From assembly GCF_000014005.1 (NCBI RefSeq), contig NC_008009.1:4960001-5024000 (forward strand): a stretch of 64,000 nucleotides of DNA, read 5' to 3'. The notes beneath the pieces are model-generated. The model was given only the letters and a program-made list of their open reading frames with translations. It was not told where the DNA came from and ran no database searches. Positions 1 through 64,000 of the stretch are shown here, in pieces (position 1 is the stretch's first letter; each line of letters begins with the position of its first letter). The position numbers and the translations under genes are program-made. Source of the stretch: Candidatus Koribacter versatilis Ellin345 (lineage in GTDB: Bacteria > Acidobacteriota > Terriglobia > Terriglobales > Acidobacteriaceae).

Positions 1-2916
1 CAAAGCAATCGCATTCATGGGCGCCGAAGCGTTCAACAGGTCCGGACGTCCACTCGAACTGTGGCCGCGACCGCTGCTATCGAAGCTATCGTAGATCGTG
101 TCAGGCAAGCCAGACTGCAGGGTCGTGGTCCCGGTCCATTCCCAATGACGGGAGAGGTACGCGAGGCCGTTCAGCACTTTGTTGTCCTGCGCCTTGAAGC
201 CCGGTACGTCCCACACGTAGGTAAACGCCCAACGATGGAACGCGTTGAAGGCTGACAAACCACGATCCGCCTGGCGGTTGGTTGGGTCCTGCGCATACGA
301 CGATCCGCCCGTGATGACGAAAATATTCGAGCTGTCATCAATGGACTTCGAGAACGTATATGCGCTGCGCAGCATCAAGCCATGAGAGAACCTGCGCTCG
401 ACCGTAACTGCCAGGCCGTTGTAGTAGGAATCACCGCCATTGGTGCGAATTGCCATGGCACCGCGGTTCGAATTGAAGCGCGGAATATAGTTGCCGCTGG
501 CATCGTAGCCGCCGAAGGGGTTGTAGTCGTCATTCACCAACAGTTTCTGTCCACGCGATCCCAGGTAGGCGACCGTCAGGAGCATGTCTGCCGGCAGTTC
601 ACGCTCAATGTTGAAGTTCCACTGCGTGGTACGCGGATTGGTGAGGTCCTTCGCAATGCTTGTAACGGTATTGAACGGGCTCAAGGTACCTGAGAGTCCG
701 CTGAACTGTCCGGTTGCGTTGGCGAAACCGCGCGCGTTCGAAGAGTCCGAGCCAAACAGCGGCTCGTCGATCGAGTTCGGTGCGGACGAGGCCGTATTAT
801 CGAGAATGTTGGTGTAGATCGCATCATAGAAAATGCCGAAGCCGCCGCGGAGAACGGTCTTGCCGTTTCCGAAGATGCTTGGCAGGAAGTTTGGCGAGTA
901 GGCAAACCCGATGCGAGGAGCGATGTGCGAGAACTGCTGGTCCGCCTTCACCACCGTCGGGAAATTGTTATCGCCGCCGTAGATGTTCGACACCGCCGGG
1001 TACGGGAGTGAGTTCTCGGGATTCGTTTGATACTCGTAACGGACGCCGAGGTTCAACGTCAGGTTCGGCCGCACCTTCCAGTTGTCCTGGAAGTAGTAGC
1101 CGCTCTGCAGCAACGTGGGCTTCACCGTAGGATTACCTGTCTGGAGATCCAACGCCTGGCCGCTGGTGCCGGTGAAATTATCGAGGAAGTTGCCGAGTGC
1201 GGTGTAGCCGCCACCATCGGTGAAGGTCAGAGTTCCGCGGGTGTTGATTGGAATCTGGTCCGTCACCCAGATGCGCGCGACGTCCGCGCCCATCTTGAAG
1301 GTGTGGCTGCCCTTCGTAATGGTGAAGCCATCCTGCAACTGCATGGTGCGGTGGCTACGACCCTGCGGGAAAGCTGAGTCAGTACCCAATAGCGGGAATG
1401 CATCCAATCCGGCGCTGCTCAGTGCCAGGCTCGGCATTAGATAAAGCGGATTCCCTGTAGTTGCGGCCGTAGGTCCGAACGTGAAGCCGAGGTGTCCGTA
1501 GGACGCGCGGAATTCGTTCACCTTGTTCGAGCTAAAGGTGTGCGTCCACGAAGCGCCCGCGATCCACGACGGTCCGCCCTGGAAGGTTTCGAAGCCTGGC
1601 AATACGGAACCCGGATTCGCGAACCAGTCAGGCGCGAAGTAGCCGCGGTCGTGGAGATAGTTGAAGGTAATGGTGTCGGTCTGCCGCGGCAGATAGTCCG
1701 CCTTGATGTTCCACTGCGTGTCAGTGTTTTGCTGCGGCGCGGTCGGCGTGTAATTGCCCATCTCTACGCAAGGCAACGACGAAATGCCAGTGTTGACGCA
1801 CGTCGCTCCAACCGTAGATCCGCGGAGAGATCCGAGGTATTGGGTCAGAAGAGTCGCGTTCGCCGATCCATACGCCTGCAACTGGCCGATGCCGGTTTCA
1901 GTGGGGATCAGAATGTTGCTGTTCTGCTCCTGACCGTAGGTGCGCTCCCAGTTTCCGCTGCCGAAGAAGAACAGCTTGTCCTTAATGAGCGGACCGCCGA
2001 ACGTAAATCCGAAGGTGTGGGAGTCGAAACGCGTCTTACATGGGAAGAAATTCGGCGCTCGGTTGCAATCGCCGCCGTCCTTCATTCCAGTAAGGCCGTT
2101 GGCGGCGTCGATCGCGTTCAATCCGGAGCCCGAGTAGAGTTCGCTCAGCGTTCCGTGGAACTGATTGGAGCCGCTCTTGTAAATAACGTTGGTGACCGAA
2201 GCTCCGCCACGACCGAATTCCGCGGAGTAGGAGTTCGTCATGATGGCGACTTCCTGCACTGCGTTCGGATTCTGTGGCTGATACGCCTGGCCCTGAATGC
2301 TGTTGTCGTTATTGTCCTGACCATCAATCAGGAAGTTGTTGCTCTGTGGACGTGAACCGTTCACCGAGAAACCCATGCCGTTCGTGCTTCCACGGCCGGC
2401 ATTGTCTATAACGCCGGGCTGCGTCAGTGCTAGTTCGATCGGGTTCAGGGAGGCGAGCGGTAGATTGGTCAATTCTTTCGTAGTGATCGTGCTGGAGATC
2501 TCGCCATTTTCGGTCTGCACCTGGTTGTTGTCCGCCGATACCGTCACTTCTGTACTGGCGGCGCTGGCGACTTGCAGTTTGATATCAACCGCAGTCATCA
2601 CCGATCCGGCAACCTCAACGCCATTTATAACCTGGCTCTGAAAACCCTGGAACGATACGTTGATGCGATATTTGCCGAGTGTGACTGCCTCAACGCGGTA
2701 CGCACCCGTCGGTCCCGACTGAACGGTGCGTGTTTCGCCGGTATCCGTGTTTGACGCTGTTACCTGTGCTCCGGCGACAACGGCTCCGCTCGTATCTGTG
2801 ACTGTTCCAGCGATGATTCCTTTACTCGTTTGGCCCCACGCAGAAACAGCAAAGATAAGTGCGAATAGCAGAACACTAACGAATGCCGCTCTTCGCTTAC
2901 CAAATTGTGGTTGCAT
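1..2916 (-). CDS. TonB-dependent outer-membrane receptor, Oar-like, 3' end outside window
   Basis: The first 972 residues are visible and the frame stays open to the window edge. ATG at 2916 follows a good ribosome site (AGGAG, about 7 nt away). Residues 1-28 form a signal peptide ending near AWGQ. Residues 30-115 form a carboxypeptidase-like regulatory beta-sandwich (motif [14 protein letters not shown]). A plug region follows with FLIDGQDNN, EVAIMTNSYSAEFGR and GGASVTNVIYKSG, which is typical of acidobacterial Oar-like receptors. The rest is rich in aromatic beta-strand pairs, as expected of a TonB barrel (for example LNLGVRYEYQTN and NFNIERELPADM). Such receptors import large or scarce ligands across the outer membrane using TonB energy. 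The ligand cannot be told from sequence. No TonB or ExbB gene is adjacent; a lone ExbD-type gene lies at 18103. Family call is firm; substrate unknown. Confidence 0.93.
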   Translation of the reverse strand, partial: MQPQFGKRRAAFVSVLLFALIFAVSAWGQTSKGIIAGTVTDTSGAVVAGAQVTASNTDTGETRTVQSGPTGAYRVEAVTLGKYRINVSFQGFQSQVINGVEVAGSVMTAVDIKLQVASAASTEVTVSADNNQVQTENGEISSTITTKELTNLPLASLNPIELALTQPGVIDNAGRGSTNGMGFSVNGSRPQSNNFLIDGQDNNDNSIQGQAYQPQNPNAVQEVAIMTNSYSAEFGRGGASVTNVIYKSGSNQFHGTLSELYSGSGLNAIDAANGLTGMKDGGDCNRAPNFFPCKTRFDSHTFGFTFGGPLIKDKLFFFGSGNWERTYGQEQNSNILIPTETGIGQLQAYGSANATLLTQYLGSLRGSTVGATCVNTGISSLPCVEMGNYTPTAPQQNTDTQWNIKADYLPRQTDTITFNYLHDRGYFAPDWFANPGSVLPGFETFQGGPSWIAGASWTHTFSSNKVNEFRASYGHLGFTFGPTAATTGNPLYLMPSLALSSAGLDAFPLLGTDSAFPQGRSHRTMQLQDGFTITKGSHTFKMGADVARIWVTDQIPINTRGTLTFTDGGGYTALGNFLDNFTGTSGQALDLQTGNPTVKPTLLQSGYYFQDNWKVRPNLTLNLGVRYEYQTNPENSLPYPAVSNIYGGDNNFPTVVKADQQFSHIAPRIGFAYSPNFLPSIFGNGKTVLRGGFGIFYDAIYTNILDNTASSAPNSIDEPLFGSDSSNARGFANATGQFSGLSGTLSPFNTVTSIAKDLTNPRTTQWNFNIERELPADMLLTVAYLGSRGQKLLVNDDYNPFGGYDASGNYIPRFNSNRGAMAIRTNGGDSYYNGLAVTVERRFSHGLMLRSAYTFSKSIDDSSNIFVITGGSSYAQDPTNRQADRGLSAFNAFHRWAFTYVWDVPGFKAQDNKVLNGLAYLSRHWEWTGTTTLQSGLPDTIYDSFDSSGRGHSSSGRPDLLNASAPMNAIAL

Positions 2917-3241
2917 TGCTTCTCCTCATTGAATCTCCACCGATGCCATGAATTTCGTCCCACGTGAAATTCTCAGCAAGAGTGGCTAATCAGGAGAGTG
3001 CAATCACATCGCCGAATTCTGGATTTGTGCGAATCCTCAAAAACACAGGCGTGCGCAAAAACATCTGCGACGTGTGCTATGAGATTTCATCGGAACCTGG
3101 TTCCAGAGATTCCGAATTCTGGAGGTAAATGATGGGATGAACTACGCGCAAACCCGCATGGACAGAGGGCTTCACGGCTATCACGACGCTTTATCTTAAA
3201 AAAAGTTTCAAGGTTCGTCCCATCATGGAAGCAATACATCC
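2917..3241. other. intergenic region with palindrome and paired direct repeats
   Basis: No gene is seen in these 325 bases between the receptor (reading left) and the stop codon of the serine hydrolase. It contains a 6-1-6 palindrome, GGAACCTGGTTCC, at 3092-3104, and two exact copies of CCGAATTCTGGA starting at 3012 and 3112, exactly 100 bp apart. A CACGTG palindrome lies near 2962. These are candidate operator sites for the receptor gene. No convincing -35/-10 pair was found. Confidence 0.4.
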
Positions 3242-4402
3242 CTACTTCTTCGGCGCGAAGAAATTGTCGATTAAGAAATCGCGCAACTGTTCATTGAGCT
3301 TGCGCGTGTTCTGTTCGGCGTCCATAGCTTCGGTGTTGTAGTTAACGACGTAGGCCTTCTTCTGCTGCGGATCAATATAGATGTGCGCGATGAATCCATT
3401 CTGCCAGCCCATGTGTCCAATGAGTTTGAGATCGTTGTCTTCGTGAACGAAGAAACTGGTGGTGACGAAGTCGCGCGCACCCTTGCGTGATGGGAAGTCT
3501 TCGCTCACCGGAACCGGCAACAATGGTTTCCACATCTCTTCCAGTGAAGAGCGCTTTAAGACCGCGTCGTACTCGGCTCGGCGGGCCGGATCGCCGACAA
3601 GGAAGTTCAGGTACTTGATCATGTCTGGGATCGGGGAATTGAGGCCGCCGTTCGAGCGGGTAATACCGGTGTCGAAGTTAAACTCCAGCTCAGCGAGCTT
3701 GCCCTTTTCTATGTGATAGCTGTGCGAGTGGTGCTTCAACAAATATGCCGGGCTGCGATCGTAGTAGGAGTGTTCCATCCCGAGCGGACGAAGGACATTC
3801 TTCTCCATGTAGGCTTCATAAGGATCACCCGAGAGCCGCTCGATGATCTCACCGAGGAAGACGACTGCGAGATTCGAGTAGCTGTACTTCGAGCCGGGCT
3901 GGAACTCGACCGCGGTGTACGGCATCATCGCGACGAGTTGCGACCACTCGGTCGGTTCGAAGGGCTGCCAGTCGGCATCGCGCCACGGCCACGTGGGATC
4001 GCGGAAGCCCGCGGAGTGGGACATCGCCTGGCGAATCGTGATCGCCGAGATCGGGCCGAAAGGATCGTGCGCCTGCGCGATCTCGGGGACATATTTCACG
4101 ATCGGGTCGTCGAGCGAGAGCAGCCCTCGATCGCGGAGCTGCATGATCGCAATGCCGGTGAAGGTTTTGCTCACCGACGCCCAATGGAAGGTGGTGTTCT
4201 CGTCCACTGGCGTTTTGGAGACGAGATCCTGAAAGCCGACGGTATCTCGAAAGACGATCTTGTTGTGATCAAGGACGGCAAGCGAGCTGCCGACAATGCC
4301 GTGCTGCTTAAGACCGTCTTCGTAGAACTTCTTAAGTTCGTTGGCTGGAAGCTGCGCAAAGGCAACAACTGATAAAAGCAGGAGCGCTAGAAGAATCCGC
4401 AT
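3242..4402 (-). CDS. secreted serine hydrolase, beta-lactamase-related (family S12 / class C fold)
   Basis: 386 residues from ATG at 4402. The frame is open further upstream, but the extra stretch is arginine-rich and lies before an obvious signal peptide (MRILLALLLLSVVAFAQ), so this start is chosen. The penicillin-binding/beta-lactamase fold is shown by S76-V-S-K79 (SxxK nucleophile and base), Y175-S-N177 (YxN) and H330-M-G (the HxG equivalent of KTG), in order and at normal spacing. HSAG near residue 129 is also usual for the family. Members are esterases, D-aminopeptidases or peptidoglycan-processing enzymes, and few are true beta-lactamases. Likely periplasmic. The gene stands alone, 71 bases downstream of the AhpD-like gene on the same strand. 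Confidence 0.9.
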   Translation of the reverse strand: MRILLALLLLSVVAFAQLPANELKKFYEDGLKQHGIVGSSLAVLDHNKIVFRDTVGFQDLVSKTPVDENTTFHWASVSKTFTGIAIMQLRDRGLLSLDDPIVKYVPEIAQAHDPFGPISAITIRQAMSHSAGFRDPTWPWRDADWQPFEPTEWSQLVAMMPYTAVEFQPGSKYSYSNLAVVFLGEIIERLSGDPYEAYMEKNVLRPLGMEHSYYDRSPAYLLKHHSHSYHIEKGKLAELEFNFDTGITRSNGGLNSPIPDMIKYLNFLVGDPARRAEYDAVLKRSSLEEMWKPLLPVPVSEDFPSRKGARDFVTTSFFVHEDNDLKLIGHMGWQNGFIAHIYIDPQQKKAYVVNYNTEAMDAEQNTRKLNEQLRDFLIDNFFAPKK

Positions 4403-4473
4403 GCGCAAGAGTGTAACCGCTCGCGCAAGTTCGAAGCTCCGCGCGCTGGAATTGGCGCGGAGCTTCGATGGAA

Positions 4474-4833
4474 TTAGCCCGCGGTGGTGGCGGCGTGCTC
4501 TGTCTTTGCGGCGTAGGCGTCGAGGACACGGGTGCTGTAGATCAGGGCGGCCCCGGCATTCATGCCTACCGCGACGCCGAGCGCTTCGGAGATCTCCTCC
4601 TTGGTGGCGCCGGCCTTGATGGCGGCCTCGGTGTGGAAGACGATGCAACCGTCGCAGCGGGTGGTGACGGCGACGGCCAGGCTGATGAGCTGGCGCGTCT
4701 TCTCCCCGAGATGGGTCGTTTCCTTGTTGGCGCCGCTCAGCGTCATGTAGCCTTTCAGGGTGTCGGGGCTGAGTCCCGAGAGCTCCTTAAGGCGGGCGCC
4801 AAGTTCCTTCTGGTATTGGTTCCAATCGAGCAT
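4474..4833 (-). CDS. carboxymuconolactone decarboxylase / AhpD-like protein
   Basis: 119 residues. ATG at 4833 is preceded by GGGAGG at ideal spacing, so the longer upstream frame is rejected. The motif C60-D-G-C63-x3-H67 is the redox-active CxxC with its following histidine, found in AhpD and other peroxidase-type members of the carboxymuconolactone decarboxylase family. The true decarboxylases lack this cysteine pair. The all-alpha pattern and the conserved LISLAVAV and GVAVGMNAG segments fit. A thiol-based peroxidase or disulfide reductase role in peroxide defence is likely. No AhpC or peroxiredoxin gene is adjacent, so the electron partner is unknown. Confidence 0.9.
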   Translation of the reverse strand: MLDWNQYQKELGARLKELSGLSPDTLKGYMTLSGANKETTHLGEKTRQLISLAVAVTTRCDGCIVFHTEAAIKAGATKEEISEALGVAVGMNAGAALIYSTRVLDAYAAKTEHAATTAG

Positions 4834-4983
4834 GAATCCTCCCGAGCTTTCGCTCCCGAGTCTAGATGTCGCGAAATCCGGTTGGATTCGCAGGGCACAC
4901 ATTGTTTACATCTGGGGCGGGATGTCAACATGCGCTTTGCTGTAGAGGCCAGTGCCCTTAAAATATCTGGCGAGGCAATATCT

Positions 4984-5508
4984 ATGGATTCTTTACGTGT
5001 CGCGGCCCTCGCAGGCCTGTTCTTCCTCCTGACGTCGTTCGGTGTGGCGCAACATCAGATCTGCGTTGGCAGAGTGGGCGGTGGTGATTCCCCGACCTGG
5101 AACATTCAGCAGCCGACTCTCCAGGCAATCAACAAGGAGGCCAGCTCGCGCGGTGACAAGGTAACCGCGCAACTGATGATGGCCTACAACGACAAGGGCG
5201 CGAAGGGCGAGATGCAGGCGATGAAGTGCGATTACGGTCTCGTCATCAATACCAATCGCGAGTGGCCAACTCCCAAAGGCGGCGGACTGAAGCAGGAAGA
5301 CGCGAATGCGGACGAGAAGAACCCGCATCCTGCATCCACGGCATATCTCGAGTTCACCCTGCTCGATAAGAACGCCAAGAAGATCGACAAGTTCAAAACG
5401 CAGATCGAGATGAAACAGGGCGCAACCGCGAAAGATGTTCAGTCTGAACTGCAGGAGATCATCCAGGAACTGGCGAACTGGGCACTGGATGGGATGATGG
5501 CGAAATAA
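4984..5508 (+). CDS. small secreted protein of unknown function
   Basis: 174 residues from ATG at 4984. GGCGAGG lies 9-10 nt upstream and supports this start over an in-frame ATG at 4930. An N-terminal signal peptide (residues 1-22, ending FGVAQ) is followed by a soluble, lysine-rich domain. Features seen are DSPTWNIQQPTLQAI near residue 36, a TAYLEFTLLDKNAKK strand pair around 119-135, and a helical C-terminus with QSELQEIIQELANW. I do not recognise a named family. The alternating strands suggest a small beta-rich periplasmic domain. The gene is convergent with the S9 peptidase, with a shared hairpin between them. Confidence 0.75.
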   Translation: MDSLRVAALAGLFFLLTSFGVAQHQICVGRVGGGDSPTWNIQQPTLQAINKEASSRGDKVTAQLMMAYNDKGAKGEMQAMKCDYGLVINTNREWPTPKGGGLKQEDANADEKNPHPASTAYLEFTLLDKNAKKIDKFKTQIEMKQGATAKDVQSELQEIIQELANWALDGMMAK

Positions 5509-5528
5509 GCAAAAGCAAAATCTTTAGA

Positions 5529-5600
5529 CACGAAGGACACTAAGTTCACGAAGGAAAATAGAAATTCAAAAATCCTTCGTGAGACTTCGTGTCCTTCGTG
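5529..5600. terminator. bidirectional terminator built from an imperfect 27-28 bp inverted repeat
   Basis: The left arm 5529-5555 (CACGAAGGACAC ... CACGAAGGA) pairs with the right arm 5573-5600, with only a short mismatch block in the middle. The loop is A-rich. It lies between two convergent genes, where a two-way terminator is expected. The arm is itself made of repeated CACGAAGG units, a word that recurs in intergenic repeats of many bacteria. Confidence 0.7.
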
Positions 5601-5609
5601 GTTAAGGAC

Positions 5610-7676
5610 TTATTTTTTCGTCCACTGGTCGACCCAATCGTTGACGGTTTTGTACCAGAGCTGCGAGTTTTGCGGCTTCAGGACCCAGTGACCTTCGTCG
5701 GGGAAGTAGAGCATCTTCGACGGGACCTTCTGCAACTGCAGGTACGTGAAGAGCTGGAAGCCCTCGCTGACGTCGAGACGGTAGTCGAGCTGGCCGTGCA
5801 CGACGAGCATCGGGGTCTTGAAATTCGCGACGCTCTGGTTCGGCGACCACTTCTTGTACATTTCCGGGTTCGTCCACGGCGTGCCTTTGAACTCCCAGTT
5901 GTTGAACCAAAGCTCTTCGGTGGTGCCGAAGGCTGAGACGGTGTTGAACATGCCGTCGTGCGAGACGATGCACTTGAAGCGGGTGGTGTGACCCTCAAGC
6001 CAATTCGCCATGTAGCCGCCATAGCTGGCGCCGAGAGCGCACTCGCGGTCCTTGTCGACGTTCGCGAAGTTTTTCTCGGCGTAGTCGAGGCCTAGCATCA
6101 GGTCTTGATACGCGCGGCCACCCCAATCGCCATTGATATCGTCAATGAACTTCTGTCCGTAGCCAGTGGACCCGCGCGGATTGACCATGATGACCAGGTA
6201 GCCGTTGGCGGCGAAGAGTTCGGGATTCCAGCGGAAGGACCAATCATCGCCCCAAGCGCCTTGCGGGCCGCCGTGGATGAGAAACTTCACGGGGTATTTC
6301 TTGGAGGCATCGAAGTTCGGCGGCTTCACGAGGAAGCCTTGGACTTTTACTCCCTCGGCGCCGGTGAACCAGAAAGGCTCAATGGGCTGCATCTGGACTT
6401 GGTCGAGGATCGGGGCGTTGATGTGGGTGATCTGGTCAATGGACCCGCCGCCTTCGGGTTTGTGTGTGATCTCCTTCAAGTTTGAGATCTTGATCGTTTG
6501 AATCTCGTTGGGAGCTTTGATTGACATCACGTCGCAGACTAGGAACGTGCCCGCAGGCGTGACTTGGCACCCGTCATTGAAGCCAGCCCAAAGTTCGATC
6601 GGGTGACCTTGTAGTTCCACCCAGTAGACTGGGGCTTCGCCCTTCAACTCGGACGTGAAGAACAGTCCGCGCGAGTTTGGGTGCCACACGATCGATTCCA
6701 CCCAGCCATCAAATCCCTGCGTCAACTCCGTCGTCTTCCCCGTCGCGCGTTCGTACAGCATCAGTCGAAAGCGGTCGCTCTCGTAACCAGCGCGGGCTTG
6801 CGACCGAAATGCGATGTACTTGCCGTCGGGCGAGTAGAGCGGCGTGGAATCGGCGCCGGGCGAGGTCGAAATCTTCTTCGGCGTGCCGCCGGTGACGGGG
6901 ACGACGAAGATGTCGGTGTTGGTGCTGGTGGCTTCGACTTCGTCGAGGTTGCTGGCGTAGGCGATCTCTTTGCCGTCGGGCGAGAACGAGTACTGGTCCT
7001 GGCCGCCTAGCGAGAACGGCGGGACGTCGTGATCGCCGGGGGTGAGGTCGAGGGGTTCGCCGCCTTCGAGAGACTGGATGAAGAGGTGCGAGCGCTTGCC
7101 GTTGCCGTAGGCGTTCCAGTGACGGTAGAGGAGATGGGTGAAGATTTGTGCCTTTACCTTCGACTGCGAGCGTTCGTCGTCGCGCTGCTTATTGCAGGCA
7201 TCATCTTTGCAATCGGGCCAGACGGCGGAGACGAAGAGGATGCTCCTGCCGTCGGGCGACCAGGTGGCTGCGCTGACTTCGGTGGAGATCGAGGTCACTT
7301 TGCGCGGATCGCCAGTGAGCGTGCCGGTGGTGGTATCGAAATCCTGAACATAGACCTGCGAGCTGCCTTCTGCGTCGGTGATGGCAAGGGCTGATTTGCC
7401 GTCTGGGGAAAAACGGAAGTTATCTTCCCCGCTGTAGTTGGTGAGCTGGCGCGCTTCGCCGCCGGCTACGGGGACAATCCAGATGTGGTTCGTCTTTTTG
7501 TTGGTTTCAAGCGAAACGTCGGTGACGGTGAAGGCGGCCCATTTGCCGTCGGGCGAGAGGTAGGGCTCGGCGACGCGCTTGAGCTTCATCATGTCGTCGA
7601 AGGTGAAGGCACGTTTGGACTGCGCGACCGCGAAAGAACTCAGCAATAAAAGAGCGACGAGAAAACGACGAACCAT
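5610..7676 (-). CDS. S9 family serine peptidase (prolyl oligopeptidase / acylaminoacyl-peptidase type), secreted
   Basis: 688 residues. ATG at 7676 has GGAGG upstream. A signal peptide occupies residues 1-18. Residues 25-400 form a WD40/PD40-type beta-propeller with repeated SPDGK motifs (PYLSPDGKWAAF, FRFSPDGKSALA, ATWSPDGRSILF, YSFSPDGKEIAY, PLYSPDGKYIAF). The C-terminal alpha/beta-hydrolase domain carries the triad: S551 in GASYGGYM, D631 in HGQLDYR and H663 in DEGHW. Enzymes of this type cleave short peptides after proline or release N-acylated residues; the propeller restricts access to small substrates. The secreted form probably works in nutrient peptide digestion. Family and triad are clear; exact specificity is not. 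Confidence 0.95.
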   Translation of the reverse strand: MVRRFLVALLLLSSFAVAQSKRAFTFDDMMKLKRVAEPYLSPDGKWAAFTVTDVSLETNKKTNHIWIVPVAGGEARQLTNYSGEDNFRFSPDGKSALAITDAEGSSQVYVQDFDTTTGTLTGDPRKVTSISTEVSAATWSPDGRSILFVSAVWPDCKDDACNKQRDDERSQSKVKAQIFTHLLYRHWNAYGNGKRSHLFIQSLEGGEPLDLTPGDHDVPPFSLGGQDQYSFSPDGKEIAYASNLDEVEATSTNTDIFVVPVTGGTPKKISTSPGADSTPLYSPDGKYIAFRSQARAGYESDRFRLMLYERATGKTTELTQGFDGWVESIVWHPNSRGLFFTSELKGEAPVYWVELQGHPIELWAGFNDGCQVTPAGTFLVCDVMSIKAPNEIQTIKISNLKEITHKPEGGGSIDQITHINAPILDQVQMQPIEPFWFTGAEGVKVQGFLVKPPNFDASKKYPVKFLIHGGPQGAWGDDWSFRWNPELFAANGYLVIMVNPRGSTGYGQKFIDDINGDWGGRAYQDLMLGLDYAEKNFANVDKDRECALGASYGGYMANWLEGHTTRFKCIVSHDGMFNTVSAFGTTEELWFNNWEFKGTPWTNPEMYKKWSPNQSVANFKTPMLVVHGQLDYRLDVSEGFQLFTYLQLQKVPSKMLYFPDEGHWVLKPQNSQLWYKTVNDWVDQWTKK

Positions 7677-7813
7677 ACAGATGCCTCCGAAACGTAGGGC
7701 AAAACGAGCCAGTGTAAATGAACGGCAGACGAAACTGGAACCAGATCAGCTCATGGGTTAAGAGATTCAGGCCATTTCGGAGCTGCTGAACCAGAGCTAT
7801 ACTTCATCCCGTT

Positions 7814-7996
7814 ATGCGTTACCGATTTGCTTTTGCGGCTGACGGTTCTCCGGAAGACCTGAACTCATCCGACACTGCGGATGACCAGCGCGCCCGGCCA
7901 CGCACCGGGACGATCGAAAAGATCGCGGACATCGCCTACGACACCCTCCGCAAACACGAGGTCGCGTTGCCTGCTGAGAAGACCGACGAGAAGTAG
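7814..7996 (+). CDS. possible small protein of 60 residues
   Basis: A short charged, soluble frame (MRYRFAFAADGSPEDL ... KHEVALPAEKTDEK) with ordinary codon use. No Shine-Dalgarno site is present, but TATACT at 7798-7803 would place a transcription start at about 7810, only a few bases before the ATG, as in a leaderless mRNA. The stop codon TAG coincides with the first bases of repeat copy A. No family recognised. It may be a chance frame. Confidence 0.35.
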   Translation: MRYRFAFAADGSPEDLNSSDTADDQRARPRTGTIEKIADIAYDTLRKHEVALPAEKTDEK

Positions 7997-8379
7997 TACC
8001 CCCTCCCCCCACCTGATCCTGATTCCAAAGGGTTTACGCGATGAATCCTCGCAAAATATTCCAAATAAAAGAGTTATAGGCAAAATATTCATAAGTAAGG
8101 GGTTAGGGGCGGTTATAGTTCCCGTGCGGTTGCGAGGCTTGCGCCTCGCAACCCGAGGCCACGCCGCCCATCCGAGTTTGCATCGTTTGCGCCTGCTTTC
8201 ACGACGCTATCTCGTCGTGCTGAGAATCCCGGACGCCCTCCGGGCTGGCGTCGATCGCGAACGACACAGTATTCAGAGCGACGCAGGTATTCAGGCCGAT
8301 GCATTCATCCTGAGCGACGCCTTCATCCGGCGATGCGGTTTTCAAAGAACAATTGGGTTTTCTTGGGAATGCCCCACGT
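7994..8379 (+). repeat. dispersed structured element, copy A (386 bp)
   Basis: It shares an ordered set of blocks with 53326-53692 read on the minus strand. (1) TAGTACCCCCT at the left edge. (2) Two AT-rich units, each with AAAATATTC followed by GTTATAGG or GTTAGG. (3) An 11-bp perfect hairpin at 8128-8153 (GGTTGCGAGGC, loop TTGC). (4) CGCCGCCC. (5) A hairpin at 8200-8219 (CACGACG/CGTCGTG). (6) GCCCTCCGGGC inside a larger GACGCC/GGCGTC stem near 8243. (7) TTTCAAAGA. (8) TTGGGAATGCCCCAC at the right edge, 8365-8379. No protein is encoded. It is a repeated intergenic element, either a non-autonomous mobile unit or a structured RNA. Confidence 0.8.
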
Positions 8380-8490
8380 AGACACAGTACTGGGATGGGG
8401 GCAAGGGAATCGGTGATTTCGGACACAGGTTGTTGTGCGATGGATCACGAGGAGGGTGTGATAACAACGGGTGCCGTCCGCTGAAGCTTT

Positions 8491-8535
8491 CCCACCGCTT
8501 ACGCGGTGGGCTATTACGTGGCGTCGCTTCGCGAC
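8491..8535. repeat. pair of GC-rich hairpins downstream of copy A
   Basis: CCCACCGC-TTAC-GCGGTGGG (8491-8510) and GTCGC-TTC-GCGAC (8523-8535). They lie just past the stop codon of the minus-strand TPR/aspartic protease gene and may help end its transcript, though no clear U tract follows. The rest of 8380-8549 holds nothing recognisable. Confidence 0.55.
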
Positions 8536-8549
8536 TTTGAGATGCGGAT

Positions 8550-10097
8550 TCAGCGTTTATTCGAGTTGTGGTAGTCGAAGTTGACGAGGCCGTCGCGGTA
8601 GTCGATGGTCAGGCGGAACTGGCTTAGGAGTGGGAAGCCCAGGATGCCGCCGAGGGCGATGCCTTCGCCTTCGCTGAGTTTATCCATGCTGATGGCGACC
8701 ATGCGGAAGTTGTCCTGGGTGAAGCGGCCGAACTGGATCTGAACGTTACTGGCGACGTAAACGTCGCGAACGTTACCGGAGAGGCCGCGCACAGATAAGC
8801 CGGGGGCGGGCTGAAGTTTGGATTTGGAGACGTTATTTGGATCGATCTGGGTGTCGAAGGCGCCGGTATCCAGGAAGAAGAGGCCGGCGGGTTGCTGGTC
8901 GACACTGGTGGAGACGAGGATGTGCGCGCCCAGGTGCATGACCCGGTCGAACGACTGCATTGCCGGCGCGACATAACGATCGGCGGCGCCGGCTTCGTCG
9001 CGAAGGTTGGCGGGAATCTCGGGCAGAGGCGCGAGACTTAGCTCGGAGTTCTTGATGTCGAGGGTGATGAGGAAGTGCTCGAAGACATCGATGCCCATCA
9101 ATCCGTCGGAGCCTTCGGGGAACCTTGCGTCGAGGACCGTGACAGGAACGTTCTCAAATTCGATGGGGCCGATCTTTACGTCGTGAGCCCAGCCGAGATA
9201 TCCGTTAGCGGGCTTTTCGTCGCCGATACCTTTCGTGGCGATGTCGTAAACCTGTTTGATCTCGGCTTTGGCGGCGTCGCTCTTGCGCAGCACGATGCCG
9301 CTGGCGCCGGTGTCGAGGAGAAGGGAGACCGTCTTCTTGTCGTTGAAGCGGACATGTATGGCGACGGCGCCTTCGCGCGGCGGAGTGGTGAAACGGCCGT
9401 CGCCAAGATGCGCGGCAGAAACGATGTGGTCAAGCCTCAGCTTGGCGGTTTCCCTGGTGCTGACGAGCTTCCACGCGGTTTTGTTGCCAAGGACGATAAG
9501 CCATGCGAGCCGCGATTGCAGGATGTTGAGACGGTCCGGATCGAGGTGGCCGTGGTGGTCCACGAGGTATTCGACGGCCTTGCGGCGCTCCGGTCGCGGC
9601 AAGCGACTCGCCCAGGATTCGTAGATTTCAGGATCTTTGGGATCGAGTTCGTGGGCTTTGAAGATGTCGCGGCGGGCGCTGCGGTAGTTCGAGGTGATCT
9701 GCGCGATCTGCGAGAGGCCGTGCCAGGCGCGGGCGCAATTGTCGTCGAGTTTTGCGGAACGCCGGTAGGCGATTTCGGCATCTTCGATCCGTCCATCGCG
9801 GAAGAAGACATCGCCGGAAGCGGCCTGGACAGCTGCGGAGTCGGGGGCGGCGCGGAGAGCGGTATTCGCGGCATCGCGGGCCGCTTGGAGATTCTTTTCG
9901 TTCAGGAGCGTGCGGACGAGTCCACCGTGGGCGTCGCCGGAAGTAGGATTCGCGGTGAGAGCCTGGCGGTAAAGACGTTCGGCGGTGGGGTAGTCGTAGG
10001 TGCGCCAGGCATCGAGAGCTTGTTGTTCGAGTGTTGGCGATTGGGCGAAGAGCGGGAGTGCGCAGAGCAGGACGAGTAGCAGGGGCACCCGGGGCAT
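8550..10097 (-). CDS. TPR protein with two retropepsin-like aspartic protease lobes, secreted
   Basis: 515 residues from ATG at 10097, chosen because a signal peptide (MPRVPLLLVLLCALPLFAQ) begins there; the open frame upstream is low-quality. Residues 22-160 hold about four TPR-like helical pairs (for example AERLYRQALTANPTSGDAHGG and AEIAYRRSAKLDDNCARAW). The rest contains two aspartic-protease signatures, D262-T-G in LLLDTGASGIVL and D410-T-G in FFLDTGAFDTQID. Each is followed by hydrophobic-Gly stretches that could form the second half of a lobe. Most bacterial retropepsin-like proteins have one DTG per chain and dimerise; two suggest a pepsin-like single-chain pair. It is probably a periplasmic protease whose TPR part binds partners. 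Confidence 0.88.
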   Translation of the reverse strand: MPRVPLLLVLLCALPLFAQSPTLEQQALDAWRTYDYPTAERLYRQALTANPTSGDAHGGLVRTLLNEKNLQAARDAANTALRAAPDSAAVQAASGDVFFRDGRIEDAEIAYRRSAKLDDNCARAWHGLSQIAQITSNYRSARRDIFKAHELDPKDPEIYESWASRLPRPERRKAVEYLVDHHGHLDPDRLNILQSRLAWLIVLGNKTAWKLVSTRETAKLRLDHIVSAAHLGDGRFTTPPREGAVAIHVRFNDKKTVSLLLDTGASGIVLRKSDAAKAEIKQVYDIATKGIGDEKPANGYLGWAHDVKIGPIEFENVPVTVLDARFPEGSDGLMGIDVFEHFLITLDIKNSELSLAPLPEIPANLRDEAGAADRYVAPAMQSFDRVMHLGAHILVSTSVDQQPAGLFFLDTGAFDTQIDPNNVSKSKLQPAPGLSVRGLSGNVRDVYVASNVQIQFGRFTQDNFRMVAISMDKLSEGEGIALGGILGFPLLSQFRLTIDYRDGLVNFDYHNSNKR

Positions 10098-10149
10098 ATG
10101 GGCCGGATGGTAGCAGAATCGGTGGACATATGAGGGGTTGGTGATGATA

Positions 10150-10200
10150 GGGGTGCTTCGACTGCGCGCGCTTCGCGTGCTCCGCTCAGCATGACAGGGG
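10150..10200 (-). repeat. dispersed CTGTCATxCTGAGC repeat, minus-strand copy
   Basis: On the minus strand this begins CTGTCATGCTGAGCGGAGC and ends CAGTCGAAGCACCCC. The same frame words occur on the plus strand at 51853-51908 (CTGTCATCCTGAGCGAAG ... CAGTCGAAGGACCC). The interior differs but can form a hairpin in each. It lies between the terminator of the cyclic-nucleotide-binding gene and the start of the next gene. This word is a familiar intergenic repeat in acidobacterial genomes (from memory). Confidence 0.6.
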
Positions 10201-10205
10201 GGCAG

Positions 10206-10231
10206 AAAAAAGCCCGCCGGGGTAGGCGGGC
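10206..10231 (-). terminator. rho-independent terminator of the cyclic-nucleotide-binding gene
   Basis: On the minus strand, GCCCGCC and GGCGGGC pair across a short loop and are followed by six T. It lies 39 bases after the stop codon of the gene ending at 10270. Confidence 0.9.
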
Positions 10232-10269
10232 GAATGGTAGGAAATGGGAATTGGGGGATGAAAGTTTTA

Positions 10270-10740
10270 TTAGGCCAGGCGCGCGGCTTGCTGTTGCTTT
10301 CTTGAAGCGCGGCGCTTCGGCTGAACCGGTTGTATCGGCATCTGCGAGACCTCGTTGCCGAGGACACTGAGAACGATCATGCAGAGGTCGGTGCGCTGAC
10401 GAAGGAACTCGAGGACCTTCTCACGTTCCACGAAGATGAGGCGCGAGTCTTCATCGATCTCGGCGGTCAGTTGATAAATGCCGCGCAAGAAAGTGCCCGG
10501 CAGACCCAGCAGGCTTCCAGGGCCAGAGCTGCGAGCGAGAACGGTATTGCCATTCTCGGTGCTCATGGTCAGGGAGGCGTGTCCCTGGAGCACGATGTAG
10601 ACCCCTTTGGCCGGATCCCCTTCATGAAAGAGGATGGTGCCCCGCACGGCGGTTATCTCGTGGCCTAGGGGCTTGAGCTCGTCCACGAGCTCGGGTGGGG
10701 AAACAAAGGCTTGGTTGGGGATATGAATCGGTTGCGTCAC
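10270..10740 (-). CDS. cyclic-nucleotide-binding domain protein without output domain
   Basis: 156 residues; start codon GTG at 10740 with GGAGG about 10 nt upstream. Residues 20-125 form a cNMP-binding beta-roll of the Crp/Fnr type (ITAVRGTILFHEGDPAKGVYIVLQG, then SLLGLPGTFLRGIYQLTAEI). The helix after the roll is present, but the protein stops at a basic tail (KRRASRKQQQ) with no helix-turn-helix. The phosphate-binding RxxS/T arginine motif is not evident, so the ligand may not be cAMP. It sits 110 bases downstream of a histidine kinase on the same strand and could be a sensory partner of it (inference). Confidence 0.85.
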   Translation of the reverse strand: MTQPIHIPNQAFVSPPELVDELKPLGHEITAVRGTILFHEGDPAKGVYIVLQGHASLTMSTENGNTVLARSSGPGSLLGLPGTFLRGIYQLTAEIDEDSRLIFVEREKVLEFLRQRTDLCMIVLSVLGNEVSQMPIQPVQPKRRASRKQQQAARLA

Positions 10741-10850
10741 AAATAGCGGCCTCCGCGGCCATGTTTAGTATCGCAACGGGCAAACCGCCCCGCTGTGACT
10801 GCTGTCACAAGGTGCTGTGACGCCACTCGGCGAATAGCCGGAAAGTGCTG

Positions 10851-12893
10851 TTAGCTCACGACTTCTACCGGGCGGACCCGGAGTGCAGCGACCGTCGGAA
10901 CTTCAATTGAGATGCAAGCGCCCTGGGGATGGACGTTCGCGGCATAAATCTCTCCGCCATGCTGGCGCATGATCCCATAGCAAATGCTGAGGCCGAGACC
11001 CATACCGCGGCCAGGAGACTTGGTGGTGAAGAACGGGTCGAAGATACGGTTGAGGTCGGCGAAGCCGGGGCCACTGTCGGTGATATTGACGAGGAGCTTG
11101 TCGCCGAGATCACGGACTTCCAGAGAGATCTCCTTGGTCGGGCGCTCCTGCACGGCGTCGATAGCGTTGGCGATGAGGTTGGAGAGGACGATCTTGAGTT
11201 GGCTCTGATCGATCGCGATGTTCGGCAACTGAGCAGGAACGTTGGTCGCGATCTTGATACCGCGACCGTTGAGGTCGTACTCGCGCAGGGTGAGGACGTC
11301 CTGCAGGACGGCATTGAAATCGGTGGTGGTGGTTTCGGAGCGACTTTGGCGCGAGAAGCGCAGGAGGTTTTCGATGATGCGCTTCATGCGATTGGCTTCG
11401 CGGCGAACGATGGTGAGGTCGCGGGCGACCTCCGGCTGAAGGTTATAGTCGCCCATCAATTCGGTGTAGCCGAGAACGGCGGTCAGCGGATTGTTGAGTT
11501 CATGGGCGACGCCGGAGACTAACTGGCCGATGCCGACGAGTTTCTCGCGCTGGATCATCTGGCGGTGCATCGAGGTGCGATCGATGGCGACGGCTAGATC
11601 GGCGGCGAGAAGTTCGATCTTGGAGAGTTCTTCCCATCCGATGCGATCGAGATCCTTGGGATCGTCGAGGAAGAAGCAGCCAACGGTAAGGCCGCGGTGG
11701 GACTGAAGCGGTACGAGGAGTTCATCTCCCTGGCGCCAGCGAGGGTGAACGGGATATTCGCGGCCGCTGCGCAGGAAGCGTCCTGCCGCGATTCTCTCGG
11801 CGGGAACCACATAAGAGTTCTTGCCGATTTTCGGGGCTGAGAGACAAAGCCGTGTGATCTCCTCAAGGCTCATCTTCGTCGCGATCTGCTGGACGTGCGC
11901 GAGAGCTTCGGGAGAGAGACCGGAGTTTCCGGCGATGTGGAGATGATGACTGTCGTCGGCGAGCAGGACGACAACACGGTGGAAGTTGCCCTCTTCGGTA
12001 ATGACATTCGCGATCTTTTCGCAGAAGGGAGGGACGTCCACGGCGCCGAGGAGTTGCGAGGTGATTTCGGCGAAGCGCTCGACCTGGTGATTCAGGGCGT
12101 GCTCACGGTCGCGGGCGTCCTGCGCGGCGATGGATTCATCCTCAAGAAGGATGAGAATCATGCCGAAGGCGACAACTAACTTCGGGACGTTCCAGAGATC
12201 GGAGGCGGCCTCGCCTGCTTTCTCCACCACGTTTGGCAAATAGGCAGCGAGAGCCCAGACAAAGGACCAGGCGAAGAGGCCTCCTGAGGTGACGAGGACA
12301 CCGGGAGTCTTGCGCCAGTAGTGGCGGATGACGAAGACTCCGGCCAGGGCGTAGCTGCCGGTCATGATGCCGTGATAGGGGCCGCTCACATTGCCGTAGT
12401 AGATCTGGTAAACGGAGACGAAACCGAGCAGAACAAGCGAGAACTCGACGACGTTATCCACCCAATCGCGGTTGATGCAGAAGTAGTGGTAGGCACACAC
12501 ACCGCCGAGCGAAACCAGGGAAACGCAAATGGCTTGCGGCAGCTTGTGAGTGCTCTCGGTGATCCAGAGGGCCGAGTAGATGGCGATCGGGATGGAGATT
12601 CCGAAGAAACAGTACCAGCGCACACGTTCGGTAAGACGTAGTGGCACCAGCGAAAAAATGAAGGCGAGACCGGCGAGTTGCAGGGTGGCGGCGTCGAAGC
12701 CAGCGATTACGGTGTCGAAGCGGGTCGGCGTCAGGGTGACGATGGGGACGACAAAATGGAGAAAGATCAGGATCCACGCCAGCAGCCAGAAGCGGACGCG
12801 GGAGGTCCGATTATGGCGGTAGATGCTGAAGAAGATGCCGACCAGGGTACCGAGAATCAGCGGCGACGGAAGATGGCGAAAGAGCTCCTGCAT
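10851..12893 (-). CDS. membrane sensor histidine kinase (multi-TM sensor, GAF, HisKA, HATPase)
   Basis: 680 residues from ATG at 12893; a slightly longer frame has no better ribosome site. Residues 5-235 contain seven to eight hydrophobic helices. Next come a coiled region and a GAF-like domain (VPPFCEKIANVITEEGNF to about 420). The HisKA box has the phospho-acceptor H464 in VSGVAHELNNPL. The HATPase domain has NAIDA (N box), DSGPGF (G1), FDPFFTTK (F box) and GRGMGLGL (G2). This is a complete transmitter without a receiver. No response regulator is adjacent, so it is an orphan within this window. It is divergent from the LolA-like gene at 13041. Confidence 0.93.
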   Translation of the reverse strand: MQELFRHLPSPLILGTLVGIFFSIYRHNRTSRVRFWLLAWILIFLHFVVPIVTLTPTRFDTVIAGFDAATLQLAGLAFIFSLVPLRLTERVRWYCFFGISIPIAIYSALWITESTHKLPQAICVSLVSLGGVCAYHYFCINRDWVDNVVEFSLVLLGFVSVYQIYYGNVSGPYHGIMTGSYALAGVFVIRHYWRKTPGVLVTSGGLFAWSFVWALAAYLPNVVEKAGEAASDLWNVPKLVVAFGMILILLEDESIAAQDARDREHALNHQVERFAEITSQLLGAVDVPPFCEKIANVITEEGNFHRVVVLLADDSHHLHIAGNSGLSPEALAHVQQIATKMSLEEITRLCLSAPKIGKNSYVVPAERIAAGRFLRSGREYPVHPRWRQGDELLVPLQSHRGLTVGCFFLDDPKDLDRIGWEELSKIELLAADLAVAIDRTSMHRQMIQREKLVGIGQLVSGVAHELNNPLTAVLGYTELMGDYNLQPEVARDLTIVRREANRMKRIIENLLRFSRQSRSETTTTDFNAVLQDVLTLREYDLNGRGIKIATNVPAQLPNIAIDQSQLKIVLSNLIANAIDAVQERPTKEISLEVRDLGDKLLVNITDSGPGFADLNRIFDPFFTTKSPGRGMGLGLSICYGIMRQHGGEIYAANVHPQGACISIEVPTVAALRVRPVEVVS

Positions 12894-13040
12894 ATGGGCC
12901 AGAGTAGTTATTCTCAAGGAAACAAGCACTTGCCGCAATTGGGAAAGGCGGCAGGAGCGTTACCAACGACACTCCCCTTTCGACTCAGAGCACGAAACGT
13001 GACGTTCTTGGGTGGCGATGCGTCTAAGATAGAAAGAGTC

Positions 13041-13901
13041 ATGCGCTCCCGACCTTGGATTTTCCGCATTGCCCCCATGATTGCGTTGCTGCTCTGCGTG
13101 AGCCCAGCACTGCGTGCCGACGACCGCGGCGAAGGCGAACTGAATCCGAATCCGCCGACCGGTATCGCGGTGGATCAAATTATCCAGAAGTTCGCCGCCA
13201 AAGAGAAGGAATTCAAGCAGGCGCGAGAGAAGTACACCTGGCACCAGACGATCATCGTGCAGACGGTCGATGGCGACACCGTGGATGGCGAGTACAAGCA
13301 GGAATTCGACGTGTTATTCGACGACAAAGCAAAACGCATTGAACACGTGACATTCGCACCGGCAAGCACGCTCGAACGCATCCAGATGACCCCGGAAGAC
13401 GAAGCGGATTTCCGCAAATTGATGCCATTCGTGTTGACGTCCGATGAGATTCCGGAATACAGCATCAAGTACGTTGGGCAGCAGAAGCAGGACGAGTTGA
13501 ACACTTATGTGTTCGACATCTCTCCGATAAAGATTGAGAAAAATAAGCGGTACTTCGAAGGTCGCGTGTGGGTGGACAATCACGATCTACAGATCGTGAA
13601 GACATTCGGTAAAGCGGTGCCGGACATCAAGAAAAAGGGAAACGAAAACCTGTTCCCGAAGTTCACGACATGGCGCGAACAGGTGGACGGCGTGTACTGG
13701 TTTCCGACGTACACCAAGGCCGATGACGAATTGCACTTCAGCAACGGTGATATCCATACCCGGCAGATCGTGAAGTATGCGCGTTACAAGCGATTCGGAT
13801 CGGCCGTGAAGATCACCTACGACGGCCAGGAAGTAAAGAAGGGCGAGGAACAGGGCGGCGGTAAGAGCCAGACGCCGCAACAGTCTCCACCTCCGAAATA
13901 A
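13041..13901 (+). CDS. secreted LolA-like outer-membrane lipoprotein-sorting family protein
   Basis: 286 residues from ATG at 13041. Signal peptide 1-27 (IALLLCVSPALRAD). A helical segment rich in K/E (IIQKFAAKEKEFKQAREKY) leads into a chain of long amphipathic strands (TWHQTIIVQTVDGD, YVFDISPIKIEKNKRYFEG, VWVDNHDLQIVKTFG, VDGVYWFPTYTKADDEL). This matches the unclosed beta-barrel with helical lid of LolA-type proteins; many acidobacterial proteins share the pattern. The C-terminus is low-complexity (GGGKSQTPQQSPPPK). Periplasmic binding of lipid or lipoprotein is the family expectation, not shown here. Confidence 0.75.
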   Translation: MRSRPWIFRIAPMIALLLCVSPALRADDRGEGELNPNPPTGIAVDQIIQKFAAKEKEFKQAREKYTWHQTIIVQTVDGDTVDGEYKQEFDVLFDDKAKRIEHVTFAPASTLERIQMTPEDEADFRKLMPFVLTSDEIPEYSIKYVGQQKQDELNTYVFDISPIKIEKNKRYFEGRVWVDNHDLQIVKTFGKAVPDIKKKGNENLFPKFTTWREQVDGVYWFPTYTKADDELHFSNGDIHTRQIVKYARYKRFGSAVKITYDGQEVKKGEEQGGGKSQTPQQSPPPK

Positions 13902-13927
13902 TCAAGCTCGTACCACGAACGTGTTGG

Positions 13928-13953
13928 AGGGCGACTTCTTGTCGCCCTTTTCT
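13928..13953 (+). terminator. rho-independent terminator
   Basis: AGGGCGAC (13928-13935), loop TTCTT, GTCGCCCT (13941-13948), then TTTTC. It follows the LolA-like gene by 26 bases. Confidence 0.9.
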
Positions 13954-14131
13954 ATCTTGCTACCAGAATTCCTCGCAAAATCTCCTCTCAGCCTTCGCCT
14001 CTTTAGGTAGTGCTCGACCTCGCACAGCAAACTGGCGTTTTCGGCATGTTCGTGTTGTCAGCACCGAAGCATATCCAATTGCACAACGTGTGCCCCGGCC
14101 CTTTGTAGTTCAGTTCAGCATGGAGCGTTCG

Positions 14132-16777
14132 ATGAGAAAGAGTCTTCCGTCTCTGGTGATTGCGGCGTTGTGCTTCGCAGCAGGTGCCCAGACTAGTCCA
14201 GTTCCTTCCACGACCACGACATCACAGACCGCGGTACCGCGTTTGATTCGTTTTTCAGGACAGATCAATGTACCGACAGGAACTGTCGCAATCACCTTCA
14301 CGCTCCATAAACAACAACAAGACAACGTAACGTTATGGACAGAGACACAGAACATCAAGCTTGATGCCTCCGGCAGATACTCCGTACTTCTGGGCGCCAC
14401 CAAGGCGGAAGGTATCCCAAGCGAGCTTTTCTCTTCGGGAGAGGCACAGTGGCTCGGCATCAAAGTGGAAGGGCAGGCTGAGCTCCCGCGTGTGCTGCTG
14501 GTGAGCGTGCCGTACGCGATGAAGGCCGCGGAGGCTGAGACACTCGCCGGACATAGCGCGAGCGACTTTGTGACGTCGGAGAACTTGAACACGGTTGTGC
14601 AGCAACAGATTCAGCAGCAGGCTACGAACGGAACGAATGGGACACCCGTAAAGAAGAACGCCGGCGCAAAAACCAACGTGCCGACGAACAACGCGACCAA
14701 CTTCACCGATACCACGACAAATCAGGTCGTACTCGTGACCCAGAGCGGAACCGGTTCCGGGCTGGTGGCGAACGTAGTGTCGGGCAACGGCATTTCGGGC
14801 AGCACCACCTCCGCGACGGGAATTGGCGCGGCGGGAATCAACACCGCCGCATCGGGGGTCGCCGTAGGTTTGCGTGGATCCACGGTCTCCGGTGACGGCA
14901 TCGGCATCTACGGTACTTCGACGGGTACGTCGGGCGCAGCTACGGGCATTAAGGGCATCACGGCGGCGCCGAACGGATATGGTGTGTTCGCACAGAACAC
15001 CGCGGCGACTGGCCCGGGTGTCGGCTTCCGCGGAACGACAGCCTCGACGAGCGGCATCGGTTTGTATGCCACTTCCACAGCGTCGACGGGCAACACGATC
15101 GGAATGCGGACATCGGTGGCAAGCGCGAGTGGTACGTCTGCCGTCTTTCAAAACACTGCCAGCGGAAAGCTGTTCAGCGGACAGTCGGGAGCAGCGAACA
15201 CGGAAGTGTTTTCCGTGGATGGAATTGGAACGGTAACATCAGCCTCGCAATTCGTTTCTAACATTGCGAGCGGCACAGCGCCGTTGGTGGTCAAGTCGAA
15301 CACCGTTGTTCCGAACCTCAATGCTTCTTACATGCAGGGGTATGGGCCGTCCGATTTCGCGCAACTCAGCTCTGGAGGGCTGCAGATCTTCTACCAGGGC
15401 ATTCAAGCGAATGGCACCACGACAAACTCAGCGGGCGGAACTTTTCAGGGCGGCACTGACCAGGTCGGTGTCGAAGCTTACGGTGGCCCAACGTCCGGTG
15501 CAACTGGAATCCTGGCCATTGACGCGAGGGGCGGTGCAGGTGCGTCAGGTGGCCCGGGCGTCTCCGGCTTGGGTGGCTCCGCTACCACAAATACCGGTGG
15601 CGACGGCGGCCGCTTTTCTGGAGGCAGCGGCGGTAGTGCGGCAAATGCAGTCGGCGGAAATGGCATCTACGCCGCCGGCGCCTATTCCACCGCCACAGCT
15701 GCTCCGGGGAACGGCGTGGAGGCTATCGGCGGGGCAGGGACCTCGAGCATCGCTCCAGGCCATGGCGTTCACGCCAACGGCGGTCAAGGTACTGGCTCTA
15801 ACGCGCAGGGCGGAACTGGCGTGCAATCCTACGGCGGGTACGTGAACGGTACCTCGGGAATCGGTGGCGTTGGCATTGCGGCTTACGGCGGTGGTGCCAG
15901 CTCAGGAACCGGCGGCGACGGACTATGGGCAACTCCGGGCGGCGGGGGTTTTGGTATCCCTTATGCCGCACGCTTCTTTGGGCAGGTTTCAATCAACTCG
16001 CCTGCCTCAGGAAACACCCTCCAAATGCAGGTCGGCGACCCCGGATGCGGCGCGGGATTTCTCGGGTTTGGAATTGGCCCGGTGAGCGGCGGGCTCTTCA
16101 CGATGACCAGCTGCAACAATTACAACCTGATTTCGAACGGCACGGATCTGCTCTTTAATGTCCCGAGCGGCGGCGCTATGCACTTCCGCCAGAGTAACGG
16201 CGACAATATGGCGATTACTTCCTCTGGGTACGTGACCATCGCGCACTCTTTGTTCGTCGGCGGCAATCTGAGTGTTACGGGCTCGATTTCCGCAGGCACC
16301 AAGGATTTCGTCATCGACGATCCGCTCGATCCCAAGAACAAGCTGCTTTACCACACCAGCATTGAATCGCCTGACATGAAGACTCTCTATGATGGGGTCG
16401 TGAAGCTTGATGCCAAGGGAGAAGCGTGGGTGCAATTGCCTGCCTACTTCGAGGCCCTCAATCAGGACTTCCGATACATGCTGACGCCACTGGGACGGTC
16501 TGCGCCAAATCTTTACGTAGCGGCCCGGGTGAAGAACAACCGTTTCAAGATTTCCGGAGGGAAGCCCAACATGGAGGTTTCGTGGCTGGTGACGGGCATC
16601 CGGCATGATGCCTTCGCGAGAACCAATCCGGCTCAGACGGAAGTGGAGAAACCGCTGACGGAGCGGGGAAAGTACATTCATCCCGAGGCGTTTGGCGGAT
16701 CTCCGGAGGATGCCATGAATCCGCAAGCCGACGCGGCATCTGGCGCGCTGGCGAAGGCACAGGCTCCGAAGAACTAA
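14132..16777 (+). CDS. large glycine-rich secreted or surface protein
   Basis: 881 residues from ATG at 14132, with GGAG six bases upstream; in-frame ATGs lie at 14120 and 14090. Signal peptide near 1-20. Residues 35-140 form a conserved N-terminal beta domain (LIRFSGQINVPTGTVAITFTLH ending in VLLVSVPYAMKAAEAETLAG). Residues 200-400 hold degenerate repeats around SGxGIxxxxTA that resemble tail-fibre beta-prisms. Residues 430-640 are Gly/Ala/Thr-rich. The C-terminal 170 residues form a distinct domain (DFVIDDPLDPKNKLLYHTS ... VSWLVTGIRHD) shared by many environmental surface proteins. No enzymatic motif is seen; the protein is likely a fibrous surface or adhesive one. A strong terminator follows. 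Confidence 0.75.
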   Translation: MRKSLPSLVIAALCFAAGAQTSPVPSTTTTSQTAVPRLIRFSGQINVPTGTVAITFTLHKQQQDNVTLWTETQNIKLDASGRYSVLLGATKAEGIPSELFSSGEAQWLGIKVEGQAELPRVLLVSVPYAMKAAEAETLAGHSASDFVTSENLNTVVQQQIQQQATNGTNGTPVKKNAGAKTNVPTNNATNFTDTTTNQVVLVTQSGTGSGLVANVVSGNGISGSTTSATGIGAAGINTAASGVAVGLRGSTVSGDGIGIYGTSTGTSGAATGIKGITAAPNGYGVFAQNTAATGPGVGFRGTTASTSGIGLYATSTASTGNTIGMRTSVASASGTSAVFQNTASGKLFSGQSGAANTEVFSVDGIGTVTSASQFVSNIASGTAPLVVKSNTVVPNLNASYMQGYGPSDFAQLSSGGLQIFYQGIQANGTTTNSAGGTFQGGTDQVGVEAYGGPTSGATGILAIDARGGAGASGGPGVSGLGGSATTNTGGDGGRFSGGSGGSAANAVGGNGIYAAGAYSTATAAPGNGVEAIGGAGTSSIAPGHGVHANGGQGTGSNAQGGTGVQSYGGYVNGTSGIGGVGIAAYGGGASSGTGGDGLWATPGGGGFGIPYAARFFGQVSINSPASGNTLQMQVGDPGCGAGFLGFGIGPVSGGLFTMTSCNNYNLISNGTDLLFNVPSGGAMHFRQSNGDNMAITSSGYVTIAHSLFVGGNLSVTGSISAGTKDFVIDDPLDPKNKLLYHTSIESPDMKTLYDGVVKLDAKGEAWVQLPAYFEALNQDFRYMLTPLGRSAPNLYVAARVKNNRFKISGGKPNMEVSWLVTGIRHDAFARTNPAQTEVEKPLTERGKYIHPEAFGGSPEDAMNPQADAASGALAKAQAPKN

Positions 16778-16781
16778 AAGA

Positions 16782-16812
16782 GAAGGCGTCCGCGATCACG
16801 GACGCCTTCTTG
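16782..16812 (+). terminator. rho-independent terminator
   Basis: GAAGGCGTCCG (16782-16792) pairs perfectly with CGGACGCCTTC (16799-16809), followed by TTG. An 11-bp stem four bases after the stop codon. Confidence 0.85.
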
Positions 16813-16857
16813 CACTTCAGACTGCGATTCGCAAGAGTTGCAGCCTTTCTTTTTCTT

Positions 16858-17871
16858 TTACGCCGCCGGAGCCATGGAGCGCTGCGCTGCCTGGTGGATG
16901 AAGCGCTTCATGACCGTGGCCCACATCACGCGCTTGCGCAGTGCGCTTTCCTTGATATTGCGGCCGGCAGCAAACATGGTAAGCAGCGATTTCATTTTGA
17001 AGACGCGGAGCAGTTGCTCGTCGGCCTCACTGACTTCGTAGGCATCGAGGAACGCGGCTTGCACTTCGCCGATGAGGTCGCGATCACAGAACGGATACTT
17101 CTCCAAGGCCTCCACACAGGCCATGAAGTGCGCGACATCTAAGTACGAGTAGCCTTTGCGTTCCAGCTTTGCGTACTCGGCGATACCGATTCCCTGCTCG
17201 CTGACGAGCACGTTGAGCGGAGTGAAATCGCAGAGCACGGCGGAGGCCGGCAGCGTCTTTTTCGATTTGCTGAGAATTGCCTTGGTGCCGGAGAGAATCA
17301 AGTCGATGGAGGCGTCGTCGAGGCCTTCTCCTTTGCAATTCGTGCACAGCTTCTCAAGATCTTTCTGTAGGGCGTCGCCATCGAACGGAATTGCAGGTTC
17401 CTGCGTCGCGTGATGGAAGCGTTTGAGCCAATCACCGGTAAAGCGGGCGGCGACTGTCAGCAGGCCATGGTCGGCATAGCCGGGAAGAAGTGCGGCCTTC
17501 ATCACGATCGATTGCAGCGGCAGGCCGTTGAGTTTCTCAGCGACCACGACGCCGTTCTGCGCGAAATCACCAAGGGGACGAGGGATTCCCGTCAGGTTCT
17601 TTCTCTCCGCGATTTCGTAGGCGAACTGAAGGTTCTTGAGTTCAGCCGTGGCGAGGTCGCGAGCCTTTCCTGCGGCTTTGCTGCGATAGACCTTGGCGGC
17701 GGTGCGCTCGCTGCCATCCGAAAAATCGATAACGATGTCGTAAATGTAATGATCGGACTTTGGGGTGTGTCCGACGACGCGCACGTTGCGCAAATCGGCA
17801 TGGTGGGGGTAGTACCGGGCCGCGTTCTCACGCAAGTTGGCCACGACCTGGTCCATGATGCTCTCAGCCAT
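16858..17871 (-). CDS. aminoglycoside-phosphotransferase/kinase-fold protein with degenerate active site
   Basis: 337 residues; ATG at 17871 with GGGAG upstream. The kinase-like layout is visible: a beta-rich N-lobe with a candidate ATP lysine K60 (RTAAKVYRSK), hinge VVVAEKLNG, and a catalytic loop LCDFTPLNVLV that matches the APH pattern HGDxxxxNVL with D215 and N220 kept but the HG pair changed to LC. The metal-binding DF is replaced by E-Y (E232 in GIAEYAKLE). A helical C-lobe follows. It could be a small-molecule kinase or a pseudokinase. No neighbour indicates the substrate. Confidence 0.65.
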   Translation of the reverse strand: MAESIMDQVVANLRENAARYYPHHADLRNVRVVGHTPKSDHYIYDIVIDFSDGSERTAAKVYRSKAAGKARDLATAELKNLQFAYEIAERKNLTGIPRPLGDFAQNGVVVAEKLNGLPLQSIVMKAALLPGYADHGLLTVAARFTGDWLKRFHHATQEPAIPFDGDALQKDLEKLCTNCKGEGLDDASIDLILSGTKAILSKSKKTLPASAVLCDFTPLNVLVSEQGIGIAEYAKLERKGYSYLDVAHFMACVEALEKYPFCDRDLIGEVQAAFLDAYEVSEADEQLLRVFKMKSLLTMFAAGRNIKESALRKRVMWATVMKRFIHQAAQRSMAPAA

Positions 17872-18102
17872 TCAAGCTCCCTGGGGACGTACAACAGATA
17901 CTGCCTGCTAGGTTTGATGCCGGAAAAGAGAGACACTCCGGCTACTAAGGTGAGAAGCAGGTCAGGTTCCAGAGATTCAGGCGTAAGTCATTGATTCTGC
18001 ATTGCGTAAAAGTTTCACGGAAGAACAATCGGGAGGTGAGTGAGTAGAAAAGTGCTGAGGGTAGGAAGGCGAGTGGTGAGAGTGTTCGCCGGGCAGGAAG
18101 AC

Positions 18103-18531
18103 TTATTTTGCCGAAGCTGATTTCCGCTGTTCGGCCAAAAAAACAACATTCCGAATTCCGGCGCTTTCTGCGGCATCGACGATCTCCTTCACGTGCTCAT
18201 AGCGTGTGCGCGCGTCGGCTCGAACATAGACTTTGCGCTCGGCGCCCAGCAGCGTCGCTGCGGTCAATCTTGCCGTTAGCTCTTCAGGAGGGATGTGCTC
18301 CGATCGAAAGTAGAAGATTCCATCGCGAAACAACGTAATCGAGAGGGAATCCTCGCTGAGCGCTCGCGCCTGATATTGGGGGAAATTGGACTTGGGAAGG
18401 TCGGCGCGAACTCCGTGCGAATAGGGGAGCGGGTAGCAAAACACAATCGTCCAGAGCACAAGAAGAACAACAAGCATCGACATCTGAAATGCATTTGCAA
18501 AGATCCGGTGCGAGTACGTCTGCGTTCGCAT
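18103..18531 (-). CDS. ExbD/TolR family biopolymer transport protein
   Basis: 142 residues from ATG at 18531, with AGAGGG at good spacing; an in-frame ATG at 18558 lacks this. One transmembrane helix (about 18-36, SMLVVLLVLWTIVFCYPLP) is followed by a periplasmic alpha/beta domain (LSITLFRDGIFYF, ERKVYVRADARTRYEHVKEIV, GIRNVVFLAEQ) as in ExbD. The polar aspartate usually found in the ExbD helix is not seen, and residues before the helix are short. ExbD works with ExbB to energise TonB or Tol systems, but no ExbB gene lies beside it here. Confidence 0.85.
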   Translation of the reverse strand: MRTQTYSHRIFANAFQMSMLVVLLVLWTIVFCYPLPYSHGVRADLPKSNFPQYQARALSEDSLSITLFRDGIFYFRSEHIPPEELTARLTAATLLGAERKVYVRADARTRYEHVKEIVDAAESAGIRNVVFLAEQRKSASAK

Positions 18532-18627
18532 CGTAATGCCCTCTTCTGCAATAGACACCCAACACCCGGGGTTGAGCCAAAAGAAAAGGCGACGAATCGC
18601 TTCGCCGCCACGCTAATCTCCTGATTC

Positions 18628-19269
18628 CTAGTAGAACAAGTACTTCCTCCACTTATCGTCGGAGCGGCCCATCATTCGCATGATGTGGCGGCTAGTGTGG
18701 AGGTTGAAGGGGCGCGGTTCGCGCATCAGCTTCATGCCGGCTTCGGCGGGGAGACGGTTGCCCTTCTCGTGGTTGCACTGGTGGCAGCAGGCGACAAGGT
18801 TCTCCCAGGTGCTGAGGCCGCCACGCGAGCGCGGCAGGACGTGGTCAAGCGTGAGTTCGCTCGAGCCGAGGAGGACGCCGCAGTACTGGCAGGTATTGCG
18901 GTCGCGCAGCAGGATGTTCTTGCGCGACAGAGCGCGCGTCTGGTGCGGGATACGGCGATATTCAAGCAGGCGAATCACGCTCGGCACACGCAACGCTGAC
19001 CGGGTGGAGTGGAAGGTGTGGCCGTTGGTCTCTTCGGCCATGGCTACGCCCTTCAGGACGAGGATGATCGCGCGGCGCGCAGCGCATACGTTGATCGGCT
19101 CATACGACGCGTTGAGCACCAGCACGGGCTGATGCAGCGGCGTACGCTCCGCCTTCGGAGGCGCGGCGTATTGCACGAGCGACTTCCCGACCTTGTGGTC
19201 TCCCGAGCGCGTAAGGCTGCGCGGCGGTGTATGTGGTCTTCCTCCCGTAAAGTATGCGTCGGTCGCCAT
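18628..19269 (-). CDS. HNH endonuclease
   Basis: 213 residues; ATG at 19269 just after AGGGG. The domain carries C127-x2-C130 (NTCQYCG), D142-H143-V, N157 (WENLV) and C162-x2-C165 ([11 protein letters not shown]). These are the structural zinc cysteines and the beta-beta-alpha metal nuclease core of HNH proteins. The N-terminal 120 residues contain [14 protein letters not shown], typical of a widespread stand-alone HNH family of unknown biological role. It starts seven bases downstream of the comF stop codon on the same strand, so the two are probably co-transcribed; a DNA-metabolism link with ComF is plausible but unproven. Confidence 0.93.
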
Positions 19270-19275
19270 AATCCC

Positions 19276-20046
19276 CTAAACAGAGACGGTCTCCTCCGTC
19301 TCACGGTTCGAGCGGGTTTTGGTTGCCGGGGCGACGCCGTCGAGCGTTACAGCGCGCGCCACGGTTGCTACGAGAACTTGTTCAGCACCTGCCCGCTTTA
19401 AGATGCGGGCGCACTCGTCTGCCGTGGCGCCGGTGGTGAGAACGTCGTCCACCAGGATCACGTTACGGCCTTTGACGAGGGCTTTGTCGGGTACCTTGAA
19501 CGCGCCGTGCAGGTTGGTGCGGCGCTGCTCACGGGTATACCCGGTTTGCGATTCGGTCGGGCGGGTGCGAACCAGAACTTTGGGAGCCAGGGCCAGCGGC
19601 AGGTCTCGAAGCTCTCGCAAGGCGACCTTGGCGATGAGCTCGGCCTGGTTGAAGCCGCGGGTGCGACGCCGTTCACGGTGCAAGGGCACCGGAATGACGA
19701 GCCACTCACCTGAAAATTCGGACTGCATGCTACGGACGGCTCCAGCCAGCCGCTTGCCTAACGGGCGAGCAGCGGGCGGGACTGCCTGATACTTAAGTAG
19801 ATGCACTAAGCCACGCAGGGCGTCTTCGTACTCGCCGAAGGCTGCGGCGTGGTCGAAATGCGGGGCGTCCTCTTCGCAATGAATACAGATCTGGCCATCC
19901 TGCGCGTAAGGCACCATTTGGTCGCTGCACCAGGAACAAAGAGGTCCGGCAAGCGGCTGGATCGAATCCAGGCAATCGGTGCAAACGGGAAGGGTGGAGA
20001 TATTGGCGAGGGGGGCCTTACAGATACGGCAGTCGGCGGGAAACAG
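19276..20046 (-). CDS. comF: ComF family phosphoribosyltransferase-like protein, start codon uncertain
   Basis: The frame clearly encodes ComF: an N-terminal cysteine cluster (CRICKAPL, CTDC, CSWC, CIHC), then HAAAFGEYEDALRGLVHLLKYQ, VPVPLHRERRRTRGFNQAE, and the PRPP loop VILVDDVLTTGATADEC. ComF proteins act in DNA uptake or transformation. The first ATG (19917) falls inside the zinc finger and would remove most of the cysteines. Between it and the upstream stop at 20158-20160 I find no in-frame ATG, GTG or TTG. CTG at 20044-20046, just before FPADCRIC, is used here as the most plausible start (256 residues, normal family length). Identity is firm; the start is a guess. Confidence 0.88.
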   Translation of the reverse strand: MFPADCRICKAPLANISTLPVCTDCLDSIQPLAGPLCSWCSDQMVPYAQDGQICIHCEEDAPHFDHAAAFGEYEDALRGLVHLLKYQAVPPAARPLGKRLAGAVRSMQSEFSGEWLVIPVPLHRERRRTRGFNQAELIAKVALRELRDLPLALAPKVLVRTRPTESQTGYTREQRRTNLHGAFKVPDKALVKGRNVILVDDVLTTGATADECARILKRAGAEQVLVATVARAVTLDGVAPATKTRSNRETEETVSV

Positions 20047-20434
20047 CGCGGAGAAGAGGCTCCGGGCGACGAAACGGAGCGCAGCAGAGGATCGTCGCTG
20101 CGGCTCGCGTGCTAGTTCGGTGCGGGTTAGGTCTCCACTACTGCTGAAGACTTCCTCCTACCGAGGCCTCCAGGGACTGTATCCCGGCGTCGGTTAGAGA
20201 CAGTATAGGAGCTTCCCGGAATTGGTGCAATCGCGGCGAGCGGGGATTCATTCACTATTTACGCGAAGAGTATCGAGTTGCTACACGTCTGATCATGGAC
20301 GGTGATGCGCAGCATATAAGGCTGTGAAGGCTGTCCTTGTATGATGTGCAAGCCGCGTGCTAACTTGCGTGGTTTCATGAAAGCGCTGTAAATCGCGCCA
20401 TAACGCGATGCGGCGAGTCAGGACTCCTTAATTT

Positions 20435-22462
20435 ATGGCAGATGCCCCGAAGCACCGGCCTTACGTGCCGGAAACGATGCAGATGAGCGAGTTCACCGTC
20501 CGCGCGGTCATCATTGGACTAGTACTGACGGTCATTCTCGGGTCAGCAAACGCGTATCTCGGTTTGCGAGCGGGCATGACGATCGCCGCAACCTACCCGG
20601 CAGCGGTAATCGCCATGGCCGTTCTGAAACTGCTGAAAGGATCGCTGCTGGAAGAGAACATCGCGCGTACCGTCGGTTCGATCGGCGAATCGGTGGCGGC
20701 GGGCGCGATCTTTACGATCCCCGCTTTCGTAATTGCGGGCGCGTGGCCCGTCTTCGACTTCAAGCATGCCTACTGGAATTCGGTAGCGTTGATGGCGGTG
20801 GGCGGCACGCTCGGCATCCTTTTCGTAACGCTATTGCGGCGGGTGATGGTGGAAGATCCCGAGCTTCCCTTCCCTGAGTCGGTGGCGGCTTCGGAGATTC
20901 ACAAGGCTGGCCAGCAAGGCGCGAAGGCGGCGAAGATACTGTTCGCTAATATGGGGCTGGGAGGATTGGTTTACTTCCTGGGGTCGATCAACCTGTTTTC
21001 TATCAGCAAAGAGTTTGTGCTCAATGTGGGTCAACTAGGGCGCAGCATGCTGAAGATGACAAAGTCTCCGGGCGCTCCGACATTGCAGGCTGGTGGCATG
21101 ACGACCTTTTCGGCACCAGCAGTAAGTCCGGCTTACCTCGGGGTGGGATACATCATCGGGCCGCGGCTAGGGGCGCTGAACTTTGCGGGGGGCGTTTTTG
21201 CGTGGGGCCTGCTGGTTCCACTGCTCGTGTTCTTTCTTGGGCCGCAATTAGCAGCCACGATGCCGGATGGCGGGAGTAGCCCAGACTCATGGTCAGCGGC
21301 GGCTGGAGCCGTTTGGTTTTCAATCGTGCGTCCCATCGCGGTGGGCGGGATGCTGGTAGGCGCGGGCTTCACGCTGTTCCGCATGCGCAAGAACCTCATG
21401 ATCGGCATGAAACGGGCGGTGAGCGACCTGAAAAAATCCGGCTCGCAGGCGACAGCGACCGCGCGTGTGGATCGGGATTTGAATATCAAGGCTGTATTCC
21501 TTGGACTCGCGATCGTGCTTGTGGCGATGATCTTCCTCTACAACTTCTTCGCACACAACTTCACGGGGGCGATTGTTGCTGCCGTCGTGATGATCATCCT
21601 CGGATTTTTCTTTGCCGCAGTTTCGGGGAACCTCGTCGGAATGATCGGCTCGTCAAACAATCCGATTTCGGGATTGACGCTTTGTACGCTAATCATCGCT
21701 GCGCTCTTGATGGTGAGCATCGGAGTGAAAGGACCGAGCGGCGTTGCAGCCGTGCTCGGCGTTGCAGCGGTGGTTTGCGTTTCGTCGGCGGTGGCGGGCG
21801 AGATGCTGCAGGACCTGAAAGTGGGCTACATCCTAGGCGGTACACCCGCAAAAATGCAGCTCGGCGACCTCCTCGGCATCGTGGTAGCCAGCGGCGTGTT
21901 GTTCTTCCCGTTGATGATTTTGAACAACGCGTACGGATTCGGCAGCCCGCAATTGCCCGCCCCGCAGGCTGGATTGATGGCTTCGCTTTCGCAAGGCATC
22001 GTCGGGGGCAACATGCCTTGGCCGCTGGTGGTTGTCGGCATCCTGATGGGCTTCGGGTTGATCCTGATTGAGGTAAGGAGCCCGATGCTCTTTTCTGTGG
22101 GTATGTACCTGCCCTTGGAAACGACGTTCGCGATATTTGTTGGTGGTCTCTTCCGCTGGGCGACGGATAAGCTTCGCGATCGAGCGAATCTGAACGATGC
22201 ACAAAAAGCGCGCGTGGAAAACGCGGGCGTGCTCACCGCATCGGGGCTGATCGCCGGCGAGGCGCTGATTGGCTTAGTCATCGCTGGGTTCCGCGGAGTC
22301 GAGAAGCAGAAGGGTCATGCGATTCTGCCAGTAATCTTTGCGCATCCTCCCGTGATCCTCGGTGGGATCGTCCTGTTCCTGCTCGCTCTGCTGATGATTC
22401 GCTTGCCCTTGGCAAACGCCGGCAGCCCCGATGAACCAGCTCCGCCGACGGCGATCATGTAG
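20435..22462 (+). CDS. OPT family oligopeptide/metal-chelate transporter
   Basis: 675 residues with about 15 hydrophobic helices. The N-terminus (PYVPETMQMSEFTVRAVIIG, then GSANAYLGLRAGMTIAATYPAAVI) and the SVGESVAAGAIFT-like segment (GSIGESVAAGAIFTIPAF) are characteristic of the bacterial OPT family. The central NPISGLTLCTLIIAALL and the C-terminal GLIAGEALIGLVIAG also fit. OPT proteins are proton-coupled importers of oligopeptides or siderophore-like metal chelates; the bacterial branch is poorly studied. It is transcribed alone: a terminator follows within 50 bases, and 20158-20434 upstream holds no recognisable gene. Confidence 0.94.
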   Translation: MADAPKHRPYVPETMQMSEFTVRAVIIGLVLTVILGSANAYLGLRAGMTIAATYPAAVIAMAVLKLLKGSLLEENIARTVGSIGESVAAGAIFTIPAFVIAGAWPVFDFKHAYWNSVALMAVGGTLGILFVTLLRRVMVEDPELPFPESVAASEIHKAGQQGAKAAKILFANMGLGGLVYFLGSINLFSISKEFVLNVGQLGRSMLKMTKSPGAPTLQAGGMTTFSAPAVSPAYLGVGYIIGPRLGALNFAGGVFAWGLLVPLLVFFLGPQLAATMPDGGSSPDSWSAAAGAVWFSIVRPIAVGGMLVGAGFTLFRMRKNLMIGMKRAVSDLKKSGSQATATARVDRDLNIKAVFLGLAIVLVAMIFLYNFFAHNFTGAIVAAVVMIILGFFFAAVSGNLVGMIGSSNNPISGLTLCTLIIAALLMVSIGVKGPSGVAAVLGVAAVVCVSSAVAGEMLQDLKVGYILGGTPAKMQLGDLLGIVVASGVLFFPLMILNNAYGFGSPQLPAPQAGLMASLSQGIVGGNMPWPLVVVGILMGFGLILIEVRSPMLFSVGMYLPLETTFAIFVGGLFRWATDKLRDRANLNDAQKARVENAGVLTASGLIAGEALIGLVIAGFRGVEKQKGHAILPVIFAHPPVILGGIVLFLLALLMIRLPLANAGSPDEPAPPTAIM

Positions 22463-22490
22463 TTTCTCAAGTTGTACTTCCTTCCGGACG

Positions 22491-22514
22491 GGCCGCCATT
22501 CGTGGCGGCCTTTC
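22491..22514 (+). terminator. rho-independent terminator
   Basis: GGCCGCC (22491-22497), loop ATTCGT, GGCGGCC (22504-22510), then TTTCTGTTTC. It lies between the OPT gene and yggS. Confidence 0.88.
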
Positions 22515-22537
22515 TGTTTCTGTAGAATCTTCTATTC

Positions 22538-23233
22538 ATGTCCATTGCTGAGAACATCTCGGGGATTCGTAGACGGATCGAAACGGCGGCAAAGCACGCC
22601 GCGCGCAATCCCGTTGAGATTGCACTGATGGCGGTATGCAAGACAAAGCCGGCCGACGCGATTCGCGAAGCGTATGCGGCTGGTCAGCGATTGTTTGGCG
22701 AAAACCGGGTGCAGGAGTTTGCGACGAAAGCGCCGCTGCTGAGCGGTCTGAGCGACGCCAGGTTCCACATGATTGGACATTTACAGTCGAACAAATCGAA
22801 AGCAGCGGCGGAGTTATTCTCGGCCGTGGATTCCGTGGATTCGCTAAAGCTGGCGGAGAGGTTGAACGCAGCGGCCCGGGATTTGGGAAAGACACTCGAC
22901 ATTCTGATTGAGATCAACGTCGGGGGCGAAGAAGCTAAGAGCGGAATGCCGCCAGAGTCTCCAGAGGTCCTTCAGATACTGGAGCACGCGAAGGAGTGGC
23001 AGAACCTGCGGATGCGTGGGCTGATGACGGTTCCGCCGTTCACCGAAGATCCCGAAGGGGCGCGGCCGTATTTTCGGACGGTTCGCGAGTTGCGAGACTC
23101 AATGGCACTGAAGGGATTTGCGCTGGACCAGCTTTCCATGGGCATGTCGCATGATTTCGAAATCGCGATTGAAGAAGGCTCGACGTGTGTGCGCGTCGGG
23201 ACTGCGATTTTTGGGGAGCGTCCAACGCCGTGA
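22538..23233 (+). CDS. yggS: YggS/PLPBP family pyridoxal-phosphate homeostasis protein
   Basis: 231 residues, standard length. This single-domain alanine-racemase-like barrel binds PLP on K35 (LMAVCKTKPAD) and carries FGENRVQEF, HMIGHLQSNK, LIEINVGGEEAKSG, GLMTVPPF and LSMGMSHDFEIAI, all family hallmarks. It has no racemase activity in known members and is thought to buffer and deliver PLP. Its stop codon overlaps the GTG of the DUF167 gene by two bases, a common gene pair (YggS-YggU). Confidence 0.96.
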   Translation: MSIAENISGIRRRIETAAKHAARNPVEIALMAVCKTKPADAIREAYAAGQRLFGENRVQEFATKAPLLSGLSDARFHMIGHLQSNKSKAAAELFSAVDSVDSLKLAERLNAAARDLGKTLDILIEINVGGEEAKSGMPPESPEVLQILEHAKEWQNLRMRGLMTVPPFTEDPEGARPYFRTVRELRDSMALKGFALDQLSMGMSHDFEIAIEEGSTCVRVGTAIFGERPTP

Positions 23234-23520
23234 TTGAGATTCGCGAGACGTCGTCAGGCGTGAGCTTCGCGGTGCGATTGCAGCCGAAGGCGAAGAAGAC
23301 GGCGATCATCGGCGAGTTGAACGGCGCGTTGAAACTGGGAGTGACGGACCCACCGATTGACGGACGCGCGAACGAAGCGCTGATACGGTTCGTTGCCGGC
23401 CTTTTGAAGGTTACGCGTTCGTCGGTTACCATAGCCGCCGGTGAATCCAGCCGCAATAAAGTGATTCGTATTGAAGGCGTAACGGCCGAGCAGGTGCGCT
23501 TTCGGCTGAAGGTCTGGTAG
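23230..23520 (+). CDS. DUF167 (YggU) family protein
   Basis: 96 residues. The GTG at 23230 overlaps the yggS stop (GTGA), which decides the start over the longer open frame. The sequence FAVRLQPKAKKTAIIG, KLGVTDPPIDGRANEALIRFVA and SVTIAAGESSRNKVIRI is diagnostic of DUF167. Function is unsettled; the fold is a small alpha/beta domain. Translational coupling with yggS is likely. Confidence 0.95.
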   Translation: MIEIRETSSGVSFAVRLQPKAKKTAIIGELNGALKLGVTDPPIDGRANEALIRFVAGLLKVTRSSVTIAAGESSRNKVIRIEGVTAEQVRFRLKVW

Positions 23521-23533
23521 GCGAAGAGGTCGA

Positions 23534-25006
23534 ATGTCGAACCTAATTTATGCCGTGGTACTGGGCATTATCGTTGTCGCGTTGCTGGCCGTCAGCCTCT
23601 CGCAGCTTCGCAAGGTAAAAACAAAAGCAGATTACCTCGTCGCTGGACGATCGCTCCCGGCATATGTGCTGGTGGCGACACTGCTGTCGTCGTGGATCGG
23701 TGCGGGCAGCCTGTTCGCAGGCGCTGAAAATGCATTCCGCAATGGCTTCGCAGGACTATGGCAGTCTGCCGGCGGATGGTTCGGGCTGCTGGTTATTTAC
23801 TTCGTGGCACCACGCGCCCGAAAGTTCGCGCAGTACACCATTCCCGACCTCATCGAAACGCGCTACAACACCACAGCCCGCGTGCTTTCAACGATTGCGA
23901 TCCTCTTTGCGTACACGGCGATCACTTCGTATCAATTCCGCGCGGGCGGGAACATCCTTCACCTGATCTTCCCTGAAGTGAACCACGAGGTCGGGACGTA
24001 CATCATCGCTGTATTTGTGATTGCGTTCACGGCGGTCGCAGGCATGGCGTCCGTTGCTTACATGGATGTGGTCATAGGAGTGTTGATCACGGTGATTGGA
24101 TTCATCGCTGCCCCGGTGCTGCTCAACCGCGCTGGCGGTTGGGCCGGATTGCACCAGGTGCTTCCCGCAACCCACTTCACACTGCTCGGTGAGTTCGGCT
24201 ACGTAGACGGGCAATCGCAGGGAACGCTCGCTGGATTGCTGAAAGCCTTTGAGTATTTCCTGCCGACGTGCCTCCTCATGCTCGGCAACCAGAGCATGTA
24301 CCAGAAGTTCTTCTCGGCAAAGTCGGAGAAAGACGCGCGACAAGCCGTCGTCGGATGGGTCTTCGGGACGTTTATTCTTGAGACCCTGATCGCTGCCATC
24401 GCTGTGTTTGGGTCGGCGATTGTGTGGGTGCAGTATCACCAGCACCAGGTTGACCTGGAGCCGCATAACATCATCCCGTATTCGGCGCTGCACTTTCTGC
24501 CGAGAGTTGTGGGCGCACTGCTGATGGGAGCGGTGTTCGCGAAGGTAATCTCGACCGCGAATAATTATCTCTTCTCGCCGTCGACGAACTTGATCAACGA
24601 CATCTACACGCGGTTCATCAACAAAGAAGCCTCCAACAAAAACATTCTGTTTGTTTCTCGCTTTCTCGTCTTAGGGTTAGGCGTGTGGGCACTGGTGCAG
24701 GCGGTGCATCTGACGTCGGTGCTGGAGAAGGCGATGTATGCCTACACGATCTACTCGGCGGCGATAACGCCGGTGGTGTTGGCCGCGTTCTACTCGAAGC
24801 GTGTGACCGCACCGGCAGCGGTCACTTCAATTGCGCTTGGGACAGCGGTGACGGTGTTCTGGGACCTCGGCAAGAACTTGCTGCCTCCGGCGCTCGCTCA
24901 GCGCGATGCAATTTTCCCGGCACTTGTCGTTTCGCTGCTCTCGTTGCTGCTTGTGACCCTTGTAACTCCGCCACCATCGAAGGAGCAACTCGCGCCTTTC
25001 TCCTAG
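23534..25006 (+). CDS. sodium:solute symporter (SSS family)
   Basis: 490 residues with about 13 transmembrane helices. The N-terminal AGRSLPAYVLVATLLSSWIGAGS, the sodium-site helices and GNQSMYQKFFSAKSEKDAR with the following VGWVFG segment are typical of the SSS family (LeuT fold). The C-terminal STANNYLFSPSTNLINDIY matches the family signature region. Substrate cannot be told from sequence; members carry proline, pantothenate, sugars or carboxylates. AGAGG six bases upstream supports the start. It lies 13 bases after the DUF167 gene and five before the AlkD-like gene, so it is inside an operon. Confidence 0.93.
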   Translation: MSNLIYAVVLGIIVVALLAVSLSQLRKVKTKADYLVAGRSLPAYVLVATLLSSWIGAGSLFAGAENAFRNGFAGLWQSAGGWFGLLVIYFVAPRARKFAQYTIPDLIETRYNTTARVLSTIAILFAYTAITSYQFRAGGNILHLIFPEVNHEVGTYIIAVFVIAFTAVAGMASVAYMDVVIGVLITVIGFIAAPVLLNRAGGWAGLHQVLPATHFTLLGEFGYVDGQSQGTLAGLLKAFEYFLPTCLLMLGNQSMYQKFFSAKSEKDARQAVVGWVFGTFILETLIAAIAVFGSAIVWVQYHQHQVDLEPHNIIPYSALHFLPRVVGALLMGAVFAKVISTANNYLFSPSTNLINDIYTRFINKEASNKNILFVSRFLVLGLGVWALVQAVHLTSVLEKAMYAYTIYSAAITPVVLAAFYSKRVTAPAAVTSIALGTAVTVFWDLGKNLLPPALAQRDAIFPALVVSLLSLLLVTLVTPPPSKEQLAPFS

Positions 25007-25010
25007 AACG

Positions 25011-25748
25011 ATGAAACCAGCCTCGTATATCGCATCGCATTTGCGCACCGTGTTGAAAAATGGCGGTTCGGCGCCGCACACGAAAGAAGTGGAGTGGTTC
25101 TTTAAGCATGAGGTGAAATCGCGCGGGTGGTATACACAAGAGATCCGTAAGGTGGCTCGGCGATTCACCAAAGTTCTCAAGCACGATGCTGGATTGCCGT
25201 ATTTGATTGAAGTCGCCGACCAGTTGTTCCAAGGGGAAGTGCTCGAGGAAAAGGTGCTGGCGGTATTGCTGCTGGAGCGCGAGACCGCAGCCTTCGGCGA
25301 TCGTGAGTTTCGCCTATTCGAAAAGTGGTTGGATCGCATCGGCTCCTGGGCCGACCACGATGGAGTGGTGCACTCTCTCATTGCACCGATGCTGGTCGGC
25401 GATCCCAAGCGACAAGAGCGCGCGTTTAAGTGGGCGCGTTCAAAAGACCGTTGGCACCGCCGTGCAACCGCGGTTTCGCTGATTCGAGTTGCGCGGGCGA
25501 AACAATCGTTTGCCCAGATTCAACGCGTGACGGAAGCGCTGCTCGGCGACGAAGACGACATGGTGCAGAAGGGCCTTGGCTGGCTTCTGCGCGAGACGGC
25601 GAAGGCCGACCCCAAGACCACGATTCCCTACCTGATGAAGATCCGAGAACGAGCACCACGCCTGGTGCTGCGGACCGCTTGTGAGAAGCTCAGTTCGAAG
25701 GATCGCGCCCGTATCTTAGCCAAGTCTACGGCCCGAACGGTACAATAG
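25011..25748 (+). CDS. DNA alkylation repair protein, AlkD-like HEAT-repeat glycosylase
   Basis: 245 residues, about the length of AlkD (about 235). It is entirely helical, with ALK-type HEAT repeats (VEWFFKHEVKSRGW, VLAVLLLERETAAFG, WARSKDRWHRRATAVSLIRVAR). SWADHDGV around residue 112 holds the tryptophan/aspartate pair that matches the AlkD substrate site, and RWHRRATAV is a conserved arginine segment. AlkD excises N3- and N7-alkylpurines without base flipping. It starts four bases after the symporter stop codon; the operon context does not point to an alkylation response. Confidence 0.88.
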   Translation: MKPASYIASHLRTVLKNGGSAPHTKEVEWFFKHEVKSRGWYTQEIRKVARRFTKVLKHDAGLPYLIEVADQLFQGEVLEEKVLAVLLLERETAAFGDREFRLFEKWLDRIGSWADHDGVVHSLIAPMLVGDPKRQERAFKWARSKDRWHRRATAVSLIRVARAKQSFAQIQRVTEALLGDEDDMVQKGLGWLLRETAKADPKTTIPYLMKIRERAPRLVLRTACEKLSSKDRARILAKSTARTVQ

Positions 25749-25756
25749 CTTCCCGT

Positions 25757-26923
25757 ATGGAACTCGCGAAAATTCAAGAATCCCTGCGCCAGATGGGCGC
25801 AGACTGCTGGCTGTTCTATGACCATCACCATCGTGATCCGATCGCTTACCGCGTGCTCGGGCTGCCCGAGACAATGATGGTGACGCGGCGATGGTTCTAC
25901 GTGATTCCGGCGCAGGGTACGCCCGCGCGCCTGGTGCACCGTATCGAGTCGCACCATCTCGATGCCCTGCCCGGCGGCAAGGCCGAGTACTCCTCGTGGC
26001 AGGAACTGCATGAGAACTTGCGCGCGATGCTCGCCCCGTACAAAACAGTGGTGATGCAGTACTCGGCGAACAACCAGATTCCGTATATCTCGCTGGTCGA
26101 TGGCGGAATGCTGGAGCTGATACGCAGCTTCGGGAAAGAAATCTTGAGTTCAGCGAACCTCGTGTCAAGATTCGAGGCTGTTCTGACCGACGACCAGATT
26201 GCTTCGCACTTCGAAGCTCAGAAGAAGATTGATGTCGTCTGTGAAGCCGCGTTCAAAGAAATTGGCCGTCGAGTGCACAACGGTGGGTGCACCGAGTACG
26301 ACATCCAGAAATTCATCCTCGAAGCGTACGCCCGCGAAGGCGTTGAGACGGAAGATCCGCCGAACTGCTCGGTAAATGAAAACAGCGGCGATCCCCATTA
26401 CGAGCCGACCGAGACGCGCTCCAAGAGCATTCACGAAGGCGATTTCGTATTGATCGACATGTGGGGTCGTATGAAACGGCCGCACTCGGTGTATTACGAC
26501 ATCACCTGGACCGGCTTTGTCGGCAACGCCCCAAGCGATCAACAGCGCGAGATCTTCGAAATCGTGCGCGATGCGCGGAACGTGGGCATCGAAAAGGTGA
26601 AGGCGGCATTCGCAACGGGCGAGAAGATTTGCGGCTGGCAAGTGGACGAAGCCGTGCGAGCGCACATCACCAAAAAGGGTTACGGCAAATGGTTCGTGCA
26701 CCGGACGGGCCACTCGATCACGAATGCAATTCACGGGAATGGCGCGAACCTCGACAATCTCGAGACGAAGGATGATCGCCAGATCCTGCCGAACACCTGC
26801 TTTTCCGTGGAACCCGGCGTTTACTTGCCGGAATTCGGCGTCCGCAGCGAGATTGACATGATGACGCGCTCCAACTCCGCCGAGGTAACAGGTAGAATAC
26901 AGACAGAGCTCGTATTGATCTGA
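25757..26923 (+). CDS. M24 family metallopeptidase, Xaa-Pro aminopeptidase-like
   Basis: 388 residues. The C-terminal pita-bread domain has all five metal ligands in order: D234 (LIDMWG), D248 (YYDITWT), H319 (RTGHS), E352 (FSVEPGVY) and E365 (VRSEID). The N-terminal 140 residues form the creatinase-like domain (CWLFYDHHHRDPIAYRVLG). No signal peptide, so cytoplasmic. It probably releases N-terminal residues before proline. The stop TGA overlaps the ATG of the next gene by one base. Confidence 0.93.
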   Translation: MELAKIQESLRQMGADCWLFYDHHHRDPIAYRVLGLPETMMVTRRWFYVIPAQGTPARLVHRIESHHLDALPGGKAEYSSWQELHENLRAMLAPYKTVVMQYSANNQIPYISLVDGGMLELIRSFGKEILSSANLVSRFEAVLTDDQIASHFEAQKKIDVVCEAAFKEIGRRVHNGGCTEYDIQKFILEAYAREGVETEDPPNCSVNENSGDPHYEPTETRSKSIHEGDFVLIDMWGRMKRPHSVYYDITWTGFVGNAPSDQQREIFEIVRDARNVGIEKVKAAFATGEKICGWQVDEAVRAHITKKGYGKWFVHRTGHSITNAIHGNGANLDNLETKDDRQILPNTCFSVEPGVYLPEFGVRSEIDMMTRSNSAEVTGRIQTELVLI

Positions 26924-27354
26924 TGGCCAACGAAATCGCTAAGAGCGTCCCCACCAAAGAAGCAGTAGTCGAACCTGAGTACCCCGTAACCGCCATGGGC
27001 GTGGGTGCGCTCATTGCTGGCTGGCTTGTGCCTGGACTCGGTCACATCATCCAGAAGCGCTGGATTCGCGGCGTTCTGATCTTCGTTTCGGTCGTAGCGA
27101 TGTTCACGCTCGGGCTGGGTATGGAAGGCAAGATCTACGGCTTCAATACCGGCGATCTGCTGGAGATGCTCGGCTTCGTTTGCAACGTTTGTTGCGGCGC
27201 GCTGTACTTCCTGGCGGGAGCACAAGATTGGGGACAGGGCAACATCCATCGCGCGGTGGCCGATTACGGCACGAAGTTTATCTTCGTTGCTGGCCTGTTG
27301 AACGTGATCAGCGCGATTGATGCGTATCACATCGGGATCGGGAAAAAGAAATGA
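26923..27354 (+). CDS. small membrane protein, DUF6677-like
   Basis: 143 residues with three or four hydrophobic segments. The first, VGALIAGWLVPGLGHIIQKRW, has the GWxxPGxGHxxxxRxxRG pattern seen in a family of small membrane proteins common next to PepP-like genes in Acidobacteria. Later segments: VLIFVSVVAMFTLGLGM, LEMLGFVCNVCCGALYFLAG (two adjacent cysteines), and FIFVAGLLNVISAIDAYH. Function unknown. Coupled on both sides by overlapping start and stop codons. Confidence 0.8.
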   Translation: MANEIAKSVPTKEAVVEPEYPVTAMGVGALIAGWLVPGLGHIIQKRWIRGVLIFVSVVAMFTLGLGMEGKIYGFNTGDLLEMLGFVCNVCCGALYFLAGAQDWGQGNIHRAVADYGTKFIFVAGLLNVISAIDAYHIGIGKKK

Positions 27355-27533
27355 AGATCGAGTTGACCCACTTCAGCGCCGCGATTGTGTTCGCGTTTTT
27401 TGCATCAATCGTGTTCGGCATTACCCAGAAGAACGAGCCGAAAGAAATGATCCGCTATGGCGTGAAGTGCTTCGGCATGTTCTTTGGCGGCGTAATTGCG
27501 GCGTCATGGGTGATGTGGCTGCTAAAGCACTAG
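27351..27533 (+). CDS. 60-residue membrane protein
   Basis: ATG overlaps the previous stop (ATGA). Two hydrophobic segments (IVFAFFASIVFGIT and VKCFGMFFGGVIAASWVMWLL) are linked by a short polar turn with NEPKEMIRYG. The operon position and helical hairpin favour a real gene. No family recognised; possibly a partner of the preceding protein. Confidence 0.75.
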   Translation: MKIELTHFSAAIVFAFFASIVFGITQKNEPKEMIRYGVKCFGMFFGGVIAASWVMWLLKH

Positions 27534-27539
27534 CTGATT

Positions 27540-27558
27540 CCCGCCGATGAGCGGCGGG
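27540..27558. terminator. hairpin between convergent genes
   Basis: CCCGCCG-ATGAG-CGGCGGG, a 7-bp perfect stem between the end of the plus-strand operon and the stop of the GNAT gene. There is no U tract, so termination would be weak or factor-assisted. Confidence 0.5.
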
Positions 27559-27569
27559 GTACCTCAAAT

Positions 27570-28511
27570 TTACCCTTCCCAAACAAATGCGTCGAAGATC
27601 CGCTCGCTGCGGAACCCGAGCCTCTTATAGAGGTCAACCGCGCGGGCGTTCGCTTCCGTCACAGTGAGCGACAGCATGTTGAAGCTGCGCTTCTTGAGAT
27701 TGGCGGCGGTGTACGCAATCAGCGCCTCACCGATACCCAGGCCGCGGAGTTCCGGAACCATGCAGACCTGCGTTATGTGGCCAACGTCTTCCTTGACCCG
27801 CGAACAGAGCAACACACCGACGATTTGATGTGTACTCCTGCTCAGCGCCACGAACGAAGCGGCAGGATCGAAAACGCCACAGCCGGGAAAACGCACAATA
27901 TTATTGAGAAAGCGCAGTGACCCGTTAAGTGAGCGGTACTGATCGTTGATTTCCGAGTCAATGTGCCCGCGATAGGCCGACGAGATCACAGCAGCAGCAG
28001 GCTGGTAGTCTTCGTCGCGCCAGGGGCGGATCTCGATATCGCCTGGAACTTCTCGGCCGCGGGTTGCGAGCGGCTTGGTGATGGGCAGCGTCATGAAGAT
28101 ACGTGGGTACCGCTGGAAGCCTTCTTCGAGGAAGGGTTTCGCGACTTGCCCTGCGTCGTGCACCAGCAGCTGCGCTTCGATGCGATGAATTCCGGGCGAC
28201 TGCTGGAGGGTTTCGATGACGTGGCGCACGAGCTCGGATTCGAGCTTTGGCGTGTGGCCATTGTCGGGGACGGCAAAGAGATCGCCAATCACGCCCTTAC
28301 TACCTTCGTACACGAAGAACGAGTAGCCCTTCAGTGCACCATGGTCGACGGCGGCGTAGCCGGGAAGGATTTTCGCATCCACGTAGCGCAGAATCATGTC
28401 AGCGGAGCTGCGGTAGTCCCATGCCAGCAGGCGCGACCACACACGCGCCTCCTGATCGAGAAGCGGCCGCAGATCGGATGACGTGAAGTGTCGTAGGTCG
28501 AGAATTTCCAA
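27570..28511 (-). CDS. GNAT family N-acetyltransferase, tandem-domain
   Basis: 313 residues. The C-terminal half (160-310) is a full GNAT domain: EIRPWRDEDYQPAAAVI, a QVCMVPELRGLGIGEALI acetyl-CoA loop (R/QxxGxG), and LTVTEANARAVDLYKRLGF. The N-terminal half looks like a decayed second GNAT fold (YSFFVYEGSKGVIGDLF, LVRHVIETLQQSPGIHRIEAQLL) without the CoA loop. The arrangement resembles double-GNAT enzymes in which one half binds substrate. Substrate unknown. A single gene, convergent with the preceding operon. Confidence 0.88.
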   Translation of the reverse strand: MEILDLRHFTSSDLRPLLDQEARVWSRLLAWDYRSSADMILRYVDAKILPGYAAVDHGALKGYSFFVYEGSKGVIGDLFAVPDNGHTPKLESELVRHVIETLQQSPGIHRIEAQLLVHDAGQVAKPFLEEGFQRYPRIFMTLPITKPLATRGREVPGDIEIRPWRDEDYQPAAAVISSAYRGHIDSEINDQYRSLNGSLRFLNNIVRFPGCGVFDPAASFVALSRSTHQIVGVLLCSRVKEDVGHITQVCMVPELRGLGIGEALIAYTAANLKKRSFNMLSLTVTEANARAVDLYKRLGFRSERIFDAFVWEG

Positions 28512-28626
28512 GTTGTTCCTGCCCGCTCTGATGGCGGTTCGATGCGAATACCCTTGAAAAGTCTAGTGCTGGTTTACCGGAGGCGCAACGTGGGGAACAC
28601 TGCCTGCCAACATCAGGAGCTCAGAA

Positions 28627-30300
28627 TCAGCGTCCAGGGCCGATATCGCGCAAGAAATACACGTCGAGGCGCTGCGGTTGGAAGCGGAAGAACGGCTCGA
28701 TCTGGTAGTTCGGAGGCACGGTATCGGCAAAGCGGTTGATCGCTCCCGCGCGCGTAACCAGCACATAATTCCCGTGGTTCGGCGGGAGGGAGTTGCTGAT
28801 ATCTTTCAAAGTCTTTTCTCTCTGCTGGTTGCCGGCAGCAGCCGTGCCGAACCTGACGATTTCGTCCGGTGGCGGCTCGGGCAGGGGGCGATCGAGGTAA
28901 AAGGCCAGTCCATACTCAACGCCGCGCGGGACGTTGTAGAACATTACCGGCTCATTTGTGGCAAAGGAGTTCGTGATGCGCGCTGCAACTGGCCGGATGG
29001 ATTGCGTGGAATCAATAGCAGGGCCGGCGGCTTTGAGCAGAAACGCCAGTGCGAGCGCGACGGGAAATATCGTAGCGAAGCGGAGTGCCGCGTATCCGCG
29101 CAGGAAAACAACAATCGCAACCACAAGCGCGACGATCAACCCTACTGGAATTGCGATGCGCAGCACCTGGCCGGGCAGCGGCATTTTGTAGAGCTTGTAG
29201 GGCGCGAGCAGAGCAACTGCGAGCACAGCTCCGGACAGCAAGGCATGCACCGAAATAAGCACCGGCGACGGCTTGGTGTTCTCGCGGCGCAGCCAGATGG
29301 CGACGAGCAGACCGCACGGAACGATCGAAGGCAGGATGTAGCCCGGCAGCTTCGACTGCGAAAACGAAAAGAAGATCAGCGGGATGAGTACCCACACCGC
29401 GAGATAGGTGAGCAACGGATCTTCGTTCTTATCGCGCAGCGACTTGATTCCGCCTGCAAGCGCAGCGATGACGAAGACCGTCCACGGCATGGTGCCGCCG
29501 ATCAGGACCGGGATGTAGTACCAGAAATGCTGGCGGTGCTGAAAACGGTTGGTCGTGAAACGACTCAGGTTATGGGTGATGAAAAACTCGCGGACGAAGC
29601 CCGGATTCGCATGCTGCACCGCGACGTACCAGGGCAGCGCGATTGCAAAGAATATCAGGATGCCGGGAATCCAGAGGGTGCGGACGATGGCCGACCAATC
29701 ACGGCGGATCGCCACGAAGACGAGAATGACCATTGCCGCCAGCGCCGCTGAGACTGGTCCTTTCGCGAGCACTCCGATCGCGATCATGGCGTAAAACAAC
29801 GCCAGCCATCCGCGATGGCCCGTTTCGTAGAATGCCCACCACGCGAGCATGCCGATCGTCAGCGGAGCGACCAGATGAATGTCAATCGAAGCAGCGCGGG
29901 CAAAAGCGAATACAAACACGGACGACGCGGTCATCACAATCGCATCGAGTTGCGAGCCGTTGCGGAAGCGGCGCGTCCACGCGTAGAGGAATAGGAGCAT
30001 CGCGCTCGCGAAGACTCCGCCAGGAATCCGTGCGGCCCAGTCGCTCACGCCGAAGATCCTGTAGCTGACGATTGCGCCCCAGTAGTAGAGGATCGGCTTT
30101 TCCAGCCAGACGTTCCCGTAGAGAGTCGGCGTGACCCAGTCGTGGTGCTGAAGCATCTCGCGTGCGACCTGCGCATAGCGAGGCTCGTCGGCGCCGGTTA
30201 AGCCGAAAGCAGAGAGTCCAAAAAAGAAAAAGAAATAGCAGAGCGCGGCAAGCAGAAAGACTTCAAGCAGCAGCCGCAGTTGAGGTGCTCGTTCGTTCAT
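28627..30300 (-). CDS. GT39/ArnT-like membrane glycosyltransferase
   Basis: 557 residues. The first periplasmic loop has ADEPRYAQVAREML followed by LEKPILYYW, the signature of the PMT/ArnT family, with the catalytic acidic residue. About 11 transmembrane helices run to residue 440; the last 110 residues are a soluble domain. These enzymes move a sugar from a polyprenyl-phosphate carrier onto lipid A, protein or cell-wall polymer in the periplasm. The acceptor is unknown here. The start overlaps the stop of the next upstream gene (ATGA), so it is the last gene of that run. Confidence 0.9.
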   Translation of the reverse strand: MNERAPQLRLLLEVFLLAALCYFFFFFGLSAFGLTGADEPRYAQVAREMLQHHDWVTPTLYGNVWLEKPILYYWGAIVSYRIFGVSDWAARIPGGVFASAMLLFLYAWTRRFRNGSQLDAIVMTASSVFVFAFARAASIDIHLVAPLTIGMLAWWAFYETGHRGWLALFYAMIAIGVLAKGPVSAALAAMVILVFVAIRRDWSAIVRTLWIPGILIFFAIALPWYVAVQHANPGFVREFFITHNLSRFTTNRFQHRQHFWYYIPVLIGGTMPWTVFVIAALAGGIKSLRDKNEDPLLTYLAVWVLIPLIFFSFSQSKLPGYILPSIVPCGLLVAIWLRRENTKPSPVLISVHALLSGAVLAVALLAPYKLYKMPLPGQVLRIAIPVGLIVALVVAIVVFLRGYAALRFATIFPVALALAFLLKAAGPAIDSTQSIRPVAARITNSFATNEPVMFYNVPRGVEYGLAFYLDRPLPEPPPDEIVRFGTAAAGNQQREKTLKDISNSLPPNHGNYVLVTRAGAINRFADTVPPNYQIEPFFRFQPQRLDVYFLRDIGPGR

Positions 30301-30557
30301 CAGTCGGCCGGGCGCTCCCGCCGGTTGCGCATCATGGCGTAAACGCTGATCAGCACCCAGGTGCCTTCAAGCACTACAAACCCGAGGTTGAAAGGCCGGA
30401 ACGCGCTGTAGCAGAGAATTCCCGACCCAATGATGTTCAGGAGATTATAGGCAGCGCTCCGCGGGTCCATCCGCTTCATCTGCTGGCCGCCGTAGGCCAC
30501 CAGGATCATCATTGCGCCAACGAACGAGAAGGCTTGCCAGGCGTGCGAGTCATGCAT
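30300..30557 (-). CDS. small membrane protein, CBU_0592-like
   Basis: 85 residues with three hydrophobic helices (FSFVGAMMILVAYGGQQM, AAYNLLNIIGSGILCYSAF, GFVVLEGTWVLISVYAMM). The layout and the NLxNxxGS motif resemble the CBU_0592 family of small membrane proteins of unknown function. Overlaps the glycosyltransferase gene by one base. It lies nine bases after nrnA. Confidence 0.8.
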   Translation of the reverse strand: MHDSHAWQAFSFVGAMMILVAYGGQQMKRMDPRSAAYNLLNIIGSGILCYSAFRPFNLGFVVLEGTWVLISVYAMMRNRRERPAD

Positions 30558-30566
30558 CGGTTCAGT

Positions 30567-31523
30567 CTAGTGGACGAGCAGTTTTCCGTCCAAGAGACGG
30601 AACTGCATCAGGATGCGTTCCGTCGCAACCGAGAGCGGCCCTTCCATCGCGCAGCCGCTGGCGCACTCATGGCCGCCACCGCCGAAACGCTCAGCCACAC
30701 TGGCAACGTTGATCCTGCCTTTGCTGCGCAGGCTGACGCGATATCGGCCATCGGCTTGTTCGCGGAAGAACAGTGCAACCTCGATCCCTTCAATCGCCAG
30801 CGCGTAATTCACCAGGCCTTCGGTGTCCTCATCCACTGCGTCGGTACGGTCCATCTCATCGCGCGAGATAAACATCCAGGCGAGTTCGCCGTCCCGATGA
30901 AGGTTGCTCAAGGCAGAACCAAGCAGGCGCATCTTCGAATACGGGTTCGCGAAATAGACGTTCTGCGCGATGCGCGAGGGTTCTGCGCCGGCGCGTACCA
31001 GTTCCTGTGCGAGCGCGAAGGTACGCTCCGTGGTGCCGTTAAAGCAGAACGAGCCAGTGTCGGTAAGCACCGCGGTGTAGAGACAGGTAGCGACTTCCGG
31101 CGAAATCTTCACGCTGGCCTCGCGGGCGAGCCGGAAGATCATCTCGGCCGTGGCGCAGGCGCTAGGATCAATCCAATTCACGTGGGCAAATGGACGTGCC
31201 GTCGAATGGTGATCAATGTTGATGAGGTAGTGCCGCTCCAGGCCTTCGATGCGGGTGCGATGAACGCTATCGCATTCGAGAATGATGGCGGCGTCATAAT
31301 CGGCAGAAACAGTCGGCGAGACGACAACAGTTTCAGAGAACGGCAGCGGCTTGTAGATATACGGGACACCGTCGCTCAGCACGACGTCTGCCTGCTTGCC
31401 CATCGAGCGCAGGATCTCTCCACATGCGAGGACGGAGCCCACCGCGTCGCCATCGGGGCGCGCGTGCGAAGTCAGAAGAAACTTCTGCCGCCTGCCGATC
31501 TGATTGAGAACCTCGTCGATCAT
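30567..31523 (-). CDS. nrnA: DHH-family phosphoesterase, NrnA-like oligoribonuclease / pAp phosphatase
   Basis: 318 residues from ATG at 31523; the frame upstream runs through two GC hairpins and is not protein-like. DHH motifs: H20-x3-D24-x-D26 (SHARPDGDAVGS), ECDS near 82-85, D103-H-H105 (NIDHHSTARPF), and the DHHA1 loop GGGGH (281-285) of the C-terminal domain. NrnA-type enzymes degrade 2-5 nt RNA and 3'-phosphoadenosine 5'-phosphate. It lies downstream of rbfA, as in many bacteria. Confidence 0.93.
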   Translation of the reverse strand: MIDEVLNQIGRRQKFLLTSHARPDGDAVGSVLACGEILRSMGKQADVVLSDGVPYIYKPLPFSETVVVSPTVSADYDAAIILECDSVHRTRIEGLERHYLINIDHHSTARPFAHVNWIDPSACATAEMIFRLAREASVKISPEVATCLYTAVLTDTGSFCFNGTTERTFALAQELVRAGAEPSRIAQNVYFANPYSKMRLLGSALSNLHRDGELAWMFISRDEMDRTDAVDEDTEGLVNYALAIEGIEVALFFREQADGRYRVSLRSKGRINVASVAERFGGGGHECASGCAMEGPLSVATERILMQFRLLDGKLLVH

Positions 31524-31541
31524 CCCTGTGTTCGTACCCAA

Positions 31542-31590
31542 GGGGCTAAAGCCCCAATCTTCCTCTGCCCGTCCGCGGCTCAAGAGCCGC
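31542..31590 (-). repeat. two short GC hairpins between rbfA and nrnA
   Basis: GGGGCT-AA-AGCCCC (31542-31555) and GCGGCTC-AA-GAGCCGC (31575-31590), each with a two-base AA loop. The second ends at the base next to the rbfA stop codon. Neither has a U tract. They may mark mRNA processing or stabilise the rbfA 3' end. Confidence 0.6.
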
Positions 31591-31962
31591 TTACCGACTA
31601 CTTTTCTTCCGCTTGTTCACTCGCTTCAATAACTCTTCCACGCGGCCGCCGTAGCGCTCCGTCTGGTCGAGACGAAACAACAGCTCCGGCGCCACGCGGA
31701 GTCCGAGTCTCGCTGCCACTTCGTGGCGAATATAGCCTGTCGCCGCAGCAAGGCCTTCGAGCGTGTCCACCGCTTCCTGCTCTTCTCCGGCGACGGCCAC
31801 GAGCACGATGGCCGACTTTCCGTTAGAGGCAATCATCACCTCGCTGACCGTGACGAGTCCGATTCTTGGATCGCCCAATTCGCCTTCGAGGATGGCCCCA
31901 ATCTCTTCGCGAATCGCCTCGCCGAGGCGTTCGCGGTGATGTTTCAGTGCGCGTTGCTCCAT
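31591..31962 (-). CDS. rbfA: ribosome-binding factor A
   Basis: 123 residues, normal length. Single KH-like domain with RLGEAIREEIGAILEGELGDPRIGLVTVSEV, a pattern diagnostic of RbfA, and LRVAPELLFRLDQTERYGGRVEELL at the C-terminal side. It binds the 30S subunit in late maturation of the 16S 5' region. It follows infB and the DUF503 gene in the conserved nusA-infB-rbfA order. Confidence 0.97.
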   Translation of the reverse strand: MEQRALKHHRERLGEAIREEIGAILEGELGDPRIGLVTVSEVMIASNGKSAIVLVAVAGEEQEAVDTLEGLAAATGYIRHEVAARLGLRVAPELLFRLDQTERYGGRVEELLKRVNKRKKSSR

Positions 31963-32064
31963 CTTTATCTACTGACTTCCTCTCCAGAAACTACTCTGGA
32001 AAAACGCGAACGAAAAAGAATACGCCCTTTTGTCGTTTCGCGTTATGAATTCTGTTTATAGCCG

Positions 32065-32355
32065 TTAGACGAAATCCAGAAACGAATCGGTAACGTCGGC
32101 ACCAGCATTATTTGCGATACGGGTAGCAGCGCTTTCCACGTTTCGCATAAGCCCTTCGAGATAGTCGCGCGAGTCTGACACGCTGACTACGCCGATGGTC
32201 GCCAGTTGCCACAAGTCCAGGTTCTCAATCTCGGCCACCGACACGTTAAAGCTGGCGCGTAACTTATCTTTCAAGCTGCGCACGACCTGCCGCTTGTCTT
32301 TCAGGGAATGCGCAGTTTCCATGCGCAATTCCAAGGTCAGATATGCGATTGCCAT
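32065..32355 (-). CDS. DUF503 (YlxP-like) protein
   Basis: 96 residues from ATG at 32355 (an in-frame ATG four codons earlier is also possible). Ferredoxin-like alpha/beta pattern with LRMETAHSLKDKRQVVRSLKDKLRASFNVSVAEIENLDLWQ-type blocks, diagnostic of DUF503. The same gene lies between infB and rbfA in Bacillus (ylxP), where it is thought to assist ribosome maturation. Confidence 0.93.
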   Translation of the reverse strand: MAIAYLTLELRMETAHSLKDKRQVVRSLKDKLRASFNVSVAEIENLDLWQLATIGVVSVSDSRDYLEGLMRNVESAATRIANNAGADVTDSFLDFV

Positions 32356-32436
32356 AATTTCGTCCACACGGGACGGGTACGAAACATCCCGACAGCAGCG
32401 GTTGCGTGCCCCGCCGATGCCGGGATGCGAAATGCA

Positions 32437-32492
32437 GGGGCCGCAGCCCCTCAGTTGTGTTGGGTAGCCCCGAGCTATAGCCCGAGGCTACC
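32437..32492 (-). repeat. GC hairpins between infB and the DUF503 gene
   Basis: GGGGC-CGCA-GCCCC (32437-32450) and GGTAGCC ... GGCTACC (32463-32469 / 32486-32492) with an internal GCTATAGC palindrome. They stop just before the infB stop codon. They resemble the hairpins between rbfA and nrnA in size and placement. Confidence 0.55.
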
Positions 32493-32499
32493 TTAGGTT

Positions 32500-35400
32500 C
32501 TAGTGCAGCGAGTCGGCAGCAATCTTTTCGCTGGTGAACGCTTCGATCACGTCCCCGCTGCGAATGTCGCCGTAACCCGCGATACCGATACCGCACTCCA
32601 TGCCGTTACGGACCTCGCTGGCGTCGTCTTTGAAACGCTTCAGCGATCCGATCTTGCCGGTGTAGATCACCACGTTGTCACGCACCAAGCGCACGTGCGA
32701 GTCGCGTTTGATGATGCCATCCGCAACCTGGCAACCGGCGATGGTACCCACCTTCGGGATGCGGAAGGTGTCTTTGACGTCCGCGCGCCCCTGGTAGGTT
32801 TCCTTGATGATCGGTTCGAGCAAGCCGAGCATGGCTTTCTTCATCTCGTCCTGCAACTCGTAGATGATCGAGTGCAGGCGGATGTCGACCCCCTCCTGTA
32901 CGGCGAGCTCTTGCGCCTTGCGCTCCGGTCGCACGTTGAACCCGATGATGATCGCGTTCGACGCCGAGGCCAGCAGCACGTCGGATTCGGTGATCGCACC
33001 CACTCCGCTACGGATCATGGTGATCTTCACCTTTTCCGTCGACATCTTGCTCAGCAAGTCATTCAGCACTTCGACCGAGCCCTGCACATCGCCCTTGAGG
33101 ATGATCGGCAGGTCCTTCTGTCCGGCGGTCTTGAGCTGTTCAGCCAAGCCTTCGAGTGAAACGCGCGAGCTCTTCGCAAGCTGTGCTTCGCGAGCGCGGC
33201 CTTCGCGGTACTCGGAGATGTCGCGGGCCTTCTCACGATCGGCTACGACCGTGAACTGGTCGCCGGCTTGCGGCAGTGTCTCGAGACCAATGATCTCGAC
33301 CGGAGTCGAAGGTCCAGCGGTGTCGAGCGACACACCACGATCGTTAAACATGGCGCGGACTTTGCCGAATGCGTTGCCGACCACGAAGTTGTCGCTGGTC
33401 CTGAGCGTGCCATTCTGAACCAGCACGGTTGCAACCGGACCGCGTCCGCGATCAAGTTTCGCTTCCACAACTGTACCGCTCGCCATGCGATCGGGATTCG
33501 CCTTCAGGTCGCCGAGGTCGGCAACCAGGCAGATCATTTCCATCAGCAGGTTGAGATTGGTCTTCTGTTTCGCCGATACGTCGACGAACACGGTGTTGCC
33601 ACCCCAATCTTCCGGCATCAGGCCACGATCAGCGAGTTGCTTCTTCACGCGCTCGGGCATAGCGTCTGGCTTGTCGATCTTGTTCACCGCCACGATGATC
33701 GGCACGTTCGCCGCTCTCGCGTGGTCGATGGCCTCGACCGTCTGCGGCATGACGCCGTCATCAGCAGCGACAACGATCACAACGATGTCCGTGATCTTCG
33801 AGCCGCGGGCACGCATGCGGGTAAACGCCTCGTGACCTGGGGTATCGAGGAATACGATCTCGCGGCCAAACGCCGGAGAGTTCGGATCACCGATCGCTAC
33901 CTTGTAAGCGCCGATGTGCTGCGTGATGCCACCGGCTTCGCCACCCGCTACGTCGGTCGCGCGGATTGCGTCGAGCAAGCTCGTCTTACCGTGATCAACG
34001 TGGCCCATGATGGTGACGACCGGAGGACGCACGACAGCGTTCGCGGCCGCTTCTTCCGGAGTCTCACCGGCAGCCTTGGCAGTCTCCTGCGCAAGTTGGT
34101 CCTCGAAGGTAATGACGTCCGTCGAGGCGCCGAAGTGGTTCGCCATTTCACTGGCAAGACTGGCTTCGAGCGTCTGGTTGACGGTAGCGAATACGCCACG
34201 CGCCAACAAACGGGCGATGAGGTCTTTCGCGCGAATCCCGAGCTTCTCAGCGAGATCTTTCACGCTGATACCTTCGGAGATCGTGATGTTCCGCGTGATC
34301 GGTAGCGGCTCATTGGAGAGCGACAACCGCGGTGGCGGAACAAAGCCCTTCATTGGGCCTTCTTTTTGTCCACGCGGGACATAACGCTGGCCCGGACGCC
34401 GTGCCGGTGCCGGACGGCCTGCCGGCTTATTCGCGGGTGCTCCCGGAGGCGCTAGGCCGATCCCGCCCATCGGACGGGGACCGCTGGGGAACTGCCGCGT
34501 TGGATGCGGACCACGCGGGCGATCCCCCGGACGCGGCGGACCGCCAGGACGCTGGAATCCACCTGGACCTCCCGAACCACCACCAGGACCGCTTTGCGGA
34601 CGGCGCTGGAAAATGGGCTGACCGCGCACCGGCATACCCGGACGCGTACCTGCTCCCTGCGACATTTGCGGCGGCGGAGTCGGACGCGGTGGTGCCGGCG
34701 GCGGCGCGCTGTAAACCGGACGTGGTCCGGTTTGCGGAACGATCATGCGACGACCCGGCGTCTGTTGGCGCAACGGCACACCCGGCAGCGGACGTCCCGG
34801 CGTAGGCGCGGGAGTGGCTGCGCCTGGAGCTGCTGGGGCTTCCGGCTTTGCGGTTACGTGTGCGCCAGTGTCCGCGGCGGGAGCGACTCGCTCCGGCGAA
34901 ACCGGCGCTTTAACTTCGGGCGCTTCCGGCGCAGTCGTAGCTGGCGCAGCGGCCTTTGGCTCTTCGGCCGGAGCGGCCGGTTCAATCACTGCCGGCGGCG
35001 CGACGGCTACCGGAGGCGCGGGCGGAACTGGCGGCTTCGGAGGCGTGATCACCGGACGCTGCGCGGCAACGCTCGCTGGCGTAATGAAACGCGGCTTTGG
35101 TGGCTCAGGCGGCGTATGCACCGTCTCGGAGGCCGGACGCGCAAACACGGCGGGCTTCTGAGGTGCGGGCGGAACGGCCGGCGGACGCGGCTCCTGCGAA
35201 ACAGGGCTCGGCGCCTTCACGGCTGGGCGTGGCGGAGGCGGAGGTGGCGGCGGAGGGGCAGCCTTCTGCGTGAGCGCCTTGAGCACATCGCCGGGCTTCG
35301 AAATCTTTGAGAGATCGATCTTCGGCTTGAACTCGTCTTCTCCGGCGCTTCGCCGACGCGGCGATTCTTCGGTCCCGTGCTCATGGATGTACTTCTTCAC

Positions 35401-35535
35401 CAGCACGGCTTCGTGATCTTCAATCGAACTGGAGTGGGTCTTCTTCTCGGTCACGCCGACCTTGGTCAGCGCATCGAGAATAGCCTTGCTCTTCACTTCC
35501 AGCTCTCGTGCTAAATCGTTAATTCGAATCTTCAT
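32500..35535 (-). CDS. infB: translation initiation factor IF-2
   Basis: 1011 residues; ATG at 35535 after AGGGGCGG. The IF2 N-terminal domain ([20 protein letters not shown]) is followed by about 330 residues of Pro/Ala/Gly-rich linker with a run of prolines near residue 95, a second IF2_N at about 385-440, and the G domain: G511-HVDHGKT (G1), DTPGHEAF (G3), NKIDKP (G4), followed by domains II-IV. IF-2 places initiator tRNA on the 30S subunit and joins subunits by GTP hydrolysis. The linker is longer than in E. coli (890 residues in total) but of common type. Confidence 0.98.
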
Positions 35536-35622
35536 TCCGCCCCTAAAAGGATCCTCCGAATTGCCTTGCCAAGCCTCGCTAAACCTTCATAAAGCCCTCA
35601 TTGTGTTGGTTTATGAAACTTG

Positions 35623-37227
35623 CTACTTTTCTTCTGCCGGAAGGTCGTCCTCGCCCGGTTGTTCGCCGTGCGTGGTGACTTCCGCCTCGTCAGCCGGCGG
35701 CGCGTTCTCAACGCCACTGACTGCCGCTGCTTCGTAACTCTGTTCTGTATCTACCAGGTTCTTGACGCTCTCTTCACTTGCCTCGGGCGTACCCGAAACG
35801 GCCGCATCGTCACCGGCCTGTCCCGCGGATCCGGTGAGCTCTTCGCGATTGCCCAGTTCATCGGCTTGCGCCTGGTTGTCGGTCGTGTCACTCGCGCTAA
35901 GTTCGGTGGTTGCGCCTTCCGCGGACGCAGCCTCAGCTGCTTCCGCCGCGGCATCGAGTGCCGAGAAGTACGCGTTCACCGCAACGAAGATCTTGTCCAC
36001 CGTCTTCGGTCCGATTCCCGGAACCTCTTCGAGTTGCTCCGGCGTCATATCGGCCAGAGCTTCCACGCTATTGATACCGGCAGCCGAGAGCTTCTCGATG
36101 ATGGCCTCGCCGAGATCTGGCACCTTGTCCAGCGGCGTGATGCTCGGATTAACCAGTGCCGACATCTGCTGCTCAACTTCCTGGCGCTTCTCTTCCTCAC
36201 TCTTAATGTCGATCTTCCACCCCAGCAGCTTGGCCGCGAGACGAACGTTCTGACCCTTCTTGCCGATGGCAAGCGAGAGCTGGGTGTCGTCGACGATCAC
36301 TTCGAGATGCTTGTCGCCCGATTCGAGGATGGTGACACGGCTGACCTTCGCCGGCTGCAACGCCTTCTCCGCGAAAGTAACGGCGTCTTCGTGGTACTCG
36401 ATGATGTCGATCTTCTCTCCGCGCAGTTCGCGGATGATCGACTGCACGCGCATGCCCTTCATACCGACGCAAGCGCCGACCGCATCCACATCCTTGTCCT
36501 TTGACATCACGGCGATCTTGGTGCGCTCACCGGCTTCACGAGCGATGGCGCGGATCACGACGGTGTTGTCGTAAATTTCTGGCACTTCCGTCTGGAAGAG
36601 GTGCGATACCAGTTCCGGAGCTGCACGCGACACGATAACCTGCGGCCCCTTGGAGGCCTTCTCGACGCGGGTGATAACCACGCGAACCCGCTCGCCGATG
36701 GCAAACGACTCAAGGCGCGACTGTTCCTTCTTCGGCATGCGGGCCTCCGCCTTGCCGATGTCCCAAATCAAGTCCGGCCCTTCATTGCGCTTCATCGTGG
36801 CGTTCACGATTTCACCCACGCGCCCGATGTACTCGTTGTAAACCGTATCGCGCTCAGCTTCGCGAACCTTCTGGAAGATGACCTGCTTCGCCAACTGTGC
36901 CGCGATGCGCCCCAACATGTCGGTCTTCTTCTCAATCAGCAGTTCGCCGCCGACTTCAGCTGCTGGATCGAGCTCACGTGCTTCTTCTAGCGGAACCTGG
37001 GTCGCGGGATCCTCGAGTTCGTCTTCGTTAATCACTACCTGGCGAACGGCATAAGCGCGGATCTGGCCCGACTCTTTGTCGAGCACGGCGCGGAAGTTTT
37101 CCCCCGTCTTATAGAACTTACGGGTGGCAACAACGATGGCGTCCTCGACCGCAGTCACGACGACCTGCGGGTCAATGCCCTTTTCGCGGCTGAGCGCGTC
37201 AATTACGTTGTAGAGTTCGCTTGCCAT
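35623..37227 (-). CDS. nusA: transcription termination/antitermination factor NusA
   Basis: 534 residues from ATG at 37227, which has AGGAG five bases upstream; an ATG five codons earlier lacks one. Domains in order: NusA N-terminal RNA-polymerase-binding (LYNVIDALSREKGIDPQVVV), S1 (about 135-200, IGRVGEIVNATMK), two KH domains (VGACVGMKGMRVQSIIREL; IGKKGQNVRLAAKLLGW), and one helix-hairpin-helix region (VPGIGPKTVDKIF). The last 110 residues are a Glu/Ala-rich acidic tail. In E. coli, NusA controls pausing and its own operon. Confidence 0.98.
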   Translation of the reverse strand: MASELYNVIDALSREKGIDPQVVVTAVEDAIVVATRKFYKTGENFRAVLDKESGQIRAYAVRQVVINEDELEDPATQVPLEEARELDPAAEVGGELLIEKKTDMLGRIAAQLAKQVIFQKVREAERDTVYNEYIGRVGEIVNATMKRNEGPDLIWDIGKAEARMPKKEQSRLESFAIGERVRVVITRVEKASKGPQVIVSRAAPELVSHLFQTEVPEIYDNTVVIRAIAREAGERTKIAVMSKDKDVDAVGACVGMKGMRVQSIIRELRGEKIDIIEYHEDAVTFAEKALQPAKVSRVTILESGDKHLEVIVDDTQLSLAIGKKGQNVRLAAKLLGWKIDIKSEEEKRQEVEQQMSALVNPSITPLDKVPDLGEAIIEKLSAAGINSVEALADMTPEQLEEVPGIGPKTVDKIFVAVNAYFSALDAAAEAAEAASAEGATTELSASDTTDNQAQADELGNREELTGSAGQAGDDAAVSGTPEASEESVKNLVDTEQSYEAAAVSGVENAPPADEAEVTTHGEQPGEDDLPAEEK

Positions 37228-37268
37228 GAGGTCTCCTGCCACCTTGAATCAGATCTGTTGCGGGCCGA

Positions 37269-37778
37269 TTAAATCTCGGGGACCAGGTTGGCCTTTTCAA
37301 CATCAGCCAACGCAATCTCCACTTTCCGTTCTACCACCGGGGCCTTCGGCCCCTTTTGCTTCTTCTGTCCGCGCTGCGGCACGGCGTTCAAATCGATCGT
37401 CAGCTTGCCGTCGGCAAAGCTTTCGAGGCGGCCTTCGAAGTGGCGGTTACCGTCGAGCGGCTCACGCGTGCTCACTTTCACCAGGCTGCCGGTAAAACGC
37501 TCGAAATCCGCCGGCTTCGAGATCTTGCGATCCAGCCCGGGGGACGATACTTCCAGCGTGTAGCTCGCGCCGGGAACCACGTCCTCAACGTCCAGGATCG
37601 TGCTCACTTCGTTGCTCACGTGCGAGCAGTCGTCGTGGGTCACGCCCTCAGGCTTGTCGATGGTGATCCGCAGCATTCGTGCCTTCCCACCGCCGCGGAA
37701 CTCGACTTCCACGACCTCGAGGCCGTAATCGCGCGCCACGCGCTCGACAATCTCCCGAACTTTCTCGATCTCGATCAT
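37269..37778 (-). CDS. rimP: ribosome maturation factor RimP
   Basis: 169 residues from ATG at 37778 (GAAGGA just upstream); the longer frame runs into the leader hairpin and is rejected. N-terminal alpha/beta domain with VREIVERVARDYGLEVVEVEFRGGG-like blocks, then VSNEVSTILDVEDVVPGASYTLEVSSPGLDR, the most conserved RimP motif. The C-terminal SH3-like domain carries a basic insert (PQRGQKKQKGPK). RimP assists 30S maturation. First gene of the nusA-infB operon, as usual. Confidence 0.96.
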   Translation of the reverse strand: MIEIEKVREIVERVARDYGLEVVEVEFRGGGKARMLRITIDKPEGVTHDDCSHVSNEVSTILDVEDVVPGASYTLEVSSPGLDRKISKPADFERFTGSLVKVSTREPLDGNRHFEGRLESFADGKLTIDLNAVPQRGQKKQKGPKAPVVERKVEIALADVEKANLVPEI

Positions 37779-37883
37779 TCCTTCACAGCCGCGCGGAGAT
37801 TCCGTACCCAGGTTGAACCTGGAGCCCTCGCCGAGCGCAAACTCCACGCCTACGGCTTGGATCCCACCCGATTTGGCAAAGGG

Positions 37884-37909
37884 AAATAAAAAGTGGGCAT
37901 TTGCCCACT
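37884..37909 (-). terminator. intrinsic terminator in the leader of rimP-nusA-infB
   Basis: Read on the minus strand: AGTGGGCA-AA-TGCCCACT followed by TTTTTATTT. It lies about 105 bases before the rimP ATG and about 105 bases after the likely transcription start. With no other minus-strand gene between promoter and rimP, it looks like an attenuator. Confidence 0.75.
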
Positions 37910-38022
37910 GGTGTACTTCGCCAACCAACCGACGACGTCGGCTACCGGGGCCCCAACGAGCGTCAAACGACCGCTGGATGGGGGTGGATACGCGCTGAAA
38001 CTACGCAGCGGCTACCTCGTAC

Positions 38023-38051
38023 ATGATACGCGCCGATCCCCTAAAAAACAA
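38023..38051 (-). promoter_or_regulatory. sigma-70-type promoter for rimP-nusA-infB operon
   Basis: Minus strand: -35 TTGTTT (38051-38046), 17-bp spacer, -10 TATCAT (38028-38023). The predicted start is near 38016, leaving a leader of about 240 nt before rimP that contains the terminator at 37884-37909. The region 37910-38022 shows further inverted repeats (GGGGCCCC, and a CCGACG/CGTCGG pair). Confidence 0.65.
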
Positions 38052-38147
38052 ATTGGGTTCACGTCGTCCAATCCGAGTATTCCCGGCCTTCCAATTAGAC
38101 GCTTTTCCAGCTACAAACGATTCAGAATCAGCAGTTTGCCCCACAAT

Positions 38148-38181
38148 GGAAATAGGCGGCCATTATGGGCCGCCTATTTCC
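38148..38181. repeat. perfect 14-bp inverted repeat
   Basis: GGAAATAGGCGGCC, loop ATTATG, GGCCGCCTATTTCC. No T tract on either side. It lies 97 bases upstream of the rimP-operon -35 and 120 bases before the broken HEAT-like gene. It may be an operator or a terminator remnant for one of these. Confidence 0.6.
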
Positions 38182-38301
38182 TGGGGGAGGGAGTTGAAAC
38201 ACTTCCGATACCCTACCCACGCATCTACTCTGGCTCAAGAAAAATCGAGAGTACCCGCTTCGGACTGGAGATCATCGGACCCCTTGTGGCAGAGTCTCCC
38301 C

Positions 38302-38533
38302 ATGGAACGGCGATACCAGGAAATCTTCCCGCGTACGCGCGAAGAGATTGAAACGCTTCTTGCTAGTGCGCTGGAACGCAGTTCATTGCCTCGGACATAT
38401 CGCGCGAATTCATCGAAACCTTGATCTCGAGGTAGTACTCCCGAAACTCACAGCTCTCGAGCACGATCCCGAAATCGGCCCTGCCGTAACAGACGCTCTC
38501 GACGATATCCGAATGTTCCTTCGGCGCCAGTGA
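38302..38533 (+). pseudogene. broken small HEAT-like protein gene (frameshift with internal deletion)
   Basis: Frame one opens with MERRYQEIFPRTREEIETLLAS (ATG 38302). The reading frame then shifts by one at about 38348-38365 into LVRWNAVHCLGHIARIHRNL and DLEVVLPKL ... AVTDALDDIRMFLRRQ, ending at 38533. From memory, intact members of this widespread family of about 100-110 residues join these two parts through a central stretch (an HxPDxEVRW-type segment) that is missing here. The C-terminal part LGHIARIH ... DALDDI is the family signature. It is therefore read as a decayed gene; a short TTG-started product from 38348 remains possible. Confidence 0.6.
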
Positions 38534-38538
38534 CTCGC

Positions 38539-39672
38539 CTACACCGCGTGCTGTGTCTGCATATGCGCCCCAAACGCTCGCCGCAGGAACCGCGAAATAT
38601 GCCACGCGTCCATGTATTTGTAGGGCGTCTCGCCCAGCGAGTAGTGTCCGCACGGCAGCGCTTTCACTAGCGTGTCTAATCCACGGCGCTTGAACTCGGC
38701 GGCGATCTGCTGCGAGAACTCCGGCAGGAACGTGAGGTCGTACTTGCCGTAGATCATCAGCGACTTCTTTTGCCAGCGCTCGAACTTATCGAAGAACGCC
38801 ATCGGGCTGACGGCCAGCCATATCTTCCGCAACGCATCCATATCGAGGCCGACCTCTTCAATCCCCGCGCGCACGTGACGGGTCGACTGCCCCGTCCAAA
38901 CCACATCGCCAAAGTATGTCGAAGCGTGATTAAAGACGTTCACCCGCAGCCGCTCGTCATGCGCGCTCGCGATGAACGCATAGCAGGAACCAAGACTCGT
39001 GCCTAGGATTCCCAGCTGCGTATAGCCTTCAGAGTTGAGCCAATCGAGAGCGGCGCGAATATCGGTGATACCCTGCCGCGCCGCATGAATCGTGCGCCCG
39101 ACGTTCGACGACACCGCATAGTCGGCGCGGTGCAACTCCGCCGGCCGCCGAATATCGTGATACGGCTTGCTCATACGCAGAACCGCAATGCCCATCGGGT
39201 TGAAGATGCGTGCGAAGCCGTTGTGGCTGATGCCATCGGCGTTCCACTGCGGCAGCACGATAATCGCCCGCTTCCCTCTCGCCGGGAACCAGCGCGCATT
39301 GAAAACGTTGTTCTCCAGATACGGCGACGGATGCGGCGAAGTGAAGCGCAGATAGGTGCCAGTCTCATCCGGATCCTTGGGCGGCTCTCCCGATCCGGTG
39401 AAGAACACCTGCACCCGACGCTTCTCGAGGCGATAGTCGCTCGGCGTCTTGTAAGAAAAAAACTCGTCGCTGTGTTCGACGATGTGGCGATTCAACTCCG
39501 TGAAGTAATCGAAGTGTTCAGCCGCGGTCTCGCCCCACTGGAGGCGGTCCGCGCCGGGAAAATCACGCGTCCATTCCTGCCCCCATTCAAAGGGCCGGAC
39601 AATGCGATTAGTATCGCGCGTGGTCATGCGCTCCTCCCAGGAGTGCATCCAGCGCCCATAGAGCCGTTTCAT
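38539..39672 (-). CDS. alpha/beta hydrolase family protein
   Basis: 377 residues. Nucleophile elbow G224-T-S226-L-G228 (GILGTSLGSCYAF), probable acid D311 (YGKYDLTF) and histidine H342 (PCGHYSLGET) in canonical order. The fold begins with AIIVLPQWNADGISHNGF. The N-terminal 125 residues are an extra helical region (GETAAEHFDYFTELNRHIVEH). No signal peptide. It resembles a cytoplasmic abhydrolase group of unknown substrate. ATG at 39672 lacks a clear ribosome site and overlaps a GTTAAC palindrome upstream. Alone in its transcript. Confidence 0.88.
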   Translation of the reverse strand: MKRLYGRWMHSWEERMTTRDTNRIVRPFEWGQEWTRDFPGADRLQWGETAAEHFDYFTELNRHIVEHSDEFFSYKTPSDYRLEKRRVQVFFTGSGEPPKDPDETGTYLRFTSPHPSPYLENNVFNARWFPARGKRAIIVLPQWNADGISHNGFARIFNPMGIAVLRMSKPYHDIRRPAELHRADYAVSSNVGRTIHAARQGITDIRAALDWLNSEGYTQLGILGTSLGSCYAFIASAHDERLRVNVFNHASTYFGDVVWTGQSTRHVRAGIEEVGLDMDALRKIWLAVSPMAFFDKFERWQKKSLMIYGKYDLTFLPEFSQQIAAEFKRRGLDTLVKALPCGHYSLGETPYKYMDAWHISRFLRRAFGAHMQTQHAV

Positions 39673-39752
39673 GCTGTTAACAGATTACTGGATTCGCAGT
39701 CGATAACGCAGTGAGGTGCAGCGAGTGGCGTAGAGCTGCAGGGAATGGGGGC

Positions 39753-40943
39753 TTACTCGCCGCGAGATTCGCCGATATACTTCCTAGGTACCCGCTTCGA
39801 TATCCCGCACATCACTTCATACGCAATGGACTGATAGTGCCGCGCTAACTCTTCAATTTCGATCGATTTCTCGCCATCGCGCCCGATCAGCGTTACCTCA
39901 TCGCCCACCGCCACTCCCGGAATGCGCGAAACATCAATGATCGTCAGGTCCATGGAAACATTGCCTGCGATCGGTGCATACTCACCGCGCACCAGCGCCC
40001 GGCCTTTGTTGGAGAGCGCGCGCAGGTACCCGTCTCCGTACCCAACCGGAATCGTCGCCAGCAGCGAAGGTTTGCGTGTCGTAAACGTGGACCCATAGCC
40101 CACTCCCTGTCCCGCCGGAACGCGCCGGATATCGACAACCCTCGTCTTCCACGACAACACCGGCTTCAACGCGAGTTGCAAATGTACATCGGGCGACACG
40201 TGGTTCGTATGCGTCAGAGGCAGGCAATGCCCGTAGAGAAGTAGTCCAGGGCGCACCATGTCGTACCACGTGGAAGGCCGCACTGCGACCGCAGCGCTAT
40301 TGGCAAGATGTCGGTACTTCCACTTCACGCCTTCATCTGCGAGATAGGTCAACGCCTGCTCAAAATTCGCAATCTGCGCCTGCGCGTCAAAGGCATCCAC
40401 TACTTCCGACGACGCGAGATGACTCCAAACTCCCTCGATACTGAGTCGCCGTGCACGAAACAGCTTCGGCAGCAGTGTCGGCAACTCATTCCAGCGCACC
40501 CCGAGTCGCGACATCCCAGTGTCGATCTTCAGATGGACTGGAACCTTGGTCCGCCCAAAACGTTTGGCCGCCGCATCCAGCCACGCCACGTGACCTTCGG
40601 TCCATACCGCAGGCGTGAAGTCGTGCTCCAGCACGCTCTCTTCTTCGCCCTGCCAGAATCCGCTCAGCAGAAGAATCCGGCCCTTGATGCCGCCCCGCCG
40701 CAACACCAGCGCCTCCGAAGGATTGGTTACGCCGAACCATTTCGCGCCCTCGGCCTCCAGGGCCTGCGCGCACTCGAGTGCACCGTGACCATAGGCGTCG
40801 CACTTCACCACCGCGCAAATCTGCGCCTTCGGCGCCACATGCGACGACAGGGTCCGGTAGTTATGTCGCAGCGCGGAGAGATCCACCTCCGCCCACGTCG
40901 GGCGGGTGTTGATCACTGCGAGATCGGCAGAAGAGACAGCCAC
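39753..40943 (-). CDS. alr: alanine racemase
   Basis: 396 residues from GTG at 40943. PLP lysine K47 (VVKCDAYGHG), catalytic tyrosine Y283 (GVGYGSTF), and blocks RPTWAEVDLSALRHNY, HLKIDTGMSRLGV, YDMVRPGLLLYG and YAPIAGNVSMD are all present. It makes D-alanine for peptidoglycan. An ATG at 40988 is in frame but lies inside the terminator of the upstream protease gene, so it is rejected. A perfect TATAAT sits six bases before the chosen GTG, pointing to a leaderless or near-leaderless mRNA; another in-frame GTG at 40916 (VINTRPTW) is the alternative. Confidence 0.94.
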   Translation of the reverse strand: MAVSSADLAVINTRPTWAEVDLSALRHNYRTLSSHVAPKAQICAVVKCDAYGHGALECAQALEAEGAKWFGVTNPSEALVLRRGGIKGRILLLSGFWQGEEESVLEHDFTPAVWTEGHVAWLDAAAKRFGRTKVPVHLKIDTGMSRLGVRWNELPTLLPKLFRARRLSIEGVWSHLASSEVVDAFDAQAQIANFEQALTYLADEGVKWKYRHLANSAAVAVRPSTWYDMVRPGLLLYGHCLPLTHTNHVSPDVHLQLALKPVLSWKTRVVDIRRVPAGQGVGYGSTFTTRKPSLLATIPVGYGDGYLRALSNKGRALVRGEYAPIAGNVSMDLTIIDVSRIPGVAVGDEVTLIGRDGEKSIEIEELARHYQSIAYEVMCGISKRVPRKYIGESRGE

Positions 40944-40950
40944 GGATTTG

Positions 40951-40956
40951 ATTATA
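40951..40956 (-). promoter_or_regulatory. -10 element of the alr promoter
   Basis: TATAAT on the minus strand, six bases before the GTG at 40943. The hexamer 17 bp upstream (CCCGGT) is not a good -35. It lies directly after the terminator of the preceding gene. Confidence 0.5.
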
Positions 40957-40968
40957 GATTCGGGGCAG

Positions 40969-41003
40969 AAAAAACCGGGCCGCAGCATATCGCCGCAGCC
41001 CGG
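40969..41003 (-). terminator. rho-independent terminator of the S53-like protease gene
   Basis: Minus strand: a 12-pair stem (CCGGGCTGCGGC with GCTGCGGCCCGG, two G-U pairs) followed by TTTTTT. It lies 22 bases after the protease stop codon. Confidence 0.88.
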
Positions 41004-41025
41004 GGTAAAACGCTTTCGCGTGTTT

Positions 41026-44000
41026 CTAGTTCACCGTCAGGTTGACCGTCGTGGTCGCCGTACCGCTGGCGTTTGTGGCATTGACCGTGATCGCATACGT
41101 GCCGGCCGGAGTGCCCGGAACGATTACGCTGTGATGGCTGTCGCCGCACGATGCGAGCCCAAGCGCAAGCACGAACAGCGCCATGGTTACGATCATGCGG
41201 AGCAGTGCCTTGCGGTTCTTGCGACGGCCCATGCCGAGCAGACCGATGATCGGCAGCGCGAACGCTGCGTACATCGGTGCCGCACCGTTACTTGCCGGTG
41301 TAGCCGACGCCGTGACGGTCTGCGAAGCGGTGGTCGAAATCGTGAGATCCACCGTGCCGCTCAGCACACCATTGGTTGTCGTGAAGCTCGACTTGTTGAA
41401 CGCGCAAACTGCGTCCGCCGGTAAGCCCGAGCACGAGAACGCCAGGTCGTTCGATACCGACGTCACGTTAAATGTGAATGTCGCGGTATCGCCTGCCTTC
41501 ACCGTCCCCGAGTCGGTTGTGGTCGAAATCGTGACTGGAACGGTCACGGTGACGTTCGCAGTTGCCTGCGCCGACGCACCGTAAGCATCCGTCACGGTCA
41601 GGGTCACAGCCGTCGTCCCGGTCGGATACGGACCAGCTGGCGACTGCGTCTTGGTGATCGCAAGCCCGCTTGGGCTGTACGATCCGTTGTCCACGTCTGC
41701 ATCGGCCGTGCCGTCCGTTCCGGCAATTGCGTTAATGTCCTTCGCAAGCGCCACGGGCGGAGTATTCGGAGCGACGCACGTCAGCGAGCAGCCAGGAATC
41801 GTCAGCGAGTAGCTGGCTCCCGTCGAAAGATTGCTGACATCCGTCACCGTAATTGCGACGTCATTTCCGGCGAGGGCATCCACGCCGAAACCAGTCGCGT
41901 TGAAGGTATAGCCGGCGTCCCCCTGCCAGTTGGAGATCGGGTCGGTCGGATCGAACAGAGGAATGTAGCCGCTCACGAAGAGCTGTTCATCGCTGCCCGT
42001 GTAGTTCGGTTCCTGCATCGTTACATTCACGCAGCCCGAGCGGCACGCCGTGAAGGTGTAGGAATCAAACCCATGCGGATCTCCGTCGAACATTCCCGGG
42101 AATGGCTTCTTGGTCCCGCACACGCTGGGAGAGCCGTCGCGGAGGACCCGCCCTGTTTGCGTGCCGGAGACCCCAGTGATCGCCGTGGTGCTCGCCGCGC
42201 TGCCGAACGTCCCATTGACAACGACAGCAGGTGCCCCGACCGGCACGCTGAATTGCAACGTGCGTGTCGCGGCGGGTCCGCCCGTGTAGTTGAGCATCAG
42301 TTGGAAGTCCACCCATCCCGCGCAATCGTCGAAATTGGCCGGTAGCGTGAACGCAAATGTAGTGGCGTTGGTGGAAGTTGCGCCGATATCGAGATCGCCG
42401 AACGCCGACGATGCTGGCGTAGTAACAGTAACGCCCGGGGTCACCGGAACAAGGGTTGCAGTGATGCCGCTGGCTTTGGCTGCACCATGCGGATTACCCA
42501 GCGTAACGGTTAACGCTCCGCCTTCACCCGCGGTCAGGATCCCATCGCCATTGCCTGGGTTCTCCGCCGCGGTCGCCGTCACGACGACTGGATTCGCAAC
42601 TCCGGTCGTCAAGCCAGCCGCATTTACGGCCGGCAGGGCCATTATGATTCCAGCGCCGGAGCTGTTGTCATAACCGCTGCCCATGATGTCGATCGCCGTG
42701 CTGGTCAGGGCGGTCGTGAGATCAGCGGCGCTGATATCGGGCTTAGCTGACTTCACCAACGCTGCGATAGCAGCAGCATGCGGTGCAGCCGCCGACGTTC
42801 CGTAAAACGGGTTGGGGAATCCTCCGACGCCGGTTACAGAAACGCCATCGGCGGCAGTGAAGTCCACTTTGTTGAGCACCGTTCCGCCAGTAGACGTCAG
42901 GTCGCCCGCGGTGATTGGGGTGCTGTCTGCGTTGAAGAAGATGTGGCGAGGACCGTCAGAGCTGTAAGGTTCCACCAGTGAGGTCGCGTCAAACGCTTTG
43001 TTGCAAGGACCGGACGGATAGCCGGATGCGATCGCGCCGCATGCCGGGGTCGCCGCTACGCTGAACGTGTTCCGGCCACCGTTGTGGCCCACGGTTGCGC
43101 CCATCGTCGCTTGCTCGAGCACGCCCGGCCAAGTACCAATGTGCATGAACACATTGCTGGCCGTGGGAGCTTTCACAACCACCAGGCGGTCACCTGGATT
43201 CAGATAGTCGAACAACGCTTCGTAAGGATCCTGGGTTCCGTCTTGAATGTTGAGGGATGCGTCCCAAATCGTCGTTCCATCCTCAGAGACGAGGAAGAAA
43301 TCGTAGTCATTCGTAGAACCACCAAGCGGGTCTGCCCAGAACAACGTGGCGATCTGCCCGTAGTCGAGATTAGAGTCGTAAGGCACCGTGCCAAAGAGGT
43401 GGACGTTTCCGTAGCCGGTGAGCACGCCATCGGCAGCGCCGCCGTCCTTGAAGTCACCTTCCCACGTTCCGGAGATGCCCCAATCCATGTTGCCTTCGTT
43501 CGCGGCGGACGAGAAATACCACGCGCCATCCGCCGTAACGTCATTCACCGCTTGGATTACGACACCACCATCGGTGTCGGAAACAACCGAGTCGGCCTGC
43601 CCATCCTGGAACGGAGTTTCGACGTAATAGCTGACGTCATCCACGATGATGTCGCAACCCGCGGCCCGCAGGGCACGAATGTTGTCCGCAAAGCTCTCGA
43701 TGCTAGTGAAAGCCGTGGCGAAATAGAGCGTGGCGCCGGGCGCCAGCGTATGCACGATTTCCAGCATCGCTGTGCCCTCATCGCCTTGCCCTACCTGGCC
43801 AGGAAGGACGGTGACTGGACCAAGCGCGCCGAGGGCCTGGCTGTCGGCCAGCGAAGTCACGCCGTCTGACATGACGCCGATCTTCAAGCCGGTTCCATCA
43901 ATACCGAGCAACCGGGCCTTGTCGGCCTGGTGGGTGATGTCGCCTTCCGTCGTCGGCATGCTGGAGTCGTTCTTCTTCACGCCCTTGAGAGCGGCACGCA

Positions 44001-44637
44001 ACCGATCGCTGACTGCCTGTCCCCTGGTCGTCGGAGCTACGACGCGCGCGGTCTTTGCGGCGCGACGTTCCGAGATGCTGCGCACCTCATTCCAGCCCGC
44101 AATCTCTTCCGCCCTGTCGGCTGGGATCATGGCGCGGATCGCGTGATATTTCGCGTTGCTGTACAACACCGCCGCCCCGGTTTTGCTCAGCCGATTCAAA
44201 AGGTCTTCGCTGACGGTTGCCGAGATATCCACCGCAATGCGGTTTTTTTGATCGAGATCGATACCTGTATCCAGGTACTTGATCCCGGTGGCAACCGGTA
44301 AACCGCGTAACATGCGCGAGGTATAGAGGACGTTGGACGTCATCTTCCGTTGCGCCGCGTTGCGTGATCGCTTCTCGTCCAGAAGGCTTTTGATCTGTGC
44401 GTAAGCCGCAGGGCTGATCGGCGTGGCTGGTCTCGCCGCATTCTTCTTCCTCGGAACTTCCGGCATTGCGTGCCGGGAGGCCATACCCGCGGGTTGGAAC
44501 CGGTGGGTCGACACATCGTCACTGACCCGTGTGCTATTAGACTGCGCAAATAAGGATGGCGAACTTGCAGCCGTAGCCAGAACGCAGAGCGCGATCGTCT
44601 TCAGCGCACGGCGTTTGAAACCTGTTCTAGCTATCAT
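41026..44637 (-). CDS. large secreted subtilase/sedolisin-like serine protease with prodomain and Ig-like repeats
   Basis: 1203 residues from ATG at 44637 (GAGG upstream). Signal peptide 1-31; prodomain about 80-200 (RIAVDISATVSEDLLNRL ... HAIRAMIPADRAEEIAG). The catalytic domain starts with IGVMSDGV (D258). The usual subtilisin HGT is replaced by DEGTAMLEIVH (E287), and the serine is S615 in YGTSAAAPH. This D/E/S set matches S53-like subtilases rather than classical S8. After 640 come a CARDB-like region (NPGNGDGILTAGEGG), a pre-peptidase-like beta domain with cysteines, and two Ig-like domains. The end holds PIIGLLGMGRRK, a hydrophobic helix with LASC (C1164) and a last Ig-like strand set. 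Exported, probably surface-bound. Confidence 0.92.
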   Translation of the reverse strand: MIARTGFKRRALKTIALCVLATAASSPSLFAQSNSTRVSDDVSTHRFQPAGMASRHAMPEVPRKKNAARPATPISPAAYAQIKSLLDEKRSRNAAQRKMTSNVLYTSRMLRGLPVATGIKYLDTGIDLDQKNRIAVDISATVSEDLLNRLSKTGAAVLYSNAKYHAIRAMIPADRAEEIAGWNEVRSISERRAAKTARVVAPTTRGQAVSDRLRAALKGVKKNDSSMPTTEGDITHQADKARLLGIDGTGLKIGVMSDGVTSLADSQALGALGPVTVLPGQVGQGDEGTAMLEIVHTLAPGATLYFATAFTSIESFADNIRALRAAGCDIIVDDVSYYVETPFQDGQADSVVSDTDGGVVIQAVNDVTADGAWYFSSAANEGNMDWGISGTWEGDFKDGGAADGVLTGYGNVHLFGTVPYDSNLDYGQIATLFWADPLGGSTNDYDFFLVSEDGTTIWDASLNIQDGTQDPYEALFDYLNPGDRLVVVKAPTASNVFMHIGTWPGVLEQATMGATVGHNGGRNTFSVAATPACGAIASGYPSGPCNKAFDATSLVEPYSSDGPRHIFFNADSTPITAGDLTSTGGTVLNKVDFTAADGVSVTGVGGFPNPFYGTSAAAPHAAAIAALVKSAKPDISAADLTTALTSTAIDIMGSGYDNSSGAGIIMALPAVNAAGLTTGVANPVVVTATAAENPGNGDGILTAGEGGALTVTLGNPHGAAKASGITATLVPVTPGVTVTTPASSAFGDLDIGATSTNATTFAFTLPANFDDCAGWVDFQLMLNYTGGPAATRTLQFSVPVGAPAVVVNGTFGSAASTTAITGVSGTQTGRVLRDGSPSVCGTKKPFPGMFDGDPHGFDSYTFTACRSGCVNVTMQEPNYTGSDEQLFVSGYIPLFDPTDPISNWQGDAGYTFNATGFGVDALAGNDVAITVTDVSNLSTGASYSLTIPGCSLTCVAPNTPPVALAKDINAIAGTDGTADADVDNGSYSPSGLAITKTQSPAGPYPTGTTAVTLTVTDAYGASAQATANVTVTVPVTISTTTDSGTVKAGDTATFTFNVTSVSNDLAFSCSGLPADAVCAFNKSSFTTTNGVLSGTVDLTISTTASQTVTASATPASNGAAPMYAAFALPIIGLLGMGRRKNRKALLRMIVTMALFVLALGLASCGDSHHSVIVPGTPAGTYAITVNATNASGTATTTVNLTVN

Positions 44638-44807
44638 CGTTCTTTGACCTCGATGGGACCGCGCGGAACTTGCGCGGGTGGGTGAATGAAAGTGGAAAGG
44701 AATGCCGACATTCGAATCCGGCAACATACGTTCACGACACCTCTACAGGGGCCCGAACTCCGCGGCCAGGACCGCATCTTGCAAAAGGGAAAAGACTGAG
44801 TCGTTAG

Positions 44808-44836
44808 AATTTATGTGACACTTACGTGCGGGTCAA
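44808..44836 (-). promoter_or_regulatory. sigma-70-type promoter for the S53-like protease gene
   Basis: Minus strand: -35 TTGACC (44836-44831), 17-bp spacer, -10 TAAATT (44813-44808). Predicted start near 44801, about 165 bases before the ATG. It lies within the gap between the stand-alone prodomain gene and the protease, so the two genes can be expressed separately. Confidence 0.65.
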
Positions 44837-44894
44837 GAAAAAGCAGAGCTCCGAATGAGGAAATTCGAATTCGGAACAAAGTAAAAACGGGCAC

Positions 44895-45305
44895 TTAACG
44901 AGGATTAGTAGTAGCAGCAGATCGAGGTTGTATAGCGCGGACCGCCGGCAATTCCGCGATATCTTCAATTCGATTCATCGGAACCCACGCTTGTATCGTG
45001 TGATGACGTTCCGACTGGTAAGTGACTTCCCCTCCCAGTTCAACAACCTTCGTCACTGTTTGTGACAAATCGGTCGTGCGAACATCCACCAGTACCCTGC
45101 CCGTCTCGTCCTTTTCGATCGAATCGAGTCTTCTAGGACCCTGCGTGGGATAAAGTTCGCAAAGCAGCAATGACGCAATCTTCTTCTGCGCCGCGGTTCG
45201 CACTTGCTTGTTCGTACACGGACTCTGCGATGGTTCCTGAGCCACGGCCTTCCCCACCCATAGCAACGCCAGAGATGCGCAAAAACATGCCAGCAGTCGC
45301 TGCAT
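44895..45305 (-). CDS. stand-alone secreted protease prodomain (inhibitor/foldase candidate)
   Basis: 136 residues. Signal peptide 1-22 (LLACFCASLALLWVGKAVAQ). The mature part aligns by eye with the prodomain of the protease encoded next downstream: RTAAQKKIASLL against RNAAQRKMTSNVL, GRVLVDVRTTDLS against NRIAVDISATVS, HHTIQAWVPMNRIEDIAELPAV against YHAIRAMIPADRAEEIAGWNEV, and RAIQPRSAAT against RSISERRAAK. No catalytic domain follows; the gene ends normally with a stop. Free prodomains of subtilases act as tight inhibitors or folding helpers, so this may regulate the neighbouring protease. Two cysteines (CTNK, LLCELY) may form a disulfide. Confidence 0.85.
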   Translation of the reverse strand: MQRLLACFCASLALLWVGKAVAQEPSQSPCTNKQVRTAAQKKIASLLLCELYPTQGPRRLDSIEKDETGRVLVDVRTTDLSQTVTKVVELGGEVTYQSERHHTIQAWVPMNRIEDIAELPAVRAIQPRSAATTNPR

Positions 45306-45352
45306 GAGACGCGATCATAGTACCGAACTGGAAGGTTGTCAGCGGCGGATGA

Positions 45353-46723
45353 CTACTTGACCCAAGCTTGCCGGTCGAGATCCATGAACTTGGTGAACTC
45401 TTTCTGGAACGCCAGCTGCACCGTATCGGTGGGGCCGTTACGCTGCTTGCCGATGATCAGCTTCGCGATGCCTTCCAGGTCCACATTCTCGCGGTCATAA
45501 TATTCCGGACGATACAAAAACATCACTACGTCCGCGTCTTGCTCGATCGAACCCGATTCACGCAAATCCGAAAGTTTCGGTTCGTTGTCTTTGCCGCCGC
45601 GCTGCTCTGGCGCACGGCTCAACTGCGAAAGCGCGACTACCGGCACCCGCAGTTCCTTCGCTACGGCTTTCAGACCACGCGAAATCGCCGAAACTTCCTG
45701 AGTGCGATTTTCAAATCGCTTGCCGCCTATCGGAGTACCGGACATGAGCTGTAGATAGTCCACAACGATCAGGTCGAGCGTACCCCTCATCTGCGCCAGT
45801 CGCCGCGCCTTCGCCCGCATTTCGCTCACGGAAATTCCCGGCGTGTCGTCGATGTACAACGGCGCTCGCAGCAGCCGTTCCAAGCCACCCTGCAGTTTGC
45901 CGATGTCCTCCCTGCCGAGGAACCCGGTGCGCATGTTGTGAGAGTTCACCTGCGACTGCGAACACAACATACGTAGCAGCAGCGCTTCACGCGACATTTC
46001 CAGCGAGAAGATGCCGACGACCTTGCCGTCCATGACTGCCGCATTCTCGGCAATGTTCATCGCAAACGCGGTCTTGCCCATCGAAGGACGCGCGGCGATG
46101 ATGATCAAATCCGATGGCTGGAACCCGCTGGTGAGCCCATCAAGATCGGCGAAGTGCGTCTCCAGTCCCGTAATGCGTTGCCCACGCTTCAGCAGCGCAT
46201 CCACCGACCCGAACGAATCCTTCACGATCGAAGCGATGTCCTTGAAGTCGTTGCTGACCCGGCCCTGGGAAATCGCGAAGACGTTTGCTTCAGCCTGGTC
46301 AAGAATGTCCTCGACCGAGTCGGCCTGGTCGATGGCCTGCGACATCGTGTTATTGCAGGCATGAATCAGCGCCCGCAGCATCGATTTATCGCGCACAATC
46401 TTGACGTACTGCTCGATGCTCGGCCGCCGCGGCACTCCGTCCGTCAGCGACGCGATATACGCCACACCTCCCGACGCCTCAAGGTCTTTACGCCGGCCCA
46501 ACTCATCCGTGATCGTGATGATGTCGATCGCCCGCGACGTCTCGCGCAGGTCGATCATCGCCCCGAAGATGCGCCGGTGCCCGTCGAGATAAAAATCCTC
46601 AGACTTTAGCCCGGTGGTCTGGTCGTATGTACTGTTCTCGAGAAGGATGGCGCCGAGGATTGACTTCTCAGCGTCGATGGCGGCGGGAAGCCCACGATCC
46701 AAACTTTGATTGACGGTTGCCAT
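45353..46723 (-). CDS. dnaB: replicative DNA helicase DnaB
   Basis: 456 residues, full length. N-terminal helical domain (AAIDAEKSILGAILLENSTY), linker helix, and RecA-type motor with Walker A 211-219 (ARPSMGKTA), EMS in SLEMSREALLLRML, Walker B LDLIVVDYLQLM, and the DnaB motif 4 SDLRESGSIEQDADVVMFLYR. It unwinds DNA at the fork. Ribosome site AAGGGA before ATG at 46723. It is not close to other replication genes here; a 0.7 kb non-coding gap with DnaA-box-like words lies upstream. Confidence 0.98.
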   Translation of the reverse strand: MATVNQSLDRGLPAAIDAEKSILGAILLENSTYDQTTGLKSEDFYLDGHRRIFGAMIDLRETSRAIDIITITDELGRRKDLEASGGVAYIASLTDGVPRRPSIEQYVKIVRDKSMLRALIHACNNTMSQAIDQADSVEDILDQAEANVFAISQGRVSNDFKDIASIVKDSFGSVDALLKRGQRITGLETHFADLDGLTSGFQPSDLIIIAARPSMGKTAFAMNIAENAAVMDGKVVGIFSLEMSREALLLRMLCSQSQVNSHNMRTGFLGREDIGKLQGGLERLLRAPLYIDDTPGISVSEMRAKARRLAQMRGTLDLIVVDYLQLMSGTPIGGKRFENRTQEVSAISRGLKAVAKELRVPVVALSQLSRAPEQRGGKDNEPKLSDLRESGSIEQDADVVMFLYRPEYYDRENVDLEGIAKLIIGKQRNGPTDTVQLAFQKEFTKFMDLDRQAWVK

Positions 46724-46795
46724 CGAGTCCCTTGTTGCGAATTTACCAAAAAATCAAAACGAAAGGCGAAGATTCGGCGAACAACGAATCTCCGC

Positions 46796-47110
46796 CCTAA
46801 AAACTCCGCATAAATACGAATGCGGCTCGACGGCCAGCCACCAATCGAGCCGCCCCGTCGGGTTCTCCCTGCCCAGTCACCCGGTTATGCCGCCCACCAG
46901 CCTCTCGTTCATCATCCGACGATGACGATCCGGCACCCACGTGGGAATGCCGGCACAGAGAAAACTGTGCGGTCGCGCAGGTCAGCCACTCGCAGCCGAA
47001 GCCACTCATCACCGTTGACTGGCGAGCGGAGCATTCTTTCGAACGCTCGGCCCTGCGTCAGTCACTCCCGCTTTCCCGCCGTACAGATCAAGTCTGCCGT
47101 CACGCTACTC
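46796..47110 (-). ncRNA. candidate structured RNA upstream of dnaB
   Basis: Part of a 726-base gap (46724-47449) without a convincing gene. On the minus strand, in order: a TGACTG ... CAGTCA stem enclosing GAGCGTTC-GAAA-GAATGCTC (a GNRA-type loop), GCACAG/CTGTGC, CCGGCA ... CCCACGTGGG ... TGCCGG, GCGGCTCGA/TCGAGCCGC, and finally CCGCAT/ATGCGG followed by AGTTTTTAGG, which looks like a terminator (46796-46825). I looked for RNase P, tmRNA and SRP signatures and found none. No promoter could be fixed. Confidence 0.4.
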
Positions 47111-47350
47111 GCGGGCCCCTGCGCGCCCGCCACGTTCCAGCAGAACGAAGCCCATCTCGGGTACGTGGTACGGATACATGCTTGCCTCAGAGTTTGCCTG
47201 CGGCAAGCTGGACGCCGCGCCTGCTAGCACAACGCCCGCATCTTCGACCACCTTCGTTCCACGGATCGCGGAACTGCACGCTACAGAAAGAACCCTTGCG
47301 TGAAAGAAAGATTGCAACATCGCACGAATCTGCGAAATCGCGAATTGCAT
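47105..47350 (-). CDS. possible 81-residue protein
   Basis: MQFAISQIRAMLQSFFHARV followed by a Gly/Ala-rich part and PYHVPEMGFVLLERGG. Codon use is ordinary for the region, but no ribosome site is seen and no family is recognised. It precedes the hairpin-rich region on the same strand and may instead be part of that transcript. Confidence 0.3.
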   Translation of the reverse strand: MQFAISQIRAMLQSFFHARVLSVACSSAIRGTKVVEDAGVVLAGAASSLPQANSEASMYPYHVPEMGFVLLERGGRAGARE

Positions 47351-47358
47351 TCGCTCTG

Positions 47359-47406
47359 TGTGGAAGCTGTGAGAATCCGGTCAATCTTGTGGAAGGATGT
47401 GGATAA
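47359..47406 (+). promoter_or_regulatory. cluster of DnaA-box-like sites
   Basis: Three same-orientation words: TGTGGAAGC (47359), TGTGGAAGG (47388) and TGTGGATAA (47398). The last is the exact complement of the consensus box TTATCCACA. It sits about 640 bases upstream of dnaB. No AT-rich unwinding element is evident, so an origin is unlikely; a DnaA-binding regulatory site is possible. Confidence 0.35.
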
Positions 47407-47420
47407 CCCGGGCCGAAATT

Positions 47421-47443
47421 CAAAGGCGCCCATCGCGGGCGCC
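47421..47443 (-). terminator. rho-independent terminator of the SurA-like gene
   Basis: Minus strand: GGCGCCC-GCGAT-GGGCGCC followed by TTTGAATTT, seven bases after the stop codon. Confidence 0.85.
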
Positions 47444-47449
47444 CTCTCG

Positions 47450-48529
47450 TTAGATGATTCCAAACTTCTTTTTCTTTTTCAGCTTGCTCTTGGCATGTTC
47501 GCTGTCAGCCGACGTCGTGTAAATCGGCTTTGTCTCGTTCGGACTCGCCGCCGTATCGATGTATCCCGGCTTAACATCGATGTACGCCTCTTCGCGCAGC
47601 TTGGTCAGATACGTACGCAATGTCGGCTCCAGCTTCTCCATGTAAACCGCTTCCTGGAGCTTCGGCTCGATCTGCTGTAGCGGCGGAACGCCAGACTGCT
47701 GGTGCTCCGTGACCTTGATGATCACGAATCCCTGCTTCGTGCGGATCGGCTCGGTGTACTCCCCTTCTTTCAGCGGAAATACCGTATCTTCCAACTGCTT
47801 CGCCAGCACCCCGCGTTTGAAGTAGCCGAGATCGCCGCCCTGCTCTTTTGCCGTCGGTCCGGCCGACTCCGCTTTCGCGACGTCATCAAACTTCTTCCCC
47901 GCCTTCAGTTCCGCGATAATGCCTTCCGCCTTCTGCTGCGCCGCGGTGGCGTTCGGATCTTTCTCTGCATCCACCGGAACCAGGATTTCGCTCAGCCGCA
48001 CCTGCTCCGGACGCTCCATCTCGCTCTTGTGCGCGTCGTAGAACTTCTGCTCTTCATCCTTCGTGATCTGGATGTGGCTGCCGACTTCCTGGCTGATCAC
48101 CCGCTGCGTGATGATCTGGTTCTTCATGTTCTGTTTGAAGTCTTCAAACGACACACCCTGCTTCTTCGCCTCGTTTTCAAGGTCGTCCATCGAAGCCAGG
48201 TTCATCTGCTTGCGCATTTCGTCGAGCCGCTTGATCAGCTCGGCATCGGCCGAGATCCCAAGATCAGCGCCTTTGTCCACCAGCAACTGCTGATCGATCA
48301 GGTCGCGCAGCACGTCTTTCTGGCGCTGCACAAACTTCTGGTCGGCAGTCGCGGCATCCTGCTGCTTCAGCTGGTCGAGCACCTGCTCGCTCTCGCGCCG
48401 TAGGTCGGCCCGCGTGATGATCTGGTTATTGACGCGCGCAATGATCTCTTCAACAACGGTGTCGTCGCCGGCAAACATCGGGACCGCCAGCGCTGCAACT
48501 AAGAAGGACGAAACGAGGATCTTTTTCAT
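47450..48529 (-). CDS. SurA/PpiC-type periplasmic peptidyl-prolyl isomerase
   Basis: 359 residues from ATG at 48529 with AGGAG three bases upstream. Signal peptide 1-20 (MKKILVSSFLVAALAVPMFAG). SurA N-terminal helical chaperone region (about 25-165: EEIIARVNNQIITRADLRRE ... VLRDLIDQQLLVDKG). One parvulin domain around 175-275 (VRLSEILVPVD, FDDVAKAESAGPTAKEQGGDLGYFKRG, IRTKQGFVIIKVTE). The C-terminus is lysine-rich (KLKKKKKFGII). SurA helps outer-membrane proteins cross the periplasm and would serve the TonB-type receptors. E. coli SurA has two parvulin domains; one is common elsewhere. Confidence 0.93.
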   Translation of the reverse strand: MKKILVSSFLVAALAVPMFAGDDTVVEEIIARVNNQIITRADLRRESEQVLDQLKQQDAATADQKFVQRQKDVLRDLIDQQLLVDKGADLGISADAELIKRLDEMRKQMNLASMDDLENEAKKQGVSFEDFKQNMKNQIITQRVISQEVGSHIQITKDEEQKFYDAHKSEMERPEQVRLSEILVPVDAEKDPNATAAQQKAEGIIAELKAGKKFDDVAKAESAGPTAKEQGGDLGYFKRGVLAKQLEDTVFPLKEGEYTEPIRTKQGFVIIKVTEHQQSGVPPLQQIEPKLQEAVYMEKLEPTLRTYLTKLREEAYIDVKPGYIDTAASPNETKPIYTTSADSEHAKSKLKKKKKFGII

Positions 48530-48734
48530 GAACTCCTGCACCACAGAAACCAGGAACATTCAGTTGGACCGAATGGATACCTCTATTTTATACGTCCAGA
48601 GGCCCGGAAGGTATCTTCCCAACCCGGAAAAACGTGTGTCCAGGCACTTCGTTGGAAGAGGCTAGACGCAATCCCGCTGCTATCATCATCCGTTGCCCTG
48701 CGGAGACGGCAGTCCGTCGGGCTTTGGGTCCGCC

Positions 48735-50534
48735 ATGAAAATTGTCTTGATCTCCGCTCTTTTGCTTAGTTCTTCCGCCTGGTCCTTCGCACAAAACGTT
48801 CCCGCCCCCGGCGCTCCGGATGATCTCAAATTCCAGTCCCCCAAGTTCGCCAAGGGTTCTAAGGCCGCAAAGATGCAGAAGTCTGACTCGACTCCCAAGA
48901 GCCACATCCCCGACGCCGCGGAACTCCGCCAGATGGGTGCGCGCTTCGCCCCCACAGAACTAAAGATCGATCCGTCCTCGCTGTCACCCGGCGACCAGAA
49001 AGCCCTCGCCAAGCTCGTTGAAGCCGCGAAGGTCATTAACGATGTCTTCCTCACGCAATACTGGAAGGGAAACCACGCGCTCTGGACCAAACTTCAGGCC
49101 GACACCACCGAACTCGGCCGCGAACGTGCCCGCTATTTCTGGATCAACAAGAGTCCGTGGTCGGCGCTCGACGGTTTAACGGCATTCCTTCCCGACGTTC
49201 CCGCGAAGAAACTCCCCGGCGCGAACTTCTACCCCGAAGACATGACCCGCGAGGAATTTGAAGCGTGGGTGAAGACGCTGCCCGAAAAAGATCAGGAATC
49301 CGCAAAAGGCTTCTTCACTGTCATCCAACGTGGCGCGGACAAAAAGTTGACCATTGTTCCCTTCAGCGAAGCCTACAAAGCCGACCTCACCCGCTGCGCT
49401 TCCCTCTTGAAAGAAGCTGCCGATCTCACCGACAACGCCTCCCTCAAGAAATTCCTCAACTCGCGCGCCGACGCGTTCGCTTCCAACGACTACTACCAGA
49501 GCGATATGGACTGGATGGATCTCGACGCCCCCATCGATCCCACCATCGGCCCCTACGAGACCTATAACGACGAGATCTTCGGCTACAAAGCCAGCTACGA
49601 GGCCTATATCACCGTCCGCGATGATGCCGAGACGAAGAAGCTCAGCTCCTTCTCTGCGCACCTTCAGGAAATCGAGAACAATCTCCCGCTCGATCCGAAG
49701 TATCGCAACCCGAAGCTCGGCGCCGCCGCTCCCATCCGCGTAGTCAATGAAGTCTTCGCCGCCGGCGATGGCGACCACGGCGTCCAGACCGCCGCCTACA
49801 ACCTGCCCAACGACGATCGCGTCGTCGCGCAGAAGGGCTCCAAGCGCGTGATGCTCAAGAACGTGCAGGCCGCCAAGTTCAACAGCGTGCTCATTCCGAT
49901 CTCGAAACAAGTCCTGAAAGCCGATGCCCAGCAGTACGTGGACTTCGACCTGTTCTTCACCCACATCCTCACCCACGAGCTCTGTCATGGCCTCGGCCCC
50001 CACGAAATCACGGTGAACGGCAAAAAGACCAACCCGCGTATCGAGATCAAAGAGCTTTACAGCGCGCTCGAAGAAGCCAAGGCTGACGTCACCGGCCTCT
50101 TTGCGCTGCAGTACATGCTCGACCACGCAAAGGACATGGGTCTCGACTCGACATTGAAAATCGACAACGATTCCGAAAAGAAGCTCTACACCACCTATCT
50201 CGCGTCGTCGTTCCGTACCCTCCGCTTCGGAACGCATGAAGCCCACGGCAAAGGCATGGCCGTCCAGGTCAGCTACCTGATGAAGCGTGGCGCGTTCGTC
50301 GCGAACCCCGACGGCACCTTCTCCGTGGACTACAAGAAGATCAAAGACGCCGTCCGCGACCTCGACAAAATCATGCTGACGCTGGAGGCCGAAGGCGACT
50401 ACGCCGGCACGAAAAAACTTCTCGACGACTACGGCACCGTCCCCGCTGAAATGCAAAAAGCCATCGCTAAGATGAGCAGCGTGCCGGTGGACATCGAGCC
50501 GCTATACGTGACGGCCAAAGCACTAACAAAATAG
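48735..50534 (+). CDS. M49-like (dipeptidyl-peptidase III related) zinc hydrolase, secreted
   Basis: 599 residues from ATG at 48735; signal peptide 1-19 (KIVLISALLLSSSAWSFAQ). Zinc site H414-E-L-C-H418 in THELCHGLGPHE, with E446/E447 in EEAKADVTGL as third ligand. In classical DPP III the motif is HExxxH; the shorter HExxH with GPH and EEAKAD is typical of a bacterial branch related to M49. The rest is helical (ADLTRCASLLKEAADL). DPP III removes dipeptides from short peptides. Alone in its transcript, or leading into the small membrane gene 32 bases downstream. Confidence 0.88.
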   Translation: MKIVLISALLLSSSAWSFAQNVPAPGAPDDLKFQSPKFAKGSKAAKMQKSDSTPKSHIPDAAELRQMGARFAPTELKIDPSSLSPGDQKALAKLVEAAKVINDVFLTQYWKGNHALWTKLQADTTELGRERARYFWINKSPWSALDGLTAFLPDVPAKKLPGANFYPEDMTREEFEAWVKTLPEKDQESAKGFFTVIQRGADKKLTIVPFSEAYKADLTRCASLLKEAADLTDNASLKKFLNSRADAFASNDYYQSDMDWMDLDAPIDPTIGPYETYNDEIFGYKASYEAYITVRDDAETKKLSSFSAHLQEIENNLPLDPKYRNPKLGAAAPIRVVNEVFAAGDGDHGVQTAAYNLPNDDRVVAQKGSKRVMLKNVQAAKFNSVLIPISKQVLKADAQQYVDFDLFFTHILTHELCHGLGPHEITVNGKKTNPRIEIKELYSALEEAKADVTGLFALQYMLDHAKDMGLDSTLKIDNDSEKKLYTTYLASSFRTLRFGTHEAHGKGMAVQVSYLMKRGAFVANPDGTFSVDYKKIKDAVRDLDKIMLTLEAEGDYAGTKKLLDDYGTVPAEMQKAIAKMSSVPVDIEPLYVTAKALTK

Positions 50535-50566
50535 AAGCTGGGGTAGAATTCCGGAGCGAAGGCGAG

Positions 50567-50929
50567 ATGCATACACCGGATCCCAACGACGCTCTGTCCA
50601 GCCAACAAGAACTTGTGTCCGCGCTGTTTTTGGCAATCGCCATGTATTTGATCGTGCGAGACGTCTTTTATGTTAGGGCTGGTGGAACTCCACCTAGCCG
50701 AAGAGAGCTCTTTCTCACTATCGGTTTTTCTACGTTTTGGATCGGTGCTATCTCTGCATTGGGAGTAGTCGGCATCCTATCTCCATCAAGAACATTTGGT
50801 GCCGTAAGCACCTCCGCGCTGATGATCACCTGGTGGTGGACCCGATCCCGGTTACTGAGTCGGGGATCTGGCCCCATCGAAGCGTTTTGGGATTGGGGCA
50901 AGCGAGCCAAAAGGCGATCCGCGAAATGA
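50567..50929 (+). CDS. 120-residue membrane protein of unknown function
   Basis: Three hydrophobic stretches (ELVSALFLAIAMYLIV, LTIGFSTFWIGAISALGVVGIL, VSTSALMITWWW) with basic ends; the C-terminus is KRAKRRSAK. Codon use is less GC-biased than neighbours, which may mean later acquisition or weak expression. Its TGA overlaps the fmt ATG (ATGA), supporting translation. No family recognised. Confidence 0.7.
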   Translation: MHTPDPNDALSSQQELVSALFLAIAMYLIVRDVFYVRAGGTPPSRRELFLTIGFSTFWIGAISALGVVGILSPSRTFGAVSTSALMITWWWTRSRLLSRGSGPIEAFWDWGKRAKRRSAK

Positions 50930-51864
50930 TCCTCGTCTTCTGCGGCACCCCGCGCTTCGCCGTTCCCTCCCTCGAACACATCGTTCGCGCCGGACACGAC
51001 GTGCGCCTCGTCGTCACGCAACCCGACCGTCCTAAGGGCCGCGGCATGGGCCTTGCGTTCTCGCCCGTCAAAGACGCCGCCCTCGCGCTCAATCTTCCCG
51101 TCACTCAACCTGAGAAGATCAAGAACAACGAAGAATTTCGCGCGCAACTTTCAGCGATCGCCCCCGACGCCATCATCGTCGTCGGCTACGGACGCATCAT
51201 CCCGCAATGGATGATCGACCTACCGCCGCTGGGCAACATCAACGTCCACGCCTCGCTGCTGCCGAAGTATCGCGGCGCCGCTCCGATCCAATGGGCCATC
51301 GCCATGGGCGAGGCGGTCACCGGCGTCACCACCATGAAAATCGACGCTGGCCTCGACACCGGCGACATGCTCCTTCAGGCCGAAATGCCCATCGCGCCGG
51401 AAGACACTTCGGAATCGCTGGCGCCACGTCTCGCGGAACTCGGCGCCGAATTGCTTGTCGAAACCCTTGCCCGCCTCGAAGGCGGCGTGATCGCCGCGGT
51501 CCCGCAGAACCACGCCGAACACACCCTCGCGCCGATCCTGAAAAAAGAAGACGGCCAAATCGACTTCCACCGCTCCGCGCAAGAAATCCTCAACCGTCTC
51601 CGCGGCTTCACCCCCTGGCCCGGCGCCTTCACCCAATTCCGCGGCAAAGGTTTCTTCATCCATCAAGCCCGCGCCGTCGCGGCGACCCTCGAACCCGGCG
51701 AACTCCGCATCGAGGGCGAGAACCTTCTTGTCGGCGCCGGCCACAACACTGCGCTCGAACTCCTCGAAATCCAACTAGAAGGCAAGAAACGCATGCCCGC
51801 CCGCGACTTCATAAATGGCTACCGCCCAAATTCCGCCGACAAACTCGGCCGCCTGTCATCCTGA
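50926..51864 (+). CDS. fmt: methionyl-tRNA formyltransferase
   Basis: 312 residues from ATG at 50926. The catalytic N106, H108 and D144 fall at exactly the E. coli numbering (GNINVHASLLPKYRGAAPIQ, GLDTGDML). The C-terminal OB-like domain follows (GFTPWPGAFTQFRG, KKRMPARDFINGYRP). It formylates Met on initiator tRNA using 10-formyl-tetrahydrofolate. The last residues (LSS) and the stop codon are written by the start of a dispersed CTGTCATCCTGAGC repeat. def, often the upstream neighbour, is absent. Confidence 0.98.
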   Translation: MILVFCGTPRFAVPSLEHIVRAGHDVRLVVTQPDRPKGRGMGLAFSPVKDAALALNLPVTQPEKIKNNEEFRAQLSAIAPDAIIVVGYGRIIPQWMIDLPPLGNINVHASLLPKYRGAAPIQWAIAMGEAVTGVTTMKIDAGLDTGDMLLQAEMPIAPEDTSESLAPRLAELGAELLVETLARLEGGVIAAVPQNHAEHTLAPILKKEDGQIDFHRSAQEILNRLRGFTPWPGAFTQFRGKGFFIHQARAVAATLEPGELRIEGENLLVGAGHNTALELLEIQLEGKKRMPARDFINGYRPNSADKLGRLSS

Positions 51865-51908
51865 GCGAAGAATCCGGATAACAATCCGGATTCGCAGTCG
51901 AAGGACCC
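51853..51908 (+). repeat. dispersed CTGTCATCCTGAGC repeat with a 10-bp hairpin, overlapping the fmt stop codon
   Basis: CTGTCATCCTGAGCGAAG, then GAATCCGGAT-AACA-ATCCGGATTC (51870-51893, perfect), then GCAGTCGAAGGACCC. The fmt stop codon (51862-51864) lies inside the conserved word. A second, inverted copy is at 10150-10200. Confidence 0.75.
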
Positions 51909-51959
51909 AATCGCTACCAATCGGCCGTAGCCAACGAAGACCGCGCGTAAACTCGTGAA

Positions 51960-53258
51960 GTGTCCAAGAATCCCTCCCGCGCCACCGCCTTCGATATCCT
52001 TCTCCGCGTCGAGCGCGACCAGGCCTTTGCCTCGGAACTGCTCCACTCCGATCGTCTCAACGATCTCTCCGCACCAGATCGCGGCCTTGCCACCGAACTC
52101 GTCATGGGCACGTTGCGCTGGCAATCCACACTCGACGCACTCGTCGCCACGCAATCCTCACAGCCACTCCGCAAACTCGACATCGAGGTCCTGATCGCAC
52201 TTCGTCTCGCGGCCTACCAACTACAGTTTCTCGACCGCATCCCCGCCAACGCCGCCGTAAACGAGAGCGTGGAATTGGTGAAGCGCGCGCGCAAACGCTC
52301 CGCCGTGCCGTTCGCCAACGCAGTTCTGCGCAAAATCTCCAAGCTTCCACGCGAAATCCATGGTGATCTCGCCCATCCTGCGTGGCTAGTGGCGCGCTGG
52401 CGCGACAATTACGGCGGGGATGCCGCAGAATCCATCTCCAAATACGGTCAAACTACGCCGGAAACCGCGCTACGGCTCCCATTCGACGCCGAAAAACGCG
52501 CCAAAGTTGAGGCAGAACTCCAGGAAAACGGCGTAGAACTCGCTCCCGGAAGGCTCCTGAACGCCGCACGGCGCCTCGTCAGCGGCGACCTCAGCGGCAC
52601 CGCGGCCTTCCAACGCGGCGACGTCTGGATCCAGGATGAAGCCTCCCAACTCGTCGCCCTTCTCACGGGCCACGGCGATCGCATTCTCGACTGCTGCGCC
52701 GCTCCCGGCGGAAAAACTTCCGTCTTGGCCGAGCGCAATCCTTCGTCGAAAATTGTCGCCCTAGAACTCCACGAACAACGTGCACGCCTACTTCGAGAAC
52801 GCGTTCGCGCGTCAAACGTGGATGTGCAAACCGCCGATGCCACGAATTTCCGCGCCGAAACCGCGTTTGACTGCGTCCTAGCCGACGTCCCTTGCTCCGG
52901 TACCGGCACCCTCGCTCGCAATCCCGAAATCAAGTGGCGCCTAAAGCCCGAGGACCTCGCCGATCTCCAGCAACGCCAGATCGCCATCCTCCGCGCCGCC
53001 CTAAGCCAACTCGCGCCCGGCGGCCGCCTCGTCTACTCGACATGCTCTCTCGAACCAGAAGAAGGTGAAGCCGTAGTCGAAGCCTCGCTGACCGACGAGT
53101 TCGAACTCCAACCCGCAGCGCCCGAACTTGAGCAATTCGCACCCGCATTCGCCATCCCCGACCCGCAGACTCTCGTCCGCGGCCCCTACCTTCGCACCAT
53201 CCCTGGCATTCACCCCTGCGAAGGATTCTTCGCCGCCGTAATCACACGTCGCCAGTGA
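51960..53258 (+). CDS. rsmB: 16S rRNA (cytosine-967 C5) methyltransferase RsmB
   Basis: 432 residues; start codon GTG at 51960. N-terminal NusB-like RNA-binding domain (RATAFDILLRVERDQAFASELL ... ELVKRARKRSAVPFANAVLR), then an SAM methyltransferase: ILDCCAAPGGKTSVLAE (SAM loop), C312 in DVPCSGTGTLARNPEIKW and C362 in YSTCSLEPEEGE, the two cysteines of RNA m5C enzymes. It follows fmt by 96 bases, the same order as in many bacteria. Confidence 0.97.
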   Translation: MSKNPSRATAFDILLRVERDQAFASELLHSDRLNDLSAPDRGLATELVMGTLRWQSTLDALVATQSSQPLRKLDIEVLIALRLAAYQLQFLDRIPANAAVNESVELVKRARKRSAVPFANAVLRKISKLPREIHGDLAHPAWLVARWRDNYGGDAAESISKYGQTTPETALRLPFDAEKRAKVEAELQENGVELAPGRLLNAARRLVSGDLSGTAAFQRGDVWIQDEASQLVALLTGHGDRILDCCAAPGGKTSVLAERNPSSKIVALELHEQRARLLRERVRASNVDVQTADATNFRAETAFDCVLADVPCSGTGTLARNPEIKWRLKPEDLADLQQRQIAILRAALSQLAPGGRLVYSTCSLEPEEGEAVVEASLTDEFELQPAAPELEQFAPAFAIPDPQTLVRGPYLRTIPGIHPCEGFFAAVITRRQ

Positions 53259-53325
53259 TGGCCCTCACGTTCAAACGTGCCGCCGCTCACATTTTTCTTC
53301 CCGAAGTACGCGTTACTCTGCGCAT

Positions 53326-53692
53326 GTGGGGCATTCCCAACAGAACATCTGATCTTTGAAATCACAGCGATAATCGCTCGCGCCCGAATCGCCGCCTATG
53401 CCGGTTCGTATCGGCAAAACACACTGCCTTGCACCTGCATTGCGCCAAGCCCGAAGGGCGGCTGGGTTTTTAAGTGCGACGCGGCAGCGTCGTGGAAGGC
53501 ACGCGAAAGAAATGCAAGCCCGCTTCAGCGGGCGGCGCGGCCCCTGTTCGCGAGGCGGTTAAGCCTCGCGAACGCGACCTAACCCTTTATTTTTGAATAT
53601 TTTACCTATAACTTATTTAGATTGAATATTTTGCGGCGATTTGGTCGCTAAAATCTTGAAAACAAAGGTTCGCATCCGGGTAGGGGGTACTA
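53326..53692 (-). repeat. dispersed structured element, copy B (367 bp)
   Basis: On the minus strand it repeats the block order of copy A (7994-8379): TAGTACCCCCT; two AAAATATTC units ending GTTATAGG and GTTAGG; an 11-bp perfect hairpin at 53546-53573 (GTTCGCGAGGC); CGCCGCCC followed by GCCCGCT-GA-AGCGGGC; CGACGC-GCGTCG (53477-53492); GCCCTTCGGGC; TTTCAAAGA; and TTGGGAATGCCCCAC at the far edge. The hairpin stems differ from copy A at matched positions, so pairing is conserved. The first three bases are the TAG stop codon of the PASTA gene. The remaining gap 53259-53325 shows nothing. Confidence 0.8.
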
Positions 53693-54448
53693 ACGGGTGA
53701 CATCCACGTTGATCGCCACATCCGTCGTAATGCGCTGTCCCGGAGACGGGCTTTGACGCACGACGGTCGCCACGCTCCTGCTCATCGGAACCGGGGTCGG
53801 AGCGGGAGCAGCAACGGTTGCAGTGGGAGTCGCCGGGGTGATGGTGTGGATGTTCCCGACCTTAAACCCAGCATCATTGATCGTTTTCACCACCGAATCC
53901 AGCGGCTGCCCGACAAAGTCGGGCATCACGAAAGCTTCGGGGGTAGCTGGCGCCGCGACCAGCAGGCTGATCTTCGGCGAAGTCACGCCGGTCGCGTTCG
54001 GTGGCGGGTCTTGTGCCACCACGGTCTCGGGTTCGGAATCCGGCAAATTGATGAATGCCACGGTCCCAAGATCCAGTCCGCGCCGGCGAATGTTCAGTTC
54101 CGCCGCGCGCTGACTGTCCCCGAGCAGCGCGGGGATGATCGCACGCTGTGGGCCCATGCTCTCCGCCACGCGTACCCGCCAACCACGGCGGACTTTTTCG
54201 CCAACCGGTGGCATCTGCGAAAGAATTTTTCCTTCGGGAACGTCCGCCGAGAAGTAGCGGTTCTCGCGCACCAGTGTGAGTCCGAGTCCGGTGAGCGTTT
54301 GTTGTGCCTGTTGCGGCGTCATGCCAACAAGCTTTGGAATTGGAACCTCGCGGGTGTGGATCGCGAAACGCATCGCCGTCAGCATCGAGACGAGGAACAC
54401 CACGACGAGCACGAGCAGTCGCAGCACGAAGCTGAAGAATTTGCGCAT
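53690..54448 (-). CDS. membrane-anchored triple PASTA-domain protein
   Basis: 252 residues. One N-terminal membrane helix (FSFVLRLLVLVVVFLVSMLTAMRF) is followed by three PASTA repeats: VPIPKLVGMTPQQAQQTL, AIIPALLGDSQRAAELNI and FVMPDFVGQPLDSVVKTI, each closed by a beta-hairpin ending in SxPG-like turns (QSPSPGQRI). PASTA domains bind peptidoglycan or muropeptides. Its ATG overlaps the stop of the PBP gene, so it likely assists that synthase or senses wall state. The C-terminus ends at the TAG shared with repeat copy B. Confidence 0.9.
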   Translation of the reverse strand: MRKFFSFVLRLLVLVVVFLVSMLTAMRFAIHTREVPIPKLVGMTPQQAQQTLTGLGLTLVRENRYFSADVPEGKILSQMPPVGEKVRRGWRVRVAESMGPQRAIIPALLGDSQRAAELNIRRRGLDLGTVAFINLPDSEPETVVAQDPPPNATGVTSPKISLLVAAPATPEAFVMPDFVGQPLDSVVKTINDAGFKVGNIHTITPATPTATVAAPAPTPVPMSRSVATVVRQSPSPGQRITTDVAINVDVTR

Positions 54449-56694
54449 CAGTGTGACTCCGCATCATCGCCAGGCGGCGGAGCAGTTGCCGGAGGCTCGG
54501 CTTTCTTCGCCACTGCGTTTGCCGGAGGAGCGGGCTGGCCGACGAAGTCTTCCTTGGTCTTGTCCTTCAGCGCGACCTTCATGTAGTCAATCCAGATCGG
54601 CAGCGCGGCTTTCGCTCCCGTTTCTTTTGCGCCGAGCGATTTTTTCTCGTCGAAGCCGACCCAGACACCGCACGTCGTCGAAGGCGAAAATCCAAGGAAC
54701 CACGCATCGGTAAAGTCGTTAGTCGTACCGGTTTTTCCGCCGAGCGCATGCCCTTTAAACGCCACGCTCGCTGCGTACGCGGTTCCATGGAGCACCGGTT
54801 GTTCGAGGAACTCTACCATCGTGCGCGCGGTCTGCGCGCTGATCACGTCGCGGACTTCGGGATAATCTTCTTCGAGCACCCGGCCATCGTAGTCGGTGAC
54901 CTTCGTTATGTAACGCGGCGTCACGCGCACGCCGTCGTTCGGGAAAGTCGCGTAGGCTGCGACTTGTTCGAAGAGCGTAATTTCCGCGGCTCCGAGCGCA
55001 ACGGGCAAGTAAGGCTGAATCTGCGTGGTCACGCCGAAGCGATGCGCCATGTCAATCACATCGCGAATGCCAACGCGTTCTGCCAGCTTCAGCGCAGGGA
55101 TATTGCGTGAATCGGCGATCGCCCTTCGCAGGGTGATCACGCCCTCGAACTTGCCGTCGTAGTTGTGCGGCGTGTACATTCCTCCACCCGACGGAAAGCT
55201 GACCGGCGCATCCAGGATCGTATCGTCGGGCGTGACGCCGAGCTTATCCACCGCAGCGGCGTAAACATATGGCTTGAACGACGAGCCCGTCTGTCGCATC
55301 GCCTGCACCGCGCGGTTGAACTTCGACTCTTCGTAGTCGCGTCCGCCGACCATCGCTTTGATGTCGCCGGTGGTGTTGTCCACCGCAAGCAGCGAGCCTT
55401 GCGTTCCCGAGTCCTGTTCGAGCGAGACTTTGATCTTGTCTCCGGCGATTGAACCGACCTTGATATAGGCAATGTCGCCGATGCTGAGAATCTCTTGCGG
55501 CGACTTGTGGCCAGTCCACTTCATATCTTCCGGCAGGAGCGTCGCGGAAGTACGTCCGAACTTCACTCTCGCCGATGCCGGCGAAACCTCGGTCACGAGG
55601 GAATGGAAGTACGCGCCCGGTTCGACGGCATTGTCCCAGTCAGGATGCTGATAACTCGCGAGATCGTCGCCCGCCGCGACGACGTTCGGGAGCTTGCCCT
55701 TCCAGCCGTGACGACGTTCGTAAGCCGAAAGTCCATCGAGCACAGCTTGGTTCGCAGTCTTCTGCAAATCCATATTAAGCGTGGTGTAAACACGCAAGCC
55801 GGCTTCGTGCACTTCGTCGCTACCGTACTTCTTCTCGAGATAGCGGCGGATGTCCTCGACGAACCACGGCGCAAGCGCGTTCTGGTCATTCTGGAAGCTG
55901 AGCTTGATCGGCGCTTCTTTCGCCTTGAGCGCCTGGTCGGCGGTGATCTTCCCGTCCTCAAGCATGTTGTTAATGACGAGATTGCGACGCCGAATTGCCT
56001 TGTCCGGACTATTGATCGGCGAGTACGAGTTTGGCGCCTTCGGCAGTCCGGCGAGTACCGCAGCCTCTTCGAGCGTCAGGTCCTTCGCCGGCTTATTGAA
56101 GTAGAAGTGCGAACCAGCCTCGAAGCCGTAAACGCCATGACCAAGATAAATCTGGTTGCAGTACATGGTGAAGATCTGCTCTTTGGTGAAGCGCCGCTCG
56201 ATCTGGAGCGAGAGCATCACCTCCTGCACCTTGCGACGGAAGTTGCGGTCTGCGGACAGGAAAAGGTTGCGAGAGAGCTGCATCGTCAGCGTAGATGCGC
56301 CTTGTGCGCGGCTGCCGGACGTCACATCTCGGAACGCTGCGCCGATGACGCGCCAGAAGTTGATGCCGAAGTGGTTCTCGAAGTCTTTGTCTTCGGTGGA
56401 GATCACCGCGTCGCGCAGGACTTTTGGGAAGTCTTCGTACTTGCCAATCATGCGCCGCTGGAGCGCAAACGAGCCGATGATGCGGCCCTGGTCGTCGTAG
56501 AGTTCGGTGATGGAACTGGGACGGAACTTCTCGAGTTCGGCGACTTGCGGGAGATCGGTGGAGTAAACGATGAGCAGGCCGCTGCCAACGCCGAGGGCAG
56601 CAGCAATCACGACCAGCAAGCCGAATAGCACTCGGCCCACCAGCCTCCTGCCGCCCACTTCAACGGGAGGAAGATTGTCGTAAAGCGAAGTCAT
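54448..56694 (-). CDS. class A penicillin-binding protein (PBP1a family)
   Basis: 748 residues. Membrane helix 24-45; glycosyltransferase 51 domain with E101 (ISTEDKDFENHFG), QGASTLTMQLSRN and RRKVQEVMLSLQIE; an OB-like insert; and a transpeptidase with S471-S-F-K474 (TGSSFKP), S529-R-N531 and K654-T-G656 (KTGTTND). The C-terminal tail is Pro/Ala-rich. It polymerises and crosslinks peptidoglycan. Translationally coupled to the PASTA protein gene downstream. Confidence 0.97.
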   Translation of the reverse strand: MTSLYDNLPPVEVGGRRLVGRVLFGLLVVIAAALGVGSGLLIVYSTDLPQVAELEKFRPSSITELYDDQGRIIGSFALQRRMIGKYEDFPKVLRDAVISTEDKDFENHFGINFWRVIGAAFRDVTSGSRAQGASTLTMQLSRNLFLSADRNFRRKVQEVMLSLQIERRFTKEQIFTMYCNQIYLGHGVYGFEAGSHFYFNKPAKDLTLEEAAVLAGLPKAPNSYSPINSPDKAIRRRNLVINNMLEDGKITADQALKAKEAPIKLSFQNDQNALAPWFVEDIRRYLEKKYGSDEVHEAGLRVYTTLNMDLQKTANQAVLDGLSAYERRHGWKGKLPNVVAAGDDLASYQHPDWDNAVEPGAYFHSLVTEVSPASARVKFGRTSATLLPEDMKWTGHKSPQEILSIGDIAYIKVGSIAGDKIKVSLEQDSGTQGSLLAVDNTTGDIKAMVGGRDYEESKFNRAVQAMRQTGSSFKPYVYAAAVDKLGVTPDDTILDAPVSFPSGGGMYTPHNYDGKFEGVITLRRAIADSRNIPALKLAERVGIRDVIDMAHRFGVTTQIQPYLPVALGAAEITLFEQVAAYATFPNDGVRVTPRYITKVTDYDGRVLEEDYPEVRDVISAQTARTMVEFLEQPVLHGTAYAASVAFKGHALGGKTGTTNDFTDAWFLGFSPSTTCGVWVGFDEKKSLGAKETGAKAALPIWIDYMKVALKDKTKEDFVGQPAPPANAVAKKAEPPATAPPPGDDAESH

Positions 56695-56787
56695 GATCGG
56701 GCGCGGAGCAACATGAGAATAGCACGTAGCGCGCCTTCGGGAACGTGGGGATTTGCCCTAGCGGTGACCGCCCGGATTCGAGGCCCA

Positions 56788-56819
56788 AAAGGAAATCGCG
56801 GACTCGAAGGTCCGCGATT
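56788..56819 (-). terminator. rho-independent terminator of the S41-like gene
   Basis: Minus strand: AATCGCGGAC-CTTCGA-GTCCGCGATT (56819-56794), then TCCTTTT. A 10-bp perfect stem 22 bases after the stop codon. Confidence 0.85.
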
Positions 56820-56841
56820 CTCGATAACCCTAAAGTGCTTA

Positions 56842-58065
56842 CTAGCTGTGCTGGTCTTTATTCTTCAGAACCTCGACCGCGCGGCGAAGCTGCTCGTCGG
56901 TCTGGTCCTTCTGGCGCGTTTCCGGCTGGTTGGCATTGTCAGTGGTATCGTCGCCATCATCCGGAGAAGCGTAGTCGTCGTTGTCGGCAACCAGGATGTT
57001 GGGCGTGACTGCCGTGTCCTGGATAGCTTTGCCGCTCGGCGAGTAGTACTTCGCGATCGAGAGCATGAGGGCAGAACCATCGCTCATTGGGAAGAGCTGC
57101 TGGACTGCGCCATCACCGAATGTCTTGTCGCCAAGAACATCACCGCGAGCATTCTCCAATACCGACGCCGCGACGATCTCGGCTGGACCAGCCGTACCTT
57201 TGTTGACCAGCACGACCAGCGGGAGATTTGTAATGGCCTTAGAGGCTTCAGCTGTGAACGTCTGCTTGGCGAATTTCTGGCCTTGCAGGTAGGCGATCAT
57301 GCCGTGGTTCAGGAAGAGATTCGCCGTAGCGACGCCTTCCTGTTCCTCGCCGGCTCCGCAATTCCGCAGGTCGAGGATAAGTTTCTTCGCGCCCTGTTTC
57401 TGCGCGGCCTTCACCTGTTCGGCTACCTGTTGCGTGCGGCCCTTGGTAAAGGTAATGACCTTGATATAACCGATGCTGTCTTCCATCAGCTTCTCGGCGA
57501 CTGGCGGGGTAGTGACTACCTCTCGCGTGATCGGCGTCTTCTGTGGCTGCGCCTTGCGCGGGCGCACAATGCTCAAATTAATGACCGAGCCGGGCTGTCC
57601 AGCGAGGATGCCATCAATCTCAGCCAGCGACATCTCGCGAGTCGTTTTGCCCTCGATTGCTTCAATAATGTCGCCGCTTTCCACCTGGGCTTTGTCGGCG
57701 GGGCCACCTGGAATGACTGAGACCACCGCGGCGTAACCGTACCGCTTAGAGATCGCAGCACCGATGCCCGCTTTGCCCTCGGACTTACGCTGCTGGTACT
57801 GCTTGTACTCCGTCGGGCTCAGGTAGCTGGAGTTCGCGTCGAGCGACTCGAGCAGGCCATGTAGCGCTCCGTCGGTCACGAGGTTCATGTCCGGATCGAC
57901 GACGTACTCTGTACGGATGCGCGAGAGTACCTCGCTGTACACGCCGAGCTGGCGGTACGCGCCATCGTTCTTGGAATCGGCGCGAACGCCGAGGCTTCCG
58001 TATACGACAAACAGAACGACAAGGAGAGAGCTGCTTAACAGAACGAACTTCGTGATCTTTGACAT
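56842..58065 (-). CDS. S41-family C-terminal-processing-protease-like protein, catalytic residues replaced
   Basis: 407 residues from ATG at 58065, where a signal/membrane segment starts (KFVLLSSSLLVVLFVVYGS); an ATG at 58107 is possible. PDZ domain about 95-170 (GIGAAISKRYGYAAVVSVIPGG). The S41 fold continues with IGYIKVITFTKG, KLILDLRNCGAG and LPLVVLVNKGTAGPAEIVAASVLEN. Known CtpA enzymes have T-A-S-A-S-E-I here, with catalytic Ser; this protein has G293 at that position. The catalytic Lys of TFGKG is D318 (KTFGDGAVQ). The fold is intact, so a non-proteolytic scaffold role is inferred. Acidic C-terminal tail (DDYASPDDGDDTTD). Confidence 0.9.
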   Translation of the reverse strand: MSKITKFVLLSSSLLVVLFVVYGSLGVRADSKNDGAYRQLGVYSEVLSRIRTEYVVDPDMNLVTDGALHGLLESLDANSSYLSPTEYKQYQQRKSEGKAGIGAAISKRYGYAAVVSVIPGGPADKAQVESGDIIEAIEGKTTREMSLAEIDGILAGQPGSVINLSIVRPRKAQPQKTPITREVVTTPPVAEKLMEDSIGYIKVITFTKGRTQQVAEQVKAAQKQGAKKLILDLRNCGAGEEQEGVATANLFLNHGMIAYLQGQKFAKQTFTAEASKAITNLPLVVLVNKGTAGPAEIVAASVLENARGDVLGDKTFGDGAVQQLFPMSDGSALMLSIAKYYSPSGKAIQDTAVTPNILVADNDDYASPDDGDDTTDNANQPETRQKDQTDEQLRRAVEVLKNKDQHS

Positions 58066-58217
58066 GGGCTGCTTTGGCGGGCAAAGACTCCTTTGGAGTC
58101 CGCTCATTATACCCCTACTTGGATGCGGCTGGTGCTCCGGAAGACGCGGTGAGACAGCAACTTCCGTGCTAATTGGACGCAGTTCGTTCCGGATTGAAAG
58201 CGGGAGAATCTGCGAAA

Positions 58218-58254
58218 CGCCGAGGCACTAAGGAGTTACTCCTAAATGCCTCGG
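58218..58254. terminator. long hairpin downstream of the Sel1 gene
   Basis: GCCGAGGCA pairs with TGCCTCGGC; inside is AGGAGT-TA-ACTCCT-like pairing (AGGAG/CTCCT). It lies 16 bases past the stop of the Sel1 gene (minus strand). The T tract is weak (GTTTCG). Confidence 0.6.
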
Positions 58255-58269
58255 CGGATACGCGAAAGA

Positions 58270-59217
58270 CTACGGCTGGAGCATCGCGCTCCTCCCGGCA
58301 AGTCCTGTCGAAGCCTGGAGTTGCACCGCGCTTTCACTGGCGCGCTTCACGTCCGAAGGACTGAGCTGAGAGCGAAGCGTCCGCAGCAATTCCTGGCCCC
58401 GGTTGTCTCCGGCTGCCGAGGCGGCGGTTACCCAGGCAAGCGCCGATTTCTGGTCCTTGCCAGTGCCAACTCCGAGAGCCAGCCGATACGCGAGTTGAAT
58501 CTGCGCGCCGGTGTGCCCTTTTGCCGCCGCAGCTTGGTAAAGCCGAAATGCCTCTGCTTCATCCCTAGGAACGCCTTCGCCCTTGGTATACAGGTCAGCT
58601 AAATTGCTCTGAGCCATAGGATTGCCCGCATCCGCTGCTTTGCGATACCAGCGCATAGCTGCCGCGATATCCGGCTTCACACCGAGCCCTCGGTCGTACA
58701 GATAGCCGAGGTTCGTTTGCGCGTAAGTGTCACCACCGTCGGCGCCGAGTTGGAAGTACCGGAGAGCCTCGGCGTAATCCTGCTTCACCCCGGTTCCGCG
58801 GAAATACAGCTCGCCGAGATTGAAATAGGCTGGGGCGTAGTGTTGATCGGCCGCCTCATGCAACCAACGCAATGCCGCGCCATAGTTCTGAGGCACTCCC
58901 CAACCATTGCTATAGAGAACCGCGAGGTTCACTTGCGCGGGGGCGTAACCTTTTTGCGCAGCCTTCTCGAACCATCCGACTGCCGACTTTGCATCGAATC
59001 CTGAGCCGACGACCAAAATGGACGCCAGACCGAGCTGGTTCTGTTCAAAGACGTGGCCTTGCCGGGCCAGCTCTGCGACAGTCTTTGGATCGCAAATCTG
59101 CGAACCCGCAGCCGGATTCCGAGAGACGATCGCCACGCTGCATTGTTCCGTGCTGCCGCCGTACGATAGCGCGGACGCGGCCAGCAACACGCCAAGGATT
59201 GAGAGTGTGTGCTTCAT
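58270..59217 (-). CDS. secreted Sel1-repeat (TPR-like) protein
   Basis: 315 residues; GGAGGAAAT directly before ATG. Signal peptide 1-20. Six Sel1 repeats between 65 and 285, each with the LGxxYxxGxGVxxDxxxAxxWxxxAAxxG pattern (for example NLGELYFRGTGVKQDYAEAL and NLADLYTKGEGVPRDEAEAF). Sel1 proteins are protein-interaction scaffolds. The first 45 residues after the signal contain two cysteines (EQCSVA, SQICDP). Partner unknown; 205 bases upstream of the S41-like gene on the same strand. Confidence 0.92.
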   Translation of the reverse strand: MKHTLSILGVLLAASALSYGGSTEQCSVAIVSRNPAAGSQICDPKTVAELARQGHVFEQNQLGLASILVVGSGFDAKSAVGWFEKAAQKGYAPAQVNLAVLYSNGWGVPQNYGAALRWLHEAADQHYAPAYFNLGELYFRGTGVKQDYAEALRYFQLGADGGDTYAQTNLGYLYDRGLGVKPDIAAAMRWYRKAADAGNPMAQSNLADLYTKGEGVPRDEAEAFRLYQAAAAKGHTGAQIQLAYRLALGVGTGKDQKSALAWVTAASAAGDNRGQELLRTLRSQLSPSDVKRASESAVQLQASTGLAGRSAMLQP

Positions 59218-59399
59218 ATTTCCTCCTTTTCAGGCCGGGCTGGCCTGCTCACAGGAGAAACTGTGGCTGCGGCAGAGACCTACCTCAATACAAGGCCGCT
59301 CATTTCTGAATGGAAGGCACCTCATCGGCTAAAATGCTCGAAATACGGGAGTAGCAGCTTCGTGGGGAACAAGCGGACGAAACGATTCGTAGAAGACTC

Positions 59400-60827
59400 A
59401 TGGGTCAGCCGAGCCAAATGACCGACCTCATCGGGCCAAACCGTCTTCGCTTCGGCCCATATGAGGCCGATCTGCACACCCGCGAACTCTGGAAGTTCGG
59501 GACCCGCGTGAAGCTGGTTGGCCAGCCCTTTGACATTCTTGAGCTCCTTATCTCCCGCCCGGGGGAATTGGTCACTCGCGACGAACTTCGCGAGCGGCTC
59601 TGGCCGAAAGAGACTTTCGTTGATTTCAACCACGGTCTGAACGCAGCAGTGAACAAGCTGCGCGACGTACTCTGCGATTCGGCCGACGATCCTAAGTTCA
59701 TCGAGACTCTTCCGCGGCGTGGTTATCGATTTATTTCCAAGGTTGAACGGGGTGTCGAGGAGCCGATACCGGTCGCTGAAACTTCACCGCCGACTCCGTT
59801 GGTTGTGCCAACCCCGGCTGAACTGGCCCCCGAGCCTCGGTACGAATCGCCTGCGATCACTGTGGAAAGATCGTTAGGGCGCACCAAGTGGTCGTGGGGG
59901 GCGGCGGCTCTATTGATGGTCGTGATTGCGTTTATCGCGTTCCTCGCCATCTCCAAAATCAGCCGTGAGCCCAGTGAGAGCGAGAAGAAGGCATCAATGG
60001 GTGGGCAGGGCGCCGCAATTGCAGGCTTGGTGAAAGGCGTACAGGTAACGCTCGTGACCGGCGGCAAAAATGAAGGACCCCAATTCTCGCCGGATGGAAA
60101 GCGCCTGACTTTTATGTCGAACCGGAACGGTGCGACCGATGTCTGGATAGCGAATGCGAGTGGAAGCGATCCGCATCCACTTACGACGCTGGGCGATGCC
60201 GGAACTCCAAGGTGGTCACCCGACGGGCAGACCATCGCGTTCGATTCACACATCCATAAGTACTCGGCAATTCTCACTATACCCGCCGATGGCGGCGCCC
60301 CTCGCGTATTGATCGCCGGCGATTCCAATAACAGCGTGCCGAGTTGGTCGAAGGACGGTCACTTCATCTACTTTGCTTCCGATCGGACTGGACGATTCGA
60401 GGTGTGGCGGGTACCCACCACAGGCGGCCCGGCACAACAGATCACCCAGGACGGTGGGTTCGCGCCCGTGGAATCCGCCGACGGAAAACTGTTGTTCTAT
60501 GCCAAGAACCAGTTTCCCAACCCCGAGGTGTGGGAGGTCTCGCTGGAGGGCGGCGGAGTGGAAGCGCCTTTGAGGCCGATTATCCGTCCGGTCACCTGGG
60601 CAACATGGGCCGTAGCCGGCGATTCTGTCTTCTATGTGGAAGAAGGGCCGGGAAACATTGCGATGCTGAGCGTTGTAGAACCGAAAGCGCGGCGAATGCG
60701 TCAGGTCACAGTGCTTGGACGCTTTCCGTTCTGGCTGGCGATAAGCCCCGACGGCAGGAAGTTGGCCTTCGATCGCACCGACTCCGAATCCACCACGAGT
60801 ATTGTGGCACTGGAAGATTTCGAATAG
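59400..60827 (+). CDS. membrane-spanning winged-helix / PD40 beta-propeller protein (CadC-like)
   Basis: 475 residues. Residues 12-115 form an OmpR/CadC-type winged helix (LLISRPGELVTRDELRERLW ... VNKLRDVLCDSADDPKFIETLPRRGYRF). A Pro-rich linker leads to one membrane helix (about 165-187, WGAAALLMVVIAFIAFLAI). The periplasmic part has at least five PD40 blades (PQFSPDGKRLTFMSNRNG, PRWSPDGQTIAFDS, PSWSKDGHFIYFASDRTG, LAISPDGRKLAFDR). This one-component layout, with cytoplasmic DNA binding and an outer sensing propeller, is strongly expanded in Acidobacteria. Targets unknown. ATG at 59400 or 59418. Confidence 0.93.
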   Translation: MGQPSQMTDLIGPNRLRFGPYEADLHTRELWKFGTRVKLVGQPFDILELLISRPGELVTRDELRERLWPKETFVDFNHGLNAAVNKLRDVLCDSADDPKFIETLPRRGYRFISKVERGVEEPIPVAETSPPTPLVVPTPAELAPEPRYESPAITVERSLGRTKWSWGAAALLMVVIAFIAFLAISKISREPSESEKKASMGGQGAAIAGLVKGVQVTLVTGGKNEGPQFSPDGKRLTFMSNRNGATDVWIANASGSDPHPLTTLGDAGTPRWSPDGQTIAFDSHIHKYSAILTIPADGGAPRVLIAGDSNNSVPSWSKDGHFIYFASDRTGRFEVWRVPTTGGPAQQITQDGGFAPVESADGKLLFYAKNQFPNPEVWEVSLEGGGVEAPLRPIIRPVTWATWAVAGDSVFYVEEGPGNIAMLSVVEPKARRMRQVTVLGRFPFWLAISPDGRKLAFDRTDSESTTSIVALEDFE

Positions 60828-60864
60828 CGGAATCCGCGGGCTTTACGGCTAGAATAGGCGAACT

Positions 60865-62010
60865 ATGGGTTGGGTTGCGGGAACACAAATTGGGGCCTAT
60901 GAGATCGTCGGGCCAATCGGCAACGGCGGCATGGGCGAAGTTTACAAAGTCCGCCATACAATCTCGCAGCGCACGGAAGCCATGAAGGTGCTGCTCTCTG
61001 GAGCTGCACGCCGCCCGGAAGTCACCGACCGTTTCGTTCGCGAGATCCGCGTCCTAGCCAATCTCAACCATCCCAACATCGCCGCACTACACACTGCGTT
61101 CCACCATGAAGACCAACTCATCATGGTGATGGAGTTCATCGAAGGCAAGAACCTGAGCGAAATGCTTTCGACCGGCATGGTGCTCCGCGATTCCGTTGCG
61201 TATATCCGGCAGGCGGTTACCGCACTCGCGTATGCCCACTCACAAGGCGTAATCCACCGCGATATCAAGCCGTCGAACATCATGATCAACAGCGCGGGAC
61301 AGGTGAAGTTGCTCGACTTCGGACTCGCACTGATGAGCACTCCCGATCCGCGGCTGACTTCGTCGGGCTCACTGCTGGGATCGGTGCATTACATTTCGCC
61401 GGAGCAGATTCGCGGCGAGACCATGGATGCGCGCTCGGATTTGTACGCCGTTGGCGTCACCTTGTTTGAAGTCATCACCGGTCGGCTGCCGATCCAGGGT
61501 CACTCGTTCTCCGAGATCATCAACGGGCATCTCCAGGTAATTCCGCCATCGCCCGCGGTTCTGAACGCATGTATCCCGGCGAACCTCGCAGCGATCACAC
61601 TCAAGGCACTCGCAAAGAACCCATCTGAACGTTTCCAGAACGCGTCGGAATTCTTGCAAGCGCTGGATACTGTGCAAATCGAGTCAGGCTTGCACTTCGC
61701 CGTAACGATGGAAACGCCGTTTGTCTCGAGCGCGGTGGCTGCGGCGGCAGCTTCGAATACACCGAATCCTTCGGTCTCGCAGCCTTCCCAAGTGAAAGGC
61801 TACGATCCGGCGGTGATCAACGAGATCACTTCGCAACTCGCCAACTATGTTGGACCGATTGCAAAGGTGATTGTGAAGCGAGCGTCGAGCAGCTCGAACA
61901 ATCTGCGCGAACTTTGCGACAAGGTTGCGCGCGAGATTGATTCCGAGAACCAGCGCAAGAATTTCTTGCAGAGCGTGCGAAAACACCTCGGCAGCTCGGA
62001 CGCGATCTAG
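60865..62010 (+). CDS. soluble serine/threonine protein kinase with C-terminal helical domain
   Basis: 381 residues. Complete Hanks-type kinase: glycine loop G19-NGGMGE, K41 (AMKVLL), H131-R-D133 (VIHRDIKPSN), D151-FG, and YISPEQIRG in place of APE. There is no membrane helix. After a Ser/Pro-rich linker, residues 320-380 form a helical domain (INEITSQLANYVGPIAKVIV ... LCDKVAREI) that recurs at the end of acidobacterial kinases and other signalling proteins. It starts 37 bases after the winged-helix gene, so the two may be co-transcribed. Confidence 0.95.
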   Translation: MGWVAGTQIGAYEIVGPIGNGGMGEVYKVRHTISQRTEAMKVLLSGAARRPEVTDRFVREIRVLANLNHPNIAALHTAFHHEDQLIMVMEFIEGKNLSEMLSTGMVLRDSVAYIRQAVTALAYAHSQGVIHRDIKPSNIMINSAGQVKLLDFGLALMSTPDPRLTSSGSLLGSVHYISPEQIRGETMDARSDLYAVGVTLFEVITGRLPIQGHSFSEIINGHLQVIPPSPAVLNACIPANLAAITLKALAKNPSERFQNASEFLQALDTVQIESGLHFAVTMETPFVSSAVAAAAASNTPNPSVSQPSQVKGYDPAVINEITSQLANYVGPIAKVIVKRASSSSNNLRELCDKVAREIDSENQRKNFLQSVRKHLGSSDAI

Positions 62011-62030
62011 ACTAACTGGACGGCAATATG

Positions 62031-62056
62031 AAGCCCGCGAATGCTCGCGGGCTTTG
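62031..62056. terminator. terminator between convergent genes
   Basis: AAGCCCGCGA-ATGC-TCGCGGGCTT (62031-62054), followed by TG on the plus strand. A 10-bp perfect stem between the kinase gene and the convergent haem-sensor gene. Confidence 0.85.
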
Positions 62057-62074
62057 TCCTTCGACTACAAGAGC

Positions 62075-62962
62075 CTAGTCGTTCAACATCCGCAGCGCTT
62101 TCACCACCGTCACGTACATGCGATTGAACGACGCGGTCAGTCCGCCGATCTCATCCTTCGAGTGCACCGTCACTTCCGGAACTTCGAGATCCCCACGGCT
62201 CACGCGATCCGCCATAGCCGAAAGCTTTCTCACCGGACTAATAACGACGACGAACAGAGCGGCGTCAATCGCCAACAAGATAAATAAGAAGGTGAGGACG
62301 AGGTACGTCATCAGCGTCTTGAATGCCTTGTCGGCAATCTGGATCGGCACCGACGTTGGGACCGAGACGATCTGCGCGGCATTGATTTCGCCCGTCTTCC
62401 ATCCGAAACCGTTCGACGGACCATAGCTGTTCAACAATGCAGCGGGAGCCATTGACGGCACATCGTGGCACTCGAGACAGCTCTGCTTCACTTGGATTGG
62501 ATGCGCGAGGTACAACGCAACCCCGGTCGGCGTCGAACGCTCGCCAATGATCTCGGTTTGTTCAGGATGGTTGCGGAAAGAGTTGATGATGTCGGCTTCG
62601 TAGTCTTCGGCGCGGTCTTTCGGGTTCGTCGGATTTAGCGCCGCTTCTTTATATGTGTAATCAGAATACTTTTTGCGAAGGCGATTGAAGCTGGTGGTCG
62701 CGCCGTAAGCAGGAACCGTCTGCGGAATGAATTCGTTCTCGTGTCCCGTGACCTTCTGCAGTAAAGGCTTCAGTTCTTCCGAGGTATAGTCGCGCGTCGC
62801 CTTCGCGCTCTCCATCATGAGTTTCGCCTGCTGCACCACCTGGGAGCGCGCGTTCTCCATCAGGAAGCTATAGGAAATTTTGGCGACGATGGCCAGACCA
62901 ATGCCGGCAAGCAAAATGAAGATCAAATTGAACTTCAGCAACAGCTTCAAAGGCAGCCTCAC
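62075..62962 (-). CDS. membrane c-type haem sensor: DUF3365 (Tll0287-like) plus HAMP, no output domain
   Basis: 295 residues from GTG at 62962; the open frame further upstream runs into the tRNA gene and is rejected. Helix 1 at 10-30, a periplasmic DUF3365 domain 35-210 with one haem-binding C162-x2-C165-H166 (QSCLECHD), helix 2 at 217-242, then HAMP 243-290 (PVRKLSAMADRVSRGDLEVPEV, DEIGGLTASFNRM). The protein ends right after HAMP, with no kinase, methyl-accepting or cyclase domain. A redox or gas signal could be passed to another protein, for example the kinase encoded convergently (inference). Confidence 0.9.
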   Translation of the reverse strand: MRLPLKLLLKFNLIFILLAGIGLAIVAKISYSFLMENARSQVVQQAKLMMESAKATRDYTSEELKPLLQKVTGHENEFIPQTVPAYGATTSFNRLRKKYSDYTYKEAALNPTNPKDRAEDYEADIINSFRNHPEQTEIIGERSTPTGVALYLAHPIQVKQSCLECHDVPSMAPAALLNSYGPSNGFGWKTGEINAAQIVSVPTSVPIQIADKAFKTLMTYLVLTFLFILLAIDAALFVVVISPVRKLSAMADRVSRGDLEVPEVTVHSKDEIGGLTASFNRMYVTVVKALRMLND

Positions 62963-63049
62963 GGAAACCAGGGGATCAGCGGAAGTGCAAGGATTGTTGC
63001 ACGAAAAACGTGTGGGGTGAAGCCTATCGCGTGAAGAGGCTTTTGCACT

Positions 63050-63126
63050 TGGTGGCGGCGCGTGGACTCGAACCACGGACCTACGGATTATGAGACCGTC
63101 GCTCTAACCAGCTGAGCTACGCCGCC
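63050..63126 (-). tRNA. tRNA-Met (anticodon CAT), CCA encoded
   Basis: 77 bases. Acceptor GGCGGCG/CGCCGCC, D-arm GCTC-AGCTGGTTA-GAGC, anticodon loop CTCATAA, variable TAGGTC, T-arm GTGG-TTCGAGT-CCAC and encoded CCA. The anticodon stem has a U-U mismatch at its loop-closing pair. CAT could also mean initiator or Ile2 (CAU modified); the G1-C72 pair excludes a classical initiator, and the sequence fits elongator Met. Confidence 0.93.
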
Positions 63127-63743
63127 ATTTGGAAGGCAGGGCCGCGGATTGCGGCCTGAAGAAATGCGACACGGACGCATCGCATCTTCATTGATTTTAA
63201 GCGGCACGTAGAGGGGTGTCAAACGCGCGGCCATGCCCAGCAACAGTGATCCAGCGTTGAAAGCACTGTTGTTGAATGCAACAACACTTCTTTATCGGAC
63301 TTGCCAATACGAATTCGACAAACCGCGTTTTGCGGCTGTGATTCGCTCCAACCCAATGATTATGCGGGTGTCCGGCACTCAGAATGCGACCATCGCCTAT
63401 GTGCATAGCTCACGTGGTCATGTGATGTTGGTCACTGAACCCGCACCGTCATTCCGGCGATAAACCACATCACGCCCACGAGACGGTTCCTGCGATGGGC
63501 GGTGGATTCTCAGGGAACAGGTGGGTGGAGATCCGGGCAGCACGGTGCGCGCGTCATCAATCCTTATTTAGTGGTCAGTCATTCATAGTTGTTGCGCCGT
63601 TGGGTTCCTTCGCTTACCTCCCGTCATGCGCGCAGGCGCGTTCGCTGCGATGTCGTGAGTTCCATTTGATGTGGAACGGCTCGCTGCCGGAGTGCATCCG
63701 GCGCGGGCCAGAAGTGTAATCCCCGATGGGCGAGAAGGCACTC
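63127..63743. other. 617-base gap before the hydrogenase gene
   Basis: It holds one doubtful small frame (63233-63463) and a hairpin GCCGGA-GTGCA-TCCGGC at 63687-63703. No clear promoter is seen. Base composition is slightly less GC-rich than neighbouring genes. Confidence 0.4.
63233..63463 (+). CDS. doubtful 76-residue frame
   Basis: MPSNSDPALKALLLNATTLL ... VHSSRGHVMLVTEP. No ribosome site, mixed codon use and no recognised family. Listed only because it is the best frame in an otherwise empty stretch. Confidence 0.25.
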   Translation: MPSNSDPALKALLLNATTLLYRTCQYEFDKPRFAAVIRSNPMIMRVSGTQNATIAYVHSSRGHVMLVTEPAPSFRR

Positions 63744-64000
63744 ATGTCGAAGAAGCCGACGATTGAAGAACATCTGAAAGCAACTGGTGTGACGCGGAGA
63801 AGTTTCGTTCAGCTCTGCGGAATGCTGATGGCGGCAGCCCCAATAGGCTTGTCGCTCACGAGCAAGGCTTCCGCACAGGAAGTCGCCAAGGTCGTCGGCA
63901 AAGCGAAGCGACCCTCGGTGATCTGGTTGCACTTCCAGGATTGCACCGGTTGTACCGAGACGTTGTTGCGTACATCGGCTCCCGACGTCGCGCACCTCAT
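63744..64000 (+). CDS. [NiFe]-hydrogenase small subunit, 5' part only
   Basis: The first 85 codons are visible and the frame runs off the window. ATG at 63744 has AAGG about 7 bases upstream; an in-frame ATG at 63726 is the alternative. Twin-arginine signal TRRSFVQLCG with a following hydrophobic stretch (MLMAAAPIGLSL) and ASA cleavage site near residue 44. The mature protein starts with PSVIWLHFQDCTGCTETLLR, the N-terminal motif that supplies ligands to the proximal iron-sulfur cluster. Tat-exported small subunits belong to membrane-bound or periplasm-facing uptake hydrogenases (group 1). The large subunit should follow outside the window. Confidence 0.95.
   Translation, partial: MSKKPTIEEHLKATGVTRRSFVQLCGMLMAAAPIGLSLTSKASAQEVAKVVGKAKRPSVIWLHFQDCTGCTETLLRTSAPDVAHL

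Follow-up and report, generated by a model that had tools for sequence, protein, structure and literature searches.

Two intergenic stretches of the window (the whole 64,000 nucleotides of DNA analysed, G000:C1:4960001-5024000) carry copies of one and the same element, copy A on the plus strand in the orientation in which it was first read (7996..8448) and copy B on the minus strand (53255..53690). The earlier note had placed both copies at these sites, with common blocks in the same order, and had made the pairing depend on an alignment better than that of shuffled DNA. The local alignment of A with B indeed lies far above chance, with a score of 134.5 compared with a mean of 19.5 (standard deviation 2.5, maximum 28) for shuffled B, and 138 other stretches of the window score at most 32. 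Furthermore, four of the five occurrences of AAAATATTC in the window lie inside A and B (expectation 0.18). What is conserved is a pair of end modules whose order and strand do not vary: module (i), on the left, comprises the GTACCCCCTCCCC end and three AT-rich units of about 29 nt, and module (ii), on the right, measures about 115 nt and terminates in GRTCAC. According to the junction consensus of the copies, conservation begins at GTACC and stops at TCAC. The right-hand limit first proposed, at TTGGGAATGCCCCAC, was wrong, since the element extends about 70 nt further, to GGATCAC.

Copy A runs from its GTACCCCC end to its GGATCAC end, and the models described below match it at 7996-8108 (R2, genome 4967996-4968108) and 8339-8454 (R1, genome 4968339-4968454). 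Its first base is the G of the TAG stop codon (7994..7996, plus strand) of an upstream ORF of about 60 amino acids. The terminal module starts with a C-run, which is the G-tract GGGGGGAGGGGGTAC when read on the minus strand (7996..8010), and continues with the three units of about 29 nt on the plus strand (8016..8108, cores at about 8016-8040, 8053-8078 and 8082-8107), followed by the variable middle with a hairpin-chain cargo, to which no strand is assigned (8109..8338). Beyond it, all on the minus strand, lie a Nus boxA-like GTTCTTTGAAA, appearing as TTTCAAAGAAC on the plus strand (8340..8350), a putative -10 box TACTGT of the form TAnnnT (8384..8389), both key bases of which are invariant in A2, and tandem GTGA-N6-TCAC-like palindromes (8412..8448) that would suit a regulator of the CRP/FNR type. 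Just past the copy, at 8491-8536 on the plus strand, an Acido-Lenti-1 RNA is found (RF01687, 59.2 bits), a sequence with many further occurrences in G001, G007 and G024.

Copy B has its GTACCCCC at 53690 and its other end, ...CCATCAC, at 53255, with model matches at 53578-53690 (R2) and 53249-53362 (R1) and a boxA-like GATCTTTGAAA on the plus strand (53351..53361). It abuts the TAG stop codon of a PASTA-type gene (53690..53692, minus strand) and overlaps at its other end the TGA of the opposite gene, thereby occupying exactly the interval between two convergent stop codons. Each copy thus starts right on the TAG that ends its upstream gene.

The supposition that two copies in 64 kb imply many per genome, which few further copies would have undone, was borne out by a genome-wide model search of the single contig of 5,650,368 bp (5.65 Mb), in which about 65 copies of the same layout were found. 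The pattern AAAATATTC-N20-AAAATATTC occurs at 12 places on both strands (reversed control 0), all of which start with a GTACCCCC-like end, and the pattern of the other end, TCAAAGANC...GGNNNTGCCCCA, occurs at 20 (control 0). Models were built from 20 copies of the left-hand (5') module (R2) and from 18 copies of the right-hand (3') module (R1), and at E<=1 they match 67 and 61 times, respectively, in this genome. In 59 cases the matches pair, always left then right module on one strand, with a gap of 4-474 nt (median 87). Elements here are 230-570 bp long and lie on both genome strands; they are short, dispersed in many copies and without an ORF, and encode no protein, as had been supposed.

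A layout of AT-rich units together with a chain of hairpins had been described for the two copies. The units are conserved, but the hairpin chain is variable cargo of the gap, found in A, B and one other copy only (L163, L164 and L138, respectively), and these hairpins are therefore passengers. Acidobacterial hairpins of the CAGATYC...ATGACA type occupy the gap of 12 copies and other repeats occupy that of others, and 32 of 58 paired copies contain none of the repeat cargos searched for; the stretch between the modules can accommodate other repeats. The third unit is inverted in some lineages (G022 and part of the genome studied here), and a run of five or more G is present in 71 of 72 copies from other genera and in 54 of 65 copies of this genome.

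Module (i), searched with R2, was detected in 12 genomes among 41 near relatives. Across 399 genomes of the class, 62 carry it at E<=1e-4; 57 of these belong to the family studied here, the few matches in other families are each single, and 14 sampled genomes of the neighbouring family gave none. The right module R1 is confined to the genus itself. A tree of 175 left modules requires 16 label changes for 12 genera, compared with at least 67 for shuffled labels; copies therefore cluster by genus, each genus having amplified its own stock.

A comparison of orthologous intergenic sites, as proposed in the earlier note, was made for both copies. In the congener G001, site A retains the small ORF with its TAG but lacks the element (L229), 2.57 kb of the genome studied here corresponding to 310 bp; it is also absent in G022, which belongs to another genus. 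The stretch shortened to 310 bp in the congener and lacking in G022 (window 7723-10298) holds, besides copy A, a minus-strand gene that by eye resembles a pepsin-like aspartic protease. At site B, the G022 orthologue has two stop codons 1 nt apart and no element, and the congener carries a family member of opposite orientation, against the other gene. An IS1595-like transposase gene (by eye) lies inside or beside this B-orthologous copy (L227, G001:C220:26400-29187). Three of 40 compared congener copies share a gap with copies of the present genome, and these three differ in subfamily. We read this pattern as high turnover in which copies were probably inserted again and again at favoured gene ends; copies lost and replaced independently could also account for it.

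The proposal of a non-autonomous mobile element thus gains support from about 65 copies on both strands, their clustering by genus, empty or oppositely filled orthologous sites and the few sites common with the congener. Filled and empty orthologous sites, a feature by which MITEs are recognized, exist for both A and B. No target-site duplication was detected in 35 clear-ended copies, where no offset or length stands clearly above chance, nor is one visible at the empty site of B. Inverted similarity of the ends is weak and partly forced by anchoring (6.46 of 14 matches, compared with 4.54 after shuffling, range 3.86-5.26), and no autonomous partner, in the form of a cargo-bearing copy, was found among the paired matches. 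With no ORF, no duplication, weak end similarity and no such partner, we therefore call the element a non-autonomous dispersed element, BOX-like in its behaviour, rather than a proven MITE. Neither 72,556 plasmids nor 50,697 phages contain a match to copy A, and a plasmid or phage origin was rejected. When viral and genome contigs were searched for a degenerate form of the units, the matches were one contig that by its length belongs to G024, one related metagenome-assembled genome and chance matches. A CRISPR-like array and integron attC, considered by unit layout only, were set aside.

The right module contains the invariant TTTCAAAGA(A/G)C, the reverse complement of the rrn-type Nus boxA. 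Read on the minus strand, module (ii) is built like a promoter, with the tandem GTGA-N6-TCAC sites, the -10 box and, in most copies, this boxA; G(C/T)TCTTTGA occurs on the minus strand of 41 of 130 elements and on the plus strand of none of the 130, compared with 0.013 per kb as background in the flanks. A boxA-like sequence recurs in G256, G007 and G015, partly within the second unit, and is absent from most other genera. Upstream of boxA on the minus strand lies the TAnnnT box with both key bases invariant, preceded by a pair of GTGA-N6-TCAC-like palindromes with a spacing of about 22 bp, of which the nearer is centred about 30 bp upstream of the -10 box and about 42 bp upstream of the start as placed by that box. 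Palindromes and -10 box would together be arranged as in a class II CRP-type promoter.

At the corresponding place, TTGACA-N16-18-TATAAT-like promoters are found in three other genera, G256, G024 and G008, where the minus-strand promoter score exceeds 95% of shuffles in seven of seven, three of four and three of four copies, respectively; in G008, the opposite strand scores high as well. In g33, G022, G007, G345 and the genus studied here, sigma-70 scores in most copies are no higher than those of shuffles, so that promoters of these genera are proposed from conservation only. In this genus, g33, G201 and G345, a -10-like box and upstream motifs are what forms the conserved columns, the upstream motifs of the latter three being TGTCAAGCCCC and TTGGCAT. 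Several g33 copies contain a terminator-like hairpin between the -10 box and the units. It would truncate the transcript, so a full-length RNA may there require antitermination or may not be made.

A and B are members of a large, modular family of non-autonomous dispersed elements in one acidobacterial family. One end consists of the G-tract (read as the C-run and GTACC) and three tandem or partly inverted units of about 29 nt, and the other, in copies of the genome studied here, of a promoter-like module read inward. The analysis shows that this family exists, how it is built, where it occurs among taxa and that its sites turn over, and also that promoter-like and boxA-like sequences are conserved in it. 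Its transcription, its movement by an enzyme and whatever function the RNA may have are inferred, and we consider this reading as a whole probable. Spread would most likely proceed via a transposase or recombinase acting in trans, with copies surviving mainly in gaps beside gene 3' ends, often flush with the stop codon. Each copy would then most likely be a small transcription unit on the strand opposite to that first read, so that an RNA gene is likely on the minus strand of copy A, and the corresponding RNA of copy B would be encoded on the plus strand of the window. An activator-type promoter would drive an RNA of about 150-450 nt, which in the Koribacter type would carry a 5' stem-loop and usually the Nus boxA, then cross the U-rich units and terminate at or near the G-tract.

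The same sequences could belong to a passive or parasitic repeat of the BOX/RUP kind without a meaningful transcript, its promoter-like and boxA-like sequences being pieces of host regulatory DNA that each genus acquired a single time and that multiplied along with it. Copies within a genus are not independent, so promoter conservation may reflect shared ancestry; moreover, a strong -35 is lacking in many genera, a conserved RNA structure is absent and divergent gaps are avoided, as with parasites. Against this, the promoters that share position and direction in several genera are unrelated in sequence, and boxA is restricted to one strand. We regard a passive repeat as a reasonable but rather unlikely account.

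The minus-strand transcription unit could also be taken further, to a self-spreading, mobile small-RNA gene whose sole conserved cargo is its own activator-controlled, antiterminated non-coding RNA. Its tandem units would bind protein, and its terminal G-tract would form an RNA:DNA hybrid during transcription. Either the RNA or this hybrid would itself take part in spreading, or in halting RNA polymerase where genes end, and genera would have exchanged promoters with the layout kept. We put this forward as speculation of low probability.

Neighbouring genes were called with our own codon-usage gene caller, trained on the fetched loci, and gene starts are therefore approximate. The flanking genes are oriented -,- in 23 cases and +,+ in 21, and they converge in 16 and diverge in 5, which amounts to a preference for convergent gaps, as in BOX elements. 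A stop codon lies within 8 nt of the element in about 16 of 39 left-hand genes that end there, and of 68 left-hand neighbours, 29 have their start and not their end at the element. Orientation relative to genes is nearly even, and the idea of a fixed 3'-UTR element, tied as a rule to its upstream gene, was rejected on this ground. These contacts with stop codons, the convergent gaps and the G-tract retained in nearly all copies would be accommodated by a regulatory device acting in place at 3' ends or between genes, in which the C-rich, G-poor start of the plus strand after stop codons serves as a Rho-type terminator and a minus-strand transcript or G-tract R-loop insulates convergent genes; since so many left-hand neighbours start at the element and orthologous genes in relatives manage without it, we judge such a device improbable.

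The consensus fold of the units has an energy of 0.00 kcal/mol on either strand (RNAalifold, 72 copies from many genera), and the Koribacter leader has none; moderate folds appear only within single small genus sets. A structured RNA on the plus strand was accordingly rejected, and the suggestion of a family of structured RNAs, in the sense of a conserved fold, finds no support. Since there is no consensus fold and the third unit is inverted in some lineages, the units point to protein-binding motifs rather than a fold. In Rfam 15 the element is unmatched at the gathering threshold or at E<=1; Acido-1 (RF01686), considered separately, does not match, and no published description was found in a search that covered few subscription journals, so that for Rfam 15 and the papers searched the family indeed has no name. 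A structured regulatory RNA family at fixed loci, to which the conserved promoter-like module, the boxA and the hairpins in the cargo of A and B might be attributed, is very improbable given the missing fold on both strands, loci that differ between species and the absence of a match in Rfam.

Among known systems, BOX elements of Streptococcus pneumoniae, which are modular, 67-637 bp long and present in about 120 copies per genome, are over-represented between convergent genes, often supply or overlap a stop codon, carry TIRs, TSDs and a predicted RNA fold and are regarded as parasitic non-autonomous mobile elements, repeats inserting into one another (PMC3049150). The present element shares with them conserved end modules around a variable middle, a similar size range, the preference for convergent gaps and the contact with stop codons, but has no TSD, at most a weak TIR and no conserved fold, and it differs further in its promoter-like end, tandem AT-rich units, G-tract and range over many genera. 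BOX is thus an analogue by layout and behaviour, with no sequence relation expected, and its 'boxA' module is unrelated to the Nus boxA described here. The nearest promoter-bearing analogue is provided by the Correia repeat enclosed elements of Neisseria, with about 100 or more intergenic copies of 69-151 bp, which are predicted to be mobile, have 26-bp inverted repeats, bear promoters and lie near ncRNAs (PMC5039591). In contrast, the present element measures 230-570 bp, lacks 26-bp inverted repeats and has internal repeat units. Like REP sequences and the RAYT-dependent GTAG- and CGTC-tagged palindromes, it is intergenic and of high copy number, and the hairpin cargo of some copies is REP-like; the family as such, however, is no short palindrome, and what it conserves is not hairpins. 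Acido-Lenti-1 RNA is likewise a dispersed acidobacterial intergenic motif, but it is a separate 46-nt hairpin that element copies do not match. In the mitochondrial CSB II / LSP transcripts, a promoter is followed about 150 nt later by a GGGGGAGGGGG tract, which is an analogy of layout only, without homology.

Most known small bacterial dispersed repeats are limited to a species or genus and are united by hairpins or inverted repeats. The family described here is ordinary in kind, as a small dispersed repeat, and new as a family; it is unusual in its range and in its layout of promoter, boxA and G-tract. It spans many genera of a major soil family with a conserved core that has neither hairpins nor inverted repeats, and the inward promoter-like module and the G-tract are maintained while the rest of the element drifts. 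If each copy does make an RNA, a genome like the present one would contain dozens of unannotated, related small-RNA genes that jump to sites beside gene ends.

Several further observations concern the surroundings of the element. Three 3'-only copies consist of the promoter-like module without the AT-rich units (G000:C1 4698431, 316105 and 4257952; L159, L160 and L161), with no tRNAs or rRNAs beside them; one of them reads into a protein operon after boxA (GAGTTCTTTGACAACTGAATA), and another reads into a different RNA-like body ending in a strong terminator hairpin and a T-run. A tRNA gene lies at 63053-63126 of the window on the minus strand (Rfam). Finally, stretches of about 55 bp at window positions ~10137-10206 and ~51852-51908 match dozens of places in the congener with 81-93% identity, and constitute another dispersed repeat with at least two copies in the window.
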